DNA of 61,960 nt from contig JAFUTI010000033.1 of assembly GCA_017471465.1 (NCBI GenBank), positions 1 through 61,960 on the forward strand, written 5' to 3'. The notes beneath the pieces are model-generated. The model was given only the letters and a program-made list of their open reading frames with translations, had not been told where the DNA came from and ran no database searches. The translations under genes and the position numbers were made by a program. The stretch comes from Prevotella sp. GTDB lineage: Bacteria; Bacteroidota; Bacteroidia; Bacteroidales; Bacteroidaceae. Positions 1 through 61,960 of this stretch are shown here, piece after piece (within the stretch, counting starts at the first letter, position 1; the number at the start of each line of letters is the position of its first letter).

Positions 1-81
1 CTACTTGTCTCTGTTTATGGAAATCTTTCAAAGAACTCTTTCTTCATACGACTAACACCCGGTTTTGGGCGAAAGCGGATG

Positions 82-112
82 CAAAGGTACAAACTTTTTC
101 AGTACACTCCAA
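82..112 (-). promoter_or_regulatory. Leftward Bacteroidota promoter at window edge
   Basis: Read on the minus strand, TTG (plus 110-112), exactly 20 bases, then TACCTTTG (plus 82-89) match the TTG-N20-TAnnTTTG sigma-ABfr promoter. It fires out of the left end, so the gene it serves is not in the window. The transcript would first pass a ten-codon ORF (plus 15-47). Confidence 0.6.
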
Positions 113-174
113 ACTTTTTCCAAAATATTTTTCAAAATAACGCTTTTTTTTCGCGTTTGTTTACAAAATCGCCT

Positions 175-915
175 TTATTTTACGAGAAAAATGCTGATTT
201 CATAGAGAATCCATATCGGGAAAGCGACAACAAACAGTGTAAAGACATCTGTAGTTGGTGTAACGATGGCAGCCAGTATTAATATGGTAACGATGGCGTG
301 TCTGCGGTATTTTGCCATCACCGAAGAAGAAATGATTCCAAAGCGTCCCAGGAGCCAGCATACGACAGGCAACTCGAAGAGCACTCCCATCATAAAGCTC
401 ATACCTATCAATGTGTCGATGTACGACTGTAGGGTCAGCATATTATCGATATCGGCACTGACCTGATATGTGCCCAGGAAACGTACGGTTAAAGGAAATA
501 TGAGGAAATAGTTCAAGACGGTTCCCAACAGGAACATTATATATGCGGCCCCTCCTATCCAAACGGTATACTTTCGTTCACTGGCATACAATCCAGGAGA
601 GACAAAGCTGAAGAGTTCATATATAATATAAGGTGAAGCTGCCAACAGTCCTACATACATAGCCGTTTTCATGTGCATCATGAATTGTTCGGTCAAGCCA
701 GTATTTATTAGATGCAGTGAGAATGGCGTGAGCCTTAGCAGCCTATAGGTCAGGAAATCGCTGTCTCTTGGTGCCAGGATGACATCAAACAATGGTCCTT
801 TCATAGCAAACGCAGCTATTACCATTACGGCAACAACCAACAAAATCTTAATCAGCCGCGCGCGCAACTCATCAAGATGATCCCAGAAAGTAGCATACTC
901 CGAGGATTCATTCAT
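175..915 (-). CDS. tatC: Sec-independent protein translocase TatC
   Basis: The 246-residue polytopic protein is the receptor/core subunit of the twin-arginine translocase, which exports folded proteins across the inner membrane. The N-terminus has the family's [12 protein letters not shown] motif, and about six hydrophobic segments follow, including the [13 protein letters not shown] and [15 protein letters not shown] regions typical of TatC. Length is normal for the family. It overlaps the end of tatA by 8 bases, so the two are translationally coupled. No tatB is seen, as expected for Bacteroidota. No clear twin-arginine signal peptide occurs on any protein in the window. Confidence 0.95.
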
Positions 916-1105
916 CTGTTTTCTTCTCCGATTCCTCGTCGGTGATTTCTTTCATGCCGTCCTTAAAACTCTTGACGCCCTTTCCGAGTCCTTTCATCAG
1001 TTCCGGGATTTTCTTTCCGCCAAAGAGCAACAGGAAAATGAGGGCAATGACAAGCACCTCCTGCATTCCAAGTCCAAGCATCAATACATTATTCATATAC
1101 TTCAT
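908..1105 (-). CDS. tatA: Sec-independent protein translocase subunit TatA
   Basis: A 65-residue single-span protein: a hydrophobic helix (residues about 15-30) followed by the [23 protein letters not shown] amphipathic helix that defines TatA/E proteins, and a charged tail. TatA multimers form the translocation patch with TatC. The start at 1105 overlaps the penicillin-binding protein gene by 17 bases; a second Met three codons in (1096) is also possible. Gene order PBP-tatA-tatC and the overlaps at both ends suggest one transcript. Confidence 0.94.
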
Positions 1106-3407
1106 CTATATCATTAACATCTTCCAAGCCGCTATCGGAGAACTCGCAAGGATTGAAACCTTCGTCAAGATCGAACACAGCATTCTCGTTATAATTCAAA
1201 TGTTTGTCAGCATACACCTTCTTCATATAATAAGCAAAGATAGGCAGTGCCATAGCAGCACCCTGTCCCATATCCATGCGGTCGAAATGGATGTCGCGGT
1301 CATCGCCTCCGACCCAGCAGCCCGACACAAGAGAAGGGGTGATTCCCATAAACCATGCATCACTGTTATTATTGGTGGTACCGGTCTTTCCTGCCATCTC
1401 GCCTTTCAGGTTATACCTATAGCGTAACCTTGTAGCTGTGCCCCCGTCGACAACGGCCTTCAGCATATACAGCATCTTGTTTGCTGCCGCTTCACTGATG
1501 ACCTCGTTCATCCGAGGCTGGAACTGTGCGATATTGTTTCCATCGCTGTCTTCAATCTTCGTGACAAACATGTGTGCCGCGCGAATTCCGTGATTAACGA
1601 AAGCCGTGTAGGCGCTGACCATCTCGCCGACGGTAATCTCGCACGGACCAAGACAGAGAGCCATCGAGGGATGAATCTCCGGGTTATTGATGCCATATTC
1701 ATGCAGCAGCTGAACGAAGGCATCAGGATTGAGCTTACTCATCAGGTAGGCAGATATCCAGTTGTTCGACTGCTGTAGTCCCCATTTCAGCGTCACCATT
1801 TCGCCATAGCGTGAATGGCTGCCGTTGCGTGGTGTCCAAGGTTTGCCGGCCACCATGTAAGTCTGCTGTACATTGGGAGCCAGGTCGCATGGCGAGAAGC
1901 CGTTCTCCATCGCCAGTGAGTATAGGAAAGGTTTGATGGTGGAGCCTACCTGTCGTCTGCCGTCCATCACCATGTCGTAGGCGAAATACGTAAAGTCAAG
2001 ACCACCGACATAGGCTTTTACGTAACCGTTCTTGGGATCCATGCTGATAAATCCTGTACGAAGGAAGGACTTCAAGTAGCGGATGGAGTCGAGCGGTGTC
2101 ATCACGGTGTCTATCTCACCGTGGTAACTGAAGATAGACATCTGTGTCTTTGTGTTAAACGATTTCTCGATATCTGCATCCGACGCTCCTTCGTTTTTCA
2201 GCACTCGGTAGCGTTCACTCTGGCGCACCGATCGCATCAGGATCTTCCTTACTTCCGCTGCAGTCAGTTTGTTAGAGAAGGGTGACGTCGACTTCTTCTG
2301 ATTCTCCCTGAAGAAAGCTGGCTGCAGATATTTTGCAACATGTTCATAACAAGCTTGCTCTGCATATTTCTGCATCCTAGAGTCAATCGTTGTATAGACT
2401 TTCAGGCCGTCGGTATAGATATTGTAGTTCGAACCGTCCTTCTTCCTGTTCTTATTACACCATCCGTACAGGGGGTCTGTCTCCCAGTTAATACTGTCAA
2501 TATGGTATTTCACCCCACCCCACGACGGATAGTCGGCACGTTCCGGTTTTCTGGCCATCATATAGCGTCTCAGGAAGTCACGGAAATAGACGGCAACGCC
2601 CTCTTTATGGTCAGAGGCATGGAAATTCAGTTTCAGCGGTTCAGCCTGACATTGGCGGCACTGCTCCTCCGAGATATATCCCGCCTTCTGCATCTGTGCC
2701 AGCACGACATCCCGTCGGTCTTTACAACGTTCTGGGAAGCGTACTGGATTAAAGAAAGACGGATTCTTGCAAAGTCCCACCAAGGTTGCCGACTCCGAGG
2801 TTGTCAGGTCTATAGGCTCTTTATTAAAATAAGTATTGGCAGCCACCTTAATACCCACGGCGTTATGGAGGAAGTCAAACTTGTTCAGGTACATTGTCAG
2901 GATTTCGTCCTTCGTGTAGTTCCGCTCCAGTTCGACGGCAATGACCCACTCTATCGGTTTCTGCAGGACACGCTCCAGGGTTGTGTGTGCCGGTTTCTCG
3001 GTGAAGAGCTGCTTTGCCAGCTGCTGCGTTATCGTTGATCCGCCGCCCGCCGACTTCTGTCCCATCATACCTCTTTTTACGATAGCACGTCCCAGGGCAT
3101 AGAAGTCAATCCCCGAATGATCGTAGAAGCGTACATCCTCGGTTGCCACCAGTGCCTGCACCAGAGACGACGGCAGGTTGGTGTAGTCAACCATCACACG
3201 GTTTCCCTTTTCGGAACTCCATGTTCCTATAATCTTGCCGTCAGCGGAATACACCTGTGTGGCATAACGGTTAATAGGATTCTGCAGGTCTTCTATCGGA
3301 GGCATATATCCTATCTTTCCCTCCTTGATGCCCCAGAAAGCAAGGCCCGTCGCCAGTACTGCCAGAATAAGCACGCACCACAAGAAACGAACGAAAAACT
3401 TTTTCAT
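1089..3407 (-). CDS. Class A penicillin-binding protein (PBP1A-type transglycosylase/transpeptidase)
   Basis: A 772-residue bifunctional peptidoglycan synthase polymerising glycan strands and cross-linking stems outside the inner membrane. An N-terminal membrane anchor (residues 8-27) is followed by a GT51 domain with the [10 protein letters not shown] motif (90-99) and [15 protein letters not shown] (about 119-133). The transpeptidase domain has GSTIKP (SxxK, 488), SNN (547) and KTGTTNN (674). I chose the ATG at 3407 because it starts a normal signal-anchor ([10 protein letters not shown]); the ORF is open 33 codons further upstream, but those codons run across the promoter. An acidic tail ends the protein. 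It is first in the run with tatA and tatC. Confidence 0.95.
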
Positions 3408-3425
3408 ATTTTCATTTTTTCGGTG

Positions 3426-3433
3426 CAAAAATA
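3426..3433 (-). promoter_or_regulatory. -7 promoter element for PBP1A-tatA-tatC
   Basis: Minus-strand TATTTTTG fits the Bacteroidota TAnnTTTG box and lies 19 bases upstream of the PBP start. No clean TTG is present at the -33 distance. With the pyrB promoter (3477-3484) it makes a divergent promoter region of about 100 bases. Confidence 0.5.
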
Positions 3434-3476
3434 CAAAATTCTCTGAAATAATCACACGAAATCGGGAAATAATGTG

Positions 3477-3484
3477 TAATTTTG
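3477..3484 (+). promoter_or_regulatory. -7 promoter element for pyrBI
   Basis: TAATTTTG matches the TAnnTTTG box 25 bases before the pyrB ATG. The leader is too short for an E. coli-type pyrBI attenuator and none is visible. Confidence 0.55.
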
Positions 3485-3508
3485 CCCCATCATTTACTAA
3501 AAACAACG

Positions 3509-4456
3509 ATGGAAAAGCATAATTTTGTTACTATTGCCAATCTCACCCGCGAGAAAATCCTCTATATGATTGAGATGGCACAGGAGTTTGAGAAGCACCC
3601 CAACCGTGAGCTGTTAAAAGGGAAGGTCGTTGCCACGCTTTTCTTCGAGCCCAGCACCCGCACCCGTCTTTCTTTCGAGACAGCCGCCAACCGTCTTGGT
3701 GCCCGCGTCATCGGCTTTGCCGACCCGAAGATCACCAGCGGCACCAAGGGCGAGACACTGAAGGACACCATCCTGATGGTCAGCAACTACGCCGATGTCA
3801 TCGTCATGCGCCACTACATCGAGGGTGCCGCCCAATATGCTTCCGAAGTGGCTCCCGTGCCCATCGTCAACGCCGGCGACGGTGCCCACCAGCACCCCTC
3901 ACAGTGCATGCTCGACCTCTATAGCATCTACAAGACCCAAGGTACGCTCGAGAACCTTAATATTTATATGGTGGGCGACCTGAAATACGGCCGTACCGTC
4001 CACTCGCTGCTGATGGCTATGCGCCACTTCAACCCCACGTTCCACTTCGTGGCGCCAAAGGAGCTGGCAATGCCCAAGGAGTACAAGCTCTACTGCGACG
4101 AACACGGCATCAAGTACCAGGAGCACACAGCCTTCAACGAGAAGGTCATTGCCGATGCCGACATCCTCTACATGACCCGCGTGCAGAAAGAGCGTTTCAG
4201 CGACCTGATGGAGTATGAGCGGGTGAAGAATGTCTATATCCTGAATAACGACATGCTCCGGCTGGCCAAGCCCAACATGAAGATCCTGCACCCCCTGCCC
4301 CGCGTCAACGAGATAGCCTACGAGGTGGACGACAACCCCCACGCTTATTACATCCAGCAGGCAGGCAACGGACTCTTTGCCCGCGAAGCCATCTTCTGCG
4401 ATGTCCTCGGCATCAGCCTCGACGAAGTACGTAACGACAAAACCATCATCCTATGA
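3509..4456 (+). CDS. pyrB: Aspartate carbamoyltransferase catalytic subunit
   Basis: Catalyses carbamoyl phosphate plus aspartate to N-carbamoyl-aspartate, the committed step of pyrimidine synthesis, in the cytoplasm. The 315-residue protein has the carbamoyl-phosphate signature [13 protein letters not shown], the KGETLKDT loop, [12 protein letters not shown] and the HPLPRVNEI aspartate-site motif. The open frame extends upstream through a TTG, but that lies inside the promoter, so the ATG at 3509 is chosen. It overlaps pyrI by ATGA (4453-4456), the classic coupling for the dodecameric ATCase. Confidence 0.97.
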
Positions 4457-4899
4457 ACAAGAAAGAACGCCTCGTTGCCGCCATTGAGCACGGCACCGTC
4501 ATCGACCATATCCCCGCTGCCAAGACCTATCAGGTAGCCCAGTTGTTAGGACTCTTCGAGATTGACACCCCTGTCACCATCGGCATCAACTACCCCTCGA
4601 AGAAAGTGGGCAGCAAAGGTATCATCAAAGTGTCCGACAAGTTCTTCACCGACGACGAGATCTCGCGCCTCTCGGTCGTTGCCCCCAACGTCATCCTCAG
4701 CATCATCCGCGACTATGAGGTCGTTGAGAAGAAGACCGTCGAGACACCCAGTGAGATTCGTGGCATCGTGAAGTGTAACAATCCGAAGTGCATCACCAAC
4801 AACGAACCGATGCAGACCTACTTCCACGTTACCGACAGCATCCTGACCTGCCACTACTGCGAAAAGGAACAGGATATTAACAAAGTAGAACTGGTATAG
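4453..4899 (+). CDS. pyrI: Aspartate carbamoyltransferase regulatory subunit
   Basis: The 148-residue partner of PyrB binds nucleotide effectors and zinc and makes the holoenzyme allosteric. The N-terminal nucleotide-binding half is followed by a zinc domain with Cys108, Cys113, Cys133 and Cys136 in the C-N4-C...C-x2-C pattern (KCNNPKC, LTCHYC). Length matches the E. coli subunit (153). Its start overlaps the pyrB stop. The next sequence downstream is decayed gene debris. Confidence 0.96.
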
Positions 4900-4916
4900 A
4901 AGAAAATCCATTATAA

Positions 4917-5258
4917 TGGCAGAGCTCTCCCACGACCTCAAATGAAGTCGGCGGCGAAAAGACCTGCCCGCCAGAGGACGTTGCCGAGCACATGGAAGCT
5001 CTGCTTGATGACTACCATGCAAGCCATCACACTTTTCAGGACATCCTTGACCTGCATGTACGCTTTGAACGCATCCATCCTTTTCAGGACGGCAATGGCC
5101 GCGTGGGGCGCCTTATCATGTTCAAGGAGTGCCTCAATAGCAGCATTGTTCCTTTTATCATTACAGACGAACTCAAAATGTTCTACTACCGCGGCCTGCG
5201 TCGTAGCCTCGGCCCTGCGAAAGATAGTTCTTGGCAATCTCGGCATCAGTCTTTTTAG
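4917..5258 (+). pseudogene. Fic-domain protein fragment (5' and 3' truncated)
   Basis: The frame opens just after a TAA at 4914-4916 and reads TTSNEVGGEKT, then HTFQDILDLHVRFERIHPFQDGNGRVGRL. The HPFxDGNGRxxR catalytic motif of Fic AMP-transferases is complete (about 5073-5110), followed by the normal IVPFIITDELKMFYYRGLR stretch. Homology to Fic proteins stops near 5205, where the sequence runs into the end of the opposite-strand gene remnant. Intact Fic proteins of this type have a long N-terminal region and an alpha-inhibitory segment, both missing. I read it as a remnant, not an 88-residue gene, because the matching frame extends upstream of the first Met without a start. Confidence 0.75.
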
Positions 5259-5799
5259 GCACCGCCCCCGTCCAAGTTGTAAGCCCCATGAAATCCTTCC
5301 GTACATCAGCCCGCTCAAATTCAGCCATGTACTTGTCGCTGATGTCCTACTTGTATTGCCGCCGCAGACGGTAGATGTCCGACACGTTCTCGGCGAAGAG
5401 CACGTTGTCTAGGGTGTTAATAGTCTCGATGTTCGTCGAGAAGATGCGTTCCACCGTCTCGGTATAGTTGATGTAGGGTGATGACTTCACGAAAAGGAAG
5501 GGATTCTCATTGAGCAGCTTTGGATTCTCGGCCACCGCCAGTTGCATCTTGAAGCCCTCACGGAGCATCGAGTCGCACTGCTCGGCCCGTTCAATGCTGC
5601 TTGCGAGGTCGTAGAGTATCATCATCACCATCTCGCGCCTGGCCTCTTCCTTTTTCTTGCCGTCGAGCCATGCGGCGGTGCCGAAGGTGAGCACGATGGA
5701 GATGGTGGTGGCTACCAGCGAGAGCAGGAACTGCTTCAGGGTAGCCATGCCGCTACCCATCTTCAGACTCTTGGGGGTATGTACTTTCACATTCATCAC
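5173..5799 (-). pseudogene. Truncated membrane-anchored hypothetical protein with in-frame TAG
   Basis: The N-terminal 150 residues contain one membrane helix (about residues 22-42, LLSLVATTISIVLTFGTAAW) followed by a charged helical region. The frame is stopped by TAG at 5347-5349. Past the stop the same frame continues with protein-like sequence (DISDKYMAEFERADVRKDF...GLTTWTGAV) to about 5205, where it collides with the Fic fragment and ends at a TGA (5173-5175). This suggests a nonsense mutation plus loss of the 3' end. The short TM plus coiled architecture resembles small Bacteroidota membrane proteins of unknown function. It follows the LolA-like gene by 7 bases, so it probably was the last gene of that operon. 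Confidence 0.65.
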
Positions 5800-5806
5800 T
5801 CTATGT

Positions 5807-6475
5807 CTATTTTCTTACAATGATTGCATTTGGATAGTTCTTAGGATTGAACTTGAAGACATTGTCACTCACGCCAAACTTGATCTTTGTCACAGTCATG
5901 GTCATCGACACGCCGCTCTGCTTGGCCTTCATCTCACGGAAATAGTACTTGTCCTTGTCAATCTTTACCACCATCTTCTTGGGGTCGTCCTTTTTGACGG
6001 GGTTCGTGAATGTCAACTCGTAGTACCGCCCGCTGACCTTTACTGTAGCGGTCTTATAATCTTTATCCACACTGAAGTCGATGTCATAGTCGCTTTCCGA
6101 CTTCTTGGTTGTCTTTTTGATGGTGAGGGTATCCTTGACTTCCTTGCCTTTCTTCTTGAGGTCGATATGCCGGTAACTCCATTCTTGTGTCCCGTCGAAG
6201 CCCTCCTCAGTCCTGACTTCCCTGCCTAATACTTTCATAAACATGGTGGCTTTCGTCTTTTCGTTTTTCATGGCCACAGTTGCAGTCATACCCGATAGTT
6301 TTACCACCATACGCGCTTCCATAGTCATCGTCATCTCCAGACCGGCGGGATTTGACATGACTTTCTCGCACTTCCGCATAATCTCCGTTACTTGCGGGTC
6401 TATCTGTGCCAGTGCACTCATTGTGCCGAATAGTGTCAGGATGACGGCAAGCATCCATAGTCTTGTCTGTTTCAT
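5807..6475 (-). CDS. LolA-like outer-membrane lipoprotein-sorting fold protein
   Basis: A 222-residue secreted protein with a signal peptide (MKQTRLWMLAVIL...SALAQ). The mature part starts with IMRKCEKVMSNPAGLEMTMTM and ends with KFGVSDNVFKFNPKNYPNAIIVRK, the pattern of Bacteroidota LolA-like proteins (half-barrel with a hydrophobic ligand groove). It may carry lipids or lipoproteins in the periplasm, though these paralogues are rarely characterised. The gene sits 11 bases after the VanX-like gene and 7 before the truncated membrane gene, in the envelope cluster. Its signal peptide belongs to the shared LWML family described in the findings. Confidence 0.7.
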   Translation of the reverse strand: MKQTRLWMLAVILTLFGTMSALAQIDPQVTEIMRKCEKVMSNPAGLEMTMTMEARMVVKLSGMTATVAMKNEKTKATMFMKVLGREVRTEEGFDGTQEWSYRHIDLKKKGKEVKDTLTIKKTTKKSESDYDIDFSVDKDYKTATVKVSGRYYELTFTNPVKKDDPKKMVVKIDKDKYYFREMKAKQSGVSMTMTVTKIKFGVSDNVFKFNPKNYPNAIIVRK

Positions 6476-6486
6476 TCAATTCTATT

Positions 6487-7296
6487 TCATTTAATCTGCT
6501 TGACGGGGAATGTGAAATAGGTATTGGGGAAGGGCTCGTTCTTCAGCGTGAAGTGCCACCACTCCGAGTCGAGGGGCTTGAAGCCGTGGGCGAGCATGGC
6601 GCGGCGCAGGATCATGCGGTTCTTGAACTGCTGCTCGGTGATGCTTCGCTTCGGCTCGGCAGGACTCTTGCTGTTATCGCCGGTGTATTCGCCCGTCTCG
6701 GGATTGCCGCAGAAATCGGGATGACTCTCAGGACCGAACCAGTCGAAGGTGCCGCCCATGTCCACCTCCTTCTCCGTTGCCATATCAAAGAGCGTCAGGT
6801 CAACGGTGCTGCCACGCGTGTGACCACTCTTCTCCATGATGTACTCTTGTTCAAAAAGGACGCTCTTGTCGAGGTCAGGATAGAAGTAGGGCTTCATCTT
6901 TGTGTCCGAGAGGTCGGCAGCCCAGCGCACGAAGTGGTCAACACCCTTCTGCGGACGGTAGGCATCGTAGATCTTCAAGCGATAGCCCTGCGACATCACG
7001 TCGTCGCTCACTTCCTTCAGGGCTTTTGCGGCCTGTTTGGTGAGCAGTGCCGTCGGCTCCTCATAGCCGTCGATGCGGGCTCCCACGAAGTTGTACGTAC
7101 CGTAGTAGCGAATCTCCAGGATGGCGTCGGGCACGGCTTCGCTAAGGGTTACAAACTGGCTGCTGTCATCGGTCGGACTGACAACAGGCGTGTCATCGTT
7201 GCTGTTACAACTGGTAATCACACATGCGCCGCAAACAACAGCAAAGACTGCGGCGAGCAGTAAATACTTTTTCATTTGCATATATGCTTTATTCAT
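6487..7296 (-). CDS. D-alanyl-D-alanine dipeptidase, VanX/DdpX family (M15D) lipoprotein
   Basis: A zinc dipeptidase of 269 residues. Motifs are YDAYRPQ (transition-state Arg), SGHTRGSTVDLTLF (zinc ligands His and Asp of SxHxxGxxxD) and SEWWHF (catalytic Glu and third ligand His). A lipobox (VITSC) follows the N-terminal hydrophobic stretch, placing it in the envelope; a start at the second or third Met gives the same mature protein. In Gram-negatives such enzymes recover D-Ala from peptidoglycan fragments, and there is no vanHA neighbour here, so resistance is not implied. The GH3 gene lies 239 bases upstream across a repeat. Confidence 0.88.
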   Translation of the reverse strand: MNKAYMQMKKYLLLAAVFAVVCGACVITSCNSNDDTPVVSPTDDSSQFVTLSEAVPDAILEIRYYGTYNFVGARIDGYEEPTALLTKQAAKALKEVSDDVMSQGYRLKIYDAYRPQKGVDHFVRWAADLSDTKMKPYFYPDLDKSVLFEQEYIMEKSGHTRGSTVDLTLFDMATEKEVDMGGTFDWFGPESHPDFCGNPETGEYTGDNSKSPAEPKRSITEQQFKNRMILRRAMLAHGFKPLDSEWWHFTLKNEPFPNTYFTFPVKQIK

Positions 7297-7529
7297 TCAA
7301 GTTTCGCATTTGCTCCGCTCGGCTCTGCCGCTTGCAAAGCAAGAACTTCTTTGTAGTTAAGGAGTTAAGTAGTTATCGCTTCGCTCGTCCTTTCGGACTG
7401 TAGTTAAGCCATTACTCTTCTCGCTGGTTTCTGCCGCCAGACATTTGGCTTCGCTCGGCTCTGCCGCTTGCAAGGCAAGAACTTCTATAACTACTGACTA
7501 CTTTACTACTTCAGAAAGTTGAATTTATT
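7295..7529. repeat. Intergenic repeat, copy 1 (with nested 35-bp duplication)
   Basis: The gap between the VanX-like and GH3 genes shares almost its whole length with 11649-11828: the edges (ATTCAAGTTTCGCATTTGCT and TCAGAAAGTTGAAT) and the core (TTATCGCTTCGCTCGTCC) are the same. This copy additionally carries two near-identical 35-base blocks, 7316-7350 and 7452-7486 (one A/G difference), starting CGCTCGGCTCTGCCGCTTG. No promoter box or ORF is evident inside. Confidence 0.85.
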
Positions 7530-7535
7530 CATATC

Positions 7536-8735
7536 TTATCTTCCTATTTGCTTTTTCAGTTTCAGTACGCGGTGTACGCTCTGGTCGATGCGCTGTTCGG
7601 TGAGCCTGCCGTCCTCCACGGCCTTGACTACGGCGTCGAAAGCCTCTACGAAGTTCTGCGGACCCAGCACGATGTCGGCACCGGCCTGGAGCGTACCGAC
7701 AGCGGCCTCTGCATTGGTGTACTGCCTGGTGATAGCACCCATCTCCATGGCATCGGTAATGATGATGTTCTGGTAGCCTAACTCTCCACGCAGTTTGTCC
7801 TGAAGGATGACAGACGACATGGTAGCGGGGATGTCCGAGCCCGTCACATTGGGCACGGCGATATGGGCTGTCATAATCAGCTGTGTGCCCCAGGTAATGC
7901 CCGCTTTGAAAGTCACCATCTCGCAGTCCAATATCTCTGCCCAAGTCTTCAGGCTTTGGGCATAGCCGTAGTGGGTGTCGGCCTTGGTGTCGCCGTGGCC
8001 GGGAAAGTGTTTGATGCACCCTGTCACACCGGCATCCTTCAGTCCCTGCAGGTAGTTAGTAACCATTGGAGCTGCCACAGCAGGATCGTCACTGAAAGCC
8101 CGCTTGCCTATTACTATATTCTCGGGGTTAGTGTTAACATCGGCAACAGGGGCAAAGTCCACGTCGAAACCGTATTTTTTAAGATATGTACCGATGGTGT
8201 TGCCGCAGTAGTATGCATTATCAGGGTTGCCAGTCTGGCCTATGGCATCCATCGACTCAAATATCTCTACGTCGAAGTTCGCATTATTACCGATACGGGC
8301 CACGCGGCCACCCTCCTCGTCGATGCAAAGCAGGGGCGAGCCGTTCAAGGCACGTAGCTGAGGGATGAAGGCCGCCAGTTGTGCCTCGTCCTCGATATTG
8401 TGGGCATAGAGGATGATGCCGCCCACAGGGTACTTCTCGTTCACGCCCAGCATCGTGGCGTTAACGGCCTGCAACTTGATAGCCTTGATGTCGTCAGCAC
8501 TGTTGTCCACGGTGCTGACCAGGTTAAAGTGAATAGTGGTGTCGAGACACTCTGGGCGCACGTAGAACAACTGCCCCACCTTTTCGCGCAGCGTCATCTT
8601 TTGTAGTTGCGCCTCCACCTCGTCGGTCGGTGCTGGTGGTGTTATGGGGTCATCGTCGTTCGAACACGATGTCAGTACACTTCCGCCGCTGATTACAAGG
8701 ATGGCGACTAGCATCCATAGCTTCATTTGTTTCAT
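7536..8735 (-). CDS. GH3 beta-N-acetylhexosaminidase (NagZ-like) lipoprotein
   Basis: A 399-residue family 3 glycoside hydrolase that would cut beta-linked N-acetylglucosamine, for example from peptidoglycan fragments. Key motifs are CIDEEGGRVARI, KHFPGHGDTKADTHYG (catalytic His/Asp loop special to NagZ-type GH3) and the nucleophile Asp328 in IIITDAMEMG. A lipobox (LTSC) in MKQMKLWMLVAIL... makes it an envelope lipoprotein rather than cytoplasmic NagZ. The ATG at 8735 is chosen; the upstream 18 codons lack a signal peptide and overlap the previous gene. Next to a D-Ala-D-Ala dipeptidase, a wall-fragment salvage role is plausible. Confidence 0.88.
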   Translation of the reverse strand: MKQMKLWMLVAILVISGGSVLTSCSNDDDPITPPAPTDEVEAQLQKMTLREKVGQLFYVRPECLDTTIHFNLVSTVDNSADDIKAIKLQAVNATMLGVNEKYPVGGIILYAHNIEDEAQLAAFIPQLRALNGSPLLCIDEEGGRVARIGNNANFDVEIFESMDAIGQTGNPDNAYYCGNTIGTYLKKYGFDVDFAPVADVNTNPENIVIGKRAFSDDPAVAAPMVTNYLQGLKDAGVTGCIKHFPGHGDTKADTHYGYAQSLKTWAEILDCEMVTFKAGITWGTQLIMTAHIAVPNVTGSDIPATMSSVILQDKLRGELGYQNIIITDAMEMGAITRQYTNAEAAVGTLQAGADIVLGPQNFVEAFDAVVKAVEDGRLTEQRIDQSVHRVLKLKKQIGR

Positions 8736-8736
8736 A

Positions 8737-9622
8737 TTACACTTTTTGTTTATTTTGACTCCACCTGCCAATGGCATAGCCGACGGCAAGTATGGCAGAA
8801 CAACAGATGCCTAACATGGTCACGGCTATCGACTTGACAAGCCACTCGGGATGTTTTGCCATTTGTTCATCAGTTATATCGATGACAGTAAACACAATAA
8901 TCAGAGCTACGATTGCTGCCACTACGGCGCAAAGCATTATGCGCCAAAGCGTGCCCCACAGTCCATAGCCAAACAGTTGGCAGTAAGTAATGAAGAAATA
9001 TAGCGGAATGAGTGCGAGTATAGGCGCGAAACATTCGGCAAGGGTAACAAAGATAAGAGCCAGCGTGCTGAGGAATACCTGAATGAAGAATCCTTGTGGC
9101 AGTTTGTGGGCTGTGTGGCGAATGGTGGAACAGTACCCATGTGGGCAGAATCATCGTGGAATAGATGATAAGGAAGCCCCAGCCCTGATTCTTTTCAGCC
9201 CAGTCGAGAAAGGTAATCACGGCATCCATTCCCTTTACCGACTGAGGCTCATCGTGCGAGTTGCCCAGCAGGTTGACTATGAGCGTACACACGATAGCCA
9301 CGATGAGAAGCATCTTCACTGGCGGGAAGCTAACCTGCCGCTTGCCTGTAATATAGTCGCGAATAAGGTAGCCAGGGCGCCAGAGCAGTTGCCACAGCGT
9401 GTAGGTCATGGAGCGTGTGCCCACGCCCCATATCTCCATCACATTCTCCCTGACGCTCGACCAGTTCACCGCGCCCAGCGTGGCCTTCTGTCCGCACTGC
9501 GGGCAGAAGTTGCCAACATACTCGCGATTGCAGTTGCAGCAGCGGTGGGTCTCTTCCTCGTTCATAGCATAGTGGAACGGATTCTCCTGCCACACCCTGA
9601 AACGCCTGTACTTCGTTCTCAT
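8737..9622 (-). pseudogene. DUF3667 membrane protein, frameshifted
   Basis: The N-terminal frame begins with a zinc-ribbon-like motif (Cys28/29, Cys31, Cys40, Cys43: CCNCNREYVGNFCPQCGQK) and two hydrophobic segments typical of DUF3667. After PTWVLFHHSPHSPQTAT it goes out of frame. In another frame the protein continues as GFFIQVFLSTLALIFVTLAE and on through membrane helices to the stop at 8737. Removing one T of the CCTTGT at plus 9092-9097 joins the frames as T-G-F-F-I. A one-base insertion, real or a sequencing error, therefore splits one gene of about 295 codons. The start could also be the Met 20 codons in. Confidence 0.75.
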
Positions 9623-9632
9623 TGTTTACTGT

Positions 9633-10244
9633 TTACAGGTCGCACTTATAGCCGATGGTCAGCGTCAGACAGCTATTGCGGATGCTGCCGGGTGTGCGCC
9701 AGCCGTTGCTGAACATGTCGCCCTTGTTCATCTTCGTCAGGCCCAGGTGGTAGCGCAACTCCACGAACCAGAGGTCATCATCGCTGTCAGTGTAGAACTG
9801 CCAGTTCAGGGCCACCGGCACCGAAAGGCTGACCGTCTTCAGTTGGTCGGTGTAGCTGATGTCGTTCATGCGTGCCGAGAGTATGAAGTCGGGCTGAATG
9901 CCGGCCTTCAGCGTGATGGGGCCAACCATGAAGTTGGCCAACAGCGGAACGCTGAGGACATCTAAATACATATTCTTGTCGATGACCGAGTAGTTCACAC
10001 CCTGATAGACGTTGGTCAATCCGATGGACGGGGCGAACCAGTCGGTCACGTTGTAGCCAATCTCACCATTCGCAGCAATTCCGATGCGACCTTTAGCGTC
10101 CTCAATGTCACCCGCGAAGGTTGACCACGATGCACCCAACCAAGCCGATGAGAACCACCCGCCCTGACGGGTCTGTGCATTCACGCTCACTGCGCCGCAG
10201 ACGGTAAGGATGGAGGCGAACATCCATAGTTTCATTTGTCTCAT
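9633..10244 (-). CDS. Outer-membrane beta-barrel protein (porin family)
   Basis: A 203-residue secreted protein with signal peptide MRQMKLWMFASIL...VNAQ. The mature part alternates short beta strands and turns (WLGASWSTFAGD, IGIAANGEIGYNV, LKAGIQPDFILSAR, SLSVPVALNWQFY) and ends in LTLTIGYKCDL, as expected for an eight- to ten-strand outer-membrane barrel of the PF13568 type. Specific function unknown. It sits between the alpha/beta hydrolase (20 bases) and DUF3667 (10 bases), inside the same minus-strand run. Confidence 0.75.
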   Translation of the reverse strand: MRQMKLWMFASILTVCGAVSVNAQTRQGGWFSSAWLGASWSTFAGDIEDAKGRIGIAANGEIGYNVTDWFAPSIGLTNVYQGVNYSVIDKNMYLDVLSVPLLANFMVGPITLKAGIQPDFILSARMNDISYTDQLKTVSLSVPVALNWQFYTDSDDDLWFVELRYHLGLTKMNKGDMFSNGWRTPGSIRNSCLTLTIGYKCDL

Positions 10245-10264
10245 CTGTCTCGTTTTCTAATTAA

Positions 10265-11638
10265 TTACAGGTCAAACAGTCCGGCTAACTCAGCAAACAG
10301 CTCCGGATTGGAGGCTACGTTGATGACAAGGTCGGCCAGCCCGTCGAGCAGGTCAACGAGATCTTGGTCTGTCTTGTACTCATCATCCTGCATATACATG
10401 AGCATGGCGGTGGTGAGTAGAAAGACGGGGACTCCGTTCTCGCAGTGGTTGCCGAAGTCGCGGAAGTCGGTAGTCAGCTTGGTGCAGCCTTTACTCTTGA
10501 GATAGTTAGCCATCTGTTCGCTGACGTGCCAGTCCATGTAGAGGTCGCCGGTGCTGTGCATCACGTAGTAGGAGGTCTGCGTGTCGGGCTGCCACGTAGC
10601 GTTGGCACCACAGAGCGACTTCTCAGCAAACTTGTCGTGCATCACCTTGCCAATGCCCTTTGTCCAGTCGCAGGCAGCGGGTGTCAGAATCTCGCTCACC
10701 TTCTTGTCAATGCCTATACGCTCGTTAATCTCGCTGGTGAGGTACTGTTTGGAGAGAATCCAGTCGGAGATATGGTCGCAGAGTGGTGGCAGGAAGATGT
10801 CCTTGTAGTCGAGGCCCAGATTGTAGGTTTCGTTGAAGCTTACCATGATGAGGGGCATGGAGCACACGTAGCCGGTGAAGTCGGTCTCGACATAGTTTTC
10901 ATAGACAGTGTTGATATCGTATGGTGAAGCACCGATGCCTGTGAAAGCAATGTGAATATCGGGGCGGTGCTCTGAGATGTACTTCTGGAAGCCCACGGCG
11001 AGCATGCCGCCGCTGCTGTAGCCCAGACTGTTGATGGGCAGGCCGTCCACATTGTAGCCCTTCTGCTTCAGAATCTCCATGGCGGCATCGTAGCAGTCGA
11101 GCTGTGCCACGGCGTTGATTTCGTGACAGCAGTAGGCCTGGGGGTTGTCCTTGGTGAGCGTCCAGCCGTAGTAGTCGCTACTGATGAGGATAACGTTGAA
11201 GTCATCGTTCATGTAGATACCAATATCGTTATAGCCCGCATCGAAGAGTTGCTCGTCTTTCTGAGCATGAGTCCACTGGTGGAATATGATCAACTGGTTG
11301 GGCTCTTCCGTTTTGTTGAAGATGTGGCGTGGCATGTTGATGGTGCCAGTCATACGCACAGGGGTCTTCAGGTCGGGGCCTACACTGGTGTATTCAAACT
11401 GAATTTGGTTCATTTCGGCGCGGAACATGTTGCCCATTGCACCGTCGAGTGCCACCAACTGGCGGTCATCGTTCAGAATCTTCCAGTCGAGGCTGTAGCT
11501 GCGCTGAGCCGTGCCAGGTACGCCGTCGTTATTGGCGGGCGCCACGGAGTTGTCGTCGTTGCTGCTGCACGAGGTCATCACCGTCTGGCCACAGAGTGCA
11601 AGTATGGCGGTAAGCATCCAGAATTTGTATTGTTTCAT
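10265..11638 (-). CDS. Alpha/beta-hydrolase lipoprotein (secretory lipase-like)
   Basis: A 457-residue lipoprotein (lipobox MTSC in MKQYKFWMLTAILAL...) with an alpha/beta-hydrolase fold. The nucleophile elbow is GYSSGG with Ser208. Downstream, YYVMHSTGDLYMDWHVSEQM and FGNHCENG are good candidates for the Asp and His regions. Substrate is unknown; the size and layout resemble secreted lipase/acetyl-esterase-like hydrolases. A repeat-filled gap separates it from a second, only distantly similar hydrolase upstream. Confidence 0.75.
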   Translation of the reverse strand: MKQYKFWMLTAILALCGQTVMTSCSSNDDNSVAPANNDGVPGTAQRSYSLDWKILNDDRQLVALDGAMGNMFRAEMNQIQFEYTSVGPDLKTPVRMTGTINMPRHIFNKTEEPNQLIIFHQWTHAQKDEQLFDAGYNDIGIYMNDDFNVILISSDYYGWTLTKDNPQAYCCHEINAVAQLDCYDAAMEILKQKGYNVDGLPINSLGYSSGGMLAVGFQKYISEHRPDIHIAFTGIGASPYDINTVYENYVETDFTGYVCSMPLIMVSFNETYNLGLDYKDIFLPPLCDHISDWILSKQYLTSEINERIGIDKKVSEILTPAACDWTKGIGKVMHDKFAEKSLCGANATWQPDTQTSYYVMHSTGDLYMDWHVSEQMANYLKSKGCTKLTTDFRDFGNHCENGVPVFLLTTAMLMYMQDDEYKTDQDLVDLLDGLADLVINVASNPELFAELAGLFDL

Positions 11639-11648
11639 TTGTCTATTT

Positions 11649-11828
11649 ATTCAAGTTTCGCATTTGCTCAACTTCTTTGTAGTTAAGGAGTTAAGTAGTT
11701 ATCGCTTCGCTCGTCCTTTCGGACTGTAGTTAAGCCATTACTCTTCTCGCTGGTTTCTGCCGCCAGACATTTGGCTTAACTTCTTTAACTACTAACTACT
11801 TTACTACTTCAGAAAGTTGAATCTATTT
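11649..11828. repeat. Intergenic repeat, copy 2
   Basis: Shorter version of the element at 7295-7529, in the same orientation and in the same kind of place (directly upstream of an LWML-type gene). Relative to copy 1 it lacks the two 35-base nested blocks. The flanks ATTCAAGTTTCGCATTTGCT and CAGAAAGTTGAAT are kept. Confidence 0.85.
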
Positions 11829-11854
11829 ATTTAAGCTCGGTTGTGTGGAAGTTA

Positions 11855-13420
11855 TTACCAGAGGATGTTGCTGAAATAGCGTATGCCCGATTCCCATTTG
11901 TTGTTCAGCATCTCCTTTACATAATCGCCATGGTAGTATAAGAAGAAGGCTGTGCCTACGCTGACGTGGTCCTTGGTGTTGGAATCGTTGATCTCATATT
12001 TGCAGCAATTGTTATCAGAGCCCCAATGTCCTATCACCGAGAGCAGATTATCGTAGGGAACCACAAGATCCTTTTTGGCACTGAAGAAAGTGAACTTGGA
12101 GCCTGCGGGGGGTGTCCACCTGTCGCCATCCTCCTTGTACCAAAGGGCGTTCTTCTTGAGGCAGTGCTCGAGGATTTGCAGTTTTCTGGCCATAGTGGCA
12201 TTGGAGGGTACGGTGCCGTCGAGGAAGTAGAAGTAGGTGTCGTCGTTGAGCACACCGCGTGCGTGTGGCTTGCCTGCCCACTCATGTCCTGCGGGATATT
12301 TGGGAAAATTCCGTTCGAAGATGAGCATGTCCAGTTGATCTGTTGCTTTTTCCTTGCTGTCCATTGCCTCAAAGATTCCGGACTCTGTGACCAACGGGGT
12401 GCAAAAGTCACCGGGCTGTATGCCAGCGGTAATCATCTCCTGGTCGGTCTTGCACAGGCCATTGAGCATCAGCAGCGGCGCACAGGGCATCTGAAGGTAG
12501 TCTAATTCGCAGTAGGATTTCAATGTGGCGTATGGATCGTATGGGCCGTCGCCACAGATAGCACCCGTCCAACGAGGCAGTACCCAGTGCATCTCGGGAT
12601 GGTCGAGCCACCAACGGTAGGAGGCTGCCGAGACGGCACCGCCCTGGGAGTAGCCCACAGAGACAATTGTCCAATTATCTTTCAGATGGTGTCCGGTGTT
12701 GGTGTTGAACCATGCCTGTCCCCAGCAGGCGGCATCGACGCATTGCTTGGCTTGTACCTCGCGGCTGAGATAGGGGTGAACCCGGTCTTTGGTGCTGCCG
12801 TAGCCTTCGTAGTCAGGTACAATGACAAGGCAGTCAGTGCCAAAGGCAGAATATCCGGCCCATTTGTTGACAGCAACGGCAAAATCTGATGCCAGGCTTG
12901 TCAGGCCGTAGGTGGTGGGACGCTGGGCATCGCTGGTCACCGTACAATGGGTTACCAGGATGACATGTTCCGGGTCAGTCGTCTTCAAACCAAAAAATGC
13001 AGGATATGCTACCAAAGTGGACATGTTGATGGTGGAACCGTCGTAAGAAGTGGTTGGAACAGAGATCACTTCATATTTCAGTTTGCCAAATCCGAGGATA
13101 CCATTACCTCCCTCGGCGTTTTGTATGGAGTCACGGACGTGCTCCATCTCGGCCAACTGTTGTTGGTAGTATGCGATTTCATTCTCGCTGCCGTTGCCCG
13201 ACTGTGCTTCTTGAAGCGCATTCTGGTAATACTCGAACAAATCAATGATGCCCGATTCCGTCGGCTGAATGCTCTTCACCCTCTCCTCGATGTTGGCATA
13301 GGAATCGGTGGTGTTCGAGTTGTTGTCGTCATCGTCCGATGAACAGGCGGTGAACGTCGCGGTCATCAGGCTGCTTGTCAGGATGGCAGCCAGCATCCAT
13401 AGGAATCTCTTCGTTTTCAT
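11855..13420 (-). CDS. Alpha/beta-hydrolase lipoprotein, large
   Basis: A 521-residue lipoprotein (lipobox FTAC after MKTKRFLWMLAAIL). The Ser nucleophile lies in VGYSQGGAV (Ser258). GDRWTPPAGSKFTFFSAKKDLVVPYD and the C-terminal NTKDHVSVG region plausibly hold the acid and His. A helical stretch near residues 45-105 precedes the fold. The ATG at 13420 is preferred over the one 14 codons upstream because it starts a standard signal peptide. It lies 38 bases after the C13-protease gene. Probable secreted esterase/peptidase; substrate not deducible. Confidence 0.75.
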   Translation of the reverse strand: MKTKRFLWMLAAILTSSLMTATFTACSSDDDDNNSNTTDSYANIEERVKSIQPTESGIIDLFEYYQNALQEAQSGNGSENEIAYYQQQLAEMEHVRDSIQNAEGGNGILGFGKLKYEVISVPTTSYDGSTINMSTLVAYPAFFGLKTTDPEHVILVTHCTVTSDAQRPTTYGLTSLASDFAVAVNKWAGYSAFGTDCLVIVPDYEGYGSTKDRVHPYLSREVQAKQCVDAACWGQAWFNTNTGHHLKDNWTIVSVGYSQGGAVSAASYRWWLDHPEMHWVLPRWTGAICGDGPYDPYATLKSYCELDYLQMPCAPLLMLNGLCKTDQEMITAGIQPGDFCTPLVTESGIFEAMDSKEKATDQLDMLIFERNFPKYPAGHEWAGKPHARGVLNDDTYFYFLDGTVPSNATMARKLQILEHCLKKNALWYKEDGDRWTPPAGSKFTFFSAKKDLVVPYDNLLSVIGHWGSDNNCCKYEINDSNTKDHVSVGTAFFLYYHGDYVKEMLNNKWESGIRYFSNILW

Positions 13421-13458
13421 TTGTTTTGTAATTATGTTAATGATTTTATTGTGAATAA

Positions 13459-15885
13459 TCAATTATCTGTTGTAATAAATTCAGCGGGACTGGTGGCATA
13501 GAGGTTGCCGAAGCGGGCGGCGTTCACTATCTTCACGTGCGAGCCGATGGTGTTTCGGGCGCAGTAGAGGTAGAGGTCACGGTAGGTGGTCGTGGGGGCG
13601 GCAGTGAGGCAGTTCACGACGTTGCGGGTGAAGCGGTCGCACATCCATGTGCCCCATCGTCCCATCGACGGGTTCCAATTCTCGGCCCACGACTGCTCGC
13701 TGCCGTTGGCACCGCTGATGGCGAGTACGCCGGGGATGCCCTCGACTCGACGGATGACATTCTCGCTGAAGCATGGCTCGGTGACGATGAACATCTTGCG
13801 GTAGCGGCCCTCGGCCTGCATCCGGCTTACGGTCTCGTGCATCAGGTCAGCAGTGAAGCCATGCCCGGCGGCATTGTCGCGCCACACCAGTTCGTCGGCG
13901 CCGCCAGCAGCCTTGCTGCGGCCGTGACCGCTCCAGTAGAGCAGCACGTTTTGCCCCGCATCGGCGGGCAGCACGGTGGGGGTGCGGTCGGACGCCTTGC
14001 CCAACAGGATGTTGGCGATGTCGGCAGGTGTCAGGTCGGCGGCGGCGTAATCCACCACGGCAGCAGGCCAGCCCTCGACGGCGTCGGTGCCGCCCAAGAG
14101 GTCAGGACCGAACGCGCTGCTGCGGATGATGCCCTGTTCGGGGTTCTCGGGGTCGGAAGCCAAGGCGCGGTCGATGATGAGGATGATGTGGTCGTCGTCC
14201 ATTCCGCCGTGGCGCAACATCTGATAGACGCTGAGCACGTCGGCCTGATGGCGGTAGTTAGTCAACCCGTTAGAACCCTGCACGAGCACGGCGTAGCGGT
14301 CGGTGACCGGGGGGTACTGCGGGACGGTGCTCTCGGTGGCCATCTCGCTGAACGCTTCGAGGGCGGCCTTCTCGTCGTAGATAAATTTCCAGGCGGCGTT
14401 GGAACTGGCCACATTGTCGCTGCCCACGTCGCCGAAGTAACCGCGGTGAATGACCTGTCCGTCGAGTATCTGCCAGTGCAGATAGGTGGTGCTGGTGGCG
14501 GTGGTGTAGGTCTCCAGGTCGAAGCGTATGGCACCCGAGGCGCCACGGAACGTGTATTGCTCGCTGCGGCGGTCCTCGATGGCTTTGAGATACTGCGCCA
14601 TGGGGGTGGGCGCCCAGGCCGTGAGCGCCGCGTTCTCGTTGAAGACACTGGTGAGATAGATGATAGAGGCTATGATGCTCTCGTTGCGGGTCATGACCGC
14701 TTCGAGGTCGTTGTGCTCGGCATAGCAGGCGGCGAAGCCGGCGAGCATCAGTGCGTCGTAGAACTTGCACTCGGCGAAGGTGGGACTCTGGCCAAACTTG
14801 GCGCGGTAGCTGGTCTCGAAGCCCGTGGTGGGGTCGGCATAGGGCGAGAAGCCCTGGTAGCCCTGCAGCACGGCCGCGCCGCGCTCGCCGAGGGCATCTG
14901 TGATGTCGTCGCTGATGTCGTTGAAGGCGAAGTAGGTCTGCATCGTGTTGGCGAACATCTGCCATTGCTCGTCGTTGGCAGGGTCGTCGGGGTCGGTGGA
15001 GGGCAGGATGAGGCTGAAGGTCTCGTCGGAGGTGAACCACTGCCGGCGCAGGCGGGCTACGTCGTATAGTTGCTGCGCCGACTCCACCACGCAGAAGGTG
15101 GCGGTGGTGCCTGCACCGGTACTCTTGCGTACCTCGTCCATGTAGCTCTTCAGCCTTGTGGTCAAGTCCTCGGTGCCGGCATATTGCTCGTTGCGTAGCA
15201 GCGTGATGCCACCGTCCTCGGCGTAGAAAGGCGCCCAGTAGTTGAAGGTCTGCCCATAGACGCCCTCGGGCGCGAAGACGGCGGCCTCGGCTCTCATGAC
15301 TCCGCTGTAATACTGCACCTCAGTGGCGTAGCCGCTCATGAGCACGTCGGTGAAGGCCACGTCGGTCTCGGTGAGCGCCCAGAGGAAGGGCTTTTTGTTG
15401 AACTGACTGGCGCTGCCCGCATTCGAGACGGCATAGCGGCGGATGACCTCCTCGCTGGTGGCCGTCGGTGCGATGAGGGGCTTGAGCGTCGGCTGGCAGG
15501 CGGCGGCGAAGATGGCTACGTCATCGTTGGCGAAGGGACCGATGATGGCGGTCAGCGTAGTGTCGGCAGCCAGATGTCTGCTCAGGGCAGCCATGTCCTC
15601 GCTCTGCTCGTCGTACCATTCGAGCTTCAGCGCTACGGTCAGCGTGTCATTGAGTTGCGCCTCGCGGAAGTTGTCGAGGAACCACTGCGCCGTGCGCTCC
15701 AGCCGCTCCTTCGTAGCGGCATCGCCCAGCGGCGCCACCACGGCCACCGTGCGCTCCACCCAGTGCCGCTGCGGCTGATAGACGATGGTGTCGTCCTCCT
15801 GTTTACAGGAAGCGAAGAGTGTCAGCAGGAGCAGTATTGCTGCTACAAACCTCTTACTTCTTACATCATACTTCTTACTTCTCAT
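13459..15885 (-). CDS. Lipoprotein fusing type I periplasmic-binding fold to legumain-like C13 cysteine protease
   Basis: An 808-residue lipoprotein (lipobox FASC, Cys27). Residues about 45-500 look like a receptor-type ligand-binding region (VAVVAPLGD, TAIIGPFANDDVAIFAAACQPTLKP, the bilobed layout of branched-chain amino-acid-binding proteins). Residues about 590-790 match family C13 (legumain/GPI8): IILIIDRALASDPENPEQGII, VDYAAADLTPADI, NVLLYWSGHG (catalytic His654) and KMFIVTEPCFSE (catalytic Cys705), then GVLAISGANGSEQSWAENW. Both dyad residues are present. The ATG at 15885 overlaps the stop of the upstream BMP-type gene by 11 bases, so the two are coupled. The gene is much richer in GC than its downstream neighbours. 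A ligand-controlled surface or periplasmic protease is my inference. Confidence 0.82.
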   Translation of the reverse strand: MRSKKYDVRSKRFVAAILLLLTLFASCKQEDDTIVYQPQRHWVERTVAVVAPLGDAATKERLERTAQWFLDNFREAQLNDTLTVALKLEWYDEQSEDMAALSRHLAADTTLTAIIGPFANDDVAIFAAACQPTLKPLIAPTATSEEVIRRYAVSNAGSASQFNKKPFLWALTETDVAFTDVLMSGYATEVQYYSGVMRAEAAVFAPEGVYGQTFNYWAPFYAEDGGITLLRNEQYAGTEDLTTRLKSYMDEVRKSTGAGTTATFCVVESAQQLYDVARLRRQWFTSDETFSLILPSTDPDDPANDEQWQMFANTMQTYFAFNDISDDITDALGERGAAVLQGYQGFSPYADPTTGFETSYRAKFGQSPTFAECKFYDALMLAGFAACYAEHNDLEAVMTRNESIIASIIYLTSVFNENAALTAWAPTPMAQYLKAIEDRRSEQYTFRGASGAIRFDLETYTTATSTTYLHWQILDGQVIHRGYFGDVGSDNVASSNAAWKFIYDEKAALEAFSEMATESTVPQYPPVTDRYAVLVQGSNGLTNYRHQADVLSVYQMLRHGGMDDDHIILIIDRALASDPENPEQGIIRSSAFGPDLLGGTDAVEGWPAAVVDYAAADLTPADIANILLGKASDRTPTVLPADAGQNVLLYWSGHGRSKAAGGADELVWRDNAAGHGFTADLMHETVSRMQAEGRYRKMFIVTEPCFSENVIRRVEGIPGVLAISGANGSEQSWAENWNPSMGRWGTWMCDRFTRNVVNCLTAAPTTTYRDLYLYCARNTIGSHVKIVNAARFGNLYATSPAEFITTDN

Positions 15886-16963
15886 ATTCTGCCTCCTTCC
15901 TAATAGCTTCCTCGCGAATGCCCTCCCACTTCGCGTCGGGCAGTAGTTCATCGAAAGCCTCTTGCATAGTTGTACCGTAGGGATGCAGGATGACGTCCGT
16001 GTAGCCGTCGGCCATGCCCAGCGACTGGTGCTTCGGCATCCCCTCGCCCGAGAACCAGCTGCCGATTGTGCTGATGACAGCATTGTCAACATGCTTCACC
16101 ACCGAGTAATGGCATCGGGCTGATGTCTTCTTGCTGTCGATGCCCACATACTGGTAGCCGCCGATCAACTCTGTAAGGCGGAAGAACGTGTTTGCCGCGC
16201 CGCCGCAGACAGGCATGAGCAGACGGTTAGAGGATTCCCATTCCTCCTCCGGCTCTGCCATGATGCGAAGGGCGGTGGAATCGGCCACGCTGAAGCCATC
16301 GCCATTCTCCTCGGCTATGTATCCGCTGACGAGCACCTTCTCGTCATCGGTCGTGATGTAGTCTGTACCGAAACCGTCGGCAAAACCCTGCATAGCCTCG
16401 GCCACGGCCTTGTCCTTGGGGTTGGCTCCCAGAAGCAGCACGTCGCCGGCCACGATGGGCGCAATGGCTCCGGCAGCATACATCGCCCCGTAGTAGGGCA
16501 TATAGAGCGTAGAGCCTTTGCCGCTGAGCGGCGTGCTGGTCTCTAAGTATAGAAGGTCGGCGCGCGGGTTGGCCTCTATACGCTGGCTGTTCTGCCGCAC
16601 CTCCTCATCGTAGAGCGTGCTGGCCACGATGAGCAGACGGCGCACAGTGTCCGTGGCGGCACTCATCTCGGCGATGGTCTGTTCCAGGAAGATGCGTCCA
16701 CCGTCGCCGGTGATGGGCGAGAGGTGGAGCGTGCGCAGCCCCATCATGGCGGCCGCCTCCTCTACGCCCTGATAGACAAGGTCGTTGTACGACTGGTCGC
16801 CAATGCCGTCGGGGGCATAGAGCACCGTGACGAGCGGCGCCCCACTGCTCTGGTCGTTCGGGTCAGGCTCATAGATGATGTCGCCGTCCTTCGTGCAGGC
16901 CGCAAGCAGCAACGCCGCCAAGGATGCCAAGAATGCCAAGGATGGCAAGGATAGTCTTTTCAT
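15875..16963 (-). CDS. BMP family (Med/PnrA-like) substrate-binding lipoprotein
   Basis: A 362-residue lipoprotein (lipobox LLAAC, Cys23) with a type I periplasmic-binding fold like basic membrane proteins that bind nucleosides: VTVLYAPDGIGDQSYNDLVYQGVEEA (typical GIGDxSFN motif), a central MPYYGAMYAAGAIAPIVAG segment (the family's GAxAGxxA region) and VGIDSKKTSARCHYSVVKHVDNAV. No ABC permease or ATPase is adjacent, so it may sense rather than feed a transporter. The ATG at 16963 is chosen for the signal peptide. Translational coupling to the C13-fusion gene suggests a two-protein unit. Confidence 0.82.
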   Translation of the reverse strand: MKRLSLPSLAFLASLAALLLAACTKDGDIIYEPDPNDQSSGAPLVTVLYAPDGIGDQSYNDLVYQGVEEAAAMMGLRTLHLSPITGDGGRIFLEQTIAEMSAATDTVRRLLIVASTLYDEEVRQNSQRIEANPRADLLYLETSTPLSGKGSTLYMPYYGAMYAAGAIAPIVAGDVLLLGANPKDKAVAEAMQGFADGFGTDYITTDDEKVLVSGYIAEENGDGFSVADSTALRIMAEPEEEWESSNRLLMPVCGGAANTFFRLTELIGGYQYVGIDSKKTSARCHYSVVKHVDNAVISTIGSWFSGEGMPKHQSLGMADGYTDVILHPYGTTMQEAFDELLPDAKWEGIREEAIRKEAEYEK

Positions 16964-17000
16964 ACCTCTGTTATAGTCCCTATGGACATCTGTTTGGCCG

Positions 17001-17031
17001 CAAAGGTACATATTTTCCCACACGCGCGCAA
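17001..17031 (-). promoter_or_regulatory. Promoter of the BMP/C13 lipoprotein operon
   Basis: On the minus strand TTG (plus 29-31 of 17000), 20 bases, then TACCTTTG (plus 17001-17008), an exact TTG-N20-TAnnTTTG promoter, 38 bases before the ATG at 16963. No other clear box is seen in the gaps down to 5.8 kb, so it may serve much of the cluster. Confidence 0.7.
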
Positions 17032-17122
17032 TAATGTACAAAAATAAGCAAGTCGTTTGCAAAAATTAGCAATCCCCACAGCAAACAAACTGCGGGGATT
17101 GTTATTCGGTTGAATCACTTGG

Positions 17123-18715
17123 TTAGTTCTGCTTTTGCAACTCCCTGAACTCGCTGGGGCTGAGTTCGTACTTCACCTTGAAGTCGTGATTGAAAGTGGT
17201 AACGCGCGAGAATCCTGAGGCAGCGGCAATATCGGCAATACTCATGGTGGAGTCGCGCAGCAGTCGGCAGGCGTACTTCAACCGGCACTCGCGAATGAAG
17301 TCAGGCAACGACTTGTAGGGACTGCCTTGTGTGAAGGCTGTACCGATGCGGCGACTGCTGATGCCGAAATGAGCAGCAGCGGCCTCGCGGTCGAACAGCG
17401 GTTGGAGATACAACTGTTGGCTGATGATGGCCTGACTGATTTGCAGGAACAATTGCTCGTTTGTCATCGATTCGGAGATTTCAGCCGTCGTCTCAGGCTC
17501 TTGTTCTGCTGTGATGTGTTCTCTCTCAACAGATTTGTGTTTCTCTTCAGGCGGCAGCAGTTCTGAAATCTGCTTGGCAATAACGCGGTTTTTCTTCCGG
17601 ATGATGCGATGATGGCGAAAGAGGATGAACAGTATGAGTAGCAACAGCACTACTACTACAGACAAGCCGATGGTTATCTGGCGTGCATAATGTACCTCAG
17701 TCTTGTGCTGTTCTATCTCCATCTGCTGCTCGTAGTCTCGGAAGCGAGCTTCGTCCAGGTCATGAAAAATGGAGTCCATCTTGGCGGTCTCGCCCAGCAG
17801 GCACAGCGTCGGAATGATGAAATGACGCCCTGCCTGCGTCTGACCATAGCCGCTCTGCTCGTAGAGGTCGAGATACCTGCGTGACTGCTGCTGATTGCCC
17901 TGTCGGGCATACGCCTCGGCCAGATAGCCGTAGGCCCTGTTGCGATAGAAGTCGATATAGCCGGCGCGGTCTTCGTCGGCGGGTTCGCGGTAACTGCCGT
18001 CACGATAGTCGTCGGGGTGCTGCTCATAGTCGGCGAGCCTGTCCAACATGCTTTGGGCAACGGGAATGATGTCGGCATGACGCCCGGTCTCATTCAATAC
18101 ACCCACCTTACGTTTGAGCGCTATCATGGAGGCATCCAGTTCGTTGAACTTCCTCTTGCCGTCAAGAGCGGCTATCACGCTGTCTATCTTGGCAAGTCCT
18201 TCCCGCAGATGCCCCGTATGAGTCAGCGCCACGCCCATCTCAGCCTCGCTCCTCAGGGCTTCCGTCTCGTCGCCGTTCTCATGGAACAGCGTCACCAGCT
18301 CGGCCGTCCATCTCAGTATCCGCGCGTCGTCGTTGTTCCGCCGGCAGGCATTCACGAGGGTTTCTAATACATCCTGACGGTACTCATGGTTCTCGCGGGC
18401 CACGTCGAGCAGCATCAGCCGCTCACAGATGGCGATGGCCGAGTCCAGCCGCGTGCTCTCCAACGACTGGCAGTAGACCTTGGCGCGCAGCCAGTCGGTC
18501 TCGTAGTCCGCCATCCCCTCGGCGCGCAGCGAGTCAATCGTCTGCAGTGCCTGCTCAGGCCTGTCGGCAGTCAGTTCCATCACCTGTGCCGCCGCCTGCT
18601 TCACGTCTATCGCTGAACCGTCGCGCTTCTGACCGTCGTGCCCGTCAGCGCAGCCTGTCATCAGCACGACCATAACACCTATTAAAAAAAAACTCCTAAA
18701 TGCCATTTTTTCCAT
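17123..18715 (-). CDS. Membrane-anchored TPR/AraC-type transcriptional regulator
   Basis: A 530-residue one-component regulator. The N-terminus is a signal/lipobox-like segment (MVVLMTGCAD), residues about 40-350 are TPR-like helical repeats facing outside, a strong membrane helix spans about 352-372 (ITIGLSVVVVLLLLILFILF), and the C-terminal 100 residues are an AraC helix-turn-helix (RECRLKYACRLLRDSTMSIADIAAASGFSRVTTFNHDFKVKYELSPSEFR). This layout is common in Prevotella-like bacteria. It reads into the BMP/C13 lipoprotein operon (16963), making that operon an obvious candidate target. Start could be three codons later. Confidence 0.85.
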   Translation of the reverse strand: MEKMAFRSFFLIGVMVVLMTGCADGHDGQKRDGSAIDVKQAAAQVMELTADRPEQALQTIDSLRAEGMADYETDWLRAKVYCQSLESTRLDSAIAICERLMLLDVARENHEYRQDVLETLVNACRRNNDDARILRWTAELVTLFHENGDETEALRSEAEMGVALTHTGHLREGLAKIDSVIAALDGKRKFNELDASMIALKRKVGVLNETGRHADIIPVAQSMLDRLADYEQHPDDYRDGSYREPADEDRAGYIDFYRNRAYGYLAEAYARQGNQQQSRRYLDLYEQSGYGQTQAGRHFIIPTLCLLGETAKMDSIFHDLDEARFRDYEQQMEIEQHKTEVHYARQITIGLSVVVVLLLLILFILFRHHRIIRKKNRVIAKQISELLPPEEKHKSVEREHITAEQEPETTAEISESMTNEQLFLQISQAIISQQLYLQPLFDREAAAAHFGISSRRIGTAFTQGSPYKSLPDFIRECRLKYACRLLRDSTMSIADIAAASGFSRVTTFNHDFKVKYELSPSEFRELQKQN

Positions 18716-18733
18716 TGCACGTTAATAACACCG

Positions 18734-18741
18734 CAAAGATA
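18734..18741 (-). promoter_or_regulatory. -7 promoter element for the AraC/TPR gene
   Basis: Minus-strand TATCTTTG fits TAnnTTTG, 18 bases before the start at 18715. The -33 TTG at the usual 20-base spacing is absent. Confidence 0.45.
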
Positions 18742-18906
18742 ATCATTTTTTCCGAACAAACGAATACTTTTTCTTTTAAATGCTTGTTTCTTCGGAAAAA
18801 GATGCACATAGGCTCATTCAGCAAGCGTGCAATGAAAACGATCACCTTCTCCAGTATATCAGTTTTTTATTGTTTTATTTGGGTGCACCCGGATTTTTCT
18901 TTGAAT

Positions 18907-19527
18907 TTACTGCTCCAAAATTTGGAAGATAAGAGAAAGCCTGTATTTCATCATGAAGTTCCTGATATACGACTGGCCTATGGTGTCCTCTCTTATCACG
19001 GAGATTGTCCGCGCCCCTTTCATGATCAATACCTCAACGGCGTTGGCGTTTCTTTCAAAATATCGCCTGACATCTTTTGCCAAACGACGCGAATTGTAGT
19101 CGGATGTCATGTTCAATATAATGCGGTTTGCCTGCCCAACAGAGTCAAGCAGTTGAGTATCCACAGAAGTCTTGCCATAAACGGTTTTCAAGTCATATAA
19201 TCGATATAGACCCTTGCGTTCAAAGATGAAGTCAGCAGTTCTGATGCCATGAGGATTGGGAAGCAGATATACACGATAGCCCAAGGCTACAGCCTTTCTG
19301 GCGGCATCAATAAGTCTGGGGAAGTCGGTGTCGCTTTCGCCGCATTATTAAAAAGATGTATAAAAATGGTGTTTTGAAGGCCAAAAAGCCTCGATTTGGC
19401 TCCACTTTGCAAGGTATCCTGGTATATCCTTTGCCAATGCATTTTTGATAGCATTGAACTTGTCATCTCCGACATTCTTACTAACGATTGTCTTCAAGTC
19501 GGTCTTCGTGATAACAAAATGGGCAAC
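18907..19527 (-). pseudogene. Remnant of a phage head-type/polymorphic toxin C-terminal nuclease domain
   Basis: One minus-strand frame carries protein-like sequence from about 19527 (HFVITKTDLKTIVSKNVGDDKFNAIKN) through two consecutive TAA stops (19345-19350) to GESDTDFPRLIDAARKAVALGYRVYLLPNPHGIRTADFIF and on to the stop at 18907. The last part resembles CdiA-CT-like nuclease domains found at the C-termini of Bacteroidota phage minor head proteins, with a PD-(D/E)XK-like core (TADF...YDLKT). There is no good start codon, promoter, phage neighbour or immunity gene. The 125-residue ORF (to 19284) uses TTG and is not convincing as a free gene. Confidence 0.6.
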
Positions 19528-19553
19528 TTATTTTGTGAAATAGTCTAAAAAAG

Positions 19554-19584
19554 TTGGCTGATAATAAACAAATAAGTAACTTTG
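19554..19584 (+). promoter_or_regulatory. Promoter of the COG0523 metallochaperone gene
   Basis: TTG (19554-19556), 20 bases, TAACTTTG (19577-19584): an exact TTG-N20-TAnnTTTG promoter, 26 bases ahead of the ATG at 19611. No Zur/Fur-like palindrome stands out. Confidence 0.7.
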
Positions 19585-19610
19585 CACCCCAAAAGTTAAA
19601 AAACGAGATT

Positions 19611-20819
19611 ATGAACATGAAAGAAATTCCTGTGCTGCTGCTGACAGGCTATCTGGGCAGCGGCAAAACGACTTTACTGAACCGTATACTGTCAAACAAG
19701 CGCGGCATCAAGTTTGCCGTCATCGTCAACGACATCGGCGAGGTGAATATTGACGCAGACCTCATTGAGAAAGGGGGTATCGTGAACGAGCAGGACGACT
19801 CGCTGGTTGCCCTGCAGAACGGCTGCATCTGCTGCACGCTGAAGATGGACCTGGTGAAACAGCTGCAGGACATCATCGAGATGGAGCGCTTCGACTATAT
19901 CGTCATCGAGGCCAGCGGCATCTGCGAGCCAGGCCCCATCGCCCAGACCATCTGTTCGATTCCCCAGATGGCACCCGACATGGCGTGCCAGCCCCGTCTT
20001 GACGCTATCGTCACCGTTGTCGACGCCCTCCGTATGAAGGACGAGTTCGGCAGCGGTCTCGACCTGAAACGCCAGAACATCGAGGAGGAGGATATCGAGA
20101 ACCTCGTCATCCAGCAGATAGAGTTCTGTAACATCATCCTGCTGAACAAGGCCGCTGAGGTGAGCGCCGACGAACTGGGACGCATCCGCGGCATCGTCCG
20201 TGAGATACAGCCGAAGGCCGAGATCATCGACTGCAACTACGGTGACGTAGAACTCGACAAGATTATCAACACCCAGTTGTTCGACTTCGACGAGGTGGCT
20301 ACGTCGGCCACCTGGATTCAGGAAGTGGAGCGCCACGAAGAGGACGATGACGACGACGATGACGACGAACATGAGCACGAACATGAGCACGAACACGAGC
20401 ATGAGCATCATCACCACCACCATCACCACCACGACGACGAAGGCGAGGCCGAGGAATACGGCATCGGCACCTACGTCTACTACGCCCGCCGTCCCTTCCA
20501 CATCGGACTGTTCGACGAGTTCGTCGCCCGCAAATGGCCCAAGGGCATCATCCGCGCCAAGGGCATCTGCTGGTTCAAGGACGAGCCGGAGATCTGCTAC
20601 GTCTTCGAACAGGCCGGCAAACAGGTCAGTCTGCGCAATGCCGGACAGTGGTATGCCACGATGCCCAAGGACGAGCTGGAGCAGCTGATGGAACAGCAGC
20701 CCAGCCTGCGCCGCGACTGGGACGAGCAGTATGGCGACCGTATGCAGAAGCTCGTCTTCATCGGCCAGCACCTCGACAAAGAACTGATAGCCCGCGAGCT
20801 GGACTTCTGCTTAGTATAG
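19611..20819 (+). CDS. COG0523 (CobW/ZNG1-type) metal-chaperone GTPase with Asp/His tract
   Basis: A 402-residue G3E-family GTPase that likely delivers zinc or another metal to client proteins. Walker A GYLGSGKT (13-20), the metal-site motif GCICC (71-75), IVIEASGICEPGPI (switch/Walker B region), LLNKAAEV (NKxD-like guanine motif, here NKAA) and a C-terminal CobW domain (RPFHIGLFDEFV). Between them (about 242-280) is an acidic/His tract: eight Asp, six alternating His-Glu pairs, then nine consecutive His. Such tracts buffer metals. The ATG at 19611 is preferred over upstream codons because it follows the promoter and begins the GTPase fold. Its neighbours are unrelated. Confidence 0.9.
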   Translation: MNMKEIPVLLLTGYLGSGKTTLLNRILSNKRGIKFAVIVNDIGEVNIDADLIEKGGIVNEQDDSLVALQNGCICCTLKMDLVKQLQDIIEMERFDYIVIEASGICEPGPIAQTICSIPQMAPDMACQPRLDAIVTVVDALRMKDEFGSGLDLKRQNIEEEDIENLVIQQIEFCNIILLNKAAEVSADELGRIRGIVREIQPKAEIIDCNYGDVELDKIINTQLFDFDEVATSATWIQEVERHEEDDDDDDDDEHEHEHEHEHEHEHHHHHHHHHDDEGEAEEYGIGTYVYYARRPFHIGLFDEFVARKWPKGIIRAKGICWFKDEPEICYVFEQAGKQVSLRNAGQWYATMPKDELEQLMEQQPSLRRDWDEQYGDRMQKLVFIGQHLDKELIARELDFCLV

Positions 20820-20836
20820 TCCCACACAAAAAAAAT

Positions 20837-20898
20837 AACGCTTCACCGGCGTGATAAACAGCTGAAAATCTGTTTGTTCCGGTGAAGCGTTTCTATTT
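20837..20898. terminator. Bidirectional terminator between COG0523 and VirE-like genes
   Basis: Arms AACGCTTCACCGG (20837-20849) and CCGGTGAAGCGTT (20879-20891) are perfect complements, with a smaller AAACAG/CTGTTT hairpin in the loop. A-rich sequence precedes and T-rich sequence follows, so it can end both converging transcripts. Confidence 0.8.
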
Positions 20899-20901
20899 TT
20901 A

Positions 20902-22230
20902 TCAGAGGGCAACAACGCGGTAGAAGTTGCCCGTATGGAGATGATCGCGGGGGATGCCGAGACGTGTCATCATCTTGCCGAAGGCGGTCTCGCTGACGTC
21001 CTTAAGCAGCTTGGGGCTGTGGCGCGAGAGCTGACTCATGAGCTGCGAGGCTGAGAGCTGCTGGACGCGGGGCGACGAGGCATCGGTCTCTTCGCCGGCA
21101 GGCACGTCATCAGGCTGCGGTACGCGGAAGAAGCGCAGGAAGAGGTCTTCCAGTGGCGAAAGCCTGTAGTACTGCTCGTTCTGTCGCTGCATGCGCTGTT
21201 CCTCGTCCTTGGTGAAGTAATAGCGCTGTCCCTGCTCCACCTCTGTCACCAGCTGGGCATAGAGCTGGCGGTGGTCGATGCCGTCGACGGGTATGACGCC
21301 CTGTGGCTCCAGGATGAGGAATCGGCGCGAGCCGGTACGGTCGGAGAGCAGCTGGCGACTGTTGCTGGTGCCCACGAACGAGGCGATACGCGGCAACAGG
21401 TTGAAGTTGGTCTTGTACGCCTTGACGAACGACGGGCGGAGTGTCTGCATCAGCGTTTTCAGGTCGGGCATCTTCTTGACAGGCAGTTTGTCGAACTCGT
21501 CGATGCTGACCAGCGCGAACTCCACCAGCTTGCGCTCGGCATTGCCCTTCGAGGAGAGGGCGAAGTCGTCGGTGTAGTACGACTCCAGTTCCTCCGGCAG
21601 CAGCTCATGCAGGAAGGTACTCTTGTGCAGGCCCTGTGTGGGGCTCACCAGTAGCAGCATCACGGCGTTGGCGTGGCGGTCGTCGACGCCCATCCACTGT
21701 GCCACGACGGCGCGCAGCCAGATGGTCATCATCTCGCGACAGTAGTCGCTGGGGTTGATGCGTGCACAGAGGTCGGCTATGCGGTCCTGTCCGTCCCACG
21801 TGCCGCGCACGGTGTCGAGCCAGTCGGCCACAGGGTGGTAGTCGCGGGCCATCTCCGAGCGTATGCGCTGCTGGACGAGGCTCTTCAAGCAAAAGACCTG
21901 TCCCTCATCCTGCACATTATTCATAATGGTGTTCATCTGCCGCTCGTCGACGGGCAGCCACTCCCCCGCCCCGTCGCGACGGCGGTACTCGTAGCTGTCG
22001 CGGACGACGTTGTGGCGGAACTCAAACTCGCGGTTCACGAAGTCGGTCATCTCGCGGATAGGCCTCAGCAGGGCGCGCTTGCGCTGCTGGTAGCGCGCCT
22101 GCTCGTCGGCGGTGTCGGCGGCGGCGGCCTTTGTCAGGTTCTCACTCAGCAGCCGGTTCTGCTCTTCCAGCTGCCCGATGTAGGTGTTGCACTGCTGCAA
22201 CTTGTTTGTCAGATTAAAGATGTTGATCAT
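20902..22230 (-). CDS. VirE/VapE-like P-loop protein (DUF3874 type)
   Basis: A 442-residue protein of the virulence-associated E family, related to primase-helicase ATPases. A coiled N-terminus (to about 60) precedes the ATPase: LLLVSPTQGLHKSTFLHELL holds the P-loop Lys203 in a loosened Walker A (GLHKST instead of GxGKST), VEFALVSIDEFDKL is the Walker B/acidic motif, and SFVGTSNSRQLLSDRTGSRRFLIL is the conserved sensor-arginine stretch. The C-terminal 100 residues look like a DUF3874-type winged region. It is divergent from the HU-like gene, a pairing common on Bacteroidales chromosomes. Biological role unknown. Confidence 0.78.
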   Translation of the reverse strand: MINIFNLTNKLQQCNTYIGQLEEQNRLLSENLTKAAAADTADEQARYQQRKRALLRPIREMTDFVNREFEFRHNVVRDSYEYRRRDGAGEWLPVDERQMNTIMNNVQDEGQVFCLKSLVQQRIRSEMARDYHPVADWLDTVRGTWDGQDRIADLCARINPSDYCREMMTIWLRAVVAQWMGVDDRHANAVMLLLVSPTQGLHKSTFLHELLPEELESYYTDDFALSSKGNAERKLVEFALVSIDEFDKLPVKKMPDLKTLMQTLRPSFVKAYKTNFNLLPRIASFVGTSNSRQLLSDRTGSRRFLILEPQGVIPVDGIDHRQLYAQLVTEVEQGQRYYFTKDEEQRMQRQNEQYYRLSPLEDLFLRFFRVPQPDDVPAGEETDASSPRVQQLSASQLMSQLSRHSPKLLKDVSETAFGKMMTRLGIPRDHLHTGNFYRVVAL

Positions 22231-22266
22231 AATGCTTAAAGTAGAAAATTAATAACTTTTCGAATG

Positions 22267-22297
22267 CAAAAATACGAAACGGAAGGGGCACTTGCAA
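22267..22297 (-). promoter_or_regulatory. Promoter of the VirE-like gene
   Basis: Minus-strand TTG (plus 22295-22297), 20 bases, TATTTTTG (plus 22267-22274), 36 bases ahead of the start at 22230. Confidence 0.65.
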
Positions 22298-22401
22298 GCA
22301 AAAGGAATCCTAATCGACTGGTTTTCAGGCTGTTTTAAAGACCGTCACAAAACAAAAACATCAAGGCTCCTCATGATATTCCGGAGCCGCCATTTGCTTT
22401 G

Positions 22402-22466
22402 CCGACCTTGGTCAGCAACGTTACCGACATTGGTCAGGATCGTTGCCGACCAAGGTCAGCAATAAA
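22402..22466. repeat. Three tandem 22-bp repeats between VirE-like and HU-like genes
   Basis: Units start at 22402, 22424 and 22446: CCGACCTTGGTCAGCAACGT, CCGACATTGGTCAGGATCGT and CCGACCAAGGTCAGCAATAA. Each contains a short palindrome-like GACCTTGGTC or GACCAAGGTC core. They lie in the 348-base divergent gap, the only long gene-free stretch in the window, which also holds the two promoters and a decamer repeat. A binding site for the HU-like protein or another factor is possible (inference). Confidence 0.75.
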
Positions 22467-22492
22467 TTTCGCGAAGATTCAGGAGAAAATCC

Positions 22493-22523
22493 TTGCACAT
22501 GCCGAAAAAAAAGCGTACCTTTG
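22493..22523 (+). promoter_or_regulatory. Promoter of the HU-like gene
   Basis: TTG (22493-22495), 20 bases, TACCTTTG (22516-22523). Transcription should begin at about 22530, at the first CAACAATCAT repeat. Confidence 0.7.
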
Positions 22524-22530
22524 CAAACAT

Positions 22531-22567
22531 CAACAATCATCAACAATCATCAACAATCATCAACAAT
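22531..22567 (+). repeat. Four CAACAATCAT decamers in the HU-like 5' leader
   Basis: CAACAATCAT occurs three times without a gap and a fourth time as CAACAAT, just downstream of the promoter and 12 bases before the ATG. The repeat forms nearly the whole untranslated leader. It carries no stem and is likely variable in copy number. Confidence 0.8.
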
Positions 22568-22578
22568 AGCCACTGATT

Positions 22579-23232
22579 ATGAGCAGCAAATACGAGATCC
22601 ACTACAGCGTCCACCCCACGCCGAAGAAGCCCGGCGACACGACGCAGACCTACCACGCAAGACAAAATATCCGCGAGGTGATACACAGCGAACGGCTGAA
22701 GACCCACATCGCCGACTACACCCTCATCACTGGCGGTCTGTTCGAGATGGTGATGCACACACTGAAAAAAGAGCTTGCCGAACAGCTGCGGATGGGCAAA
22801 AGCGTCCATCTGGACGGCATCGGCCGCTTCAGTCTGCAGATAGGCACCGTCAAGAAGAAGGACGCGGCGGGCCACTGGCGCACAAAGACCTATACCGCCC
22901 CCGACGAGCTGACCGCCCGCGAACTGTGTATCGACGGCATCTCGTTCGTTCCCGACAAGGAGATGATGGACGCGATAGACGCCGACAACTGCCAGTTCGT
23001 GCGCGACAAGGGGTCGTACAACTGCGAGATCCCACGCGGCCAACTGCTGAAGACGCTGGCCGACTATTGCGCCCAGAACGGGTCGTTCACGCGGCGCGCC
23101 TTCCAGTTTCTGTTCAAGGTGTCGCGCTACAAGGCCGACGAGATGCTGACTGCCCTCGTCAACGAGCCATACCCCAAGTACTACCGCGAAAAACAGGGAA
23201 CGACGTGGGTGTATCGCAAGACCGGCACCTGA
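22579..23232 (+). CDS. HU-like DNA-binding protein with C-terminal extension
   Basis: A 217-residue protein. Residues about 1-125 match the Bacteroidales HU-HIG type fold (HARQNIREVIHSERLKTHIADYTLITGGLFEMV...LAEQLRMGKSVHLDGIGRFSLQIGTVKK), which binds or bends DNA. The last 75 residues (LLKTLADYCAQNGSFTRRAFQFLFKVSRYKADEML) resemble a winged-helix/DNA-binding extension seen in these paralogues. It faces the VirE-like gene across the repeat region. Role unproven; nucleoid or mobile-element-linked functions have been considered for the family. Confidence 0.82.
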   Translation: MSSKYEIHYSVHPTPKKPGDTTQTYHARQNIREVIHSERLKTHIADYTLITGGLFEMVMHTLKKELAEQLRMGKSVHLDGIGRFSLQIGTVKKKDAAGHWRTKTYTAPDELTARELCIDGISFVPDKEMMDAIDADNCQFVRDKGSYNCEIPRGQLLKTLADYCAQNGSFTRRAFQFLFKVSRYKADEMLTALVNEPYPKYYREKQGTTWVYRKTGT

Positions 23233-23401
23233 GCGGCACCTGAGCTGTCCCTGCCGGTCACCGTCCATCCTTCACCGCAAACGGCTGAGCATCAGCAGGA
23301 ATCGGTTCGTGTGAATGGTTTTTCAGGAAGTGAGACTTTGTCACTTTATTAATAATGTGTAAAAGTTAGGCGAATGACGGCTGTTTTCGATAAAGATTTC
23401 G

Positions 23402-23409
23402 TAACTTTG
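23402..23409 (+). promoter_or_regulatory. -7 promoter element for glyA
   Basis: TAACTTTG fits TAnnTTTG, 48 bases ahead of the glyA ATG; no clean -33 TTG at the standard spacing. No glycine riboswitch-like structure is apparent in the leader. Confidence 0.5.
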
Positions 23410-23457
23410 CACCCTCAAACACAGATTTTATCCATAAAAGTCAAATAGACCACAAAA

Positions 23458-24738
23458 ATGAAAAGAGACAACCAGATTTTCGAGTTGATTGAGAAAGAGC
23501 ATCAGCGCCAGTTGAAGGGCATTGAGCTGATTGCCAGTGAGAACTTCGTGAGTGACCAGGTGATGGAGGCCATGGGCTCGTACCTGACGAACAAGTACGC
23601 CGAGGGCTATCCCGGCAAGCGCTACTACGGCGGTTGCCAGGTGGTGGACGAGGTCGAGAAGCTGGCCATCGAGCGCGTCTGCAAGCTGTTCGACGCCGAG
23701 TATGCCAACGTACAGCCCCACTCCGGCGCCCAGGCCAATGCCGCCGTTCTACTGGCCGTTCTGCAGCCTGGCGACACGTTCATGGGTCTGAACCTGGCTC
23801 ACGGCGGACACCTCTCTCACGGTTCGCTGGTCAACACGTCGGGCATCCTCTACAAGCCCGTTGGCTACAACCTTAACAAGGAGACGGGCCGCGTCGACTA
23901 CGACGAGATGGAGCAGCTGGCCTTGGAGCACAAGCCGAAGCTGATTATCGGCGGCGGTTCGGCCTACAGCCGCGAATGGGACTACAAGCGCATGCGTGAG
24001 ATTGCCGACAAGGTAGGTGCCCTGCTGATGATCGACATGGCCCACCCCGCCGGTCTGATAGCCGCCGGACTGCTGGACAATCCCGTGAAGTATGCCCATA
24101 TCGTCACCTCCACGACCCACAAGACGCTGCGCGGTCCGCGTGGCGGTATCATCCTCATGGGAAAGGACTTCGAGAATCCCTGGGGTCTGAAGACGCCAAA
24201 GGGTGAGGTGAAGATGATGTCGGCCCTGCTTAACTCGGCGGTCTTCCCCGGTCAGCAGGGCGGTCCGCTGGAGCATGTCATCGCCGCCAAGGCCGTGGCC
24301 TTCGGCGAGGCTCTGCAGCCTGAGTTCAAGGAGTGGGCAAGCCAGGTTCAGAAGAACGCCAAGGTGCTTGCCGACGAGCTCATCAAGCGCGGCTTCGGCA
24401 TCGTCAGCGGCGGCACCGACAACCACTCTATGCTTGTCGACCTGCGCTCGAAATATCCCGACCTGACGGGTAAGGTAGCTGAGAACGCCCTGGTTGCTGC
24501 CGACATCACCGTTAACAAGAACATGGTACCGTTCGACAGCCGCTCGGCCTTCCAGACCTCCGGCATCCGTCTGGGAACTCCCGCCATCACCACCCGTGGT
24601 GCGAAGAAAGACCTGATGGTACAGATTGCCGCCTGGATAGAAGAGGTGCTCAACGCTCCTGAGGACGAGAGCGTCATCGCCAGTGTCCGCCAGCGCGTCA
24701 ACGACAAGATGAAGGAATACCCACTTTTCGCTTATTAA
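23458..24738 (+). CDS. glyA: Serine hydroxymethyltransferase
   Basis: A PLP enzyme interconverting serine and glycine with tetrahydrofolate; main source of one-carbon units. The 426-residue length and motifs are canonical: [55 protein letters not shown]-like ([10 protein letters not shown]), ADIAHPAG-like ([10 protein letters not shown]) and [15 protein letters not shown] with the Schiff-base Lys222. Only 9 bases separate it from the following CotH-like gene, so they may be co-transcribed to the terminator at 29271. Confidence 0.98.
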
Positions 24739-24747
24739 CAGATAGTT

Positions 24748-27675
24748 ATGAGAAGAATAGTCCTGCTTCTGCTCATCCTGACAGCCGCACTCTGCGTGTC
24801 GGCCACACCCGACATTGTCAAAGGAAAGAGATACCACATCGTCTGCACGCAGTTCGCGAGCGGCTGCGTGGCCGACGGCGCATCTGTCAACCAGCAGACG
24901 CCGCTCTACCATCTGCCCACGGCGACGACAAACGACGAGACCTACTGGCTGTTTACGGAAGTAGAAGAAGGGCTGTTCGCTATCAAGAACGCCAAGACAG
25001 GAAAATACATCACCTACGACGGCGTCCGCCAGGATCAGCCCCAGCTGCTCCGCTACGTCAGCATGACTGCCGAGCAGAACGGGCACTACTCGCTGTGGAC
25101 ACTGGAGCAGCAGTCGGAGGGTGTCTATGCCATCCGCAACGCACAGCAGACGGACCACATTTGGGATGTCCGCGTCGACAGCTACTGCGTAGGCACCTAC
25201 TCCAACACTGGCCTGGGCAACAACAACCAGCGGTTCAGCCTCTACGACGAGCTGGGCAACAGGGTCGTTGAGCGCGTCGTACCGCCCGCCACGGAAGACG
25301 GCTTCGACGTGTCGTCGTGGCTGGAGGCAACCACGGAATCGCCTGACGGGTGGACCTTCCAGACCGACGCATGGACTGACCCCGGCTTCGGCAACTACGT
25401 CAACGGCAGCGCCACGGTAGTGTCACCCTTCCTGGAACGGTGGAACGACACCAACAACGGACCATTGCCCAACAACGCCATCAGTCAGACGCTGAAGCAC
25501 CTGGCCGAAGGAAAGTATGTGCTGGCAGCCGACATCATCGCCGTCAGACAGGCATCGTCAGGCTGGTGGGGAGGCCAGCAAGAGGAAGTAGGCAACGGCG
25601 TCTACCTCTACGTCGGCAGTCAGCGCACCGAGGCCGGCACCCACAACGAGCGGCCTGAGCACTACACCGTCGGTTTCACCGTCGGCAGCAACGGCACGGC
25701 AACGTTGGGCGTACGTATCGAGAACACCAATGCCAACTGGGTGGCAACCGACAACTTCAGGCTCTACTTCCAGGGAACGGCCGAGGAGCTCATTGCCGGC
25801 GAACTGGCCAAGGTCAGAGCCGAACTGGCCGACTACTACAGCGATGCCGAGGCAGAAGCCCTCATTGCTACCAGCGGCAACGACTTCGACGCCCTGGAGA
25901 ACCTGCGCAAGAGCGTGGCGCAACTGCCCAAGGCCGATCCGCTGGCCAAGGGAGTGAAGAACCTCTGCATCGGCGGCAACTCCATAGCCTACGTCGAGTC
26001 GACAGGCCTCTATCTGGGCACCGTCGCCGAGCAGGCCTTCGGCAACAACCTGACAGCCACCATCACTTACGAGAAGCGCGAGGGATGGGGCGACCTGACC
26101 ATCAACGGCACTACCATCGCCTCCGGCACTACCTACACGTTCTCGCAGCTGGCAGCGGGCGAGACCTACAAGCTTGCCGTCAGCCAGACCAGCGGCACCG
26201 GCCGTGAGGAGCAGGACATCACGTTCACGGCACTGCCCATCGTAAAACTCTACGGAACATTCAACGACATCTACAGCAACGGCTACATCCAGGTCATAGA
26301 GCCCGGAGCCGACGCTGCCGCCGACCTGCTGAACATGAAAGCCAAGTGGCGCGGCGGCATCACCAACAGCAACGGCAAACACAAGCGCAACTACCATGTG
26401 AAGCTGCTCGACGAGAACGGCGAGAAACTGGAGAAGAAGTTCTTCGGCCTTAGGAATGACAACTCGTGGATTCTGGAGTCGTGCCAGGTAGACATGAGCC
26501 GCATACGCAACCGCGTGCTCACCGACCTGTGGAACGACTACTCCACCCCACCTTATTATATAGACAAAGAGAAGAAGGCCATGACCGGCACCCGCGGACA
26601 GTTTGTTGAACTGATACTCAACGGCGAATACCGCGGCATCTACTGCATGACCGAGAACATGGACCGCAAGCAGATGAAGCTGAAGAAATACGACGAACAG
26701 ACACAGACGGTACACGGCCAACTGTGGAAGTCGAAGGAATGGACCTACGCCACCATGATGGGCACGAGTCCTGACGGTAGCTACTGGCCCAAATACGACC
26801 TCTCGGCTACCGATGGCTACAGCGAGATGTGGGACCAGTACAACGTGAAGTACCCTGCCCTCGAAGACGTCAGTCCTACCGACTGGTCGACGCTCTATGA
26901 CGCTGTCGACTTCGTCTGCCACGCTACCGATGCCAAGTTCAAGAGTCAGGTGAAGGAGCACTTCGACCTGCCGCTGGTCATCGACTACTACATCCTCATG
27001 GAGACCATCCTGGCTACCGACAACCACGGCAAGAACATGTTCTTCGCCGTCTACGACAAGCAGGAGGACAAGAGGGTAACCTTCGGCGTGTGGGACATGG
27101 ACGCCACCAGCGGACAGCGCTGGAGCGACGCCTACTACCACTGGGAGGGCATGCAGCCCGAGCAGGACTACGCACAATATATCAGCATCAACGAGCACGG
27201 TGACTACAACCTCTTCAAAAGGCTGCGCGACACCGATGCCGACGACTTCAACATGCAGGTAAGACTGCGTTACCGCGACCTGCGCAACGGCCATCTGGCT
27301 ACGGACCGTATCCTTGAGCGGTTCCGTACCTATCTGAACCGCTTTAAGCTCTGCGGTGCTGCCCAGCGCGAATACGACAGGTGGAACGGCGACACCGACA
27401 TCGACAGGAAGACCCTCAACTTCGATACCGAGATGGAATACCTGACCACCTGGTTCACCAAGCGTATGAACTATCTCGACAAAACACGCTTCAAGATTGC
27501 CGAACTGCCCGTCTCAGGCATCAGTACACTCCAGACGACAGGACACACGGCAGGCAGTGGCGTGTTCACCGTCGACGGCCGACGCATCAGCGGCGACACC
27601 ACACCTCAGGGGCTACGCCGGCTGCCGGCAGGCATCTACATCGTCGACGGGCGCAAAATCGTCATCGGACATTAA
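24748..27675 (+). CDS. Secreted CotH kinase-like protein with C-terminal sorting-type tail
   Basis: A 975-residue exported protein (signal peptide MRRIVLLLLILTAALCVSA). Residues about 20-185 look like a beta-trefoil/ricin-type region (three internal repeats with YWLF, YSLW and FSLY). The region to 350 is beta-rich. From about 505 it is CotH-like: KWRGGITNSNGKHKRNYHVKL, FFGLRNDNSWILES, ELILNGEYRGIYCMTENMDR and the catalytic-type FGVWDMDATSG. It ends with VFTVDGRRI...GIYIVDGRKIVIG, the tail shared by three secreted proteins here. CotH kinases phosphorylate secreted proteins in spore formers; substrate here is unknown. GH105 follows, 24 bases on. Confidence 0.8.
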   Translation: MRRIVLLLLILTAALCVSATPDIVKGKRYHIVCTQFASGCVADGASVNQQTPLYHLPTATTNDETYWLFTEVEEGLFAIKNAKTGKYITYDGVRQDQPQLLRYVSMTAEQNGHYSLWTLEQQSEGVYAIRNAQQTDHIWDVRVDSYCVGTYSNTGLGNNNQRFSLYDELGNRVVERVVPPATEDGFDVSSWLEATTESPDGWTFQTDAWTDPGFGNYVNGSATVVSPFLERWNDTNNGPLPNNAISQTLKHLAEGKYVLAADIIAVRQASSGWWGGQQEEVGNGVYLYVGSQRTEAGTHNERPEHYTVGFTVGSNGTATLGVRIENTNANWVATDNFRLYFQGTAEELIAGELAKVRAELADYYSDAEAEALIATSGNDFDALENLRKSVAQLPKADPLAKGVKNLCIGGNSIAYVESTGLYLGTVAEQAFGNNLTATITYEKREGWGDLTINGTTIASGTTYTFSQLAAGETYKLAVSQTSGTGREEQDITFTALPIVKLYGTFNDIYSNGYIQVIEPGADAAADLLNMKAKWRGGITNSNGKHKRNYHVKLLDENGEKLEKKFFGLRNDNSWILESCQVDMSRIRNRVLTDLWNDYSTPPYYIDKEKKAMTGTRGQFVELILNGEYRGIYCMTENMDRKQMKLKKYDEQTQTVHGQLWKSKEWTYATMMGTSPDGSYWPKYDLSATDGYSEMWDQYNVKYPALEDVSPTDWSTLYDAVDFVCHATDAKFKSQVKEHFDLPLVIDYYILMETILATDNHGKNMFFAVYDKQEDKRVTFGVWDMDATSGQRWSDAYYHWEGMQPEQDYAQYISINEHGDYNLFKRLRDTDADDFNMQVRLRYRDLRNGHLATDRILERFRTYLNRFKLCGAAQREYDRWNGDTDIDRKTLNFDTEMEYLTTWFTKRMNYLDKTRFKIAELPVSGISTLQTTGHTAGSGVFTVDGRRISGDTTPQGLRRLPAGIYIVDGRKIVIGH

Positions 27676-27699
27676 TACTAATCTACTAATACAGACAAC

Positions 27700-28863
27700 A
27701 TGAAACGACTGGTAACCCTCATGACCTTGGCCGCCTCGACGCTGACGATGGCAGCACAGACGACGGCTGACGACGTGCTCAGCATTACCCGCAAGGCCAA
27801 CAACTACTTTATGGCGAAATATGCCGACCCCACCATCCCCACGAATGTGAAGAAAGTGCGTCCGTCAAGCTTGTGGACACGTGCCGTCTACTACGAAGGA
27901 CTGATGGCACTCTACGAGATAGACCAGGATCCGCGATACATCGACTACACCGACCGTTGGGCCGACTTCCACCAGTGGACGCCACGCAACGGTATCAAGT
28001 CGTGCGACGCCGACGACCAGTGCTGCGCCCAGACCTATCTCATACGCTACGCCCAGACAAAGGACGAGAAGATGATTAATAAGGTACGCGCAAACCTGGA
28101 CTACCAGATGCAGACACCCAACGACAAGAAGAACGCCACAGCCAAGACCGGCGGCAGCCAGCCCTCGCTCTACGGCTGGTGGACATGGATTGACGCCATC
28201 CAGATGGCAATGCCCGTCTATATGCAGATGTACCGCCTGACAGGTGAGACTAAATACCGCGACCACGGCATGGCCATGTACCGCTGGAGCCGCAATGAGT
28301 GCGGCGGCGGATTGTTCAACGTGAAGGACGGTCTGTGGTGGCGCGATGCCGACTACGTGCCCCCCTACAAGGAGCCCGACGGCAAGGACTGCTATTGGAG
28401 CCGAGGCAACGGCTGGGTATATGCCGCCCTGGTGCGCTGCATGAACGAGCTGCCACGCAAGTCGAAGGAGTACAAGGAACTGAAGAAGGACTTCCTGATG
28501 ATGTCGGAAGGTCTGTTGAAGTGCCAGCGCGAGGATGGCTTCTGGAATCCGTCGCTGGTATCTACCAACTACGCCATGCCCGAAACGTCAGGCACCGCCC
28601 TGTTCCTCTACGGCATGGCCTGGGGTATCCAGCAGGGCTATCTGAAAGCTCAGGTCTACCGTCCGGTCTGCGACCGCGCCTGGTCTGCGATGGTGAAAGC
28701 CGCCGTCCACCGCGACGGATTCCTCGGCTGGATGCAGGGCACGGGCAAAGACCCTTCTGCCGGCCAGCCGCTGTCGTACGACAAAGTTCCCGACTTCGAG
28801 GACTACGGCACGGGCTGTTTCCTCCTAGGCGCCGTCGAGTACTTTAAACTTTTGAAGAAATAA
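27700..28863 (+). CDS. GH105/GH88 unsaturated (rhamno)galacturonyl hydrolase
   Basis: A 387-residue secreted glycoside hydrolase (signal peptide ending MAAQ) with an (alpha/alpha)6 barrel: WTRAVYYEGLMALYEI, SCDADDQCCAQTYL, YGWWTWIDAIQMAMPVYMQM, CYWSRGNGWVYAALVRCM and SGTALFLYGMAWGI. These match YteR-like enzymes that remove unsaturated uronic residues left by pectin or glycosaminoglycan lyases. No lyase or SusCD pair is adjacent. It follows the CotH-like gene closely and precedes DUF1573 by 23 bases. Confidence 0.9.
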   Translation: MKRLVTLMTLAASTLTMAAQTTADDVLSITRKANNYFMAKYADPTIPTNVKKVRPSSLWTRAVYYEGLMALYEIDQDPRYIDYTDRWADFHQWTPRNGIKSCDADDQCCAQTYLIRYAQTKDEKMINKVRANLDYQMQTPNDKKNATAKTGGSQPSLYGWWTWIDAIQMAMPVYMQMYRLTGETKYRDHGMAMYRWSRNECGGGLFNVKDGLWWRDADYVPPYKEPDGKDCYWSRGNGWVYAALVRCMNELPRKSKEYKELKKDFLMMSEGLLKCQREDGFWNPSLVSTNYAMPETSGTALFLYGMAWGIQQGYLKAQVYRPVCDRAWSAMVKAAVHRDGFLGWMQGTGKDPSAGQPLSYDKVPDFEDYGTGCFLLGAVEYFKLLKK

Positions 28864-28886
28864 TACATCAAAGAAATAAAAAAGCT

Positions 28887-29270
28887 ATGAGAAGAATAGT
28901 ATTTTCAACGTTGCTGTTTGTATGCAGCATCATTGCTGCCTCAGCTCAGGCAGAGATCAAATTCGACAAGCTGACCCACGACTTCGGCAAGTTCTCGGAA
29001 GCATCGCCTGTTGTAACGTGTACCTTCACATTCACAAACACGGGCGACAAGCCGTTAGTCATCAATCAGGCCGTCGCCTCCTGCGGCTGCACCGTTCCGG
29101 AATACACCAAGGATCCCATCCAGCCAGGACAGAAAGGCACTATCAAGGTGACCTATAACGGCACGGGCAAGTTCCCCGGACACTTCAAGAAGTCAATCAC
29201 CATCCGCACCAACGGCAAGGTCGAGATGACCCGTCTCTACATTGAAGGTGAGATGGAAGAGAAGAAATGA
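28887..29270 (+). CDS. DUF1573 secreted Ig-like protein
   Basis: A 127-residue protein with signal peptide MRRIVFSTLLFVCSIIAASAQ and one DUF1573 domain (ASH/Ig-like): FDKLTHDFGKFSEASPVVTCTFTFTNTGDKPLVI, the invariant SCGCTVPEY and PGQKGTIKVTYN. Common in Bacteroidota as short periplasmic or surface proteins of unknown role. Last gene of the run that starts at glyA. Confidence 0.92.
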   Translation: MRRIVFSTLLFVCSIIAASAQAEIKFDKLTHDFGKFSEASPVVTCTFTFTNTGDKPLVINQAVASCGCTVPEYTKDPIQPGQKGTIKVTYNGTGKFPGHFKKSITIRTNGKVEMTRLYIEGEMEEKK

Positions 29271-29299
29271 AAAAAGAGTGGCAATCGCCACTCTTTTTT
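29271..29299. terminator. Terminator between DUF1573 and DUF3078 genes
   Basis: AAAAAGAGTGGC (29271-29282), loop AATC, then GCCACTCTTTTTT (29287-29299). Symmetric A and T tracts make it bidirectional for the two converging genes. Confidence 0.88.
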
Positions 29300-29302
29300 A
29301 GT

Positions 29303-30514
29303 TTAGAAGGAATAAGACAGTCCTATCGACGTGTATTCCTTGAACTGCCAATAGCCTAAGTCATCGTCAGGCGCATTGCCATCGTCGAAGCGGGGATAGA
29401 GGAAGATGTTTGCCGTGATATACTTCGACACCTTCAACTGGAACGTGTTTTCCCACTCTATCTCAGCCCGCTTATAGGACGTGAAGGCCCAGAAGCGGCT
29501 CTTCCACTGCACCGTCTCCGACAGTTTCCACGTGAGGTCGGCCGTCAACTGCGAACCGGGGTCGACCAGCGAGCGTTTACCATCATCAATGCCATGACGC
29601 GAGGGGAACCACGAGTAATCGGTAGGCGTAGCAGAGTTCTGCTTGGGGAAAGCCGTGCGATCGACATAACGGTAGTTGACGGCTATAGGCGACAAGTTGA
29701 CAGTACCCGTCAGTTTCTTGTCAAAGGCCTCAACCTTATAGTCCATACCCAAGCCGACGTTCAGGTTGAAAGGCGAGAAGAAGTCAGAGTAGACACGGTG
29801 GTCGTTAGACTTCAGACCGCGTGCGAACTGGGTCCACGCCAGCAGCTGCAATGTGTAATACCACCGTTTGGAGGCCTGCAAGCCCACTTTCGACGTCAGA
29901 CGCAGCAGGTCTTCGTTCGACTTCCATTTGTGCAGCGAGTCGGACTTTGCCGTCAGGAAGCCCAGCTTGGCCTCCAGCTTGTTATCCCACTTCCACTTAC
30001 CCTTGTTGTCGTAGTTGGCCTCAAGCGTCAGACTGCCCAGCAGCGAATAAGTAGACTCGCCGCCCTTATACCAGTTGTCTGATATGTAGTTCTGCATGAA
30101 CTGCAGGAAGCCGTCGCCCTTTCGCGTCCAGAACTTCGGTTTCGTCACCACCACCTCAGCGGCGGGCAATACCTCGGGCTCCTCTGGCATGGGTGCCACA
30201 TGTTCGACCAGCGCCACAGTCTGTGCGATAGGCTCATCGATGTCCTCACGCAAGGAGCCCGTCTGTTCCAACTGTGTCTCAGTAGCCTCAACCAGGTCGG
30301 GACGGTTCAGGTAGACATTCATCAGGGCCTGGTCTACAGCATCCTCAACATCATTGTTTTGGCAGTCGATTGACAACATTCCTGCCGACACGTTATGGTA
30401 AAACGTCAACGGTGTAAACAGCCGATAAAGACTGGCGTTCACCGTATCGTTTGGCTGAGCGGCGCTGGCGCTGAGCGCACAGACTGCCGCGATGGATAAT
30501 ACTTGTTTGCGCAT
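29303..30514 (-). CDS. DUF3078 outer-membrane beta-barrel protein
   Basis: A 403-residue exported protein (MRKQVLSIAAVCALSASAAQ). Residues about 20-120 are a helical, acidic periplasmic part; the rest is barrel-like with alternating strands, including NYISDNWYKGGESTYSLLGSLTLEANYDNKGKWKWDNKLEAKLGF, the hallmark of DUF3078, and it ends ...EYTSIGLSYSF with the C-terminal aromatic residue of outer-membrane proteins. Function unknown. It is divergent from yidC with overlapping promoters. Confidence 0.85.
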   Translation of the reverse strand: MRKQVLSIAAVCALSASAAQPNDTVNASLYRLFTPLTFYHNVSAGMLSIDCQNNDVEDAVDQALMNVYLNRPDLVEATETQLEQTGSLREDIDEPIAQTVALVEHVAPMPEEPEVLPAAEVVVTKPKFWTRKGDGFLQFMQNYISDNWYKGGESTYSLLGSLTLEANYDNKGKWKWDNKLEAKLGFLTAKSDSLHKWKSNEDLLRLTSKVGLQASKRWYYTLQLLAWTQFARGLKSNDHRVYSDFFSPFNLNVGLGMDYKVEAFDKKLTGTVNLSPIAVNYRYVDRTAFPKQNSATPTDYSWFPSRHGIDDGKRSLVDPGSQLTADLTWKLSETVQWKSRFWAFTSYKRAEIEWENTFQLKVSKYITANIFLYPRFDDGNAPDDDLGYWQFKEYTSIGLSYSF

Positions 30515-30524
30515 AATTTACGTG

Positions 30525-30555
30525 CAAAGTTAAGAATTTTAGCCACAGTTTGCAA
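30525..30555 (-). promoter_or_regulatory. Promoter of DUF3078 gene
   Basis: Minus-strand TTG (plus 30553-30555), 20 bases, TAACTTTG (plus 30525-30532), 10 bases before the start at 30514. Confidence 0.65.
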
Positions 30556-30582
30556 ATATTCGACAGATTTTTTGTAATTTTG
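30550..30582 (+). promoter_or_regulatory. Promoter of yidC operon
   Basis: TTG (30550-30552), 22 bases, TAATTTTG (30575-30582). The -33 elements of this and the DUF3078 promoter are the two halves of one TTTGCAAA palindrome (30549-30556), so the promoters physically overlap. Confidence 0.6.
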
Positions 30583-30623
30583 CACCTTGATTTATTCGCG
30601 AACATAAAAAAACACAGAAAATA

Positions 30624-32513
30624 ATGAACAGAGACACATTGATTGGCTTCCTGCTCATCGGTCTGGTGCTCATCGGCTTCAGCTGGTACAACCAGCCTTC
30701 TCAAGAAGAGATGGAAGCCTACCAGCGACAGCAGGACAGCATTGCTGCCATGCAGGACAAACAAGTAAAGAAGGCCCTGGTCGATGCAGAGAAAGAGAAG
30801 GCTGACTCTGAAGCTGCTGCCAAGAAAGATACGACGGCATTGTTCTACGCCGCCCTCAACGGACAGAGCCAGGACGTAGTGCTGAAGAACGGCAAGGTAG
30901 AACTGACCTTCTCGACCAAGGGCGGCACCATCTCGAAAGCCGTCATCAAGGGCTTTAAGAACGCCGACAACTCGAAGGACGAAGTGACCCTCTTCGACCA
31001 GAAGACCCAGCAGCTGAACTTCATGCTGGCCGGCAAGCAGGACAACATTATCACCCAGGACCTGTACTTCACACCGTCGAACCAAAGCGACACTACGGTG
31101 ACCATGACGGCCCAGTCTGCTGGTGGCGGCAGCATTGTACTGAACTACACCCTCGGCCAGGACTACCTGTTGCACTTCTCACTGCAAGCAAAGGGGCTGA
31201 GTGGCATCTTCGCCCCCAACTATAAGGAGATGGACATTGAATGGAGCGACATGGCCCGCCAGCAGGAGCGCGGCTTCATGTTTGAGAACCGCTACTCCAC
31301 CCTCACATACAAAGAGAAGAACGGCGGTACCGACTACCTCAGCGAGACCAGCGAGAAGGTGAACGAGAAAATAGATGAGACACTCGACTGGGTGGCCTTC
31401 AAGAACCAGTTCTTCTCAGCTGCCCTCATCTCGAAGGACGACTTCCAAGGCGGTTCGCTCATGACCAGCATCCCGCAGGAGAAAGGCACGGGCTACCTGA
31501 AGCAGTTTGCTGCCAAGATGAAGACGCAGTTCGACCCCACAGGCCGTCAGCCCTCAGAGTTTGAGATGTACATCGGCCCCAACGACTTCCGACTGATCAA
31601 GGACGTCGAGGAGGAGAGCACTTTCGGCAAGGATCTCGACCTGGAGCAGCTGGTCTACTTAGGCTGGCCGCTGTTCCGCATCATCAACCGCTGGTTCACC
31701 ATCTACGTCTTCGACTGGCTCACGTCGTGGGGATTCTCCATGGGCGTGGTGCTCATCCTTATCACCTTATTATTAAAAGCCATCACCTTCCCTATGGTGA
31801 AGAAGAGCTACATGTCGTCAGCCAAGATGCGCGTGCTGAAGCCGAAACTCGATGAGGCCACCAAGCAGTACGACAAGCCCGAAGACCAGATGCAGAAGCA
31901 GCAGGCCATGATGCAGCTCTACTCGCAGTACGGCGTCAGCCCGTTGAGCGGCTGTCTGCCCATGCTGATACAGATGCCAATCTGGATTGCCATGTTCAAC
32001 TTCGTGCCTAACGCCATCCAACTGCGCCGCGAGTCATTCCTGTGGATTGACGATTTGTCCACCTACGACCCCATCGTGGAATGGGGCACCCACATCTGGG
32101 GTATCGGTGACCACTTGTCGCTCACTTGTATCCTGTTCTGCGTCAGCAACGTGCTCTACAGCTATATGACTATGCGCCAGCAGAAGGACCAGATGGTAGG
32201 CGCCCAGGCCGAGCAGATGAAGATGATGCAGTGGATGATGTACTTGATGCCGCTGATGTTCTTCTTTATGTTCAACGACTACAGCTCTGGCTTGAACTTC
32301 TACTACTTCATCTCGCTGTTCTTCTCGGCTGCCATCATGTGGACCCTGCGCAAGACGACGAACGACGAGAAGCTCCTAGCCATCCTCGAAGCCCGCTACA
32401 AGGAGAACAAGGCAAACCCCAAGAAGCAGAGCGGCCTCGCCGCGCGCTTAGAGGCCATGCAGAAGCAGGCCGAGGAACTACAACGTCAACGAATGAATCA
32501 ACAAAAGCGATGA
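30624..32513 (+). CDS. yidC: Membrane protein insertase YidC
   Basis: A 629-residue Oxa1-family insertase that folds and inserts inner-membrane proteins with or without SecYEG. An N-terminal membrane anchor (NRDTLIGFLLIGLVLIGFSWY) leads to the large periplasmic beta-sandwich (to about 350), then five conserved helices with WGFSMGVVLILITLLLKAITFPM, GVSPLSGCLPMLIQMPIWIAMFNF and the YLMPLMFFFMFNDYSSGLNFYY segment, and a basic ribosome-facing tail. First gene of a five-gene run (S9 peptidase overlaps its stop by 4 bases). Confidence 0.96.
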   Translation: MNRDTLIGFLLIGLVLIGFSWYNQPSQEEMEAYQRQQDSIAAMQDKQVKKALVDAEKEKADSEAAAKKDTTALFYAALNGQSQDVVLKNGKVELTFSTKGGTISKAVIKGFKNADNSKDEVTLFDQKTQQLNFMLAGKQDNIITQDLYFTPSNQSDTTVTMTAQSAGGGSIVLNYTLGQDYLLHFSLQAKGLSGIFAPNYKEMDIEWSDMARQQERGFMFENRYSTLTYKEKNGGTDYLSETSEKVNEKIDETLDWVAFKNQFFSAALISKDDFQGGSLMTSIPQEKGTGYLKQFAAKMKTQFDPTGRQPSEFEMYIGPNDFRLIKDVEEESTFGKDLDLEQLVYLGWPLFRIINRWFTIYVFDWLTSWGFSMGVVLILITLLLKAITFPMVKKSYMSSAKMRVLKPKLDEATKQYDKPEDQMQKQQAMMQLYSQYGVSPLSGCLPMLIQMPIWIAMFNFVPNAIQLRRESFLWIDDLSTYDPIVEWGTHIWGIGDHLSLTCILFCVSNVLYSYMTMRQQKDQMVGAQAEQMKMMQWMMYLMPLMFFFMFNDYSSGLNFYYFISLFFSAAIMWTLRKTTNDEKLLAILEARYKENKANPKKQSGLAARLEAMQKQAEELQRQRMNQQKR

Positions 32514-34684
32514 GAAAGACATTCCTTTTGGGGCTCATAGCAATTCTGGCCCCGTTAACCCTATCAGCGGAAAGCGACGTGAAAATCGGCAAGCAAAACA
32601 TCAGTGTCAAGGACCGGCGCATGACGCCAGAAGCCTTATGGGCCATGGGACGCATCAGTGGCTATTCAGCATCGCCCGACGGTTCCAAGATTGTCTATCA
32701 GGTAGGCTACTACAGTGTGAAACACAACAAAAGTCACCACGTGCTCTACGTGATGAATATCGACGGTAGCGGCAAGACAATGCTCACCAAAAGCGACAAG
32801 AACGAGACCGATGCCACTTGGTTTGACAGCGAGACCATCGCCTTCCTTACAGGCGGTGAAATCTGGACAATGAAGGCCGACGGCTCGGAGCGCAAACAAC
32901 TTTCGAAGACCGAAGGCAACGTAGAGGGTTACAAGTTTTCGCCCGACAGAAAGAGTGTTATCATCCTGAAATCCATACCGTTCCACGAAGTCATTAAAGA
33001 AAATCCAGAAGATCTTCCGAAAGCCACTGGTCGTCTGGTTACCGACTTGATGTATCGCCATTGGGACCACTATGTAGAATCTATACAGCATCCCTTTGTT
33101 GCCAGCATCGCTGAAGACGGCACGATTAGTACGGAGCAGATGACAGACATTCTTGAGGGCGAACCCTACGAGTGCCCGATGGAGCCTTTCGGAGGTATCG
33201 AGCAGCTGGACTGGAGCACCGACTCGAAGCAGATTGCCTATACCTGCCGCAAGAAGACAGGTACGGCCTACTCCATCTCCACCGACTCTGATATTTACCT
33301 CTATGATTTATCATCGCGAACGACGAAAAACCTCTGTAAGCCGGAAGGGTATGTCGAGCCACAGATAGAGCCGACGAAGACCATGAAATACCAGAAGGTG
33401 AACGACAAGACGAACCTCAAGAACAATGTAGGCTACGACCAGAATCCCAAGTTCTCGCCCGACGGTCGTTACGTTGCCTGGCTCTCTATGGAGCGCAACG
33501 GCTATGAGGCCGACCGCCAGCGCTTGTGCCGTTACGACCTACTGACAGGTGAGAAGACGTACTTGACAGAGGCGTTCGACTCCAATGTCGACGACTTTGT
33601 GTGGAGCGACACGAAAGACGCCACGATATACTTCATCGGCGTGTGGCATGCTACAGAGAACCTGTACGCCATCGACAAGAAGGGCGTTGTGAAGCAACTG
33701 ACTGACACATGGCACGACTTCGGCAGTCTGCAACTGGCTAACGACAAAAAGCAGCTTGTCATGGAACGCCACTGTTACACGGCACCCGCCGACCTTTACG
33801 TCGTGACCCCGAACACCAAGAAACCGGAAAAGACCGTTGCCAGCCAGATCACCCAAGAGAATGAACATATCCTCTCGCAGCTGGACAAGCCCACCGTTGA
33901 ACAGCGCTGGGTGAAAACCTCTGACGGTAAGGAGATGCTGACATGGATTATCCTGCCGCCAAACTGCGACAAGACAAAGAAGTACCCCACCCTGCTTTTC
34001 TGCGAAGGTGGCCCTCAGTCGCCAGTGTCACAGTTCTGGAGCTACCGCTGGAACTTCATGATCATGGCATCTCAGGGCTATGTCATCGTTGCTCCCAACC
34101 GCCGCGGTCTGCCGGGCTTCGGACAAGAGTGGCTGGAGGAGATCAGCGGCGACTGGACGGGACAATGCATGAAGGATTATCTGGCAGCCATCGACGATGC
34201 CGTCAACAATCTTCCTTATGTCGATAAGGACAAGTTAGGTGCTGTAGGCGCTTCGTTCGGCGGTTTCTCCGTCTATTACCTCGCTGGTCATCATGAGAAG
34301 CGCTTCAAGTGCTTCATTGCCCACGACGGCGCCTTCAACCTGGAGGCCATGTACACCGAGACCGAGGAGAACTGGTTCTCGAACTGGGAGTACGACGATG
34401 CCTTCTGGAACAAGGATCAGACGTCGAACGCCAAGAAGACCTACGAGAAGTCCCCCCACCGCTTTGTCGACCAATGGGACACCCCTATCCTCTGCATCCA
34501 CGGTGAAAAGGACTACCGCATCAATGCCACACAAGGTATGTCGGCCTTCAACGCCGCCCGCATGCGTGGCATAGAGGCCCAACTGCTCATTTTCCCCGAT
34601 GAGAACCACTGGGTGCTGAAACCCCAGAACGGTATTCTCTGGCAGCGCACCTACTTCAACTGGCTTGACCGTTGGCTGAAATAG
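32510..34684 (+). CDS. S9 family serine peptidase (DPP/acylaminoacyl-peptidase type)
   Basis: A 724-residue secreted peptidase (signal peptide MRKTFLLGLIAILAPLTLSA). Residues about 45-440 form the beta-propeller with TolB-like repeats (ISGYSASPDGSKIVYQV, PKFSPDGRYVAWLS). The C-terminal alpha/beta-hydrolase has the triad Ser582 (GASFGGF), Asp668 (HGEKDYR) and His700 (DENHW). It would release di- or oligopeptides in the periplasm. The ATG overlaps the yidC TGA, so I use 32510 rather than the long upstream frame inside yidC. Two MFSD1-like carriers follow. Confidence 0.93.
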   Translation: MRKTFLLGLIAILAPLTLSAESDVKIGKQNISVKDRRMTPEALWAMGRISGYSASPDGSKIVYQVGYYSVKHNKSHHVLYVMNIDGSGKTMLTKSDKNETDATWFDSETIAFLTGGEIWTMKADGSERKQLSKTEGNVEGYKFSPDRKSVIILKSIPFHEVIKENPEDLPKATGRLVTDLMYRHWDHYVESIQHPFVASIAEDGTISTEQMTDILEGEPYECPMEPFGGIEQLDWSTDSKQIAYTCRKKTGTAYSISTDSDIYLYDLSSRTTKNLCKPEGYVEPQIEPTKTMKYQKVNDKTNLKNNVGYDQNPKFSPDGRYVAWLSMERNGYEADRQRLCRYDLLTGEKTYLTEAFDSNVDDFVWSDTKDATIYFIGVWHATENLYAIDKKGVVKQLTDTWHDFGSLQLANDKKQLVMERHCYTAPADLYVVTPNTKKPEKTVASQITQENEHILSQLDKPTVEQRWVKTSDGKEMLTWIILPPNCDKTKKYPTLLFCEGGPQSPVSQFWSYRWNFMIMASQGYVIVAPNRRGLPGFGQEWLEEISGDWTGQCMKDYLAAIDDAVNNLPYVDKDKLGAVGASFGGFSVYYLAGHHEKRFKCFIAHDGAFNLEAMYTETEENWFSNWEYDDAFWNKDQTSNAKKTYEKSPHRFVDQWDTPILCIHGEKDYRINATQGMSAFNAARMRGIEAQLLIFPDENHWVLKPQNGILWQRTYFNWLDRWLK

Positions 34685-34719
34685 AGAAATATATTTCGAA
34701 TAATCAAAAAAGAAAGATA

Positions 34720-36342
34720 ATGTCACAAGCTATTCAAAAGACACTTCGCGACAGCGCCGCTATGCGCTGGACAGCCTTACTGCTGCTGGCTCTGGCCATG
34801 TTCTGCAGCTACATTTTCATGGACATCCTGTCGCCCATCAAGGACCTGATGCAGGAGACCCGCGGATGGGACTCAACGGCCTTCGGCACCATGCAGGGGT
34901 CAGAGGTATTCCTCAATGTGTTTGCCTTTTTCCTCATCTTCGCCGGCATCATTCTCGACAAGATGGGTGTACGCTTCACGGCTGTTCTGTCGGCAGCAGT
35001 CATGCTTGTCGGCGCGGTCATCAAGTGGTTTGCCGTTAGCGAGAGTTTCACTGGCAGCGGACTGGAGACATGGTTTACAGAGAACCTGAACTACATACCT
35101 CTGTTCGACGAGCTGGGTGTCAGCCCCTTCTACGAGGGAATGCCCGCCTCGGCCAAGTTTGCTGCCTGCGGTTTCATGATTTTCGGTTGCGGCTGCGAGA
35201 TGGCCGGTATCACGGTGTCGCGCGGTATTGTGAAATGGTTCAAGGGCCGGGAGATGGCACTGGCCATGGGCAGTGAGATGGCACTGGCGCGTCTGGGAGT
35301 TGCCACCTGCATGATATTCTCGCCGTTCTTTGCCCGTCTGGGTGGTGAGGTCAGTGTCTCGCGCTCGGTAGCTTTCGGCGTAGTGCTGATGTGCATTGCG
35401 CTGATTATGACCATTGTCTACTTCGTGATGGACCAGAAGCTTGATGCGCAGACCGGCGAAGCAGAAGAGAAGGACGACCCCTTTAAGATTTCTGATATCG
35501 GCAAGATTCTCTCCGACAGCGGTTTCTGGCTCGTTGCGCTGCTGTGCGTGCTCTATTATTCCGCCATCTTCCCCTTCCAGAAGTATGCCGTCAACATGTT
35601 GCAGTGCAACCTGACGCTCACCGAGCCCGGTGCCGATTCCTTCTGGTCAAGCCCATCAGTAACTATCGTTCAGTACGTCATCATGCTGCTGGTAGCAGCC
35701 GCCGGTTTTGCCAGCAATTTCCAGAAAACCAGTTCCAAGAAATACGGACTCTTGGCTATCTCCATCATCGCCCTCATAACCTACTGCTATATGGGCTTCA
35801 TGCGCCAGACAGCAGAGTCAATCTTCGCCGTGTTCCCCCTGCTGGCCGTACTCATCACACCTATCCTGGGTAACTATCTCGACAATCACGGCAAGGCCGT
35901 ATCGATGCTGATATTGGGGTCGCTGCTGCTCATCGGTTGCCACCTAACCTTCGCTTTCGTCCTGCCGCTGTTCAAGGGTAGCGCCGTGGGGGGCATCATC
36001 GTGGCCTACGCCACCATCCTGGTGCTGGGAGCATCGTTCTCCCTGGTTCCTGCATCTCTCTGGCCTTCCGTTCCCAAGCTTGTTGATGCCAAGGTCATCG
36101 GCTCGGCATACGCCCTCATCTTCTGGATTCAGAACATCGGTCTGTGGCTGTTCCCGCTGCTCATCGGCAAGGTGCTCGACGCTACCAACCCCGAAGGCAC
36201 CAGTCCTACAGAGCTCAACTACACGGCACCTCTTATCATGCTGGCCTGTCTGGGCGTTGCTGCCCTCGTTCTCGGTTTCGTACTGAAGGTTGTTGACCGC
36301 AAGAAGGGTCTTGGATTGGAATTGCCAAACATTGAAAAATAA
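34720..36342 (+). CDS. MFS transporter, MFSD1-like (paralogue 1)
   Basis: A 540-residue, 12-helix major facilitator. The A-like motif GIILDKMGVRF, the FGCGCEMAGITVSRGIVKWFKGREMALAMG segment and SLVPASLWPSVPKLVD match the family that includes animal MFSD1, a dipeptide uniporter. It is clearly paralogous to the gene at 37837. Adjacent secreted S9 peptidase makes peptide transport a reasonable guess. The ATG at 34720 is used; the upstream codons overlap the S9 stop. Confidence 0.82.
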   Translation: MSQAIQKTLRDSAAMRWTALLLLALAMFCSYIFMDILSPIKDLMQETRGWDSTAFGTMQGSEVFLNVFAFFLIFAGIILDKMGVRFTAVLSAAVMLVGAVIKWFAVSESFTGSGLETWFTENLNYIPLFDELGVSPFYEGMPASAKFAACGFMIFGCGCEMAGITVSRGIVKWFKGREMALAMGSEMALARLGVATCMIFSPFFARLGGEVSVSRSVAFGVVLMCIALIMTIVYFVMDQKLDAQTGEAEEKDDPFKISDIGKILSDSGFWLVALLCVLYYSAIFPFQKYAVNMLQCNLTLTEPGADSFWSSPSVTIVQYVIMLLVAAAGFASNFQKTSSKKYGLLAISIIALITYCYMGFMRQTAESIFAVFPLLAVLITPILGNYLDNHGKAVSMLILGSLLLIGCHLTFAFVLPLFKGSAVGGIIVAYATILVLGASFSLVPASLWPSVPKLVDAKVIGSAYALIFWIQNIGLWLFPLLIGKVLDATNPEGTSPTELNYTAPLIMLACLGVAALVLGFVLKVVDRKKGLGLELPNIEK

Positions 36343-36376
36343 CGTTTTATTACATCTCTAACTACCGTCACTCTGT

Positions 36377-37840
36377 ATGAAAATAGGTTTCGACAACGAC
36401 AAATATCTCAGAATTCAGTCGGAGCACATTAAGGAGCGCATCGCCCAGTTCGACGGCAAGCTCTACATGGAGCTTGGCGGCAAGCTCTTTGATGACCACC
36501 ATGCTTCGCGTGTGTTGCCCGGCTTCAAGCCCGACTCAAAGCTCAGAATGTTGGCCCAGTTGCGTGACTCGATTGAGATTATCATCGTGGTCAGTGCTGC
36601 CGACATTGAGAAAAACAAGGTGCGCGCCGACTTGGGTATCACCTACGATGAAGACGTGCTCCGTCTGCGCGATGAGTTTATGAACCGCCAGTTCATGGTT
36701 GGCTCGGTAGTCATCACTCACTACAGCGGCCAGAACGCCGCCGACCAGTTCCGCCACCGTCTGGAGCGGATGGGCATCAAATCGTATGTCCACTACCCCA
36801 TTGACGGTTATCCCCACAACGTGGAACTGATTGCAAGCGACGAGGGCTTCGGTAAGAATGACTATGTAGAGACCACCCGGCCACTAGTCATCGTCACCGC
36901 CCCCGGTCCCGGCAGCGGCAAGATGGCCACCTGTCTCAGTCAACTCTACAACGAGAACAAGCGCGGCATACGCGCAGGCTATGCTAAGTTCGAGACGTTC
37001 CCCGTATGGAACCTGCCACTGAAGCACCCCGTCAACATTGCCTACGAAGCCGCCACGGCCGACTTGAACGATGTCAACATGATTGACCCGTTCCATCTAG
37101 AGGCCTACGGCAAGACCGCCATCAACTACAACCGCGACATTGAGATTTTCCCCGTACTGAACACCCTGTTTGAAGGTATCTATGGCGAAAATCCCTACAA
37201 GTCGCCTACCGACATGGGCGTCAATATGGTGGGCTTCTGCATCAGCGACGACGAAGTGTGCTGCGATGCCTCAAAGAACGAGATTATCCGCCGCTTCTAT
37301 GATGCTACCAACAAGATGGCCGACGGTGCTGACAACGAAAGCGAGGTGAACAAGATTCGCCTGCTTTTTAACCAAGCCAAGATTACGACGGCCTTCCGCC
37401 GCACGACGACAGCCGCCTACGAGAAGAAGCTGGAGACAGGTCATACGGCAGCTGCCATCGAACTGGCCGACGGCACCATCATCACTGCCAAATCGTCGCC
37501 ACTGCTGGGTTGCAGTGCTGCTCTGCTGCTGAACGCCACGAAGCATCTTGCCGGCATCGACCACGAAGCCAAGCTCATTCCGCAGAGTCTCATTGAGCCT
37601 GTGCAGAAAACCAAGACAGAGTATCTGGGTGCCAAGAACCCACGACTGCATACTGATGAGGTACTGGTGGCTCTGAGTGTTCTGTCGGAGAACGACGATC
37701 TCTGCCGCCGAGCACTGGCCCAACTGCCGCAATTGCGCGACTGTCAGGTTCACTCTACGGTTATGCTGAGTGAGGTCGACCGCAAGATATTCAAGAAGCT
37801 AGGCTGCGGACTGACCTGTGATCCGGTGAGGAAGAAGTGA
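36377..37840 (+). CDS. DUF1846 protein
   Basis: A 487-residue cytosolic protein of family DUF1846: MKIGFDNDKYLRIQSEHIKERI, YMELGGKLFDDHHASRVLPGF, the P-loop-like APGPGSGKMATCLSQLY (about residues 179-195) and HAINEIEIF-like and SPTDMGVNMVGFCISDD segments. It has been structurally solved but its reaction is unestablished. It sits between two paralogous MFS genes, and its stop overlaps the next start (GTGA), so it is tied to the transport unit. ATP/nucleotide binding is my inference from the glycine-rich loop. Confidence 0.9.
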   Translation: MKIGFDNDKYLRIQSEHIKERIAQFDGKLYMELGGKLFDDHHASRVLPGFKPDSKLRMLAQLRDSIEIIIVVSAADIEKNKVRADLGITYDEDVLRLRDEFMNRQFMVGSVVITHYSGQNAADQFRHRLERMGIKSYVHYPIDGYPHNVELIASDEGFGKNDYVETTRPLVIVTAPGPGSGKMATCLSQLYNENKRGIRAGYAKFETFPVWNLPLKHPVNIAYEAATADLNDVNMIDPFHLEAYGKTAINYNRDIEIFPVLNTLFEGIYGENPYKSPTDMGVNMVGFCISDDEVCCDASKNEIIRRFYDATNKMADGADNESEVNKIRLLFNQAKITTAFRRTTTAAYEKKLETGHTAAAIELADGTIITAKSSPLLGCSAALLLNATKHLAGIDHEAKLIPQSLIEPVQKTKTEYLGAKNPRLHTDEVLVALSVLSENDDLCRRALAQLPQLRDCQVHSTVMLSEVDRKIFKKLGCGLTCDPVRKK

Positions 37841-39186
37841 AAAGTCGGTTGAATGACTCTGGCGTAGCACGCTGGACCGTGCTTTTCATCGTAGCTACTG
37901 CTATGATGATGGGCTACTTTGTCAACGATGTGATGTCGCCCTTGGAGACACTGCTGGAGATGCCGCGCTCTGAGGGCGGTCTGGGTTGGACACCAACCGA
38001 CTACGGTTTCTTCTCGGGTGCCGGCAGTTTCATCAACGTCTTCCTACTGATGCTCTTCTTCTCAGGCATCATTCTGGACAAGATGGGCATCCGGTTTACC
38101 GGCACGTTGGCTTGTTCGCTAATGGTGGCTGGCACACTTATTAAGTATTATGCTGTCTGCACAGCCCCCACAGGCCAGCTTTTCGGACTGCCTATGACGG
38201 TAGTTTTCGCTGCCCTGGGCTTCTCGGTCTTTGGAGTCGGCTACGAGATGACCGGTATTACGGTGTCAAAAGCGATGGTGCGCTGGTTTACAGGCCACGA
38301 GCTCGCAATGGCAATGGGCATCCAGCTGGCAATGGCCCGTCTGGGCACTGCTGCTGCCCTCAGTATCTCGGCTCCCATAGCGCGCCACTTCACGCTGTCG
38401 GCCCCACTACTGCTGTCTTTGGGGCTGCTGATAATCGGGCTGTTAGCTTTCTTGGTGTTCTGTGTGATGGACAAGCGGCTGGATTATACTTCCGGTCTGC
38501 CAAACCAGTCTGATTCCGACGAAGAATTCCGCTGGGGCGACATCGGTGTCACCTTGCGCTCACCGGGATTCTGGCTCATCACGCTGTTTTGTGTACTTTT
38601 CTACTCTGCTGTCTCGCCTTTCCTGAAGTTTTCAACCAAGCTGATGGTGATGAAATACGGCGTCGATGCAGACATTGCCGGATTCTTCTCCAGCATAGCA
38701 CCCTTTGGCACCATCCTGCTGACACCCCTCTTCGGATTTGTCTACGACCGCTATGGACGCGGTGTCACGCTAGTCATCACGGGAGCCCTGCTGCTGACTG
38801 TCGTCCACTTCGGTTTCTCACTGCCCTTGCACAGCAGCACGGTGGCTATTCTGCTGATGATCACACTCAGCATTGGCTACTCGCTGGCTCCCGCCGCCTT
38901 GTGGCCATGCGTACCTAAGATTATCCCGCTGAAATGCTTAGGCACAGCCTACTCCATGATTTTCTTTATTCAGAACTTCGGGCGTGCCATCATACCCATG
39001 CTTGTGGGACGTGCCAATGAGACAGACTCCACCTACACCACGTCGATGCTCATCTTCGGCTTTACCGCCCTTGGCGCTACCGCCGTTGCTGTAGTCATGC
39101 TTATTGTTGACCGCCGCAATGGATACAGCCTGCAACTTCCAAACATCAAGAAAAAAACAGAATTAGAGTCGGAAGCGGACGACTAA
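37837..39186 (+). CDS. MFS transporter, MFSD1-like (paralogue 2)
   Basis: A 449-residue major facilitator starting with GTG that overlaps the DUF1846 stop. It shares the distinctive FSGIILDKMGIRFTG, GVGYEMTGITVSKAMVRWFTGHELAMAMG and SLAPAALWPCVPKI segments with the gene at 34720 and ends in the same LQLPNIKK-type tail. Twelve helices are visible. Substrate probably peptide (context). Its 3' end overlaps the converging endonuclease-fold gene by 24 bases. Confidence 0.82.
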   Translation: MKSRLNDSGVARWTVLFIVATAMMMGYFVNDVMSPLETLLEMPRSEGGLGWTPTDYGFFSGAGSFINVFLLMLFFSGIILDKMGIRFTGTLACSLMVAGTLIKYYAVCTAPTGQLFGLPMTVVFAALGFSVFGVGYEMTGITVSKAMVRWFTGHELAMAMGIQLAMARLGTAAALSISAPIARHFTLSAPLLLSLGLLIIGLLAFLVFCVMDKRLDYTSGLPNQSDSDEEFRWGDIGVTLRSPGFWLITLFCVLFYSAVSPFLKFSTKLMVMKYGVDADIAGFFSSIAPFGTILLTPLFGFVYDRYGRGVTLVITGALLLTVVHFGFSLPLHSSTVAILLMITLSIGYSLAPAALWPCVPKIIPLKCLGTAYSMIFFIQNFGRAIIPMLVGRANETDSTYTTSMLIFGFTALGATAVAVVMLIVDRRNGYSLQLPNIKKKTELESEADD

Positions 39187-40092
39187 AGGCAGGTGGTCGC
39201 TATAGCCAGGCTGATAAGTCATGCCAAGAAAGGTGCGACGGGGACGATTACCACCATAGAGCTTATCTGGTTCAAGCAGAAATTTTGGTGCATGCACAAA
39301 AGCCGTATCGACCTTATTATAGAGTGAACGTGACCCAAGAATGTGATCAATGCTTCCCCACCGGCCTTGATAGCGGTATGTGCCCTTGACACCATTTTGC
39401 CCCCTAGCCTCTTTCGTCAGATGTCGCAGGCGGTGCTGGCAAATTGTTTTCAAGGCAGGACTGTCTACCTCGTCATTAAAGTCACCGGCTATGACGATAT
39501 GAGCATCAGAAGTCGTGGCAAAAACGGAGTCGACCGACTCACACAACCTGTCGGCTACCGCCTTTCGGAAAGGACGGCTATAGCGCTCTCCCCCATAACG
39601 ACTGGGGGCATGAACCACAAAGACGTGCAGCGTGTCGCCGCTGGTCAGCAAGCCAGAGGCATAGAGGATATCACGCGTAGGACGCATGTTCTTGACCGGT
39701 GTGACCCGAACGCCATAGCTGTCGAGCAGGCGGAAAGAAAAAGGATTGAACACCAGGGCCACATCAATGCCACGAAGGTCGGGCGAAGCGGTCATAACAT
39801 AGTCGTATCCCGCATTACGCAACAGCGAACGGTGAACCAGATCATGCAAGACGGTATCGTTCTCAACCTCACAAAGCGCCACCAGATCGGGAATCCCACT
39901 ATCGCACGTCGACAGAATCTCCTGCGCAATGTTATTCAGTTTACGCCAATAGCGCTTTCGCGTCCAGTGCCGTAGGCCTTCTGGCAAGTATTCCGTGTCC
40001 TGTTTCAGCGAGTCGTGACGCGTGTCAAACAGATTCTCGCAGTTCAATTCCACCATCGTAAGCCACGATGAAAGCAGCAAACTAATGAACAC
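39163..40092 (-). CDS. Endonuclease/exonuclease/phosphatase-fold secreted protein
   Basis: A 309-residue EEP-superfamily enzyme: VELNCENLFDTRHD, DLVALCEVEND (catalytic Glu), VVHAPSRYGGE, VIAGDFNDEVDS (GDFN) and GYSDHLPLV (SDH). A short hydrophobic N-terminus (MFISLLLSSWL) suggests export. These Bacteroidota EEP proteins may act on nucleic acid, nucleotides or phospho-substrates; the sequence alone does not tell which. It is last in the minus-strand LysM-porin-POT run. Confidence 0.88.
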   Translation of the reverse strand: MFISLLLSSWLTMVELNCENLFDTRHDSLKQDTEYLPEGLRHWTRKRYWRKLNNIAQEILSTCDSGIPDLVALCEVENDTVLHDLVHRSLLRNAGYDYVMTASPDLRGIDVALVFNPFSFRLLDSYGVRVTPVKNMRPTRDILYASGLLTSGDTLHVFVVHAPSRYGGERYSRPFRKAVADRLCESVDSVFATTSDAHIVIAGDFNDEVDSPALKTICQHRLRHLTKEARGQNGVKGTYRYQGRWGSIDHILGSRSLYNKVDTAFVHAPKFLLEPDKLYGGNRPRRTFLGMTYQPGYSDHLPLVVRFRL

Positions 40093-40150
40093 AACACTTG
40101 ATTATTCGCCCCAGACCGGCTACAACAGCGCCGGTGAGGGGCGAGATTTA

Positions 40151-41683
40151 TTAGCAGACCTTCTCCAAGCGCTTCATGATAGAAAACATGAAGACGGCCG
40201 AGATGAGACAGAGTGCGATGAAGACGCTCCATACGGCCCACAAGGGAATATTACCCCACAGATAGCCGCCCACGCCTACGAGCTTGTTACCGATGGCGGT
40301 AGCTACAAACCATCCGCCCATCATCAAGCCCTTGTACTTCGGGGGTGCCACTTTCGAGACGAAGGAGATGCCCATCGGCGAGAGGAGCAGCTCGGCAAAT
40401 GTCAAGATGAGGTAGGTATAGATCAGCAGTTGAGGTGTCACATCGGCCATGTGCATAGCTACGGTCTCACCATCGGCGCCGACAGTTGTCTGCGGCAAGG
40501 GCAGTCCGAAGGAAGCGACAGCCATCAAGCAGTAAGCTAATCCAGCAACAACCATACCATAAGCAATCTTACGTGGAGCTGAGGGTTCCTTACCTTTGGC
40601 AGCCAACGAGCCGAAGATAGCCAGCGACACTGGCGTCAGAGCCACCACATAGAAGGGGTTGAACTGCTGGAAGATCGGTGCAGACACAGCGACAATCTCA
40701 CCTGAGGTGCTGTCGTACTGCAGGAACAGGAACGCCAGAGCGATGCCGATGACAATCGCCGAGATGGCTTTCGCCTTACCGGTCTTGCTCTGGAAGAGTG
40801 AGAAGAGTGCGTAGACGATAAAGATGACGGCCACGAGATTCCACACATTGAAGGCCATGCCCTCAACACCGGTCGAGGTACGTGCCGTAAACTCATCGGC
40901 AAAATACGTCAGCGACAGACCGTTCTGGTGGAATGCCATCCAGAAGAAGATGACCACTGCAAACACGAGACAGAGGGCGACGATGCGTGCCTTTGTCTCC
41001 TCCTTCGACAGCTCCTCGACAGCAGCCATTTTGTCATCAGCCGTCTTCTTGCCGCCCTCCACGTGGCGGAATGTTCCGCGGAAGATATAGTAGATGGCGA
41101 TACTCAGTATGAGCGATGCGCAAGCGACGGCGAAGGCAAAGTGATAGGAGTCGTTCACCGATGTTCCGAGATTCTGCTGTGCCCACTCCATAATCTTCAC
41201 TGCTGCCGTCGGCGCAAACAGTGCGCCGATGTTGATGGCCATGTAGAAGATGGAGAAACCAGAGTCGCGCTGCCCGGCATACTTCGGGTCGTTGTAGAGA
41301 TCGCCCACCATCACCTGGAGGTTACCTTTAAACAGACCAGTCCCGAGACCGATGAGTACCAATGCTGCCAACATCACAACGAGTGCCAGCGTGTCGCCGC
41401 CAAGAGGAACTGAGAGGAGCAGATATCCGGCAAACATAATGAGTATGCCGATGGTGACCATCCTGCCGAATCCGAAGCGGTCAGCCAGCCATCCACCCAC
41501 GATGGGGAGGAAGTAGACAAGCATCAGGAAGTCACTGTAGATCTCGCCTGCCCAACCGGCGTCGAGTCCGTAGTTTGCACGTAGGAAGAGTGCGAAGACG
41601 GCAAGCATGGTGTAGTAACCGAAGCGCTCGCCTGTGTTGGCCAGTGCCAACGCATAAAGTCCTTTAGGTTGGTTTTCAAACAT
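40151..41683 (-). CDS. POT family proton-coupled di/tripeptide transporter
   Basis: A 510-residue, 12-14 helix carrier. The ExxER-equivalent NTGERFGYYTM, the GGWLADRFGFGRM loop, GTGLFKGNLQVMVGDLY and SGFSIFYMAINIGALFAPTAA (PTR2 signature) identify a PTR2/DtpT-type peptide transporter. It is 3 bases after the porin gene. With the opposite operon's S9 peptidase and MFSD1-like carriers, this stretch looks devoted to peptide use. Confidence 0.93.
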   Translation of the reverse strand: MFENQPKGLYALALANTGERFGYYTMLAVFALFLRANYGLDAGWAGEIYSDFLMLVYFLPIVGGWLADRFGFGRMVTIGILIMFAGYLLLSVPLGGDTLALVVMLAALVLIGLGTGLFKGNLQVMVGDLYNDPKYAGQRDSGFSIFYMAINIGALFAPTAAVKIMEWAQQNLGTSVNDSYHFAFAVACASLILSIAIYYIFRGTFRHVEGGKKTADDKMAAVEELSKEETKARIVALCLVFAVVIFFWMAFHQNGLSLTYFADEFTARTSTGVEGMAFNVWNLVAVIFIVYALFSLFQSKTGKAKAISAIVIGIALAFLFLQYDSTSGEIVAVSAPIFQQFNPFYVVALTPVSLAIFGSLAAKGKEPSAPRKIAYGMVVAGLAYCLMAVASFGLPLPQTTVGADGETVAMHMADVTPQLLIYTYLILTFAELLLSPMGISFVSKVAPPKYKGLMMGGWFVATAIGNKLVGVGGYLWGNIPLWAVWSVFIALCLISAVFMFSIMKRLEKVC

Positions 41684-41686
41684 AAC

Positions 41687-42475
41687 TTATTTTATTTTAG
41701 GGTTTTTACTCTTGATGATGTCAAACAGGTAGGTGGCCTTGATGACGATGCCCTGATAGTTGGACTTGGCGAAATAGTCTCGCTTAGTGTTACCGTAGAT
41801 ATTAGCCAGTCCGAAATAGTATCGTCCTTCGACCATGAAATGGCCAACGTTTCGTAACGACAGTTCTACGCCGAGACCCGCAGCTATGCCGTAGTCGAGT
41901 TTGTTCTCGACAGACATGTGGTACATATTTGAGAAATGGGTTTCGCCGATGTCGGGACCTGAAACGTGCGACACTCGGTCGGTGGTGTTGGGATGGTCGA
42001 GGTCGAAGTTGGCCTCTGTCTTCTCGTTGAGATAGTATCCCAGCTGCGGTCCTATCTGGAAGTAGGCCTGTAGTCCCTGTCGCTCGCGTCCCCATCCCAG
42101 TCGTGCGAAGAATGGCACCTGTATGTAGTTAACGATACGTGAATACTCCTCAGCCACGCCCGTCGCGCTGTTGATGACCGGCTGGTCGTTTACGTCCCAG
42201 ATGCGCTCCTTCCAGCCCATCTGGGTATAGTTCACCTCTGCCACGACCGAGCAGATGCTCTTGAAATACTTCTCGCCGTTGTAGCGCAGCGTGAGTCCCA
42301 GGGTCTTGCCGACGAGCTGGTTCTGCGGGACCTCAGGTGTGAAGGCAACGGTACTCAACGATGCGCCGCCATTGACACCGATGGCAAACTCATTGCGATA
42401 CTCACCAATCTGTGCCTTTGTGCTGCGCACGCAAAGAAGGGTCATCAGCAGTAATAAGAGGAATCTGTATCTCAT
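41687..42475 (-). CDS. Outer-membrane porin-family protein
   Basis: A 262-residue exported protein (MRYRFLLLLLMTLLCVRSTKAQ) with a PF13568-type barrel: NEFAIGVNGGASLSTVAF, VVAEVNYTQMGWKE, IVNYIQVPFFARLGWG, YFQIGPQLGYYL, YGIAAGLGVELSL, FMVEGRYYFGLANIY. It is two bases after the LysM/binding-protein gene, so the pair is probably functionally linked. Confidence 0.85.
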   Translation of the reverse strand: MRYRFLLLLLMTLLCVRSTKAQIGEYRNEFAIGVNGGASLSTVAFTPEVPQNQLVGKTLGLTLRYNGEKYFKSICSVVAEVNYTQMGWKERIWDVNDQPVINSATGVAEEYSRIVNYIQVPFFARLGWGRERQGLQAYFQIGPQLGYYLNEKTEANFDLDHPNTTDRVSHVSGPDIGETHFSNMYHMSVENKLDYGIAAGLGVELSLRNVGHFMVEGRYYFGLANIYGNTKRDYFAKSNYQGIVIKATYLFDIIKSKNPKIK

Positions 42476-42477
42476 AC

Positions 42478-43860
42478 TCAGTAATTGATGACCTCCATAC
42501 GATGTTCTGGCAAGTAGTGGACAAACACCTGAGAATTGTTCTGATGCCCGCCACTGCCAACGCGCTGGAATCTCAGCGGTGTCTGTATGGCATCGTAGCC
42601 CAACAGACCTGGAGCTCCCGTGAAGTCGTTGCCGAAGCGATAGATACCCATCAGGAAGAACATCGCATGATCGAAGCCTGTTATTGCAAAACGCGGCAGT
42701 GAGTTCATCATGTCCTGATGGAAGTTTGAGATATACTTTTTCTGAAAGCGGAGGGTGTTCGATGTCAAGGGTGTATAATGGAATGTTGACGGGATATAGG
42801 CATCGTACTTATAGAAATTGTCTAGCTGGTGCTTGGTGTACATCAGCCACTCCGTGTAGCCAAAGAGCGTGATTTTCAAGTCAGGATAAGTAGCCGTCAT
42901 ACCGTTCAGTTTGGCGGCAGCTACATTCAGCTCTGGTGAGCGTCCCGTATTCAGGACGACAACGTTAGGCTTGATGCGGCTGAATGCCTTTGCGAAGTTT
43001 GCTTCTGATGACTTCAGATTTGTCAAGCTGTATTCTATGCCGCTTGCCTCCAGTTTCCTTCGCAAGCCCGAGGTGAAGCCACCCTTCGTACTCGTTGAAT
43101 CGTTGCAGTCGATAAAGACGGGATGACACCCGCCGAAGCGTTTCACGAACTGCGCTATCGTCGCCTCGTTTTGCGTGCCGGGCGACTGATACACCTGAAA
43201 GATGTTAGGATTCGTCGCCAACTGCGGAGCATTGATAGAGAAAGGTATGACGAGCCTGATGCCATTTTCGGCAACGAATTCGGAGAGCTGCGCCATCTGC
43301 TTTGAGTACAACGGACCTATAATCAGGTCGCATTGGCGGGCGGCCTTCTCGCGCAGCACGGGTGCGATATCCTCATTGTCGGGAGTGTTCCAGGCGTGCA
43401 CATCGACTGAGATGCCCATCCTCTTCAGACTGTCACAGGCCATCAGTATGCCACGATAGTACTCCACCATACGTCGTCCGTCGCCGTTGATGTCGTGCAA
43501 CGGCAGCATCACGCCAAGCCGTATGGGTGTGCCCTTGACGCGCATTTTCAGCGGAGCCTGCACTGGCTGACGGCTCACGCTGACGGGAGTTTCTACCGTC
43601 TGTGAGCTGCTATTCTGGGTTTTGGGATAGGGAATACAGATGTAGCTATCCTTCTTGAGTTCATAGCCTGGTGTGTTCATCTCAGGATTGGCATCTACCA
43701 GTTCCTGAATGGTGATGCCATACTGGCGGGCAATGCCGAAGATGGTCTCCTTCTTCTTCACCTTGTGGATCTCACGCCATTTCTGTGTCTGACAGTATGC
43801 CGTCTGTGCGACGAAAGCCATTAGAAAGGCAATAAAACAACCATAAAATATCCGTTTCAT
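42478..43860 (-). CDS. LysM-domain protein with type I periplasmic-binding fold
   Basis: A 460-residue secreted protein. A signal peptide (to about 24) is followed by a LysM domain (about 30-77, HKVKKKETIFGIARQYGITIQELVDANPEM), a short linker, and a bilobed ABC-substrate-binding-like region (IRLGVMLPLHDINGDGRRMVEYYRGI, DLIIGPLYSKQMAQLSEF, ITLFGYTEWL). The LysM should tether it to peptidoglycan; the binding fold resembles the LpoA/YraM-like group, which activates penicillin-binding proteins in E. coli. That role here is inference. First gene of a four-gene run. Confidence 0.85.
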   Translation of the reverse strand: MKRIFYGCFIAFLMAFVAQTAYCQTQKWREIHKVKKKETIFGIARQYGITIQELVDANPEMNTPGYELKKDSYICIPYPKTQNSSSQTVETPVSVSRQPVQAPLKMRVKGTPIRLGVMLPLHDINGDGRRMVEYYRGILMACDSLKRMGISVDVHAWNTPDNEDIAPVLREKAARQCDLIIGPLYSKQMAQLSEFVAENGIRLVIPFSINAPQLATNPNIFQVYQSPGTQNEATIAQFVKRFGGCHPVFIDCNDSTSTKGGFTSGLRRKLEASGIEYSLTNLKSSEANFAKAFSRIKPNVVVLNTGRSPELNVAAAKLNGMTATYPDLKITLFGYTEWLMYTKHQLDNFYKYDAYIPSTFHYTPLTSNTLRFQKKYISNFHQDMMNSLPRFAITGFDHAMFFLMGIYRFGNDFTGAPGLLGYDAIQTPLRFQRVGSGGHQNNSQVFVHYLPEHRMEVINY

Positions 43861-43885
43861 TTGCTGATTTTCTATTTTAACGCTG

Positions 43886-43916
43886 CAAAATTACAAAAAA
43901 AGCACGGCACTTTCAA
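43886..43916 (-). promoter_or_regulatory. Promoter of LysM-porin-POT operon
   Basis: Minus-strand TTG (plus 43914-43916), 20 bases, TAATTTTG (plus 43886-43893), 25 bases ahead of the start. Confidence 0.7.
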
Positions 43917-43936
43917 CCCTTTTTCAAGTTTTTTTG

Positions 43937-43944
43937 TATCTTTG
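43937..43944 (+). promoter_or_regulatory. -7 promoter element for the type B CTD/uvrA pair
   Basis: TATCTTTG, 20 bases before the ATG at 43965; lies back to back with the LysM operon promoter. It probably drives uvrA too, since only 8 bases separate the two genes. Confidence 0.5.
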
Positions 43945-43964
43945 CGTCCAAAATCGACGAATAC

Positions 43965-44684
43965 ATGAGAACAAGACACTTTTTAACCTTCATAGTCGCC
44001 CTGCTGTCAGCCACAGTTGCCGCTCAGAGTGTCGCCCCGACGGCAAGCTATCTGGAAGACGAGAAGACGACAGAGAAATGGGAGAACATTTCAGGACAAG
44101 CACCGCTCGATGTGACCTTCAGGGCCAACCCGTCGAAGATGGAGGGCCACACGGCAGCCTACGAGTGGCACATCAAGCGAAAAGAAGCCACGACAGACCT
44201 GGTGGTACACTATGAGGAGGACACGTCCTACCGTTTCCTGGAGTCGGGCACGTTTGTCGTGACGCTGAAGACACGCCTGACGGACAACGACAGCGAACTT
44301 GACGAGAAGAGTATCGAAGTGACCATCAGCGAGAGCCGTCTGGAAATGCCCAACGCCTTTTCGCCTAACGGCGACCAGATCAACGAGTATTATGCTGCCA
44401 AGGGAGCAAAGATTAATCCCGGTCACAGCACAGACGGATACAAGAGCATCGTTGAGTTCCACGCCTACATCTTCAACCGCTGGGGGCAGAAGCTCTACGA
44501 ATGGACCGATATCGACGGCGGATGGGACGGCACCTACAAGGGCAGTCCCGTCAAGGAAGGTGTCTACTTCGTGCTGGTAAAGGCCAGGGGTGCCGACGGG
44601 CGTGAGTATAACATCAAGAAAGACGTCAACCTGCTGAGAGGCTATATCGAAGGCACGTCGACCAATTCTTCCACCGGCAACTGA
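43965..44684 (+). CDS. PKD-like protein with gliding-motility/type B C-terminal domain
   Basis: A 239-residue exported protein (signal peptide ending TVAAQ). Residues about 35-125 are a PKD-like beta-sandwich ([18 protein letters not shown]...AYEWHI). Then comes a CHU_C/type [54 protein letters not shown], which addresses proteins to the type 9 secretion system. The tail continues about 25 residues past the usual end. Immediately precedes uvrA. Confidence 0.85.
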
Positions 44685-44692
44685 CGACATCA

Positions 44693-47611
44693 ATGGAAGA
44701 TAAGATACAAGTTTTCGGCGCCCGCGTCCACAACCTGAAGAACATCGACGTGGAGATTCCGCGCCAGTCGCTCACCGTCATCACCGGTCTCAGCGGCAGC
44801 GGAAAGTCAAGCCTGGCTTTCGACACCATCTTTGCCGAGGGCCAACGTCGCTATATTGAGACATTCTCGGCCTACGCCCGTAACTTCCTCGGCGGTATGG
44901 AGCGGCCCGACGTCGACAAGATAACGGGTCTGTCGCCTGTCATCAGCATCGAGCAGAAGACCACCAACAGGAACCCCCGCTCCACCGTTGGCACGACGAC
45001 CGAAATCTACGACTACCTGCGCCTGCTCTATGCACGTGCCGGCAAGGCGTACAGCTACATGACGGGTGAACCGATGGTGAAGTACACCGAAGAAAGGGTA
45101 GTCGACATGATCCAGCACAACTATGCCGGCCGCCGCATCCTCATCCTGGCACCGCTGGTTCGCAGCCGCAAGGGCCACTACCGCGAGCTCTTCGAGGCCA
45201 TGCGCCGCAAGGGCTATCTGAACATCCGCGTCGACGGTGAGTTGCTTGAGATAACACAAGGCATGAAGGTCGACCGCTACAAGAACCACGACATTGAGGT
45301 GGTGATAGACAAGTTAGAGGTGAGAGGTGAGAGGTTAGAGATGAGAGGTGAGAGGTCGGAGGTGAGTGACGACCGTCTTAAGAAGTCGGTGGCGCTGGCC
45401 ATGAAGCAGGGCGACGGACTGGTCATGATTCTCGACAAAGACAGCGGCGAAGCGAAGTTTTTCTCGAAGCGCCTGATGTGTCCCACGACAGGCATAAGTT
45501 ACAGCGACCCAGCGCCTAACAATTTTTCGTTCAACTCTCCCCAAGGAGCCTGTCCTCATTGCAAGGGACTTGGCTACATCAACGAGATCGACCTTGCCAA
45601 AGTCATCCCCGACCGCAAGCTAAGCATCCACGAAGGCGCCATCACGCCCCTTGGAAAATACAAGAACCAGATGATCTTCTGGCAGATTGACGCTATCCTC
45701 AAGAAACACGACTTCACGCTGAAGACGCCTGTTGCCGAACTGTCCGACGATGCGCTGCAAGAGGTGCTTTACGGCTCGTTGGAGAACGTGCGTATCGACA
45801 AAGAGCTGGTACACACCTCCAGCGACTACTTCGTGGCCTTTGACGGCATTGTCAAATATTTGCGTCAAGTCATGGAGAACGATGACTCTGCCGCCGGACA
45901 GAAGTGGGCCGACCAGTTTCTGGCCGAGGCAGAGTGCCCCGTCTGTCACGGACAGCGGCTCAACCGCGAGGCCCTGAGCTACAAGATCTGGGACAAGAAC
46001 ATCGGCGAACTGTCTGCGATGGACATCAGCGAACTGCGTGAGTGGCTAGACAAATTAGAGGAGAAAGGAGAGGGGGGAGATGAGAGACTCGACAGCCAGC
46101 AGCAGCAGATAGCCTCTGAGATACTGAAGGAGATACGCACGCGACTGGACTTCCTCCTTGAGGTTGGTCTCGACTATCTGGCTTTGAACCGCCCGTCGGC
46201 ATCGCTCAGCGGCGGCGAAAGCCAGCGCATCCGTCTAGCCACGCAGATAGGCTCCCAGCTGGTCAACGTGCTCTACATCCTCGACGAGCCGTCGATAGGG
46301 CTTCACCAGCGCGACAACGAGCGGCTCATCCACTCGCTGAAGGAGCTGCGCGACCTGGGCAACACGGTTATCGTCGTCGAGCACGACCGGGACATGATGC
46401 TCGCCGCCGACTACATCGTCGACATAGGGCCGCTGGCAGGACGACGGGGCGGCGAAGTGGTCTTTCAGGGCACGCCCAAAGAACTGCTGAAGGCCGACAC
46501 GCTGACGGCAAGCTATCTGAAGGGCGACGCGAGGTGCGAGGTGCGGAGTGCGAGATACGAAAATAGTTCTGAGGCAGAAGGTAACCTCGAACCTCGTTCC
46601 TCGAACCTCGTTCCTCGAAAAATCGTTCTCCGCGGCTGCACCGGCAACAACCTGAATCACGTCGACGTAGAGTTCCCGCTAGGCAAGCTCATCGTCGTCA
46701 CAGGCGTCTCGGGCTCCGGCAAGTCGACACTCATCAACGAGACCCTACAGCCCATTCTCAGCCAGCACTTCTACCGCTCGCTGAAACGTCCGATGCCCTA
46801 CGACAGTATCGAGGGTCTCGACCTGATAGACAAGGTGGTAAATGTCGACCAGTCGCCACTGGGGCGCACACCGCGCTCCAATCCCGCCACCTACACCGGC
46901 GTCTTCAGCGACATACGCTCGCTGTTCGTCGGGCTGCCAGAAGCCAAGATTCGCGGCTACAAGCCCGGCCGCTTCTCGTTCAACGTGAAGGGGGGGCGCT
47001 GCGAGACCTGCGGCGGCAACGGCTACAAGACAATCGAGATGAACTTTCTGCCCGACATACAGGTACCCTGTGAGGAGTGTCACGGCCGGCGCTACAACCG
47101 CGAGACGCTGGAGGTGCGCTACAAGGGCAAGTCCATCGCCGACATCCTTGACATGACCATCAACCAGGCCGTAGAGTTCTTTGAGAACGTGCCCGACATC
47201 CTGCACAAGATCAAGACCATTCAGGACGTAGGCCTCGGCTACATCAAGCTCGGACAGCCCTCCACCACCCTCTCAGGCGGCGAGAGCCAGCGTGTGAAAC
47301 TGGCCACCGAACTGTCGAAGCGCGACACCGGGCGGACCGTCTACATCCTCGACGAGCCTACCACTGGTCTGCACTTCGAGGACATCCGCATCCTCATGCA
47401 GGTGCTGCGCCGGCTTGTCGACCGCGGAAATACTGTCATCGTCATCGAGCACAACCTCGACGTCATCCGTCAGGCCGACTGGATTATCGACATGGGACCA
47501 GACGGCGGACGTCGCGGCGGACAGATCCTCACCACAGGCACTCCCGAGCAGGTAGCCATGAGCCAGGAGGGCTACACGCCACGCTTTCTCAGACAGGAGT
47601 TGGGACTCTAG
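44693..47611 (+). CDS. uvrA: Excinuclease ABC subunit A, with repeat-derived inserts
   Basis: A 972-residue DNA-damage sensor ATPase of nucleotide-excision repair. Walker A motifs GLSGSGKSS (32-40) and GVSGSGKST (about 671), two ABC signatures LSGGESQR, and zinc-binding modules: the first reads CPTTG...CPHC (three cysteines; the second usual one is Thr), the second CETC...CEEC is complete. Three short low-complexity inserts in otherwise conserved positions (about residues 206-226, 452-475 and 613-643) are encoded by repeats and probably sit in surface loops. The enzyme core is intact. Confidence 0.96.
45312..45369 (+). repeat. GAGAGGT-rich in-frame repeat inside uvrA
   Basis: Tandem/near-tandem GAGGTGAGAGGT and GAGATGAGAGGT units code for [17 protein letters not shown], a linker that uvrA proteins normally lack. 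Length keeps the frame. Confidence 0.7.
46530..46619 (+). repeat. In-frame inverted/tandem repeat inside uvrA
   Basis: The 5' part has CGAGGTG repeats (46530-46554). The 3' part has two copies of TCGAACCTCGTTCC (46587-46600 and 46601-46614). CGAGGT and ACCTCG are complementary, so the insert forms partial inverted arms. It encodes a polar loop just before the second ATPase half. Confidence 0.7.
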
Positions 47612-47663
47612 CAGCACAATCTTTTTCTAGCCCCCCTGCAACATCGAGCCCACTTGCAACATT

Positions 47664-47707
47664 AAGCCCCAGCTGGAAGGATGACCAGCCGGGGCTTAGT
47701 GTTTTTT
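47664..47707 (+). terminator. Terminator after uvrA
   Basis: AAGCCCCAGCTGG (47664-47676) and CCAGCCGGGGCTT (47686-47698) form a GC-rich stem with one bulge, followed by AGTGTTTTTT. It also lies in the gap facing the converging BIG2 gene. Confidence 0.75.
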
Positions 47708-47728
47708 ACTTTATGCACTTACGACCGT

Positions 47729-50128
47729 TTACTTCGCAATATACTTCTTTCCGTCTACAACGAAGATGCCCTTCTGAGCCTTGGCGACCCGCTGTCCGGC
47801 CAAGTTGTAGACTGAGCCGTTCTGATGAAGCTGTGCAGCCTTTGCGGTGCTGATGGAAGTAACAATCTCCGAGTCGGCCGGCTCATAGCCAATGTAGCTG
47901 ATGACAGCAGGCACGTCGGCATCGGCCAAGGTCATACCGAAAGTGGTAGTCCAGCCCCACGTGGCAGCACCCGTTCCGTCGAGATAGCTCTTGCCCTCGG
48001 GGTTGAAGCCGCTGGCAAAGGTGGCATCAGCGGTCACGTCCCATGCAAAGACGGTGATGCCGTTGCTGTCGGTGCTGACGACAGAGGGAGCCACCTGACC
48101 GCCGTTGTTCTTGGCGTTCATCCACCACAGATAGGACTTGCCCACTTCAGTAGCGAGGCCGGTGGCCTTGATGACGAAGTACTTAACGGGCTTGGTGATG
48201 TAGTACACCTTGTCGGTCTTGAAGTTCAGAGCCACGTTGTTGTCGCCTTTGGCATCGACGGTGATGGTGTTGGCCACCTCGTCGACAGTGACATTGCTGG
48301 GCGAGATGCGTCCCGGGTCGCCTGCAGGCCAGTCGCTGGCAACAAACTCATACTCAAACTCTTGAGTGGGGTCGGGAACGCTCTCTTCGAAGCCAATGAA
48401 GCTTATGACAGCAGGTACGTCGGCGTCGGCCAGCGTCATGCCGAAAGTCGTGCTCCAGCCCCCCTGGTCGGTCAGCTCGGTATCGCTGACACCCAACTGA
48501 CCGCCGATGGCAATAAGTGCGCAGTCCCATGAGAAGACGGTCTGGCCGTCCTCCTCATAGATGGCTGTAGGCTCAATCTGCGAGCCGTTGTTGGTGTTGT
48601 TCAGCCACCACAGATAGCTTGCGCCGGCAGCTGTGCTCAGGCCGGTGGCCTTGATGACGAAATAGCGCTGCTTGGCCTTCACGCTGTAGGTGTTGGTTGA
48701 GCGGAAAATCAGCGCCACGTTGTTCGTGCCGGTCTGGCTTACGGTGATGGTATTAGCCTGTGCGTCGGCCACAACCTTGTCGGGCGAGATGCGGCCTGCG
48801 TCGCCGGCTATCCACTCGCTGGCCAGGAACTTGTAGCTGTTGTCAGGCTGCGCGTAGATGATTATCTGCTTCACGGCGTTGCCTTTGTTCAGCTCGAAGC
48901 CTACCATGCCGTCCTCGCCGGCCTGATAGATAGCGCGGCCTGCACCCTCGTTGAGGGCGGTCTTCTCAATGCCGTCATCGTCGCTGCGGGTGTAGAACCC
49001 CTCACCAGTGTAGACGAACTCCACGATCTGGCCGGCCTTGATACCGCCTATGGCAGCACAGCGGCCTGCACCCGTGCCAAGGAAGAGTCCTTGTCCGTCG
49101 ACAATGCTCCAGCCCTTGCCGCCAGCATCAGCAGCTGCCTGAACGGCCAATAGGTCAAGCCCTTCGTTGGTGCAGAAAAACACGTCATTATTCTTACTGT
49201 TGGCGGCATTCCAGATAGCTCCGGCAGCCTCTGTCTGCAGCACCAGCGTGACATCGCCCATCGTGGTAAAGTCATAGCTCTTGGCAACGGTGTAAGCCGA
49301 AAGGTCAACATCAGCCACGCTGATAACACACGAAGCCTCGGCGGTAGCATCGCTGCTTGCCGACTGCCAGTAGTTGGTAATGGTAGCCTCGCCTGCAGCC
49401 ACGGCAGTCACGGTGCCGTCGGCAGCCACCGTGGCAACAGCCTCGTTGCTGCTCTTCCACTGGGTCTCGGCAGCAGGCGACACAGAGGCCGTCAGCTTGG
49501 CGGTAGCACCGGGGATAAGCTTCAGGGTGGCAGGGGTTACGCTGATGACAGGCACAGTCTCCACACCGTAAGGCTCAATCTCAATCTTCGAGATGAGGGT
49601 GGCCATTGCCATCTGTATGTCAAGACGACTGCCACTGGCAATGATGTAGGTAGTTGCCACCTTGCCAAACTCGGTGCCGGCATCTATTCCTTCCACGTTG
49701 TCAGAAATGAGAGTCGTCGAACCGTTCAGGCAAGTTACAGTCACCTTGTCGCCTTCTTTCAGGTCAAGAACAGAAAAGATATGGGCAGCATCCCAAGAGA
49801 ATAAGCCACAATTGCCATCTTTCTTATTGTTCTTATTGCGGAAACACAGTTTTGGATTGGCGTTCTCTGCTTCCACATACTCGTAGGCAAAACGTTTGTT
49901 CCATGTAAAGTTCTGGTCCGTGTAGTCGCCCAGGAAGTGCATCACCACAGGAGCCTCATCGGTTCCAAGAGTAAAGCCGGCATCGCCGCCGTCGTTCGCA
50001 GCCCAGGGGCCGCCCTTGCCAAGCGCCATACACAAGTCCTGGAAGTCGTAGGTCTCCAGCGCATTGACATTCGTACTACCCAGCACGACCAGCAGCAAGG
50101 CAAGTAAAGATTGCGTAATTCTTTTCAT
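47729..50128 (-). CDS. Secreted BIG2-domain protein with duplicated module and sorting-type tail
   Basis: A 799-residue exported protein (signal peptide to about 23). Residues about 195-270 are a bacterial Ig-like BIG2 domain (PVISVTPATLKLIPGATAKLTASVSPAAETQWKSSN). Two homologous modules of roughly 150 residues follow (each with SEWIAGDAGRISP or SDWPAGDPGRISP, then YFVIKATGL, SYLWW, GWSTTFGMTLADADVPAVIS). It ends SVYNLAGQRVAKAQKGIFVVDGKKYIAK. No catalytic motif is recognisable; adhesion or carbohydrate binding is a guess. Confidence 0.78.
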   Translation of the reverse strand: MKRITQSLLALLLVVLGSTNVNALETYDFQDLCMALGKGGPWAANDGGDAGFTLGTDEAPVVMHFLGDYTDQNFTWNKRFAYEYVEAENANPKLCFRNKNNKKDGNCGLFSWDAAHIFSVLDLKEGDKVTVTCLNGSTTLISDNVEGIDAGTEFGKVATTYIIASGSRLDIQMAMATLISKIEIEPYGVETVPVISVTPATLKLIPGATAKLTASVSPAAETQWKSSNEAVATVAADGTVTAVAAGEATITNYWQSASSDATAEASCVISVADVDLSAYTVAKSYDFTTMGDVTLVLQTEAAGAIWNAANSKNNDVFFCTNEGLDLLAVQAAADAGGKGWSIVDGQGLFLGTGAGRCAAIGGIKAGQIVEFVYTGEGFYTRSDDDGIEKTALNEGAGRAIYQAGEDGMVGFELNKGNAVKQIIIYAQPDNSYKFLASEWIAGDAGRISPDKVVADAQANTITVSQTGTNNVALIFRSTNTYSVKAKQRYFVIKATGLSTAAGASYLWWLNNTNNGSQIEPTAIYEEDGQTVFSWDCALIAIGGQLGVSDTELTDQGGWSTTFGMTLADADVPAVISFIGFEESVPDPTQEFEYEFVASDWPAGDPGRISPSNVTVDEVANTITVDAKGDNNVALNFKTDKVYYITKPVKYFVIKATGLATEVGKSYLWWMNAKNNGGQVAPSVVSTDSNGITVFAWDVTADATFASGFNPEGKSYLDGTGAATWGWTTTFGMTLADADVPAVISYIGYEPADSEIVTSISTAKAAQLHQNGSVYNLAGQRVAKAQKGIFVVDGKKYIAK

Positions 50129-50187
50129 AAGCTTTAAATTTTAGTAAGTAGTTATAGTAAAAAGTCTCAATTCGGGTTTTTGCAATG

Positions 50188-50218
50188 CAAAGTTACAAAA
50201 AATCAACGAAAACTGCAA
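50188..50218 (-). promoter_or_regulatory. Promoter of the BIG2 gene
   Basis: Minus-strand TTG (plus 50216-50218), 20 bases, TAACTTTG (plus 50188-50195), 60 bases ahead of the ATG. Confidence 0.7.
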
Positions 50219-50293
50219 GGATTTTGCCTAAAAATCTCAAACGTTTGCATGATTTTTTCTGCCAAAAAGGCAAAAGAATCCAAACGTTATGCT

Positions 50294-50301
50294 TAAATTT
50301 G
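50294..50301 (+). promoter_or_regulatory. -7 promoter element for small conserved gene
   Basis: TAAATTTG, 49 bases before the ATG at 50350; the -33 position does not match TTG. Confidence 0.4.
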
Positions 50302-50349
50302 CAGTCGGAAAACGACAACAAACAATCATCAACTGAAAATACAAGAACT

Positions 50350-50589
50350 ATGAGCAAATTTGTAATCGGAGACCGTCTCAAGGACGAATGGATCTCTGTT
50401 CTCGACACCGAGAAGAAGAAACTGGAGTTCACCAACCACCTGGCCAGCGCCAAGGAGTTTAACGACCAAGAACTGGCACAGTCGCAGCTGAAGGAGATAC
50501 AGACCACCGGCTACTTCAGCGACCTGCAGATTTACGTGTTAGACAACAACAAGGCCTACAAGCCCGACGAGAGAGACTCGTTCCTGTAA
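50350..50589 (+). CDS. Small cytosolic protein of unknown function
   Basis: A 79-residue soluble, charged protein (MSKFVIGDRLKDEWISVLDTEKKK...AYKPDERDSFL). No signal peptide, helix-turn-helix or enzyme motif is seen. The ATG at 50350 is chosen because it is downstream of the promoter-like box; the frame is open 55 codons further but that part is basic and crosses the promoter. A dedicated strong terminator follows, so it is a monocistronic unit. Confidence 0.65.
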   Translation: MSKFVIGDRLKDEWISVLDTEKKKLEFTNHLASAKEFNDQELAQSQLKEIQTTGYFSDLQIYVLDNNKAYKPDERDSFL

Positions 50590-50598
50590 AATAATATT

Positions 50599-50642
50599 TT
50601 GGGGCCGCGAAAAAAAATCTCGCGGCCCCAATTTTTTTTTTC
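50599..50642 (+). terminator. Strong terminator after the 79-residue gene
   Basis: TTGGGGCCGCGA (50599-50610) and TCGCGGCCCCAA (50620-50631) form a 12-bp stem over an A-rich loop, followed by a run of ten T. Confidence 0.9.
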
Positions 50643-50710
50643 GCGTTCCGAAAACTTACTCATTCCTTCTTCTTACTTTTTATACACATACAGATCAATA
50701 CACTTTTTTA

Positions 50711-50759
50711 TAAAAAAACTTTCCTGCGTACGTGCATGCGCGCACGTACGCAGGAAAGT
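50711..50759 (-). terminator. Perfect 18-bp hairpin, terminator of the porin gene
   Basis: Arms at 50718-50735 and 50742-50759 are exact complements (ACTTTCCTGCGTACGTGC and partner) with a 6-base loop. On the minus strand the stem is followed by TTTTTTTATAAAAAAG, as in an intrinsic terminator for the gene ending at 50826. Confidence 0.8.
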
Positions 50760-50825
50760 ATTCTCCTAAAACTTCTGTAATATCTGTATCTGTATTGCCC
50801 TAACGTTAACGCTATTTATGAAACG

Positions 50826-51467
50826 CTAGAAGTTGATACCGAAGTTTGCGAAGATGGCGTTGCTGTGGATGGAACCGTTGCCGTCGGCAATGTTGGCAAT
50901 ACCGATCTGAGCGCCCACTTCAAGGTAGAGCATGTCGTACTCTGCGCCGCAGCCAATCTTCAAGCCCATATCGCCGTGGTTCACCAAGTCGTACGAGCTG
51001 CGATCGGCTGTCTCTATACGGAGTACAGCACCCGTCGCCTGGTCAATCACCGGATTGGGATACTCATACTTACCACCAATACCCCAAGAGAAGTAGGGTC
51101 CGATGAAGGGGAGCAGGGCAATGTCGTCGGTAGCCTTGACGCCGTACTTGATGACGATAGGCACCTCGAGGTACTTCAGATTCATCGTGTAGTCGCCGTT
51201 CTTACCGCCACGCTGGGTGTAGTAGAGGCCACTCTCAAGGAACACGGGCGACGTCTGAGACACGCGCAGGCCGATGATGCCGGCGAGGTTAAGACCGGCC
51301 TTCATGCCTGTTGCGTCGTTGTCGCCAGACATCATACCAAGACTGAGACCCATACGGGCTCCGTAATAGAGATTCTGCTTGTCGAGTTCGAAACCACCAC
51401 TGGCATACTGTGCGAACGAGGGCACGGCCAGCATCATTGCTACGATAGCTGTGAATACTTTCTTCAT
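50826..51467 (-). CDS. Outer-membrane porin-family protein
   Basis: A 213-residue exported barrel (MKKVFTAIVAMMLAVPSFAQ signal). Strand-turn pattern includes YYGARMGLSLGMMSG, GLNLAGIIGLRVS, VFLESGLYYTQRGG, LKYLEVPIVIKYGVK and the C-terminal IFANFGINF with terminal Phe. This is the PF13568 small outer-membrane protein type. Monocistronic, ended by a hairpin; no ligand can be inferred. Confidence 0.85.
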   Translation of the reverse strand: MKKVFTAIVAMMLAVPSFAQYASGGFELDKQNLYYGARMGLSLGMMSGDNDATGMKAGLNLAGIIGLRVSQTSPVFLESGLYYTQRGGKNGDYTMNLKYLEVPIVIKYGVKATDDIALLPFIGPYFSWGIGGKYEYPNPVIDQATGAVLRIETADRSSYDLVNHGDMGLKIGCGAEYDMLYLEVGAQIGIANIADGNGSIHSNAIFANFGINF

Positions 51468-51578
51468 AAATCTTATCTTTTAATGGATGTTTGTTCGTAA
51501 ACTTTTGCAAAATAAATGTTTTTTTTTCAAACGACCAAACTTTTTAACTAAAAATACGCTTTTACCTACTTTTCATTA

Positions 51579-51609
51579 TTGCATAATTCATAAATTTTGA
51601 TTAATTTTG
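51579..51609 (+). promoter_or_regulatory. Promoter of the HMA/TonB receptor operon
   Basis: TTG (51579-51581), 20 bases, TAATTTTG (51602-51609), 30 bases ahead of the ATG at 51639: an exact TTG-N20-TAnnTTTG promoter. No obvious Fur-box-like palindrome nearby. Confidence 0.75.
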
Positions 51610-51638
51610 CACCCATAATAATAAAAACAGCCCGTTTT

Positions 51639-52385
51639 ATGAAAAAACTGATTCTACTGGCTGCAGCCATGTTACTTGCAATCACTATAACAGCTGCCAA
51701 CGAGACTATTGTACTGCGCATCAAGGGAATGAGATGCGAGGAGTGTGCCCACAAGGTAACGACGGTGCTGAAGAAGCTGCCCGGTATTGAGAGCATGAAC
51801 TTCGACCTGGAGAAAAGGACTGTGACCGTGGAATACGACGCAGCACTGACCTGTACCGACTCCATCAGGCAGCGACTGGCCCGCACCGGCCGATACAAGC
51901 CGACGGCCTACAGCAAGACCGACGTCATACACCGCGGCATTGGTCTGCAGATGGCCGACATGCACTGCCAGAACTGTGTCGATCGCATCACCCGGTGCCT
52001 GCAGGCTATGGAGGGTATCGACAGCCTCGGGCCACATCTTGACAAGCACTATTTCTTCATCCGATACGATGCCAACAAGACCAGCAAGGCCGACATCCGC
52101 CAGGCGCTGCTGGGGCTGGGCTTTACGCCGGTGAACTACTATACGAGCAAGGACATCAGTTTTGCCTACTTCGACATTCCCAAGGAGGATTGCACGGAGG
52201 CTACCATCGAGGAGGTGCTGGCCATGGACGGTGTCGACGACGTGAACGTGAACCCGAAGCGCGGCACGCTGGCCATCACATACGTCAACAAGGACACGTC
52301 GACCGAAAAGCTGTTGCAGGCCGTGCAGGCCGCCGGCATCAAAGCCACAATTCCGCCAGCTCACGAATGTAAAGAGAACAAATAA
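51639..52385 (+). CDS. Secreted protein with three tandem heavy-metal-associated (HMA) domains
   Basis: A 248-residue exported protein (signal MKKLILLAAAMLLAITITAA). Domain 1 has GMRCEECAHKV (Cys33, Cys36), domain 2 DMHCQNCVDRI (Cys110, Cys113), domain 3 (about 174-238) keeps the ferredoxin-like fold pattern but has only Cys185 (IPKEDCTEATI). HMA CxxC sites bind Cu(I), Zn(II) or similar soft metals; being secreted, it could act as a metal shuttle or metallophore. The ATG at 51639 is preferred over the upstream one, which lies in the promoter. Ten bases later comes a TonB-dependent receptor. Confidence 0.88.
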   Translation: MKKLILLAAAMLLAITITAANETIVLRIKGMRCEECAHKVTTVLKKLPGIESMNFDLEKRTVTVEYDAALTCTDSIRQRLARTGRYKPTAYSKTDVIHRGIGLQMADMHCQNCVDRITRCLQAMEGIDSLGPHLDKHYFFIRYDANKTSKADIRQALLGLGFTPVNYYTSKDISFAYFDIPKEDCTEATIEEVLAMDGVDDVNVNPKRGTLAITYVNKDTSTEKLLQAVQAAGIKATIPPAHECKENK

Positions 52386-52395
52386 GTAATCGTTT

Positions 52396-55092
52396 ATGCG
52401 ACAATTCATACTGATACTATCAACACTTCTCGCAGCCATTGTCAGCGCCCAGAACCAGAAGATCAGCCTGACGGTGACCGAGAAAGCCACTCACGAGCCT
52501 GTCGTCATGGGCACCATCATGCTGGAGCCGTCAGGCCAGTCGGCAGTGACCGACCTGCAGGGACAGGCCATCATCAGCAACGTGCCCAGGGGCCAGTACA
52601 CGCTTATCGTGCGCTACGTAGGCTTTGAGCCTTACAAGACGACCGTTAGCATCAGTAACCGCGACCTGCACCTGAAGGTACAGCTGACGGAGACATCGCT
52701 GGCCCTGCGCGAGGTGACGGTGACGGCCAAGACCCGTGAGAGCGGCGCCTCAACCAGCAGCGTCATCGGTCGCCAGGCCATCGATCACCTGCAGGCAACG
52801 TCGCTGGCCGACGTGATGCAGCTCATACCCGGTCAGCTGATAGACCGTCCCGACCTAACTCAGCAGCAGGGTCTGCAGCTCCGTACGCTGCAAAACAACT
52901 CGACGATGGCCTTCGGCACGAGTATTGTTGTCGACGGCATGCCGATGTCGAACAACGGCGAGATGTCGCAAGGCACGTTCTCAGGCACGGCCTTCGCAGG
53001 GACCGACCTGCGCCAGGTATCGGCCGACAACATCGACGAGGTGGAAGTCATACGCGGCATACCCTCAGCCGAATATGGCGACCTGACAAGCGGTCTGGTA
53101 GTTGTCCACTCGAAGGTGGGTGTCACGCCATGGCAGGTGAAAGCCAAGCTCAATCCGGGCCTGCAGAATTTCTCGGTAGGCAAAGGTGTCCGTTTGGGCA
53201 AAGGCGGCATCATCAATGCCAACCTGGACTATGCCAAGGCCTGGGGCGACCCGCGGCAGAAGACCCGTTCGTACGACCGCTACACGGCCAACATAGGATG
53301 GGGCTACGATGTCACCCGGAAGTGGCACACCGACACGAAAGTGCGGCTGATGCAATCGAGAGACTGGAGCGGAAACGACCCCGACGCTATTGACGACGGC
53401 ACCGAGACGAAAGCCACGACCACCGTGTTCGGGCTGAACCATAACGGACGTCTGCAAACGGACCTGCCGCTGATGCGCTCGTTGAAGTACACGGTCGGCC
53501 TGAGCCTGTCGAAGACCGACAACCGAAACACCAGCTACGTGGCCGTCTCAAGCGGACTGCTCCCCATCATCACTGCCCGTGAGACAGGCTACTACAGCGT
53601 GCCCTGGAAGACTTCGTCGTATCTGGCCACAGGCATCACCGAGAGCCGACCCGGAAACATCTTCCTGAAACTGACCGACGACTTCTTCCTGCGACTGGGC
53701 AAGACAGTTCAGACGTTTAAGATCGGCGTTGACTACCACTACGACTGGAACAGCGGCAAAGGCTACTACAACGAAGACGACGCGCTGCCTTACCGCCCTA
53801 ACGCCAACGGACGACCACGCGCGTTCGACGACATTCCAGGCCTGCACCAGCTGTCGGCATTTGCTGAGGACCAGTTTACCTATAATATAAATAAGGTGAA
53901 CCGGCTGCGCGTCAACTTCGGTCTGCGCTTCACGGCACTTCAGCCCTTCAGCGACTTGGCAACGACGGCCCTGTCACCCCGACTGAACGTCGCCTTCAGC
54001 CTGACCAAGTGGCTCGACCTGCGCGGCGGCATCGGCATGAACTCCAAAACGCCCGGCCTGAACCATCTGTACCCAGACAAAAAGTACATCGACGATATCG
54101 TAGGCAACTACACGCTGGCCACTACCCCAGCCTATTACGTCCATACCGAGGTCTACGACGTTAGGCGGTCAGAAGGACTGAAGAACGCCACAACAACAAA
54201 GATTGAGGCCGGGCTGGACATCAAGCTGCCACGTGGCCGCAAGCTGAGTCTGCTGGCTTATCAAGACCGTACCCCCAACGGCTTCGAAGTCGCCTCCGAC
54301 TACTTCACCTATACGTACAACCTGTTTGACAATACGGCCACACTGCCTATCACCGACTTCTCGACAGGCTACGCTCAGCAGTTCCGAGGTTTCGCCACGA
54401 CAGGCCTGCTGGAGAACACCAACAAGACAGTGAACCGCGGCATAGAGTTCGACTTCGACCTCGGCGAAATCAAGATGCTGAAGACAAGCCTCTACTTCAG
54501 CGGTGCCTGGAACGAGACGAAGACCAACTGGAGTACCCGACAGAACACGACAGCCGTGCCGACAACCCTGTTGACAGGAACGAAATACGCCGGCATGAAT
54601 ATCTCGCCCGTTCGCATCGTCTATCCATCAGGACTCGACTACACCCGCCTGCGACGGTTTGTCAACACGCTGCGAGCCGTGACCCACATCCCGCAGCTGC
54701 ACATGGTGGCATCGTTCACCGCACAGGTCATCTGGCACAACTCCACATGGAGCTACACAGCCGACAAAGACCCCATCGGATGGATTGATGCCGACCTCAC
54801 ATACCACGACATCAACACTGCCGACTACATCACCTTCGACGGCGGACGCATTGCCACTAACGACGAGAAACTGAAGCTGCGCTACACCGACAACGAGCCG
54901 AACGAGTCGCCAACGACATGGAACCTCTCTGGCCGACTCACAAAAGAACTGAGCAAGTTTGGCAGCCTGTCGCTTTATGTCGACAACTGCCTCTTCTACG
55001 AACCCTATATGGAAGGCAACAACACCTCAACGCTCACCCAGCGCAACACCGGCAAGTTTGCCTTCGGAGCGGAACTGTCAATTAATCTGTAA
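52396..55092 (+). CDS. TonB-dependent outer-membrane receptor
   Basis: An 898-residue receptor: signal peptide (MRQFILILSTLLAAIVSAQ), carboxypeptidase-regulatory-like domain (about 22-105), plug (VTVTAKTRESGASTSSVIGRQAID...IDEVEVIRGIPSAEYGDLTSGLVVVHSK, about 108-240) and beta-barrel ending ...GAELSINL. No SusD follows, so it is not a standard polysaccharide pair; a metal complex or small cofactor substrate fits the HMA neighbour (inference). Second gene of an eight-gene run. Confidence 0.94.
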   Translation: MRQFILILSTLLAAIVSAQNQKISLTVTEKATHEPVVMGTIMLEPSGQSAVTDLQGQAIISNVPRGQYTLIVRYVGFEPYKTTVSISNRDLHLKVQLTETSLALREVTVTAKTRESGASTSSVIGRQAIDHLQATSLADVMQLIPGQLIDRPDLTQQQGLQLRTLQNNSTMAFGTSIVVDGMPMSNNGEMSQGTFSGTAFAGTDLRQVSADNIDEVEVIRGIPSAEYGDLTSGLVVVHSKVGVTPWQVKAKLNPGLQNFSVGKGVRLGKGGIINANLDYAKAWGDPRQKTRSYDRYTANIGWGYDVTRKWHTDTKVRLMQSRDWSGNDPDAIDDGTETKATTTVFGLNHNGRLQTDLPLMRSLKYTVGLSLSKTDNRNTSYVAVSSGLLPIITARETGYYSVPWKTSSYLATGITESRPGNIFLKLTDDFFLRLGKTVQTFKIGVDYHYDWNSGKGYYNEDDALPYRPNANGRPRAFDDIPGLHQLSAFAEDQFTYNINKVNRLRVNFGLRFTALQPFSDLATTALSPRLNVAFSLTKWLDLRGGIGMNSKTPGLNHLYPDKKYIDDIVGNYTLATTPAYYVHTEVYDVRRSEGLKNATTTKIEAGLDIKLPRGRKLSLLAYQDRTPNGFEVASDYFTYTYNLFDNTATLPITDFSTGYAQQFRGFATTGLLENTNKTVNRGIEFDFDLGEIKMLKTSLYFSGAWNETKTNWSTRQNTTAVPTTLLTGTKYAGMNISPVRIVYPSGLDYTRLRRFVNTLRAVTHIPQLHMVASFTAQVIWHNSTWSYTADKDPIGWIDADLTYHDINTADYITFDGGRIATNDEKLKLRYTDNEPNESPTTWNLSGRLTKELSKFGSLSLYVDNCLFYEPYMEGNNTSTLTQRNTGKFAFGAELSINL

Positions 55093-55106
55093 AACGACCG
55101 ACGACA

Positions 55107-56336
55107 ATGACCAGAAAACAGCATATTCTCACCTGGCTGCTATACTGCGGCGCAGCAGCAACCCTCAACTCCTGCATCGACTACGACGATGCCACCAAGG
55201 AAACAACTGCTCACATTCAACTGGCCATGCCGGCTGAATTCGTCAACGGCAGCGACCTGCAAGGCCACGAAATAGTCTTGGTACAAGGCAGCACCCGACT
55301 GACGGGTACGACCGATGCCAACGGCGTGGCAACGTTTACAGACCTGATACCTGACGTCTATGACATCTCCTGCTCTTGGGAGATCAACGGCGAACAGTAT
55401 CAGCAGCTGACTGGCGATCAACAGATCGTAAGCGGCTGCACCGTCTCAGGCTCACTCAACGCGCACCTCATCCGTGAAGAGCAGACCATACAGCTGTCGA
55501 CCAATCTCAGCATCAACCGCGACATAATCATCGGTAAGGTATTCTTTGCCGGCTCAAAGGACAACAACAACCGCACCTATATGCCAGGGAAATATGTTGA
55601 GCTCTACAACCAGAGCAACGACACGGTCGACATCAGCGGACTCTACATCGGGCTCATTGAGAGCGAGAGCACGCAAGCCTACACGCTGCAGAACCTGCAC
55701 GACCAGTATGCCGACTCAGTCGTACTGGCCAAACAAGTATTCCGCATCCCTGCCGACCAGCCCTTCACGGTGAAGCCCGGCGGCACCGTGCTACTCGCCA
55801 ACAGCGCTACCGACCATACCGACGGCAACGACATGGAGAACGACCTGAGCGATGCCGACTTCGAGGCCAAAGACGTCAGCGGAAGAACGCAGAACAACCC
55901 GGCGGTGCCGGCATTGGAGCTGACTTACACGATGTACCCATCAATCTCGAACATGAACCTTGTACAGAACGGTCTCTGCTCAGTAGTCATCTTCCGCACC
56001 GACCAAGACGTGGCAGCATTGCCGACGACATACGCCTACGGCAAGACAACGGGCAACCAGTGGCTGCTGCTGCCCATACGCTACATTGTCGACGGAGTTG
56101 AAATACTGCCAAACAAGGCAACAGGTGTAGACGTCAGCACCAAGCGCCTCTACCCCACCATTGATGCCGGCTACACCAACATTGAAGGACGCAGCGGATG
56201 GACCGGCGAAGTAGTCTACCGGCGCACCGGCGACAAACGCGCCAATGACGGCCACCTGATACTGATAGACACCAACAACTCAAGCAACGACTTCCACGTC
56301 TCAACAACGATTAAACCACGCCAGTACGATGAATAA
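55107..56336 (+). CDS. DUF4876 lipoprotein
   Basis: A 409-residue lipoprotein with lipobox LNSC (near residue 23). An Ig-like carboxypeptidase-regulatory type region (about 30-125) precedes the DUF4876 part: IIIGKVFFAGSKDNNNRTYMPGKYVELYNQSNDTVDISGLYIGL, a lamin-tail-like sandwich. DUF4876 proteins usually neighbour TonB-dependent receptors, suggesting a surface partner. It overlaps the next gene by 8 bases. Confidence 0.88.
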   Translation: MTRKQHILTWLLYCGAAATLNSCIDYDDATKETTAHIQLAMPAEFVNGSDLQGHEIVLVQGSTRLTGTTDANGVATFTDLIPDVYDISCSWEINGEQYQQLTGDQQIVSGCTVSGSLNAHLIREEQTIQLSTNLSINRDIIIGKVFFAGSKDNNNRTYMPGKYVELYNQSNDTVDISGLYIGLIESESTQAYTLQNLHDQYADSVVLAKQVFRIPADQPFTVKPGGTVLLANSATDHTDGNDMENDLSDADFEAKDVSGRTQNNPAVPALELTYTMYPSISNMNLVQNGLCSVVIFRTDQDVAALPTTYAYGKTTGNQWLLLPIRYIVDGVEILPNKATGVDVSTKRLYPTIDAGYTNIEGRSGWTGEVVYRRTGDKRANDGHLILIDTNNSSNDFHVSTTIKPRQYDE

Positions 56337-57903
56337 AAAGACAGTATCAACAGTCAAGCCAGTACTACTAGTACATCTAGAATCTCTAGTACTTCTAGTA
56401 CTTCTGGTATTTCTATGCAACACACCCAGCCTGGCACAGGAAGCCCACTACCGCTATGCCGACGCCACACAGCTTTGGCGCCTGACTGACAATGCTGCCG
56501 GACTGTCGCTTGACTCTGCCGGCAACCGCGGTATAGCCTACTTCGACTTGCAACACCGCGAAGGTGACTACCATCGGGTGCAGGAGGGAGGACAGTGTAA
56601 CCAACTGGAATTCTATACAGAACGCTACCAGCGCATCAATCCTATTCTTGTGGCATACGGCTCGTTCCGCTTCGATATGGACCGGACGAAAGACCGCTCG
56701 TGGTGCGATGTGATGCGCCCCTACAACTCGAATCCATACTATTCGGGAAGCAGTGTTGCAGGCAAGTACGACACACAGCAGTTCGACCTCACCGCCGCTA
56801 TAGGCACCATCCAGATGTGGGGTGTCACCGCCGGTCTGCGCTTAGACTACAAAGTTGGCGACCTGAGCCGTCTGCGCGACCCCCGCTCACGCTCCGAGCT
56901 GCTGGACTACAGGCTGACACCGTCGCTGACCTATACGTCAGAGCCGCACACCGTTGGACTCTCAGGACACTATAACCGCCGCAAAGAGAAAATTCCCGGA
57001 ATGACAACCGTCCAGCAAGACCCGAACCTGAAGTACTACCTGATGTCGGGTATGGAACAGGCTGTGGGTACTACAGGCGGATATGGAGGTTTCAGCCGTG
57101 AGTGGGTGGATCACCGATTCGGCGCCGAGTTATCATACGGCTACAACAACGGAACCCTCAAGAGTCTTAGCAGCCTAGGGATTGAGCGAGGTTCCGAAGA
57201 CGTGTTAGGACAATATAAGTATGAGCCGGGACACTACGTCAGCTACCGATACGGCTTCACTTCACGCAACCGCCTGAGCACGGTGAACGCGCTCCACGAG
57301 ACAGACCTCAGCATCGGTTATGAGCAGGCCTACGCCGACGAATACCGCCAGCAACTCATCCAGGAGCGCGACGCAGAACGAGGCTACACCAGCTACCGCT
57401 ACGAGACGCTCATCGAGTTTAAGAAACGCTATCAGGTGAAGCACCTCAACGCCCGCCTGCACTACCGCTACAATGTTGTTGACGGATCAGCCGTCGATAC
57501 CTACGCCGGCATCAAAGCAACTCTCAACCATGCTGCGACAAAGCATCTGCTGCCGGAGTCGTCGCTGAAGTACAACAATATAGACGTCACACTGGAAGGT
57601 GGTAAGGCGCTCTTCGGCAAACGTCTGTGGATTGACGCCAAAGCCGGCTACCACATCAAAAACAAGGCCGACCTTGCACTGGCAGACGCCACTACCGACA
57701 TGGCAAAACAGGTATGGCTGACAGACATGCCCTACTACGAAGCCAACTACTGGCACGGCCATCTGCAACTGACCTATCAGTTCCCGCTGTCGGTCAAAGG
57801 CACACACACCGACTGGTTCGTACGTGCCTACGGCGACTACATGAAGACCGACAACTCGCTTTACAGTGCCACCGTCGGCGCCTCCATCGGCATCTATTAT
57901 TAA
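56329..57903 (+). CDS. DUF6850 outer-membrane beta-barrel protein
   Basis: A 524-residue exported barrel protein: RYADATQLWRLTDNAAGLSLDSAG, RSWCDVMRPYNSNPYYSGSSVAGKYDTQQFDLTA, LRLDYKVGDLSRLRDPRSRSELLDYRLTPSLTY and a C-terminal barrel end SATVGASIGIYY. These are DUF6850 hallmarks. The signal peptide core (LVHLESLVLLVLLVF) is encoded by 9-base direct repeats. Start overlaps the DUF4876 stop. Role in the receptor system unknown. Confidence 0.85.
   Translation: MNKKTVSTVKPVLLVHLESLVLLVLLVFLCNTPSLAQEAHYRYADATQLWRLTDNAAGLSLDSAGNRGIAYFDLQHREGDYHRVQEGGQCNQLEFYTERYQRINPILVAYGSFRFDMDRTKDRSWCDVMRPYNSNPYYSGSSVAGKYDTQQFDLTAAIGTIQMWGVTAGLRLDYKVGDLSRLRDPRSRSELLDYRLTPSLTYTSEPHTVGLSGHYNRRKEKIPGMTTVQQDPNLKYYLMSGMEQAVGTTGGYGGFSREWVDHRFGAELSYGYNNGTLKSLSSLGIERGSEDVLGQYKYEPGHYVSYRYGFTSRNRLSTVNALHETDLSIGYEQAYADEYRQQLIQERDAERGYTSYRYETLIEFKKRYQVKHLNARLHYRYNVVDGSAVDTYAGIKATLNHAATKHLLPESSLKYNNIDVTLEGGKALFGKRLWIDAKAGYHIKNKADLALADATTDMAKQVWLTDMPYYEANYWHGHLQLTYQFPLSVKGTHTDWFVRAYGDYMKTDNSLYSATVGASIGIYY
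56368..56412 (+). repeat. Five 9-bp units encoding the DUF6850 signal-peptide core
   Basis: CTAGTACAT, CTAGAATCT, CTAGTACTT, CTAGTACTT and CTGGTATTT follow each other in frame, each three codons (Leu-Val/Glu-x). The repeat therefore makes the hydrophobic core of the signal peptide. Confidence 0.85.
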
Positions 57904-57921
57904 TCAAAACACATAACAACA

Positions 57922-58674
57922 ATGAGAAATTCTACACCAATAAAAACTCTGGCACTCATGGCTGCCTTATTTATGACAAGCAACATAGCACTGGCCGAAG
58001 AAGACAAGGACACGACCGTTGTCGTGCCTGAGACAGGCCTGTTACCAATCAAGCCCAGCCGCAATTTCACAGGTCCTGCTGACATCACCGTCTGCAGCTG
58101 TTTCGATTCTAAAAGTTCAGGACTCTATTTCACAGTATACAATCTTAACGAGGTGGTAATAGGCAGTTCCGTCAATAGCAGCAGTGGCGTTTTCCTGGTT
58201 GCCAAGCCAGGAACCTACACGCTGAAACTGACCGACGCCGAAGTGACGGGACGCATCAACTCAACAGTCATCAGCTGGATGGCGGAAGCAGGAACGGCAT
58301 ACAAAAAAGACCGATTTCTCTATAAGTACACCGTCAAGGACGGAGTACCCGGATTCCTGCGCGACGAGAACCATGCCGCCGATAACTACCAATACTGCGA
58401 CTTGGGCGAAGGCGAACACATTTACCTGCCCATAAGTGACAAAAACCTAAACAAAATCGCAGAGCTGCTCAACACGACAGCAGCTTCACTGCAATTCATC
58501 CCCTTCGAGGGCCCGTGGAAAAACGTCCCATCACTTAGTGAGTTGGCCGGTATCAATGACGTCTGCAACTCATCGGCTGCCAAAAACAAGATCTTCGACC
58601 TCCAGGGCTGTCGTGTCGTTAAACCAATGAAGGGTATTTACGTCAAAGACAACAAGAAAGTAATCATTAAATAA
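57922..58674 (+). CDS. Secreted protein of unknown function with sorting-type C-terminal tail
   Basis: A 250-residue exported protein (signal ending NIALA). The central part is beta-rich (ADITVCSCFDSKSSGLYFTVYNLNEVVI, YTLKLTDAEVTGRI) without a known motif. The C-terminus IFDLQGCRVVKPMKGIYVKDNKKVIIK matches the tails of the CotH-like and BIG2 proteins of this window. Within the metal-receptor operon, 18 bases after DUF6850 and 6 before the FMN-binding gene. Confidence 0.75.
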   Translation: MRNSTPIKTLALMAALFMTSNIALAEEDKDTTVVVPETGLLPIKPSRNFTGPADITVCSCFDSKSSGLYFTVYNLNEVVIGSSVNSSSGVFLVAKPGTYTLKLTDAEVTGRINSTVISWMAEAGTAYKKDRFLYKYTVKDGVPGFLRDENHAADNYQYCDLGEGEHIYLPISDKNLNKIAELLNTTAASLQFIPFEGPWKNVPSLSELAGINDVCNSSAAKNKIFDLQGCRVVKPMKGIYVKDNKKVIIK

Positions 58675-58680
58675 AATAAC

Positions 58681-59079
58681 ATGAAGAAAACCATCTTCGG
58701 CTGTCTGGCACTACTCGTGCTGGGCTTTGCCTTTCAGAGCGCCACTCAACAGAGCGACGAGGTAATGACCAAAGAGAACGGCATGTACGTGGTGAACACC
58801 ACCAAGCTGGGTAAGGATGTGCAGGGATATGTTGCATCCACCCCCGTCAAGGTCTATATCAAGAAAAACAAAGTGGAAAAGGTAGAGTTCCTTAAGAACC
58901 AAGAGACTCCGAAATATATGGCACGTGTGAAGAAGGCGCTCATCAACAAGTGGGACGGCCTGAAAGTGAAGGACGCTGTCAGCCAAAAAGTGGACGGCGT
59001 GACGGGTGCCACTTTCTCGTCGGAGGCTATCATCAAGAACGTGCAGTTAGCACTGGAATATTATCAGGCACACAAATAA
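58681..59079 (+). CDS. Secreted FMN-binding domain protein (flavinylation motif)
   Basis: A 132-residue exported protein (signal/lipo-like segment to about 22) with one FMN_bind domain. The motif DGVTGATFSS (105-114) corresponds to the (S/T)GAT-x-(T/S) site where ApbE attaches FMN covalently; the acceptor would be Ser113 rather than the usual Thr. Such domains, as in NqrC/RnfG, move single electrons outside the cytoplasm. No ApbE or Nqr/Rnf subunit is in the window. Location after receptor genes suggests a redox step in substrate uptake. Confidence 0.87.
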   Translation: MKKTIFGCLALLVLGFAFQSATQQSDEVMTKENGMYVVNTTKLGKDVQGYVASTPVKVYIKKNKVEKVEFLKNQETPKYMARVKKALINKWDGLKVKDAVSQKVDGVTGATFSSEAIIKNVQLALEYYQAHK

Positions 59080-59088
59080 TACGAAACT

Positions 59089-60549
59089 ATGGAAAAGAAA
59101 GACCTGAAACCTGCTGGCGTCTTCCTGCAGTTTGCTAAGATCAACGAGATTCCCCGCCCGTCAAAACGCGAGGAGAAAATGATAGAATATCTCAAGCATT
59201 GGGGTGAGAGCCGAGGACTGGACACGAAGGTTGACGAGACGGGCAACGTCATCATACGCAAGCCCGCCACCAAGGGATACGAGAACCGTAAGACGGTCAT
59301 ACTGCAGAGCCATATGGATATGGTGTGCGACAAACTGGTTGACGTAGCGTTCGACTTCGACAACGACCCCATACGCACCTATATCGACGGCGAATGGCTG
59401 ACGGCTGAGGGCACCACCCTCGGTGCCGACGACGGCATAGGCTGCGCCATAGAACTGGCCATCCTCGACTCCGACGACATTGAGCACGGCCCCATCGAGT
59501 GCGTCTTTACACGCGACGAGGAGACAGGACTGACGGGTGCCGAAGGTATGAAGGCCGGCTTCATGACCGGCGACTACCTCATCAACCTCGACTCGGAGGA
59601 CGAGGGCGAGATATTCGTCAGCTGCGCCGGCGGCCGCAACACACAAGCGCAGTTCACCTTCCAGCGCGAGAAGGCTCCCGCCGGCTCATTCTTCCTGCGA
59701 GGCCAGCTGAAGGGACTCGTCGGCGGACACTCCGGCGACGATATCAACAAGAAACGCGCCAATGCCATCAAGGTGCTCGGACGCTTTCTCTTCCAAACCA
59801 TGCGCCGCTACGACGGGGTGCGCCTCGCACAGTTCCACTCAGGCAAGCTGCACAACGCCATCCCCCGCGACGGAGAGTTCATCATCGCCGTTCCTAACGA
59901 CGTGAAGGAGAACGTACGCGCCGACTGGAACATCTTTGCCGCTGAGGTGGAGGACGAGTTCCACGTAACCGACACGCAGATGCAGTGGCTCATGGAGAGC
60001 GCCGACGCTCAGACGGTCATTGAGCCTGCCGTAGCCAAGAACTTCGTATGGGCCATCCAGGCCGTCGACAACGGCATCTACGCCATCTGCCAGGACGAAG
60101 CCCTCGGCGGCATGGTCGAGACGTCAAGCAACATCGCCAGCGTACATACTGAGGATACGGAAATAAAAATCCTGTCGAGCCAGCGCTCCAACGTGATGTC
60201 GAACCTCGACAATATATGCGCCACCATTCAGGCCACGTTCGAACTGGCCGGTGCCAAGGCTGTGTCTTCCGACGGCTACCCCGCCTGGAAGATGCGTGCC
60301 GACTCGAAACTCACGCAGATTGTGGTCGACACTTACAAGCAGCTTTTCGGCAAGGAACCTGTGGTGCGCGGCATCCACGCCGGTCTGGAGTGCGGCCTCT
60401 TCTCGGAGCGCTATCCGAACCTCGACATGGTGAGCTTTGGTCCCACCCTGCGCTTCGTCCACACTCCCGACGAGCGCCTGCACATTCCCACCGTACAGAT
60501 GGTATGGGACCACCTGCTGGCTATTCTCAAACAAATACCGCAGAAGTAA
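59089..60549 (+). CDS. pepD: Aminoacyl-histidine dipeptidase (M20 family)
   Basis: A 486-residue cytosolic zinc dipeptidase (PepD/carnosinase-like). Metal-ligand motifs: ILQSHMDMV (His), LGADDGIG (bridging Asp), FTRDEETGLTGA (Glu-Glu), LINLDSEDEGE (Asp), and GVRGIHAGLECGLF-like VRGIHAGLECGLF (C-terminal His/Glu). It hydrolyses X-His dipeptides such as carnosine. It is 9 bases after the FMN-binding gene; histidine-rich peptides might be released from metal complexes, but linkage may be only transcriptional. Confidence 0.95.
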   Translation: MEKKDLKPAGVFLQFAKINEIPRPSKREEKMIEYLKHWGESRGLDTKVDETGNVIIRKPATKGYENRKTVILQSHMDMVCDKLVDVAFDFDNDPIRTYIDGEWLTAEGTTLGADDGIGCAIELAILDSDDIEHGPIECVFTRDEETGLTGAEGMKAGFMTGDYLINLDSEDEGEIFVSCAGGRNTQAQFTFQREKAPAGSFFLRGQLKGLVGGHSGDDINKKRANAIKVLGRFLFQTMRRYDGVRLAQFHSGKLHNAIPRDGEFIIAVPNDVKENVRADWNIFAAEVEDEFHVTDTQMQWLMESADAQTVIEPAVAKNFVWAIQAVDNGIYAICQDEALGGMVETSSNIASVHTEDTEIKILSSQRSNVMSNLDNICATIQATFELAGAKAVSSDGYPAWKMRADSKLTQIVVDTYKQLFGKEPVVRGIHAGLECGLFSERYPNLDMVSFGPTLRFVHTPDERLHIPTVQMVWDHLLAILKQIPQK

Positions 60550-60553
60550 GACC

Positions 60554-60928
60554 ATGAGACGCTCATTATATATCATAACTGCTATAAGCCTGCTGCTGTT
60601 CGCCTCGTGCGGACAGCAGCATCAGGCAAAGGAGGTTATCCAGACGTTTGTCGACGAGTACGTCACCGAGCCTGCCTCGCGCAGCTCCATCAGCATCGTA
60701 AAGTTCGACTCCACCCGCGTGCTGAGCGACTCCATCATCTGCGTCATGCGTACTAATGCCGACACTATTCACCGTTACTCTGCCAAGCCCATCAAGTACG
60801 ACGAAAGTCCTATCGGACGCAAGCTATACGTAGCCCGCATCACCTACACCATCTACGGTGCAGAATATAGCGACACCTACTATCTGGACGAGCAACTGAC
60901 ACATGTCGTGGCCTTCAAAAGCAACTAA
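60554..60928 (+). CDS. Small lipoprotein of unknown function
   Basis: A 124-residue lipoprotein (lipobox LFASC, Cys19). The mature part is beta-rich (SISIVKFDSTRVLSDSIICVMR, ITYTIYGAEYSDTYYLDEQL) and has no recognised domain. The ATG at 60554 is used: it lies 4 bases after the pepD stop and starts a lipoprotein signal; the longer frame overlaps pepD. Last gene of the run that begins at 51639. Confidence 0.72.
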   Translation: MRRSLYIITAISLLLFASCGQQHQAKEVIQTFVDEYVTEPASRSSISIVKFDSTRVLSDSIICVMRTNADTIHRYSAKPIKYDESPIGRKLYVARITYTIYGAEYSDTYYLDEQLTHVVAFKSN

Positions 60929-60963
60929 AATACAAAGTTTCTCGAAAAAAAATGGGAAAATAT

Positions 60964-60994
60964 TTGGAGGTTCCAAAAAATATGCGTACCTTTG
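60964..60994 (+). promoter_or_regulatory. Promoter of the tRNA-Ser/tRNA-Glu unit
   Basis: TTG (60964-60966), 20 bases, TACCTTTG (60987-60994), about 50 bases ahead of tRNA-Ser. Confidence 0.75.
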
Positions 60995-61042
60995 CACCCG
61001 CAATCAAGGAGATAACCCCACGGTTGACAGCACAAAGCATCT

Positions 61043-61129
61043 GGAAGGATGGGTGAGTGGCTGAAACCAGCAGTTTGCTAAACTGCCGTACGGGTTCCCG
61101 TACCGGGGGTTCGAATCCCCCTCCTTCCG
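61043..61129 (+). tRNA. tRNA-Ser (anticodon GCT)
   Basis: Acceptor arms GGAAGGA (61043-61049) and TCCTTCC (61122-61128) pair fully. The anticodon arm GCAGT-TTGCTAA-ACTGC shows GCT, reading AGC/AGT. The long variable arm (CGTACGGGTTCCCGTAC) and the GGTTCGAATCC T arm are typical of a class II serine tRNA. CCA is not encoded. Confidence 0.95.
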
Positions 61130-61172
61130 CACCGAGGGGATTTCTCTGCGAGAGCACTTCTTTGAAACAGTT

Positions 61173-61244
61173 GGTCGATTCATCTAATGGTTAGGATACA
61201 AGATTCTCAATCTTGGCATAGGGGTTCGATTCCCCTATCGACTA
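61173..61244 (+). tRNA. tRNA-Glu (anticodon CTC)
   Basis: Acceptor GGTCGAT pairs with ATCGACT (one G-T at the first pair). The anticodon arm CAAGA-TTCTCAA-TCTTG gives CTC, decoding GAG. The D arm (TCTAATGGTTAGGATA) and T arm (GGGGTTCGATTCCCC) are regular. Ends one base after the acceptor with A; CCA is not encoded. Confidence 0.93.
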
Positions 61245-61256
61245 CTCGGAACATCC

Positions 61257-61295
61257 GAAAATCCCCTGTAAATCAACGATTTGCAGGGGATTTTG
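61257..61295 (+). terminator. Terminator after the tRNA pair
   Basis: AAAATCCCCTGTAAATC (61257-61273) and GATTTGCAGGGGATTTT (61279-61295) pair with one G-T wobble; T-rich sequence ends the second arm. Confidence 0.8.
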
Positions 61296-61407
61296 CTTTC
61301 TAAAGGTGTTAATAAGGCGTTAATCTTAACCAAGAAAAAGAAAACGAGCGAACTGTTAATCTTTCATTCTTTTTCTCTTGTTTGTTCTTATTCTACTATA
61401 ATTTGAG

Positions 61408-61415
61408 TACCTTTG
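61408..61415 (+). promoter_or_regulatory. -7 promoter element for the partial gene
   Basis: TACCTTTG, 29 bases before the ATG at 61445. The nearest TTG upstream is 23 bases away. The stretch 61296-61407 between the terminator and this box holds nothing recognisable. Confidence 0.45.
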
Positions 61416-61444
61416 CAGGCTAAAAAGATTAAATACAGGATAAG

Positions 61445-61960
61445 ATGGAAACGCAGAATTGCTGGGAACCAGTCATAAATGAAAAGGAGAATATCATCAA
61501 GACTTTTGTAAAAGAAGCACTTGATAGTCTTGAAGAACGTCTGATACGGACTGCCGAGGGTGCATCAGACGAGTATATGGTTAAGTTGGAAGAGGAAGAA
61601 TATGCAAAAGCGGTAAAGATCCTTACGGATACCTACGCAGAATGCCCTCATGTGAAGCATATCCAAGACGCTCTCGATAAACCTGATTTCATTTGGGACA
61701 GTCTGTTTATAGAGAACATTGGCCCTGATGCTGTTAATAAGTGGTATCGTAATCCGTTAAAAGCAGACATTCAGGCATTCAAGAAAGACAATACCATCTA
61801 TGATGCCGAGAATCCCTATTTCTCTTATATATATAAGGTGGTACTCTATGAGAAGTACATTAAGTTCTTGTTGGAAGACAAGAAGAAACACCGTTATCTC
61901 ATAGAAATAGCAGAGGAAGAGCGGAGGTGGAAAGAAAAGCAGCGGGAAGATGCCGAGACC
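61445..61960 (+). CDS. Partial gene of unknown function, running off the window
   Basis: An uninterrupted frame of 172 codons from ATG to the window end (METQNCWEPVINEKENIIKTF...). It is acidic, soluble and mostly helical, with YFSYIYKVVLYEKYIKFLLEDKKKHRYLIE and a Glu/Arg-rich coil at the end. No family is recognised. It lies directly after a tRNA pair and has clearly lower GC and more AT-ending codons than the operon upstream, which is compatible with transferred DNA but not proof. Confidence 0.6.
   Translation, partial: METQNCWEPVINEKENIIKTFVKEALDSLEERLIRTAEGASDEYMVKLEEEEYAKAVKILTDTYAECPHVKHIQDALDKPDFIWDSLFIENIGPDAVNKWYRNPLKADIQAFKKDNTIYDAENPYFSYIYKVVLYEKYIKFLLEDKKKHRYLIEIAEEERRWKEKQREDAET

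What the first reader, a model, noticed from the sequence alone, without database searches (positions are those of the whole stretch)
13459..16963. Receptor-like lipoprotein fused to a legumain-type (C13) protease, coupled to a BMP-type binding lipoprotein
The sequence shows an N-terminal type I periplasmic-binding region and a C-terminal caspase-fold protease with both catalytic residues (His654 in SGHG, Cys705 in EPCFSE) in a single lipoprotein. The gene before it, overlapping by 11 bases, is another type I binding lipoprotein without any ABC transporter. A ligand-gated protease, or a paired sensor, is a plausible new arrangement.
Basis: partly seen in the sequence, partly recalled or inferred. 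Interest (0 to 1): 0.8.

Follow-up and report, generated by a model that had tools for sequence, protein, structure and literature searches.

The report
Receptor-fused protease of bacterial toxin operons
A rumen bacterium carries a membrane-anchored protein that joins what looks like a small-molecule receptor to a protein-cutting domain; relatives of this gene pair often sit beside pore-forming toxin genes that carry a plausible cutting site for it, so it may be a switch that arms surface weapons.

Summary
Window 13459-15885 (-) encodes an 808-aa lipoprotein with a C-terminal Peptidase_C13 domain (E 2.8e-35; His654, Cys705). Its N-terminal part matches no Pfam model alone, but 18 of 27 relatives match ANF_receptor (E 0.001). 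The overlapping upstream gene is Bmp/PnrA-like (5 of 26 relatives at E 0.001). The fusion matches in 72 of 399 genomes of the window's family, 63 at full length. The partner precedes it in 71 of 79 dereplicated loci with room. New here: 45 of 52 MACPF pore-former matches in fusion-bearing genomes lie within 12 kb of it (0.64 expected). Other loci, the window included, carry hydrolase-like or uncharacterised lipoproteins, or no recognised cargo (31 of 82). Linked MACPFs have an acidic-Asn motif just after their BACON stalk (19 of 27, against 0 of 33 other BACON domains), as would suit an Asn-specific C13 protease; unlinked MACPFs show it less (24 of 32 against 6 of 24, another count). Best reading: a surface, possibly ligand-gated, protease that processes effectors encoded beside it. 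Six literature searches listed no paper on it.

The parts
13459..15885 (-). Fusion lipoprotein (PBP-C13), 808 aa
15805..15807 (-). Lipobox Cys27 codon, followed by KQEDD (acid-rich)
   Evidence: Cys in 81 of 82 rows
14386..15762 (-). Type I periplasmic-binding (ANF_receptor-like) region, residues about 42-500 (limits approximate)
   Evidence: ANF_receptor in 18 of 27 members at E 0.001, not in the window's own copy; PDB 4gnr E 1.9e-12 by profile
13525..14298 (-). Peptidase_C13 (legumain-type) domain, residues 530-787
   Evidence: PF01650 E 2.8e-35; profile against human legumain E 8.5e-54
14251..14253 (-). Arg545 in NYRHQAD, aligned with the NYRHQAD of legumain
   Evidence: R in 82 of 82 rows; alignment; role in the S1 pocket recalled
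13924..13926 (-). Catalytic His654 codon
   Evidence: H in 80 of 82
13771..13773 (-). Catalytic Cys705 codon
   Evidence: C in 80 of 82
15875..16963 (-). BMP/PnrA-like lipoprotein, 362 aa, overlaps the fusion gene by 11 bases
   Evidence: upstream of the fusion in 71 of 79 loci with room
11855..13420 (-). Hydrolase-like lipoprotein 1 (likely ATG at 13420; ORF from TTG 13462), GYSQGG motif, SSDDDD after Cys
   Evidence: weak PF03583 match E 0.033, below cut-off; family member by profile
13193..13195 (-). Asn codon (AQSGNGSE) of hydrolase-like lipoprotein 1; column Asn in 11 of 11 aligned; weak candidate cleavage site
10265..11638 (-). Hydrolase-like lipoprotein 2, GYSSGG motif
   Evidence: PF03583 E 4.6e-4, 20 bits against a cut-off of 23
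17001..17008 (-). TACCTTTG, fits the Bacteroidetes -7 element TAnnTTTG (recalled); 27 such octamers in the window, so weak
17070..17101 (-). Terminator-like hairpin (13 pairs, T tail) between the regulator gene and the pair
   Evidence: 5 terminator-like sites in the region against 6.4 expected in shuffles
17123..18715 (-). Upstream regulator with a membrane segment (by eye) and C-terminal AraC-type HTH (HTH_18); probably a separate transcription unit
   Evidence: E 1e-15

Best explanation
The pair is a surface-anchored processing module for effector lipoproteins encoded next to it. SHOWN by sequence: a lipoprotein with a receptor region of the amino-acid-binding-protein kind (through relatives) fused to a legumain-type C13 domain with its dyad intact; a co-encoded Bmp/PnrA-like lipoprotein; strong linkage in relatives to MACPF pore-formers; exchangeable cargo (MACPF, a 790-aa BACON-like lipoprotein, hydrolase-like lipoproteins as in the window). 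INFERRED, in order of confidence: (1) the parts sit on the outer face of the outer membrane; (2) the C13 domain cuts cargo after Asn in an acidic linker and so frees or arms the effector from its lipid-anchored stalk, while the smaller MACPF partner keeps the TR site used by C11 proteases, so that two proteases may be needed; (3) binding of a small molecule (amino-acid-like by fold class) by the receptor region, perhaps helped by the Bmp-like partner (nucleoside-like by family), switches the protease on. In the window the cargo would be the two hydrolases.
For: Fusion and dyad. Receptor region. Partner. Pair: BMP-like gene directly upstream in 67 of 79 loci with room (82 dereplicated of 85; 3 without room), and split or masked in 4 more = 71 of 79; 56 of 67 gaps are overlaps and 16 are exactly -11 (some overlaps reflect my choice of the first start codon). 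Linkage: 45 of 52 MACPF matches, 21 of 25 clusters, within 12 kb of a fusion match; 0.64 expected at random. Co-occurrence: MACPF in 24 of 72 genomes with and 14 of 327 without the fusion (Fisher 5.6e-11; genomes are related, and I take the two draws of 399 to be the same). MACPF identity: Pfam MACPF in 35 of 38 at E 0.01; profile hits solved proteins named insecticidal protein (6fbm, 3.5e-22), complement C6 and perforin-1. Cleavage site: acidic-Asn motif in the 16 residues after BACON in 19 of 27 linked MACPFs against 0 of 33 other BACON domains; 7.3 expected in shuffled tails, 0 of 20000 shuffles reach 19; linker column Asn in 15 of 17 large MACPFs, Q and D in the other two; DPENA also in both readable linkers of a locus of another family, found later. 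Surface sign: mean D/E fraction at +2 to +7 is 0.36-0.48 in the module's lipoproteins, 0.21 in other neighbours, counting those my lipobox rule recognised. Precedent: a C11 surface protease activates CDCL pairs (PMC11169675, abstract and section 15); C11 proteases activate BcpT at LTR sites, and the MACPF toxin BSAP-3 was treated with DpnB to activate it (PMC9308784, passages).
Against: No cleavage, binding or killing has been seen. The motif was written after looking at the sequences, and linked MACPFs are homologues, so counts are not independent events. Against unlinked MACPFs the contrast is weaker: 24 of 32 linked stalked linkers against 6 of 24 unlinked (Fisher 3.5e-4), 6 of 16 linked short ones also match, and 11 of 32 linked stalked linkers contain an Arg motif as well, so the split Asn/Arg is not clean. 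The 33 control BACON domains are often tandem copies in one protein, and none was an unlinked MACPF. 31 of 82 loci show no recognised cargo, 15 of them in stretches that were not cut short; 8 of 79 lack the partner. The window's genome (63% complete) has no MACPF and no C11 match. The Asn in hydrolase 1 is one of two invariant Asn columns of that alignment. The cleft residues were not shown to bind anything; the fold was not predicted.
Confidence: 0.45

Rival explanations
1. The protease processes its neighbours, but the receptor region is only a docking or substrate-recruiting module and the Bmp-like protein a co-factor or immunity lipoprotein; there is no ligand gating.
For: All cargo evidence above; the receptor region is less conserved than the protease (mean column identity 38% over 27 members, 45% over 32 protease domains; different member sets).
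Against: Positions that align with ligand-binding stretches of amino-acid binding type I domains (roles recalled) are kept: 143 is T in 68 and S in 10 of 82, 149 is R in 81 of 82. Two folds of small-molecule-binding kind in one conserved pair suggest sensing.
Confidence: 0.22
2. A surface nutrient protease: cuts proteins or peptides after Asn and captures products with its binding domains; the linkage to toxins reflects clustering of surface lipoproteins.
For: Binding folds of nutrient-uptake type; 31 of 82 loci have no recognised cargo.
Against: ABC-ATPase signature in 0 of 82 loci; 45 of 52 MACPF matches linked; acidic-Asn linkers.
Confidence: 0.15
3. A transpeptidase in the manner of GPI transamidase or plant peptide ligases that attaches cargo to a surface amine instead of releasing it.
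For: The C13-domain profile also matches GPI transamidase (E 6.6e-48) and plant peptide ligases.
Against: Human legumain scores best (E 8.5e-54); most cargo already carries a lipobox, so needs no second anchor.
Confidence: 0.08
4. A self-protection device: the pair destroys or blocks incoming toxins of kin, and sits beside toxin genes as immunity.
For: A surface lipoprotein gives immunity to CDCL (PMC11169675 abstract); c1 lipoproteins lie between MACPF genes and the pair in many loci.
Against: The Asn motif is kept in the toxins of the same operon, where immunity by cleavage would select against it; the pair also occurs without recognised toxins.
Confidence: 0.1

Closest known systems
Legumain / Peptidase family C13 (PF01650)
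   Same: Pfam match over cut-off, His/Cys dyad, NYRHQAD and E-x-C motifs, profile E 8.5e-54 to human legumain
   Different: Bacterial lipoprotein; N-terminal receptor region instead of the C-terminal prodomain of legumain (recalled); the chain ends 21 residues after the domain
C11 surface proteases of Bacteroidales (fragipain, DpnA/DpnB)
   Same: Surface cysteine proteases that activate secreted toxins (PMC8406203 abstract; PMC11169675 section 15; PMC9308784 passages)
   Different: Another family that cuts at LTR/QTR (PMC9308784); in the 15 genomes with a C11 match none lies within 20 kb of a MACPF match (nearest about 27 kb, G032). Here C13, receptor-fused, encoded with the toxin
BSAP / MACPF and CDCL antibacterial toxins of Bacteroidota
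   Same: Linked cargo of relatives is MACPF lipoprotein, in part with BACON stalk (22 of 38; profile); BACON stalks occur in a small part of BSAPs (PMC12853789 passages); CDCLs come in pairs or triplets (PMC11169675 section 6)
   Different: Sets of two or three unequal MACPFs with a dedicated protease pair; the window itself has none
Bmp/PnrA (TmpC) binding lipoproteins, PF02608
   Same: Profile match to 2fqw, Bmp in 5 of 26 at E 0.001
   Different: No ABC-ATPase signature seen nearby; paired with a protease
Receptors with type I binding domains (ANF_receptor; metabotropic glutamate and taste receptors)
   Same: Profile matches, e.g. 5x2m E 3.5e-5, and bacterial 4gnr E 1.9e-12
   Different: Output domain is a protease in the same chain, with no membrane span seen between (by eye)

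Membership tests
Peptidase family C13 | Match to the curated model over cut-off | tested here: met
   122.5 bits against 22.8
Peptidase family C13 | Catalytic His (HG) and Cys (E-x-C) aligned with legumain | tested here: met
Peptidase family C13 | Substrate-pocket residues of legumain (Arg, Glu, Asp; roles recalled) | tested here: inconclusive
   Arg545 82 of 82; 703 is E in 73 and D in 7 of 82; third site read by eye as Asp750, D in 28 and N in 51 of 82
Peptidase family C13 | Cleavage or ligation after Asn/Asp | not testable with these tools
   needs enzyme assay
Legumain proper | C-terminal prodomain with autoactivation (recalled) | tested here: not met
   protein ends at 808, domain at 787; so C13 member but not legumain
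Type I periplasmic binding domain | Match to ANF_receptor/Peripla_BP models | tested here: inconclusive
   18 and 15 of 27 members at E 0.001, the window's own copy none; profile match to 4gnr
Type I periplasmic binding domain | Two-lobed fold | not tested
   prediction switched off
Bmp/PnrA family | Match to PF02608 | tested here: inconclusive
   5 of 26 family members at E 0.001, best 4e-19; not the window's copy
ABC transporter binding protein | Transporter genes beside it | tested here: not met
   ABC-ATPase signature in 0 of 82 loci within 8 kb, same strand, by a motif rule; permeases not sought
MACPF/BSAP toxin locus | MACPF gene in the locus | tested here: not met
   none in the window's genome; met in 21 of 82 loci (profile labels)

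The most novel reading that the evidence does not exclude
A bacterial receptor-protease: a small-molecule signal caught by a type I binding domain (with a Bmp-like co-receptor) switches on a fused legumain-type protease at the cell surface, which releases and arms pore-forming or lipolytic effectors from their lipid-anchored stalks. That would be signal-triggered launching of a complement-like weapon outside the cell, without transcription.
Probability: 0.28. Interest if true: 0.92.

Novelty: new variant of a known kind. Interest (0 to 1): 0.74.

Why it matters
In the papers I saw, proteolytic activation of Bacteroidales toxins goes through general C11 proteases. A protease dedicated to its operon, of another family, fused to a receptor and with a matching site in the toxin, would show how such weapons can be put under control of a chemical cue, and gives defined sites, ligand-binding domains and cargo for direct tests. 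It would also link legumain-type proteases, which I know mainly from eukaryotes, to bacterial competition.

Tried and rejected
Family limited to one genus: a single-sequence search found the fusion only in genus g1 (13 of 119 genomes); the profile matched in 14 of 30 genera of the family (72 of 399 genomes; by my reading of the rows 53 in one full-length piece, 10 in two pieces of one frame, 9 partial or broken, counted). In an order-wide draw 35 of 247 genomes match: G000, two genomes of other families in full (G944, G950) and 32 in part only. Other C13 in the class: 49 of 395 genomes match PF01650 at E 0.001, 28 over its cut-off, but only G000 and G493 strongly; the next best E is 7.3e-9, and most rows cover only part of the model around the His motif.

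Plasmid or phage carriage: no match in either collection. Anti-phage system: no PADLOC match for 8 proteins. NCBIfam has no model over its cut-off for either window protein. The 790-aa cargo c5 as a diverged MACPF: profile comparison matches MACPFs only over the lipoprotein leader and BACON-like first 120 columns, no structure match, so not claimed. c1 lipoproteins: no Pfam match under E 0.01 for those scanned, no credible structure match. One origin for each cargo: on the quick tree MACPF, c5 and hydrolase need 7 changes at the least (long branches meet in that tree).

Weak points kept: Asn motif defined after inspection. Rows dropped: two regex artefacts and near-identical linkers (90 rows before), with contig-broken L215 and L216 set apart; three duplicate loci and fusions under 600 aa; repeats with the same tail, and 7 more domains of linked loci (7 of 7 with the motif) kept out of the test. 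Near-copies remain (L155/L172, L128/L129, L160/L173). Contigs of G736 and G767 were counted as unlinked, though broken contigs are likely.
Full report
WHAT IS THERE. The window lies in a 2.4-Mb draft genome (63% complete); the best match among named records is an uncultured rumen Prevotella contig (83% best-segment identity, residues 1-808 matched). On the minus strand, 16963-15875 encodes a 362-aa lipoprotein and 15885-13459 an 808-aa lipoprotein, overlapping by 11 bases. The second ends in a Peptidase_C13 domain (E 2.8e-35) with His654 and Cys705. Two hydrolase-like lipoproteins follow (likely start 13420, and 11638), with GYSQGG and GYSSGG motifs; their Pfam matches are below cut-off. A terminator-like hairpin and a TACCTTTG octamer separate the pair from the AraC-type regulator upstream (both weak).

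DOMAINS. The N-terminal region and the Bmp-like partner of the window match nothing on their own (no NCBIfam model over its cut-off). Relatives do in part: ANF_receptor in 18 of 27 and Peripla_BP_6 in 15 of 27 at E 0.001, Bmp in 5 of 26; at E 1 the counts are 24, 18 and 10. Profiles match the solved amino-acid binding protein 4gnr at E 1.9e-12, taste and glutamate receptors more weakly, and TmpC at E 2.1e-5. A profile of 32 C13 domains matches human legumain at E 8.5e-54 and GPI transamidase at 6.6e-48. Over 82 dereplicated rows, window included, position 654 is H in 80, 705 C in 80, 545 R in 82, 27 C in 81.

SPREAD AND PAIRING. A profile of the whole fusion matches in 72 of 399 genomes of the window's family, 14 of 30 genera; 63 of the 72 have it at full length in one or two pieces of a frame. 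In an order-wide draw of 247, two genomes of other families have it in full. Of 85 fusions of 600 aa or more, 82 remained after removal of duplicates; 3 had no room upstream; 67 of 79 have the Bmp-like gene directly upstream, and 4 of the other 12 have it split or hidden by my ORF choice, so 71 of 79. Eight lack it. An ABC-ATPase signature lies within 8 kb on the same strand in 0 of 82. Some genomes carry several copies; G032 has eight places, some in tandem.

CARGO. Neighbours, up to five genes upstream and three downstream, fall into recurring sets (labels by profiles built here): MACPF in 21 of 82 loci, a 790-aa BACON-like lipoprotein (c5) with c1 lipoproteins in 11, hydrolase-like genes in 10 more, c1 alone in 9, nothing recognised in 31, of which 16 are in stretches cut short. 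Pfam confirms MACPF in 35 of 38 proteins so labelled, BACON in 22 (E 0.01), and the profile hits solved proteins such as 6fbm (3.5e-22), complement C6 and perforin-1. In the 72 genomes there are 52 MACPF matches; 45 (21 of 25 clusters) lie within 12 kb of a fusion match, where random placing would give 0.64. MACPF occurs in 24 of 72 genomes with the fusion and 14 of 327 without (related genomes, so the P value is only a guide). On a quick tree the three cargo types need at least 7 changes, so the pair seems to stay while cargo is exchanged. A full operon, as in G886, reads MACPF (482 aa), MACPF (581), MACPF (781), c1, Bmp-like, fusion.

A CANDIDATE CLEAVAGE SITE. The large linked MACPFs are lipid anchor, BACON stalk, short linker, MACPF domain. 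The linker holds an acidic-Asn motif such as EDGTNS or DDDANA. In 17 of them the aligned column is N in 15, Q and D in the others. In the 16 residues after BACON the motif occurs in 19 of 27 linked MACPFs against 0 of 33 other BACON domains from ten chosen genomes, many of them tandem copies; no unlinked MACPF was among the 33. Shuffled tails give 7.3 on average and never 19 in 20000. A locus of another family, found afterwards, has DPENA in both readable linkers, which are near-copies. The short linked MACPFs instead carry an Arg motif, mostly TR-A/G/T (15 of 16), as do 15 of 24 unlinked ones; LTR and QTR are sites of C11 proteases (PMC9308784, passages), and 15 of 16 genomes chosen for the test have a C11 match, the window's genome none. 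Against this: the direct contrast with unlinked MACPFs is weaker, 24 of 32 against 6 of 24, and 11 of the 32 also hold an Arg motif. The motif was chosen after inspection and the proteins are related, so this is a strong lead, not proof.

MECHANISM. Lipoproteins of the module carry acid-rich residues after the Cys (mean D/E fraction 0.36-0.48 against 0.21 in other neighbours, among those my rule recognised), which in Bacteroidota is a surface-export sign (recalled). The simplest reading is a surface protease that cuts its neighbours' effectors after Asn, as C11 proteases do after Arg for CDCLs (PMC11169675: abstract, sections 6 and 15), with the receptor region and the Bmp-like partner as the likely control. 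For the window itself the step is more indirect: its cargo would be the hydrolases, where one Asn near the N-terminus is invariant in 11 of 11 aligned, weak evidence by itself, as a second column is invariant too.

PRINT. Searches for legumain or C13 with Bacteroidetes, Prevotella, MACPF, BACON, BSAP or binding-protein fusions listed no paper on this arrangement that I could recognise from titles and abstracts; lists were capped and the library holds open-licence papers only. Seen: PMC11169675 abstract and sections 6 and 15; PMC9308784 and PMC12853789 passages; PMC8406203 abstract and outline; the rest as listings.

VERDICT. The finding gains weight from the toxin linkage and the linker motif. 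I rate it a new variant of proteolytically activated effector systems, with a bolder receptor-protease reading open.

Noticed in passing
window 5807-11638 (-): Several of the genes in this run, otherwise unrelated, share nearly the same leader (MKQ-x-K/R-LWML-x-AIL and variants; by eye); similar leaders recur at genes of other loci (e.g. L057, L044).
   Followed up: no
window 7536-8732 (-): Lipoprotein with glycoside hydrolase family 3 N-terminal domain downstream of the hydrolase pair; whether it belongs to the operon is unknown.
   Followed up: no
L041, L042, L044, L046, L047, L048, L195 (G032): One genome has eight places with the fusion, tandem Bmp-fusion pairs and long arrays of c1 lipoproteins, as in an expanding variable locus.
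   Followed up: partly
L046:10426-11280: A 284-aa remnant that matches the MACPF profile and both ends of the fusion profile: looks like a deletion hybrid of cargo and protease genes.
   Followed up: no
L038:7739-12742: A fusion gene in two pieces with two reverse-strand ORFs between, one of them resembling an insertion-element transposase (by eye).
   Followed up: no
L177:4588-13986 and L178:3952-13537: Arrays of six genes labelled MACPF in genomes where the single-sequence search found no fusion (profile not tried there).
   Followed up: partly
A7 (c1 family), e.g. L040:10927-12030: Uncharacterised lipoprotein family with a GDV...YVCVR-like motif beside MACPF or c5 genes; candidate immunity or receptor component.
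   Followed up: partly
window 19554-20819 (+): CobW-type GTPase with a long His/Glu/Asp-rich stretch (by eye).
   Followed up: no
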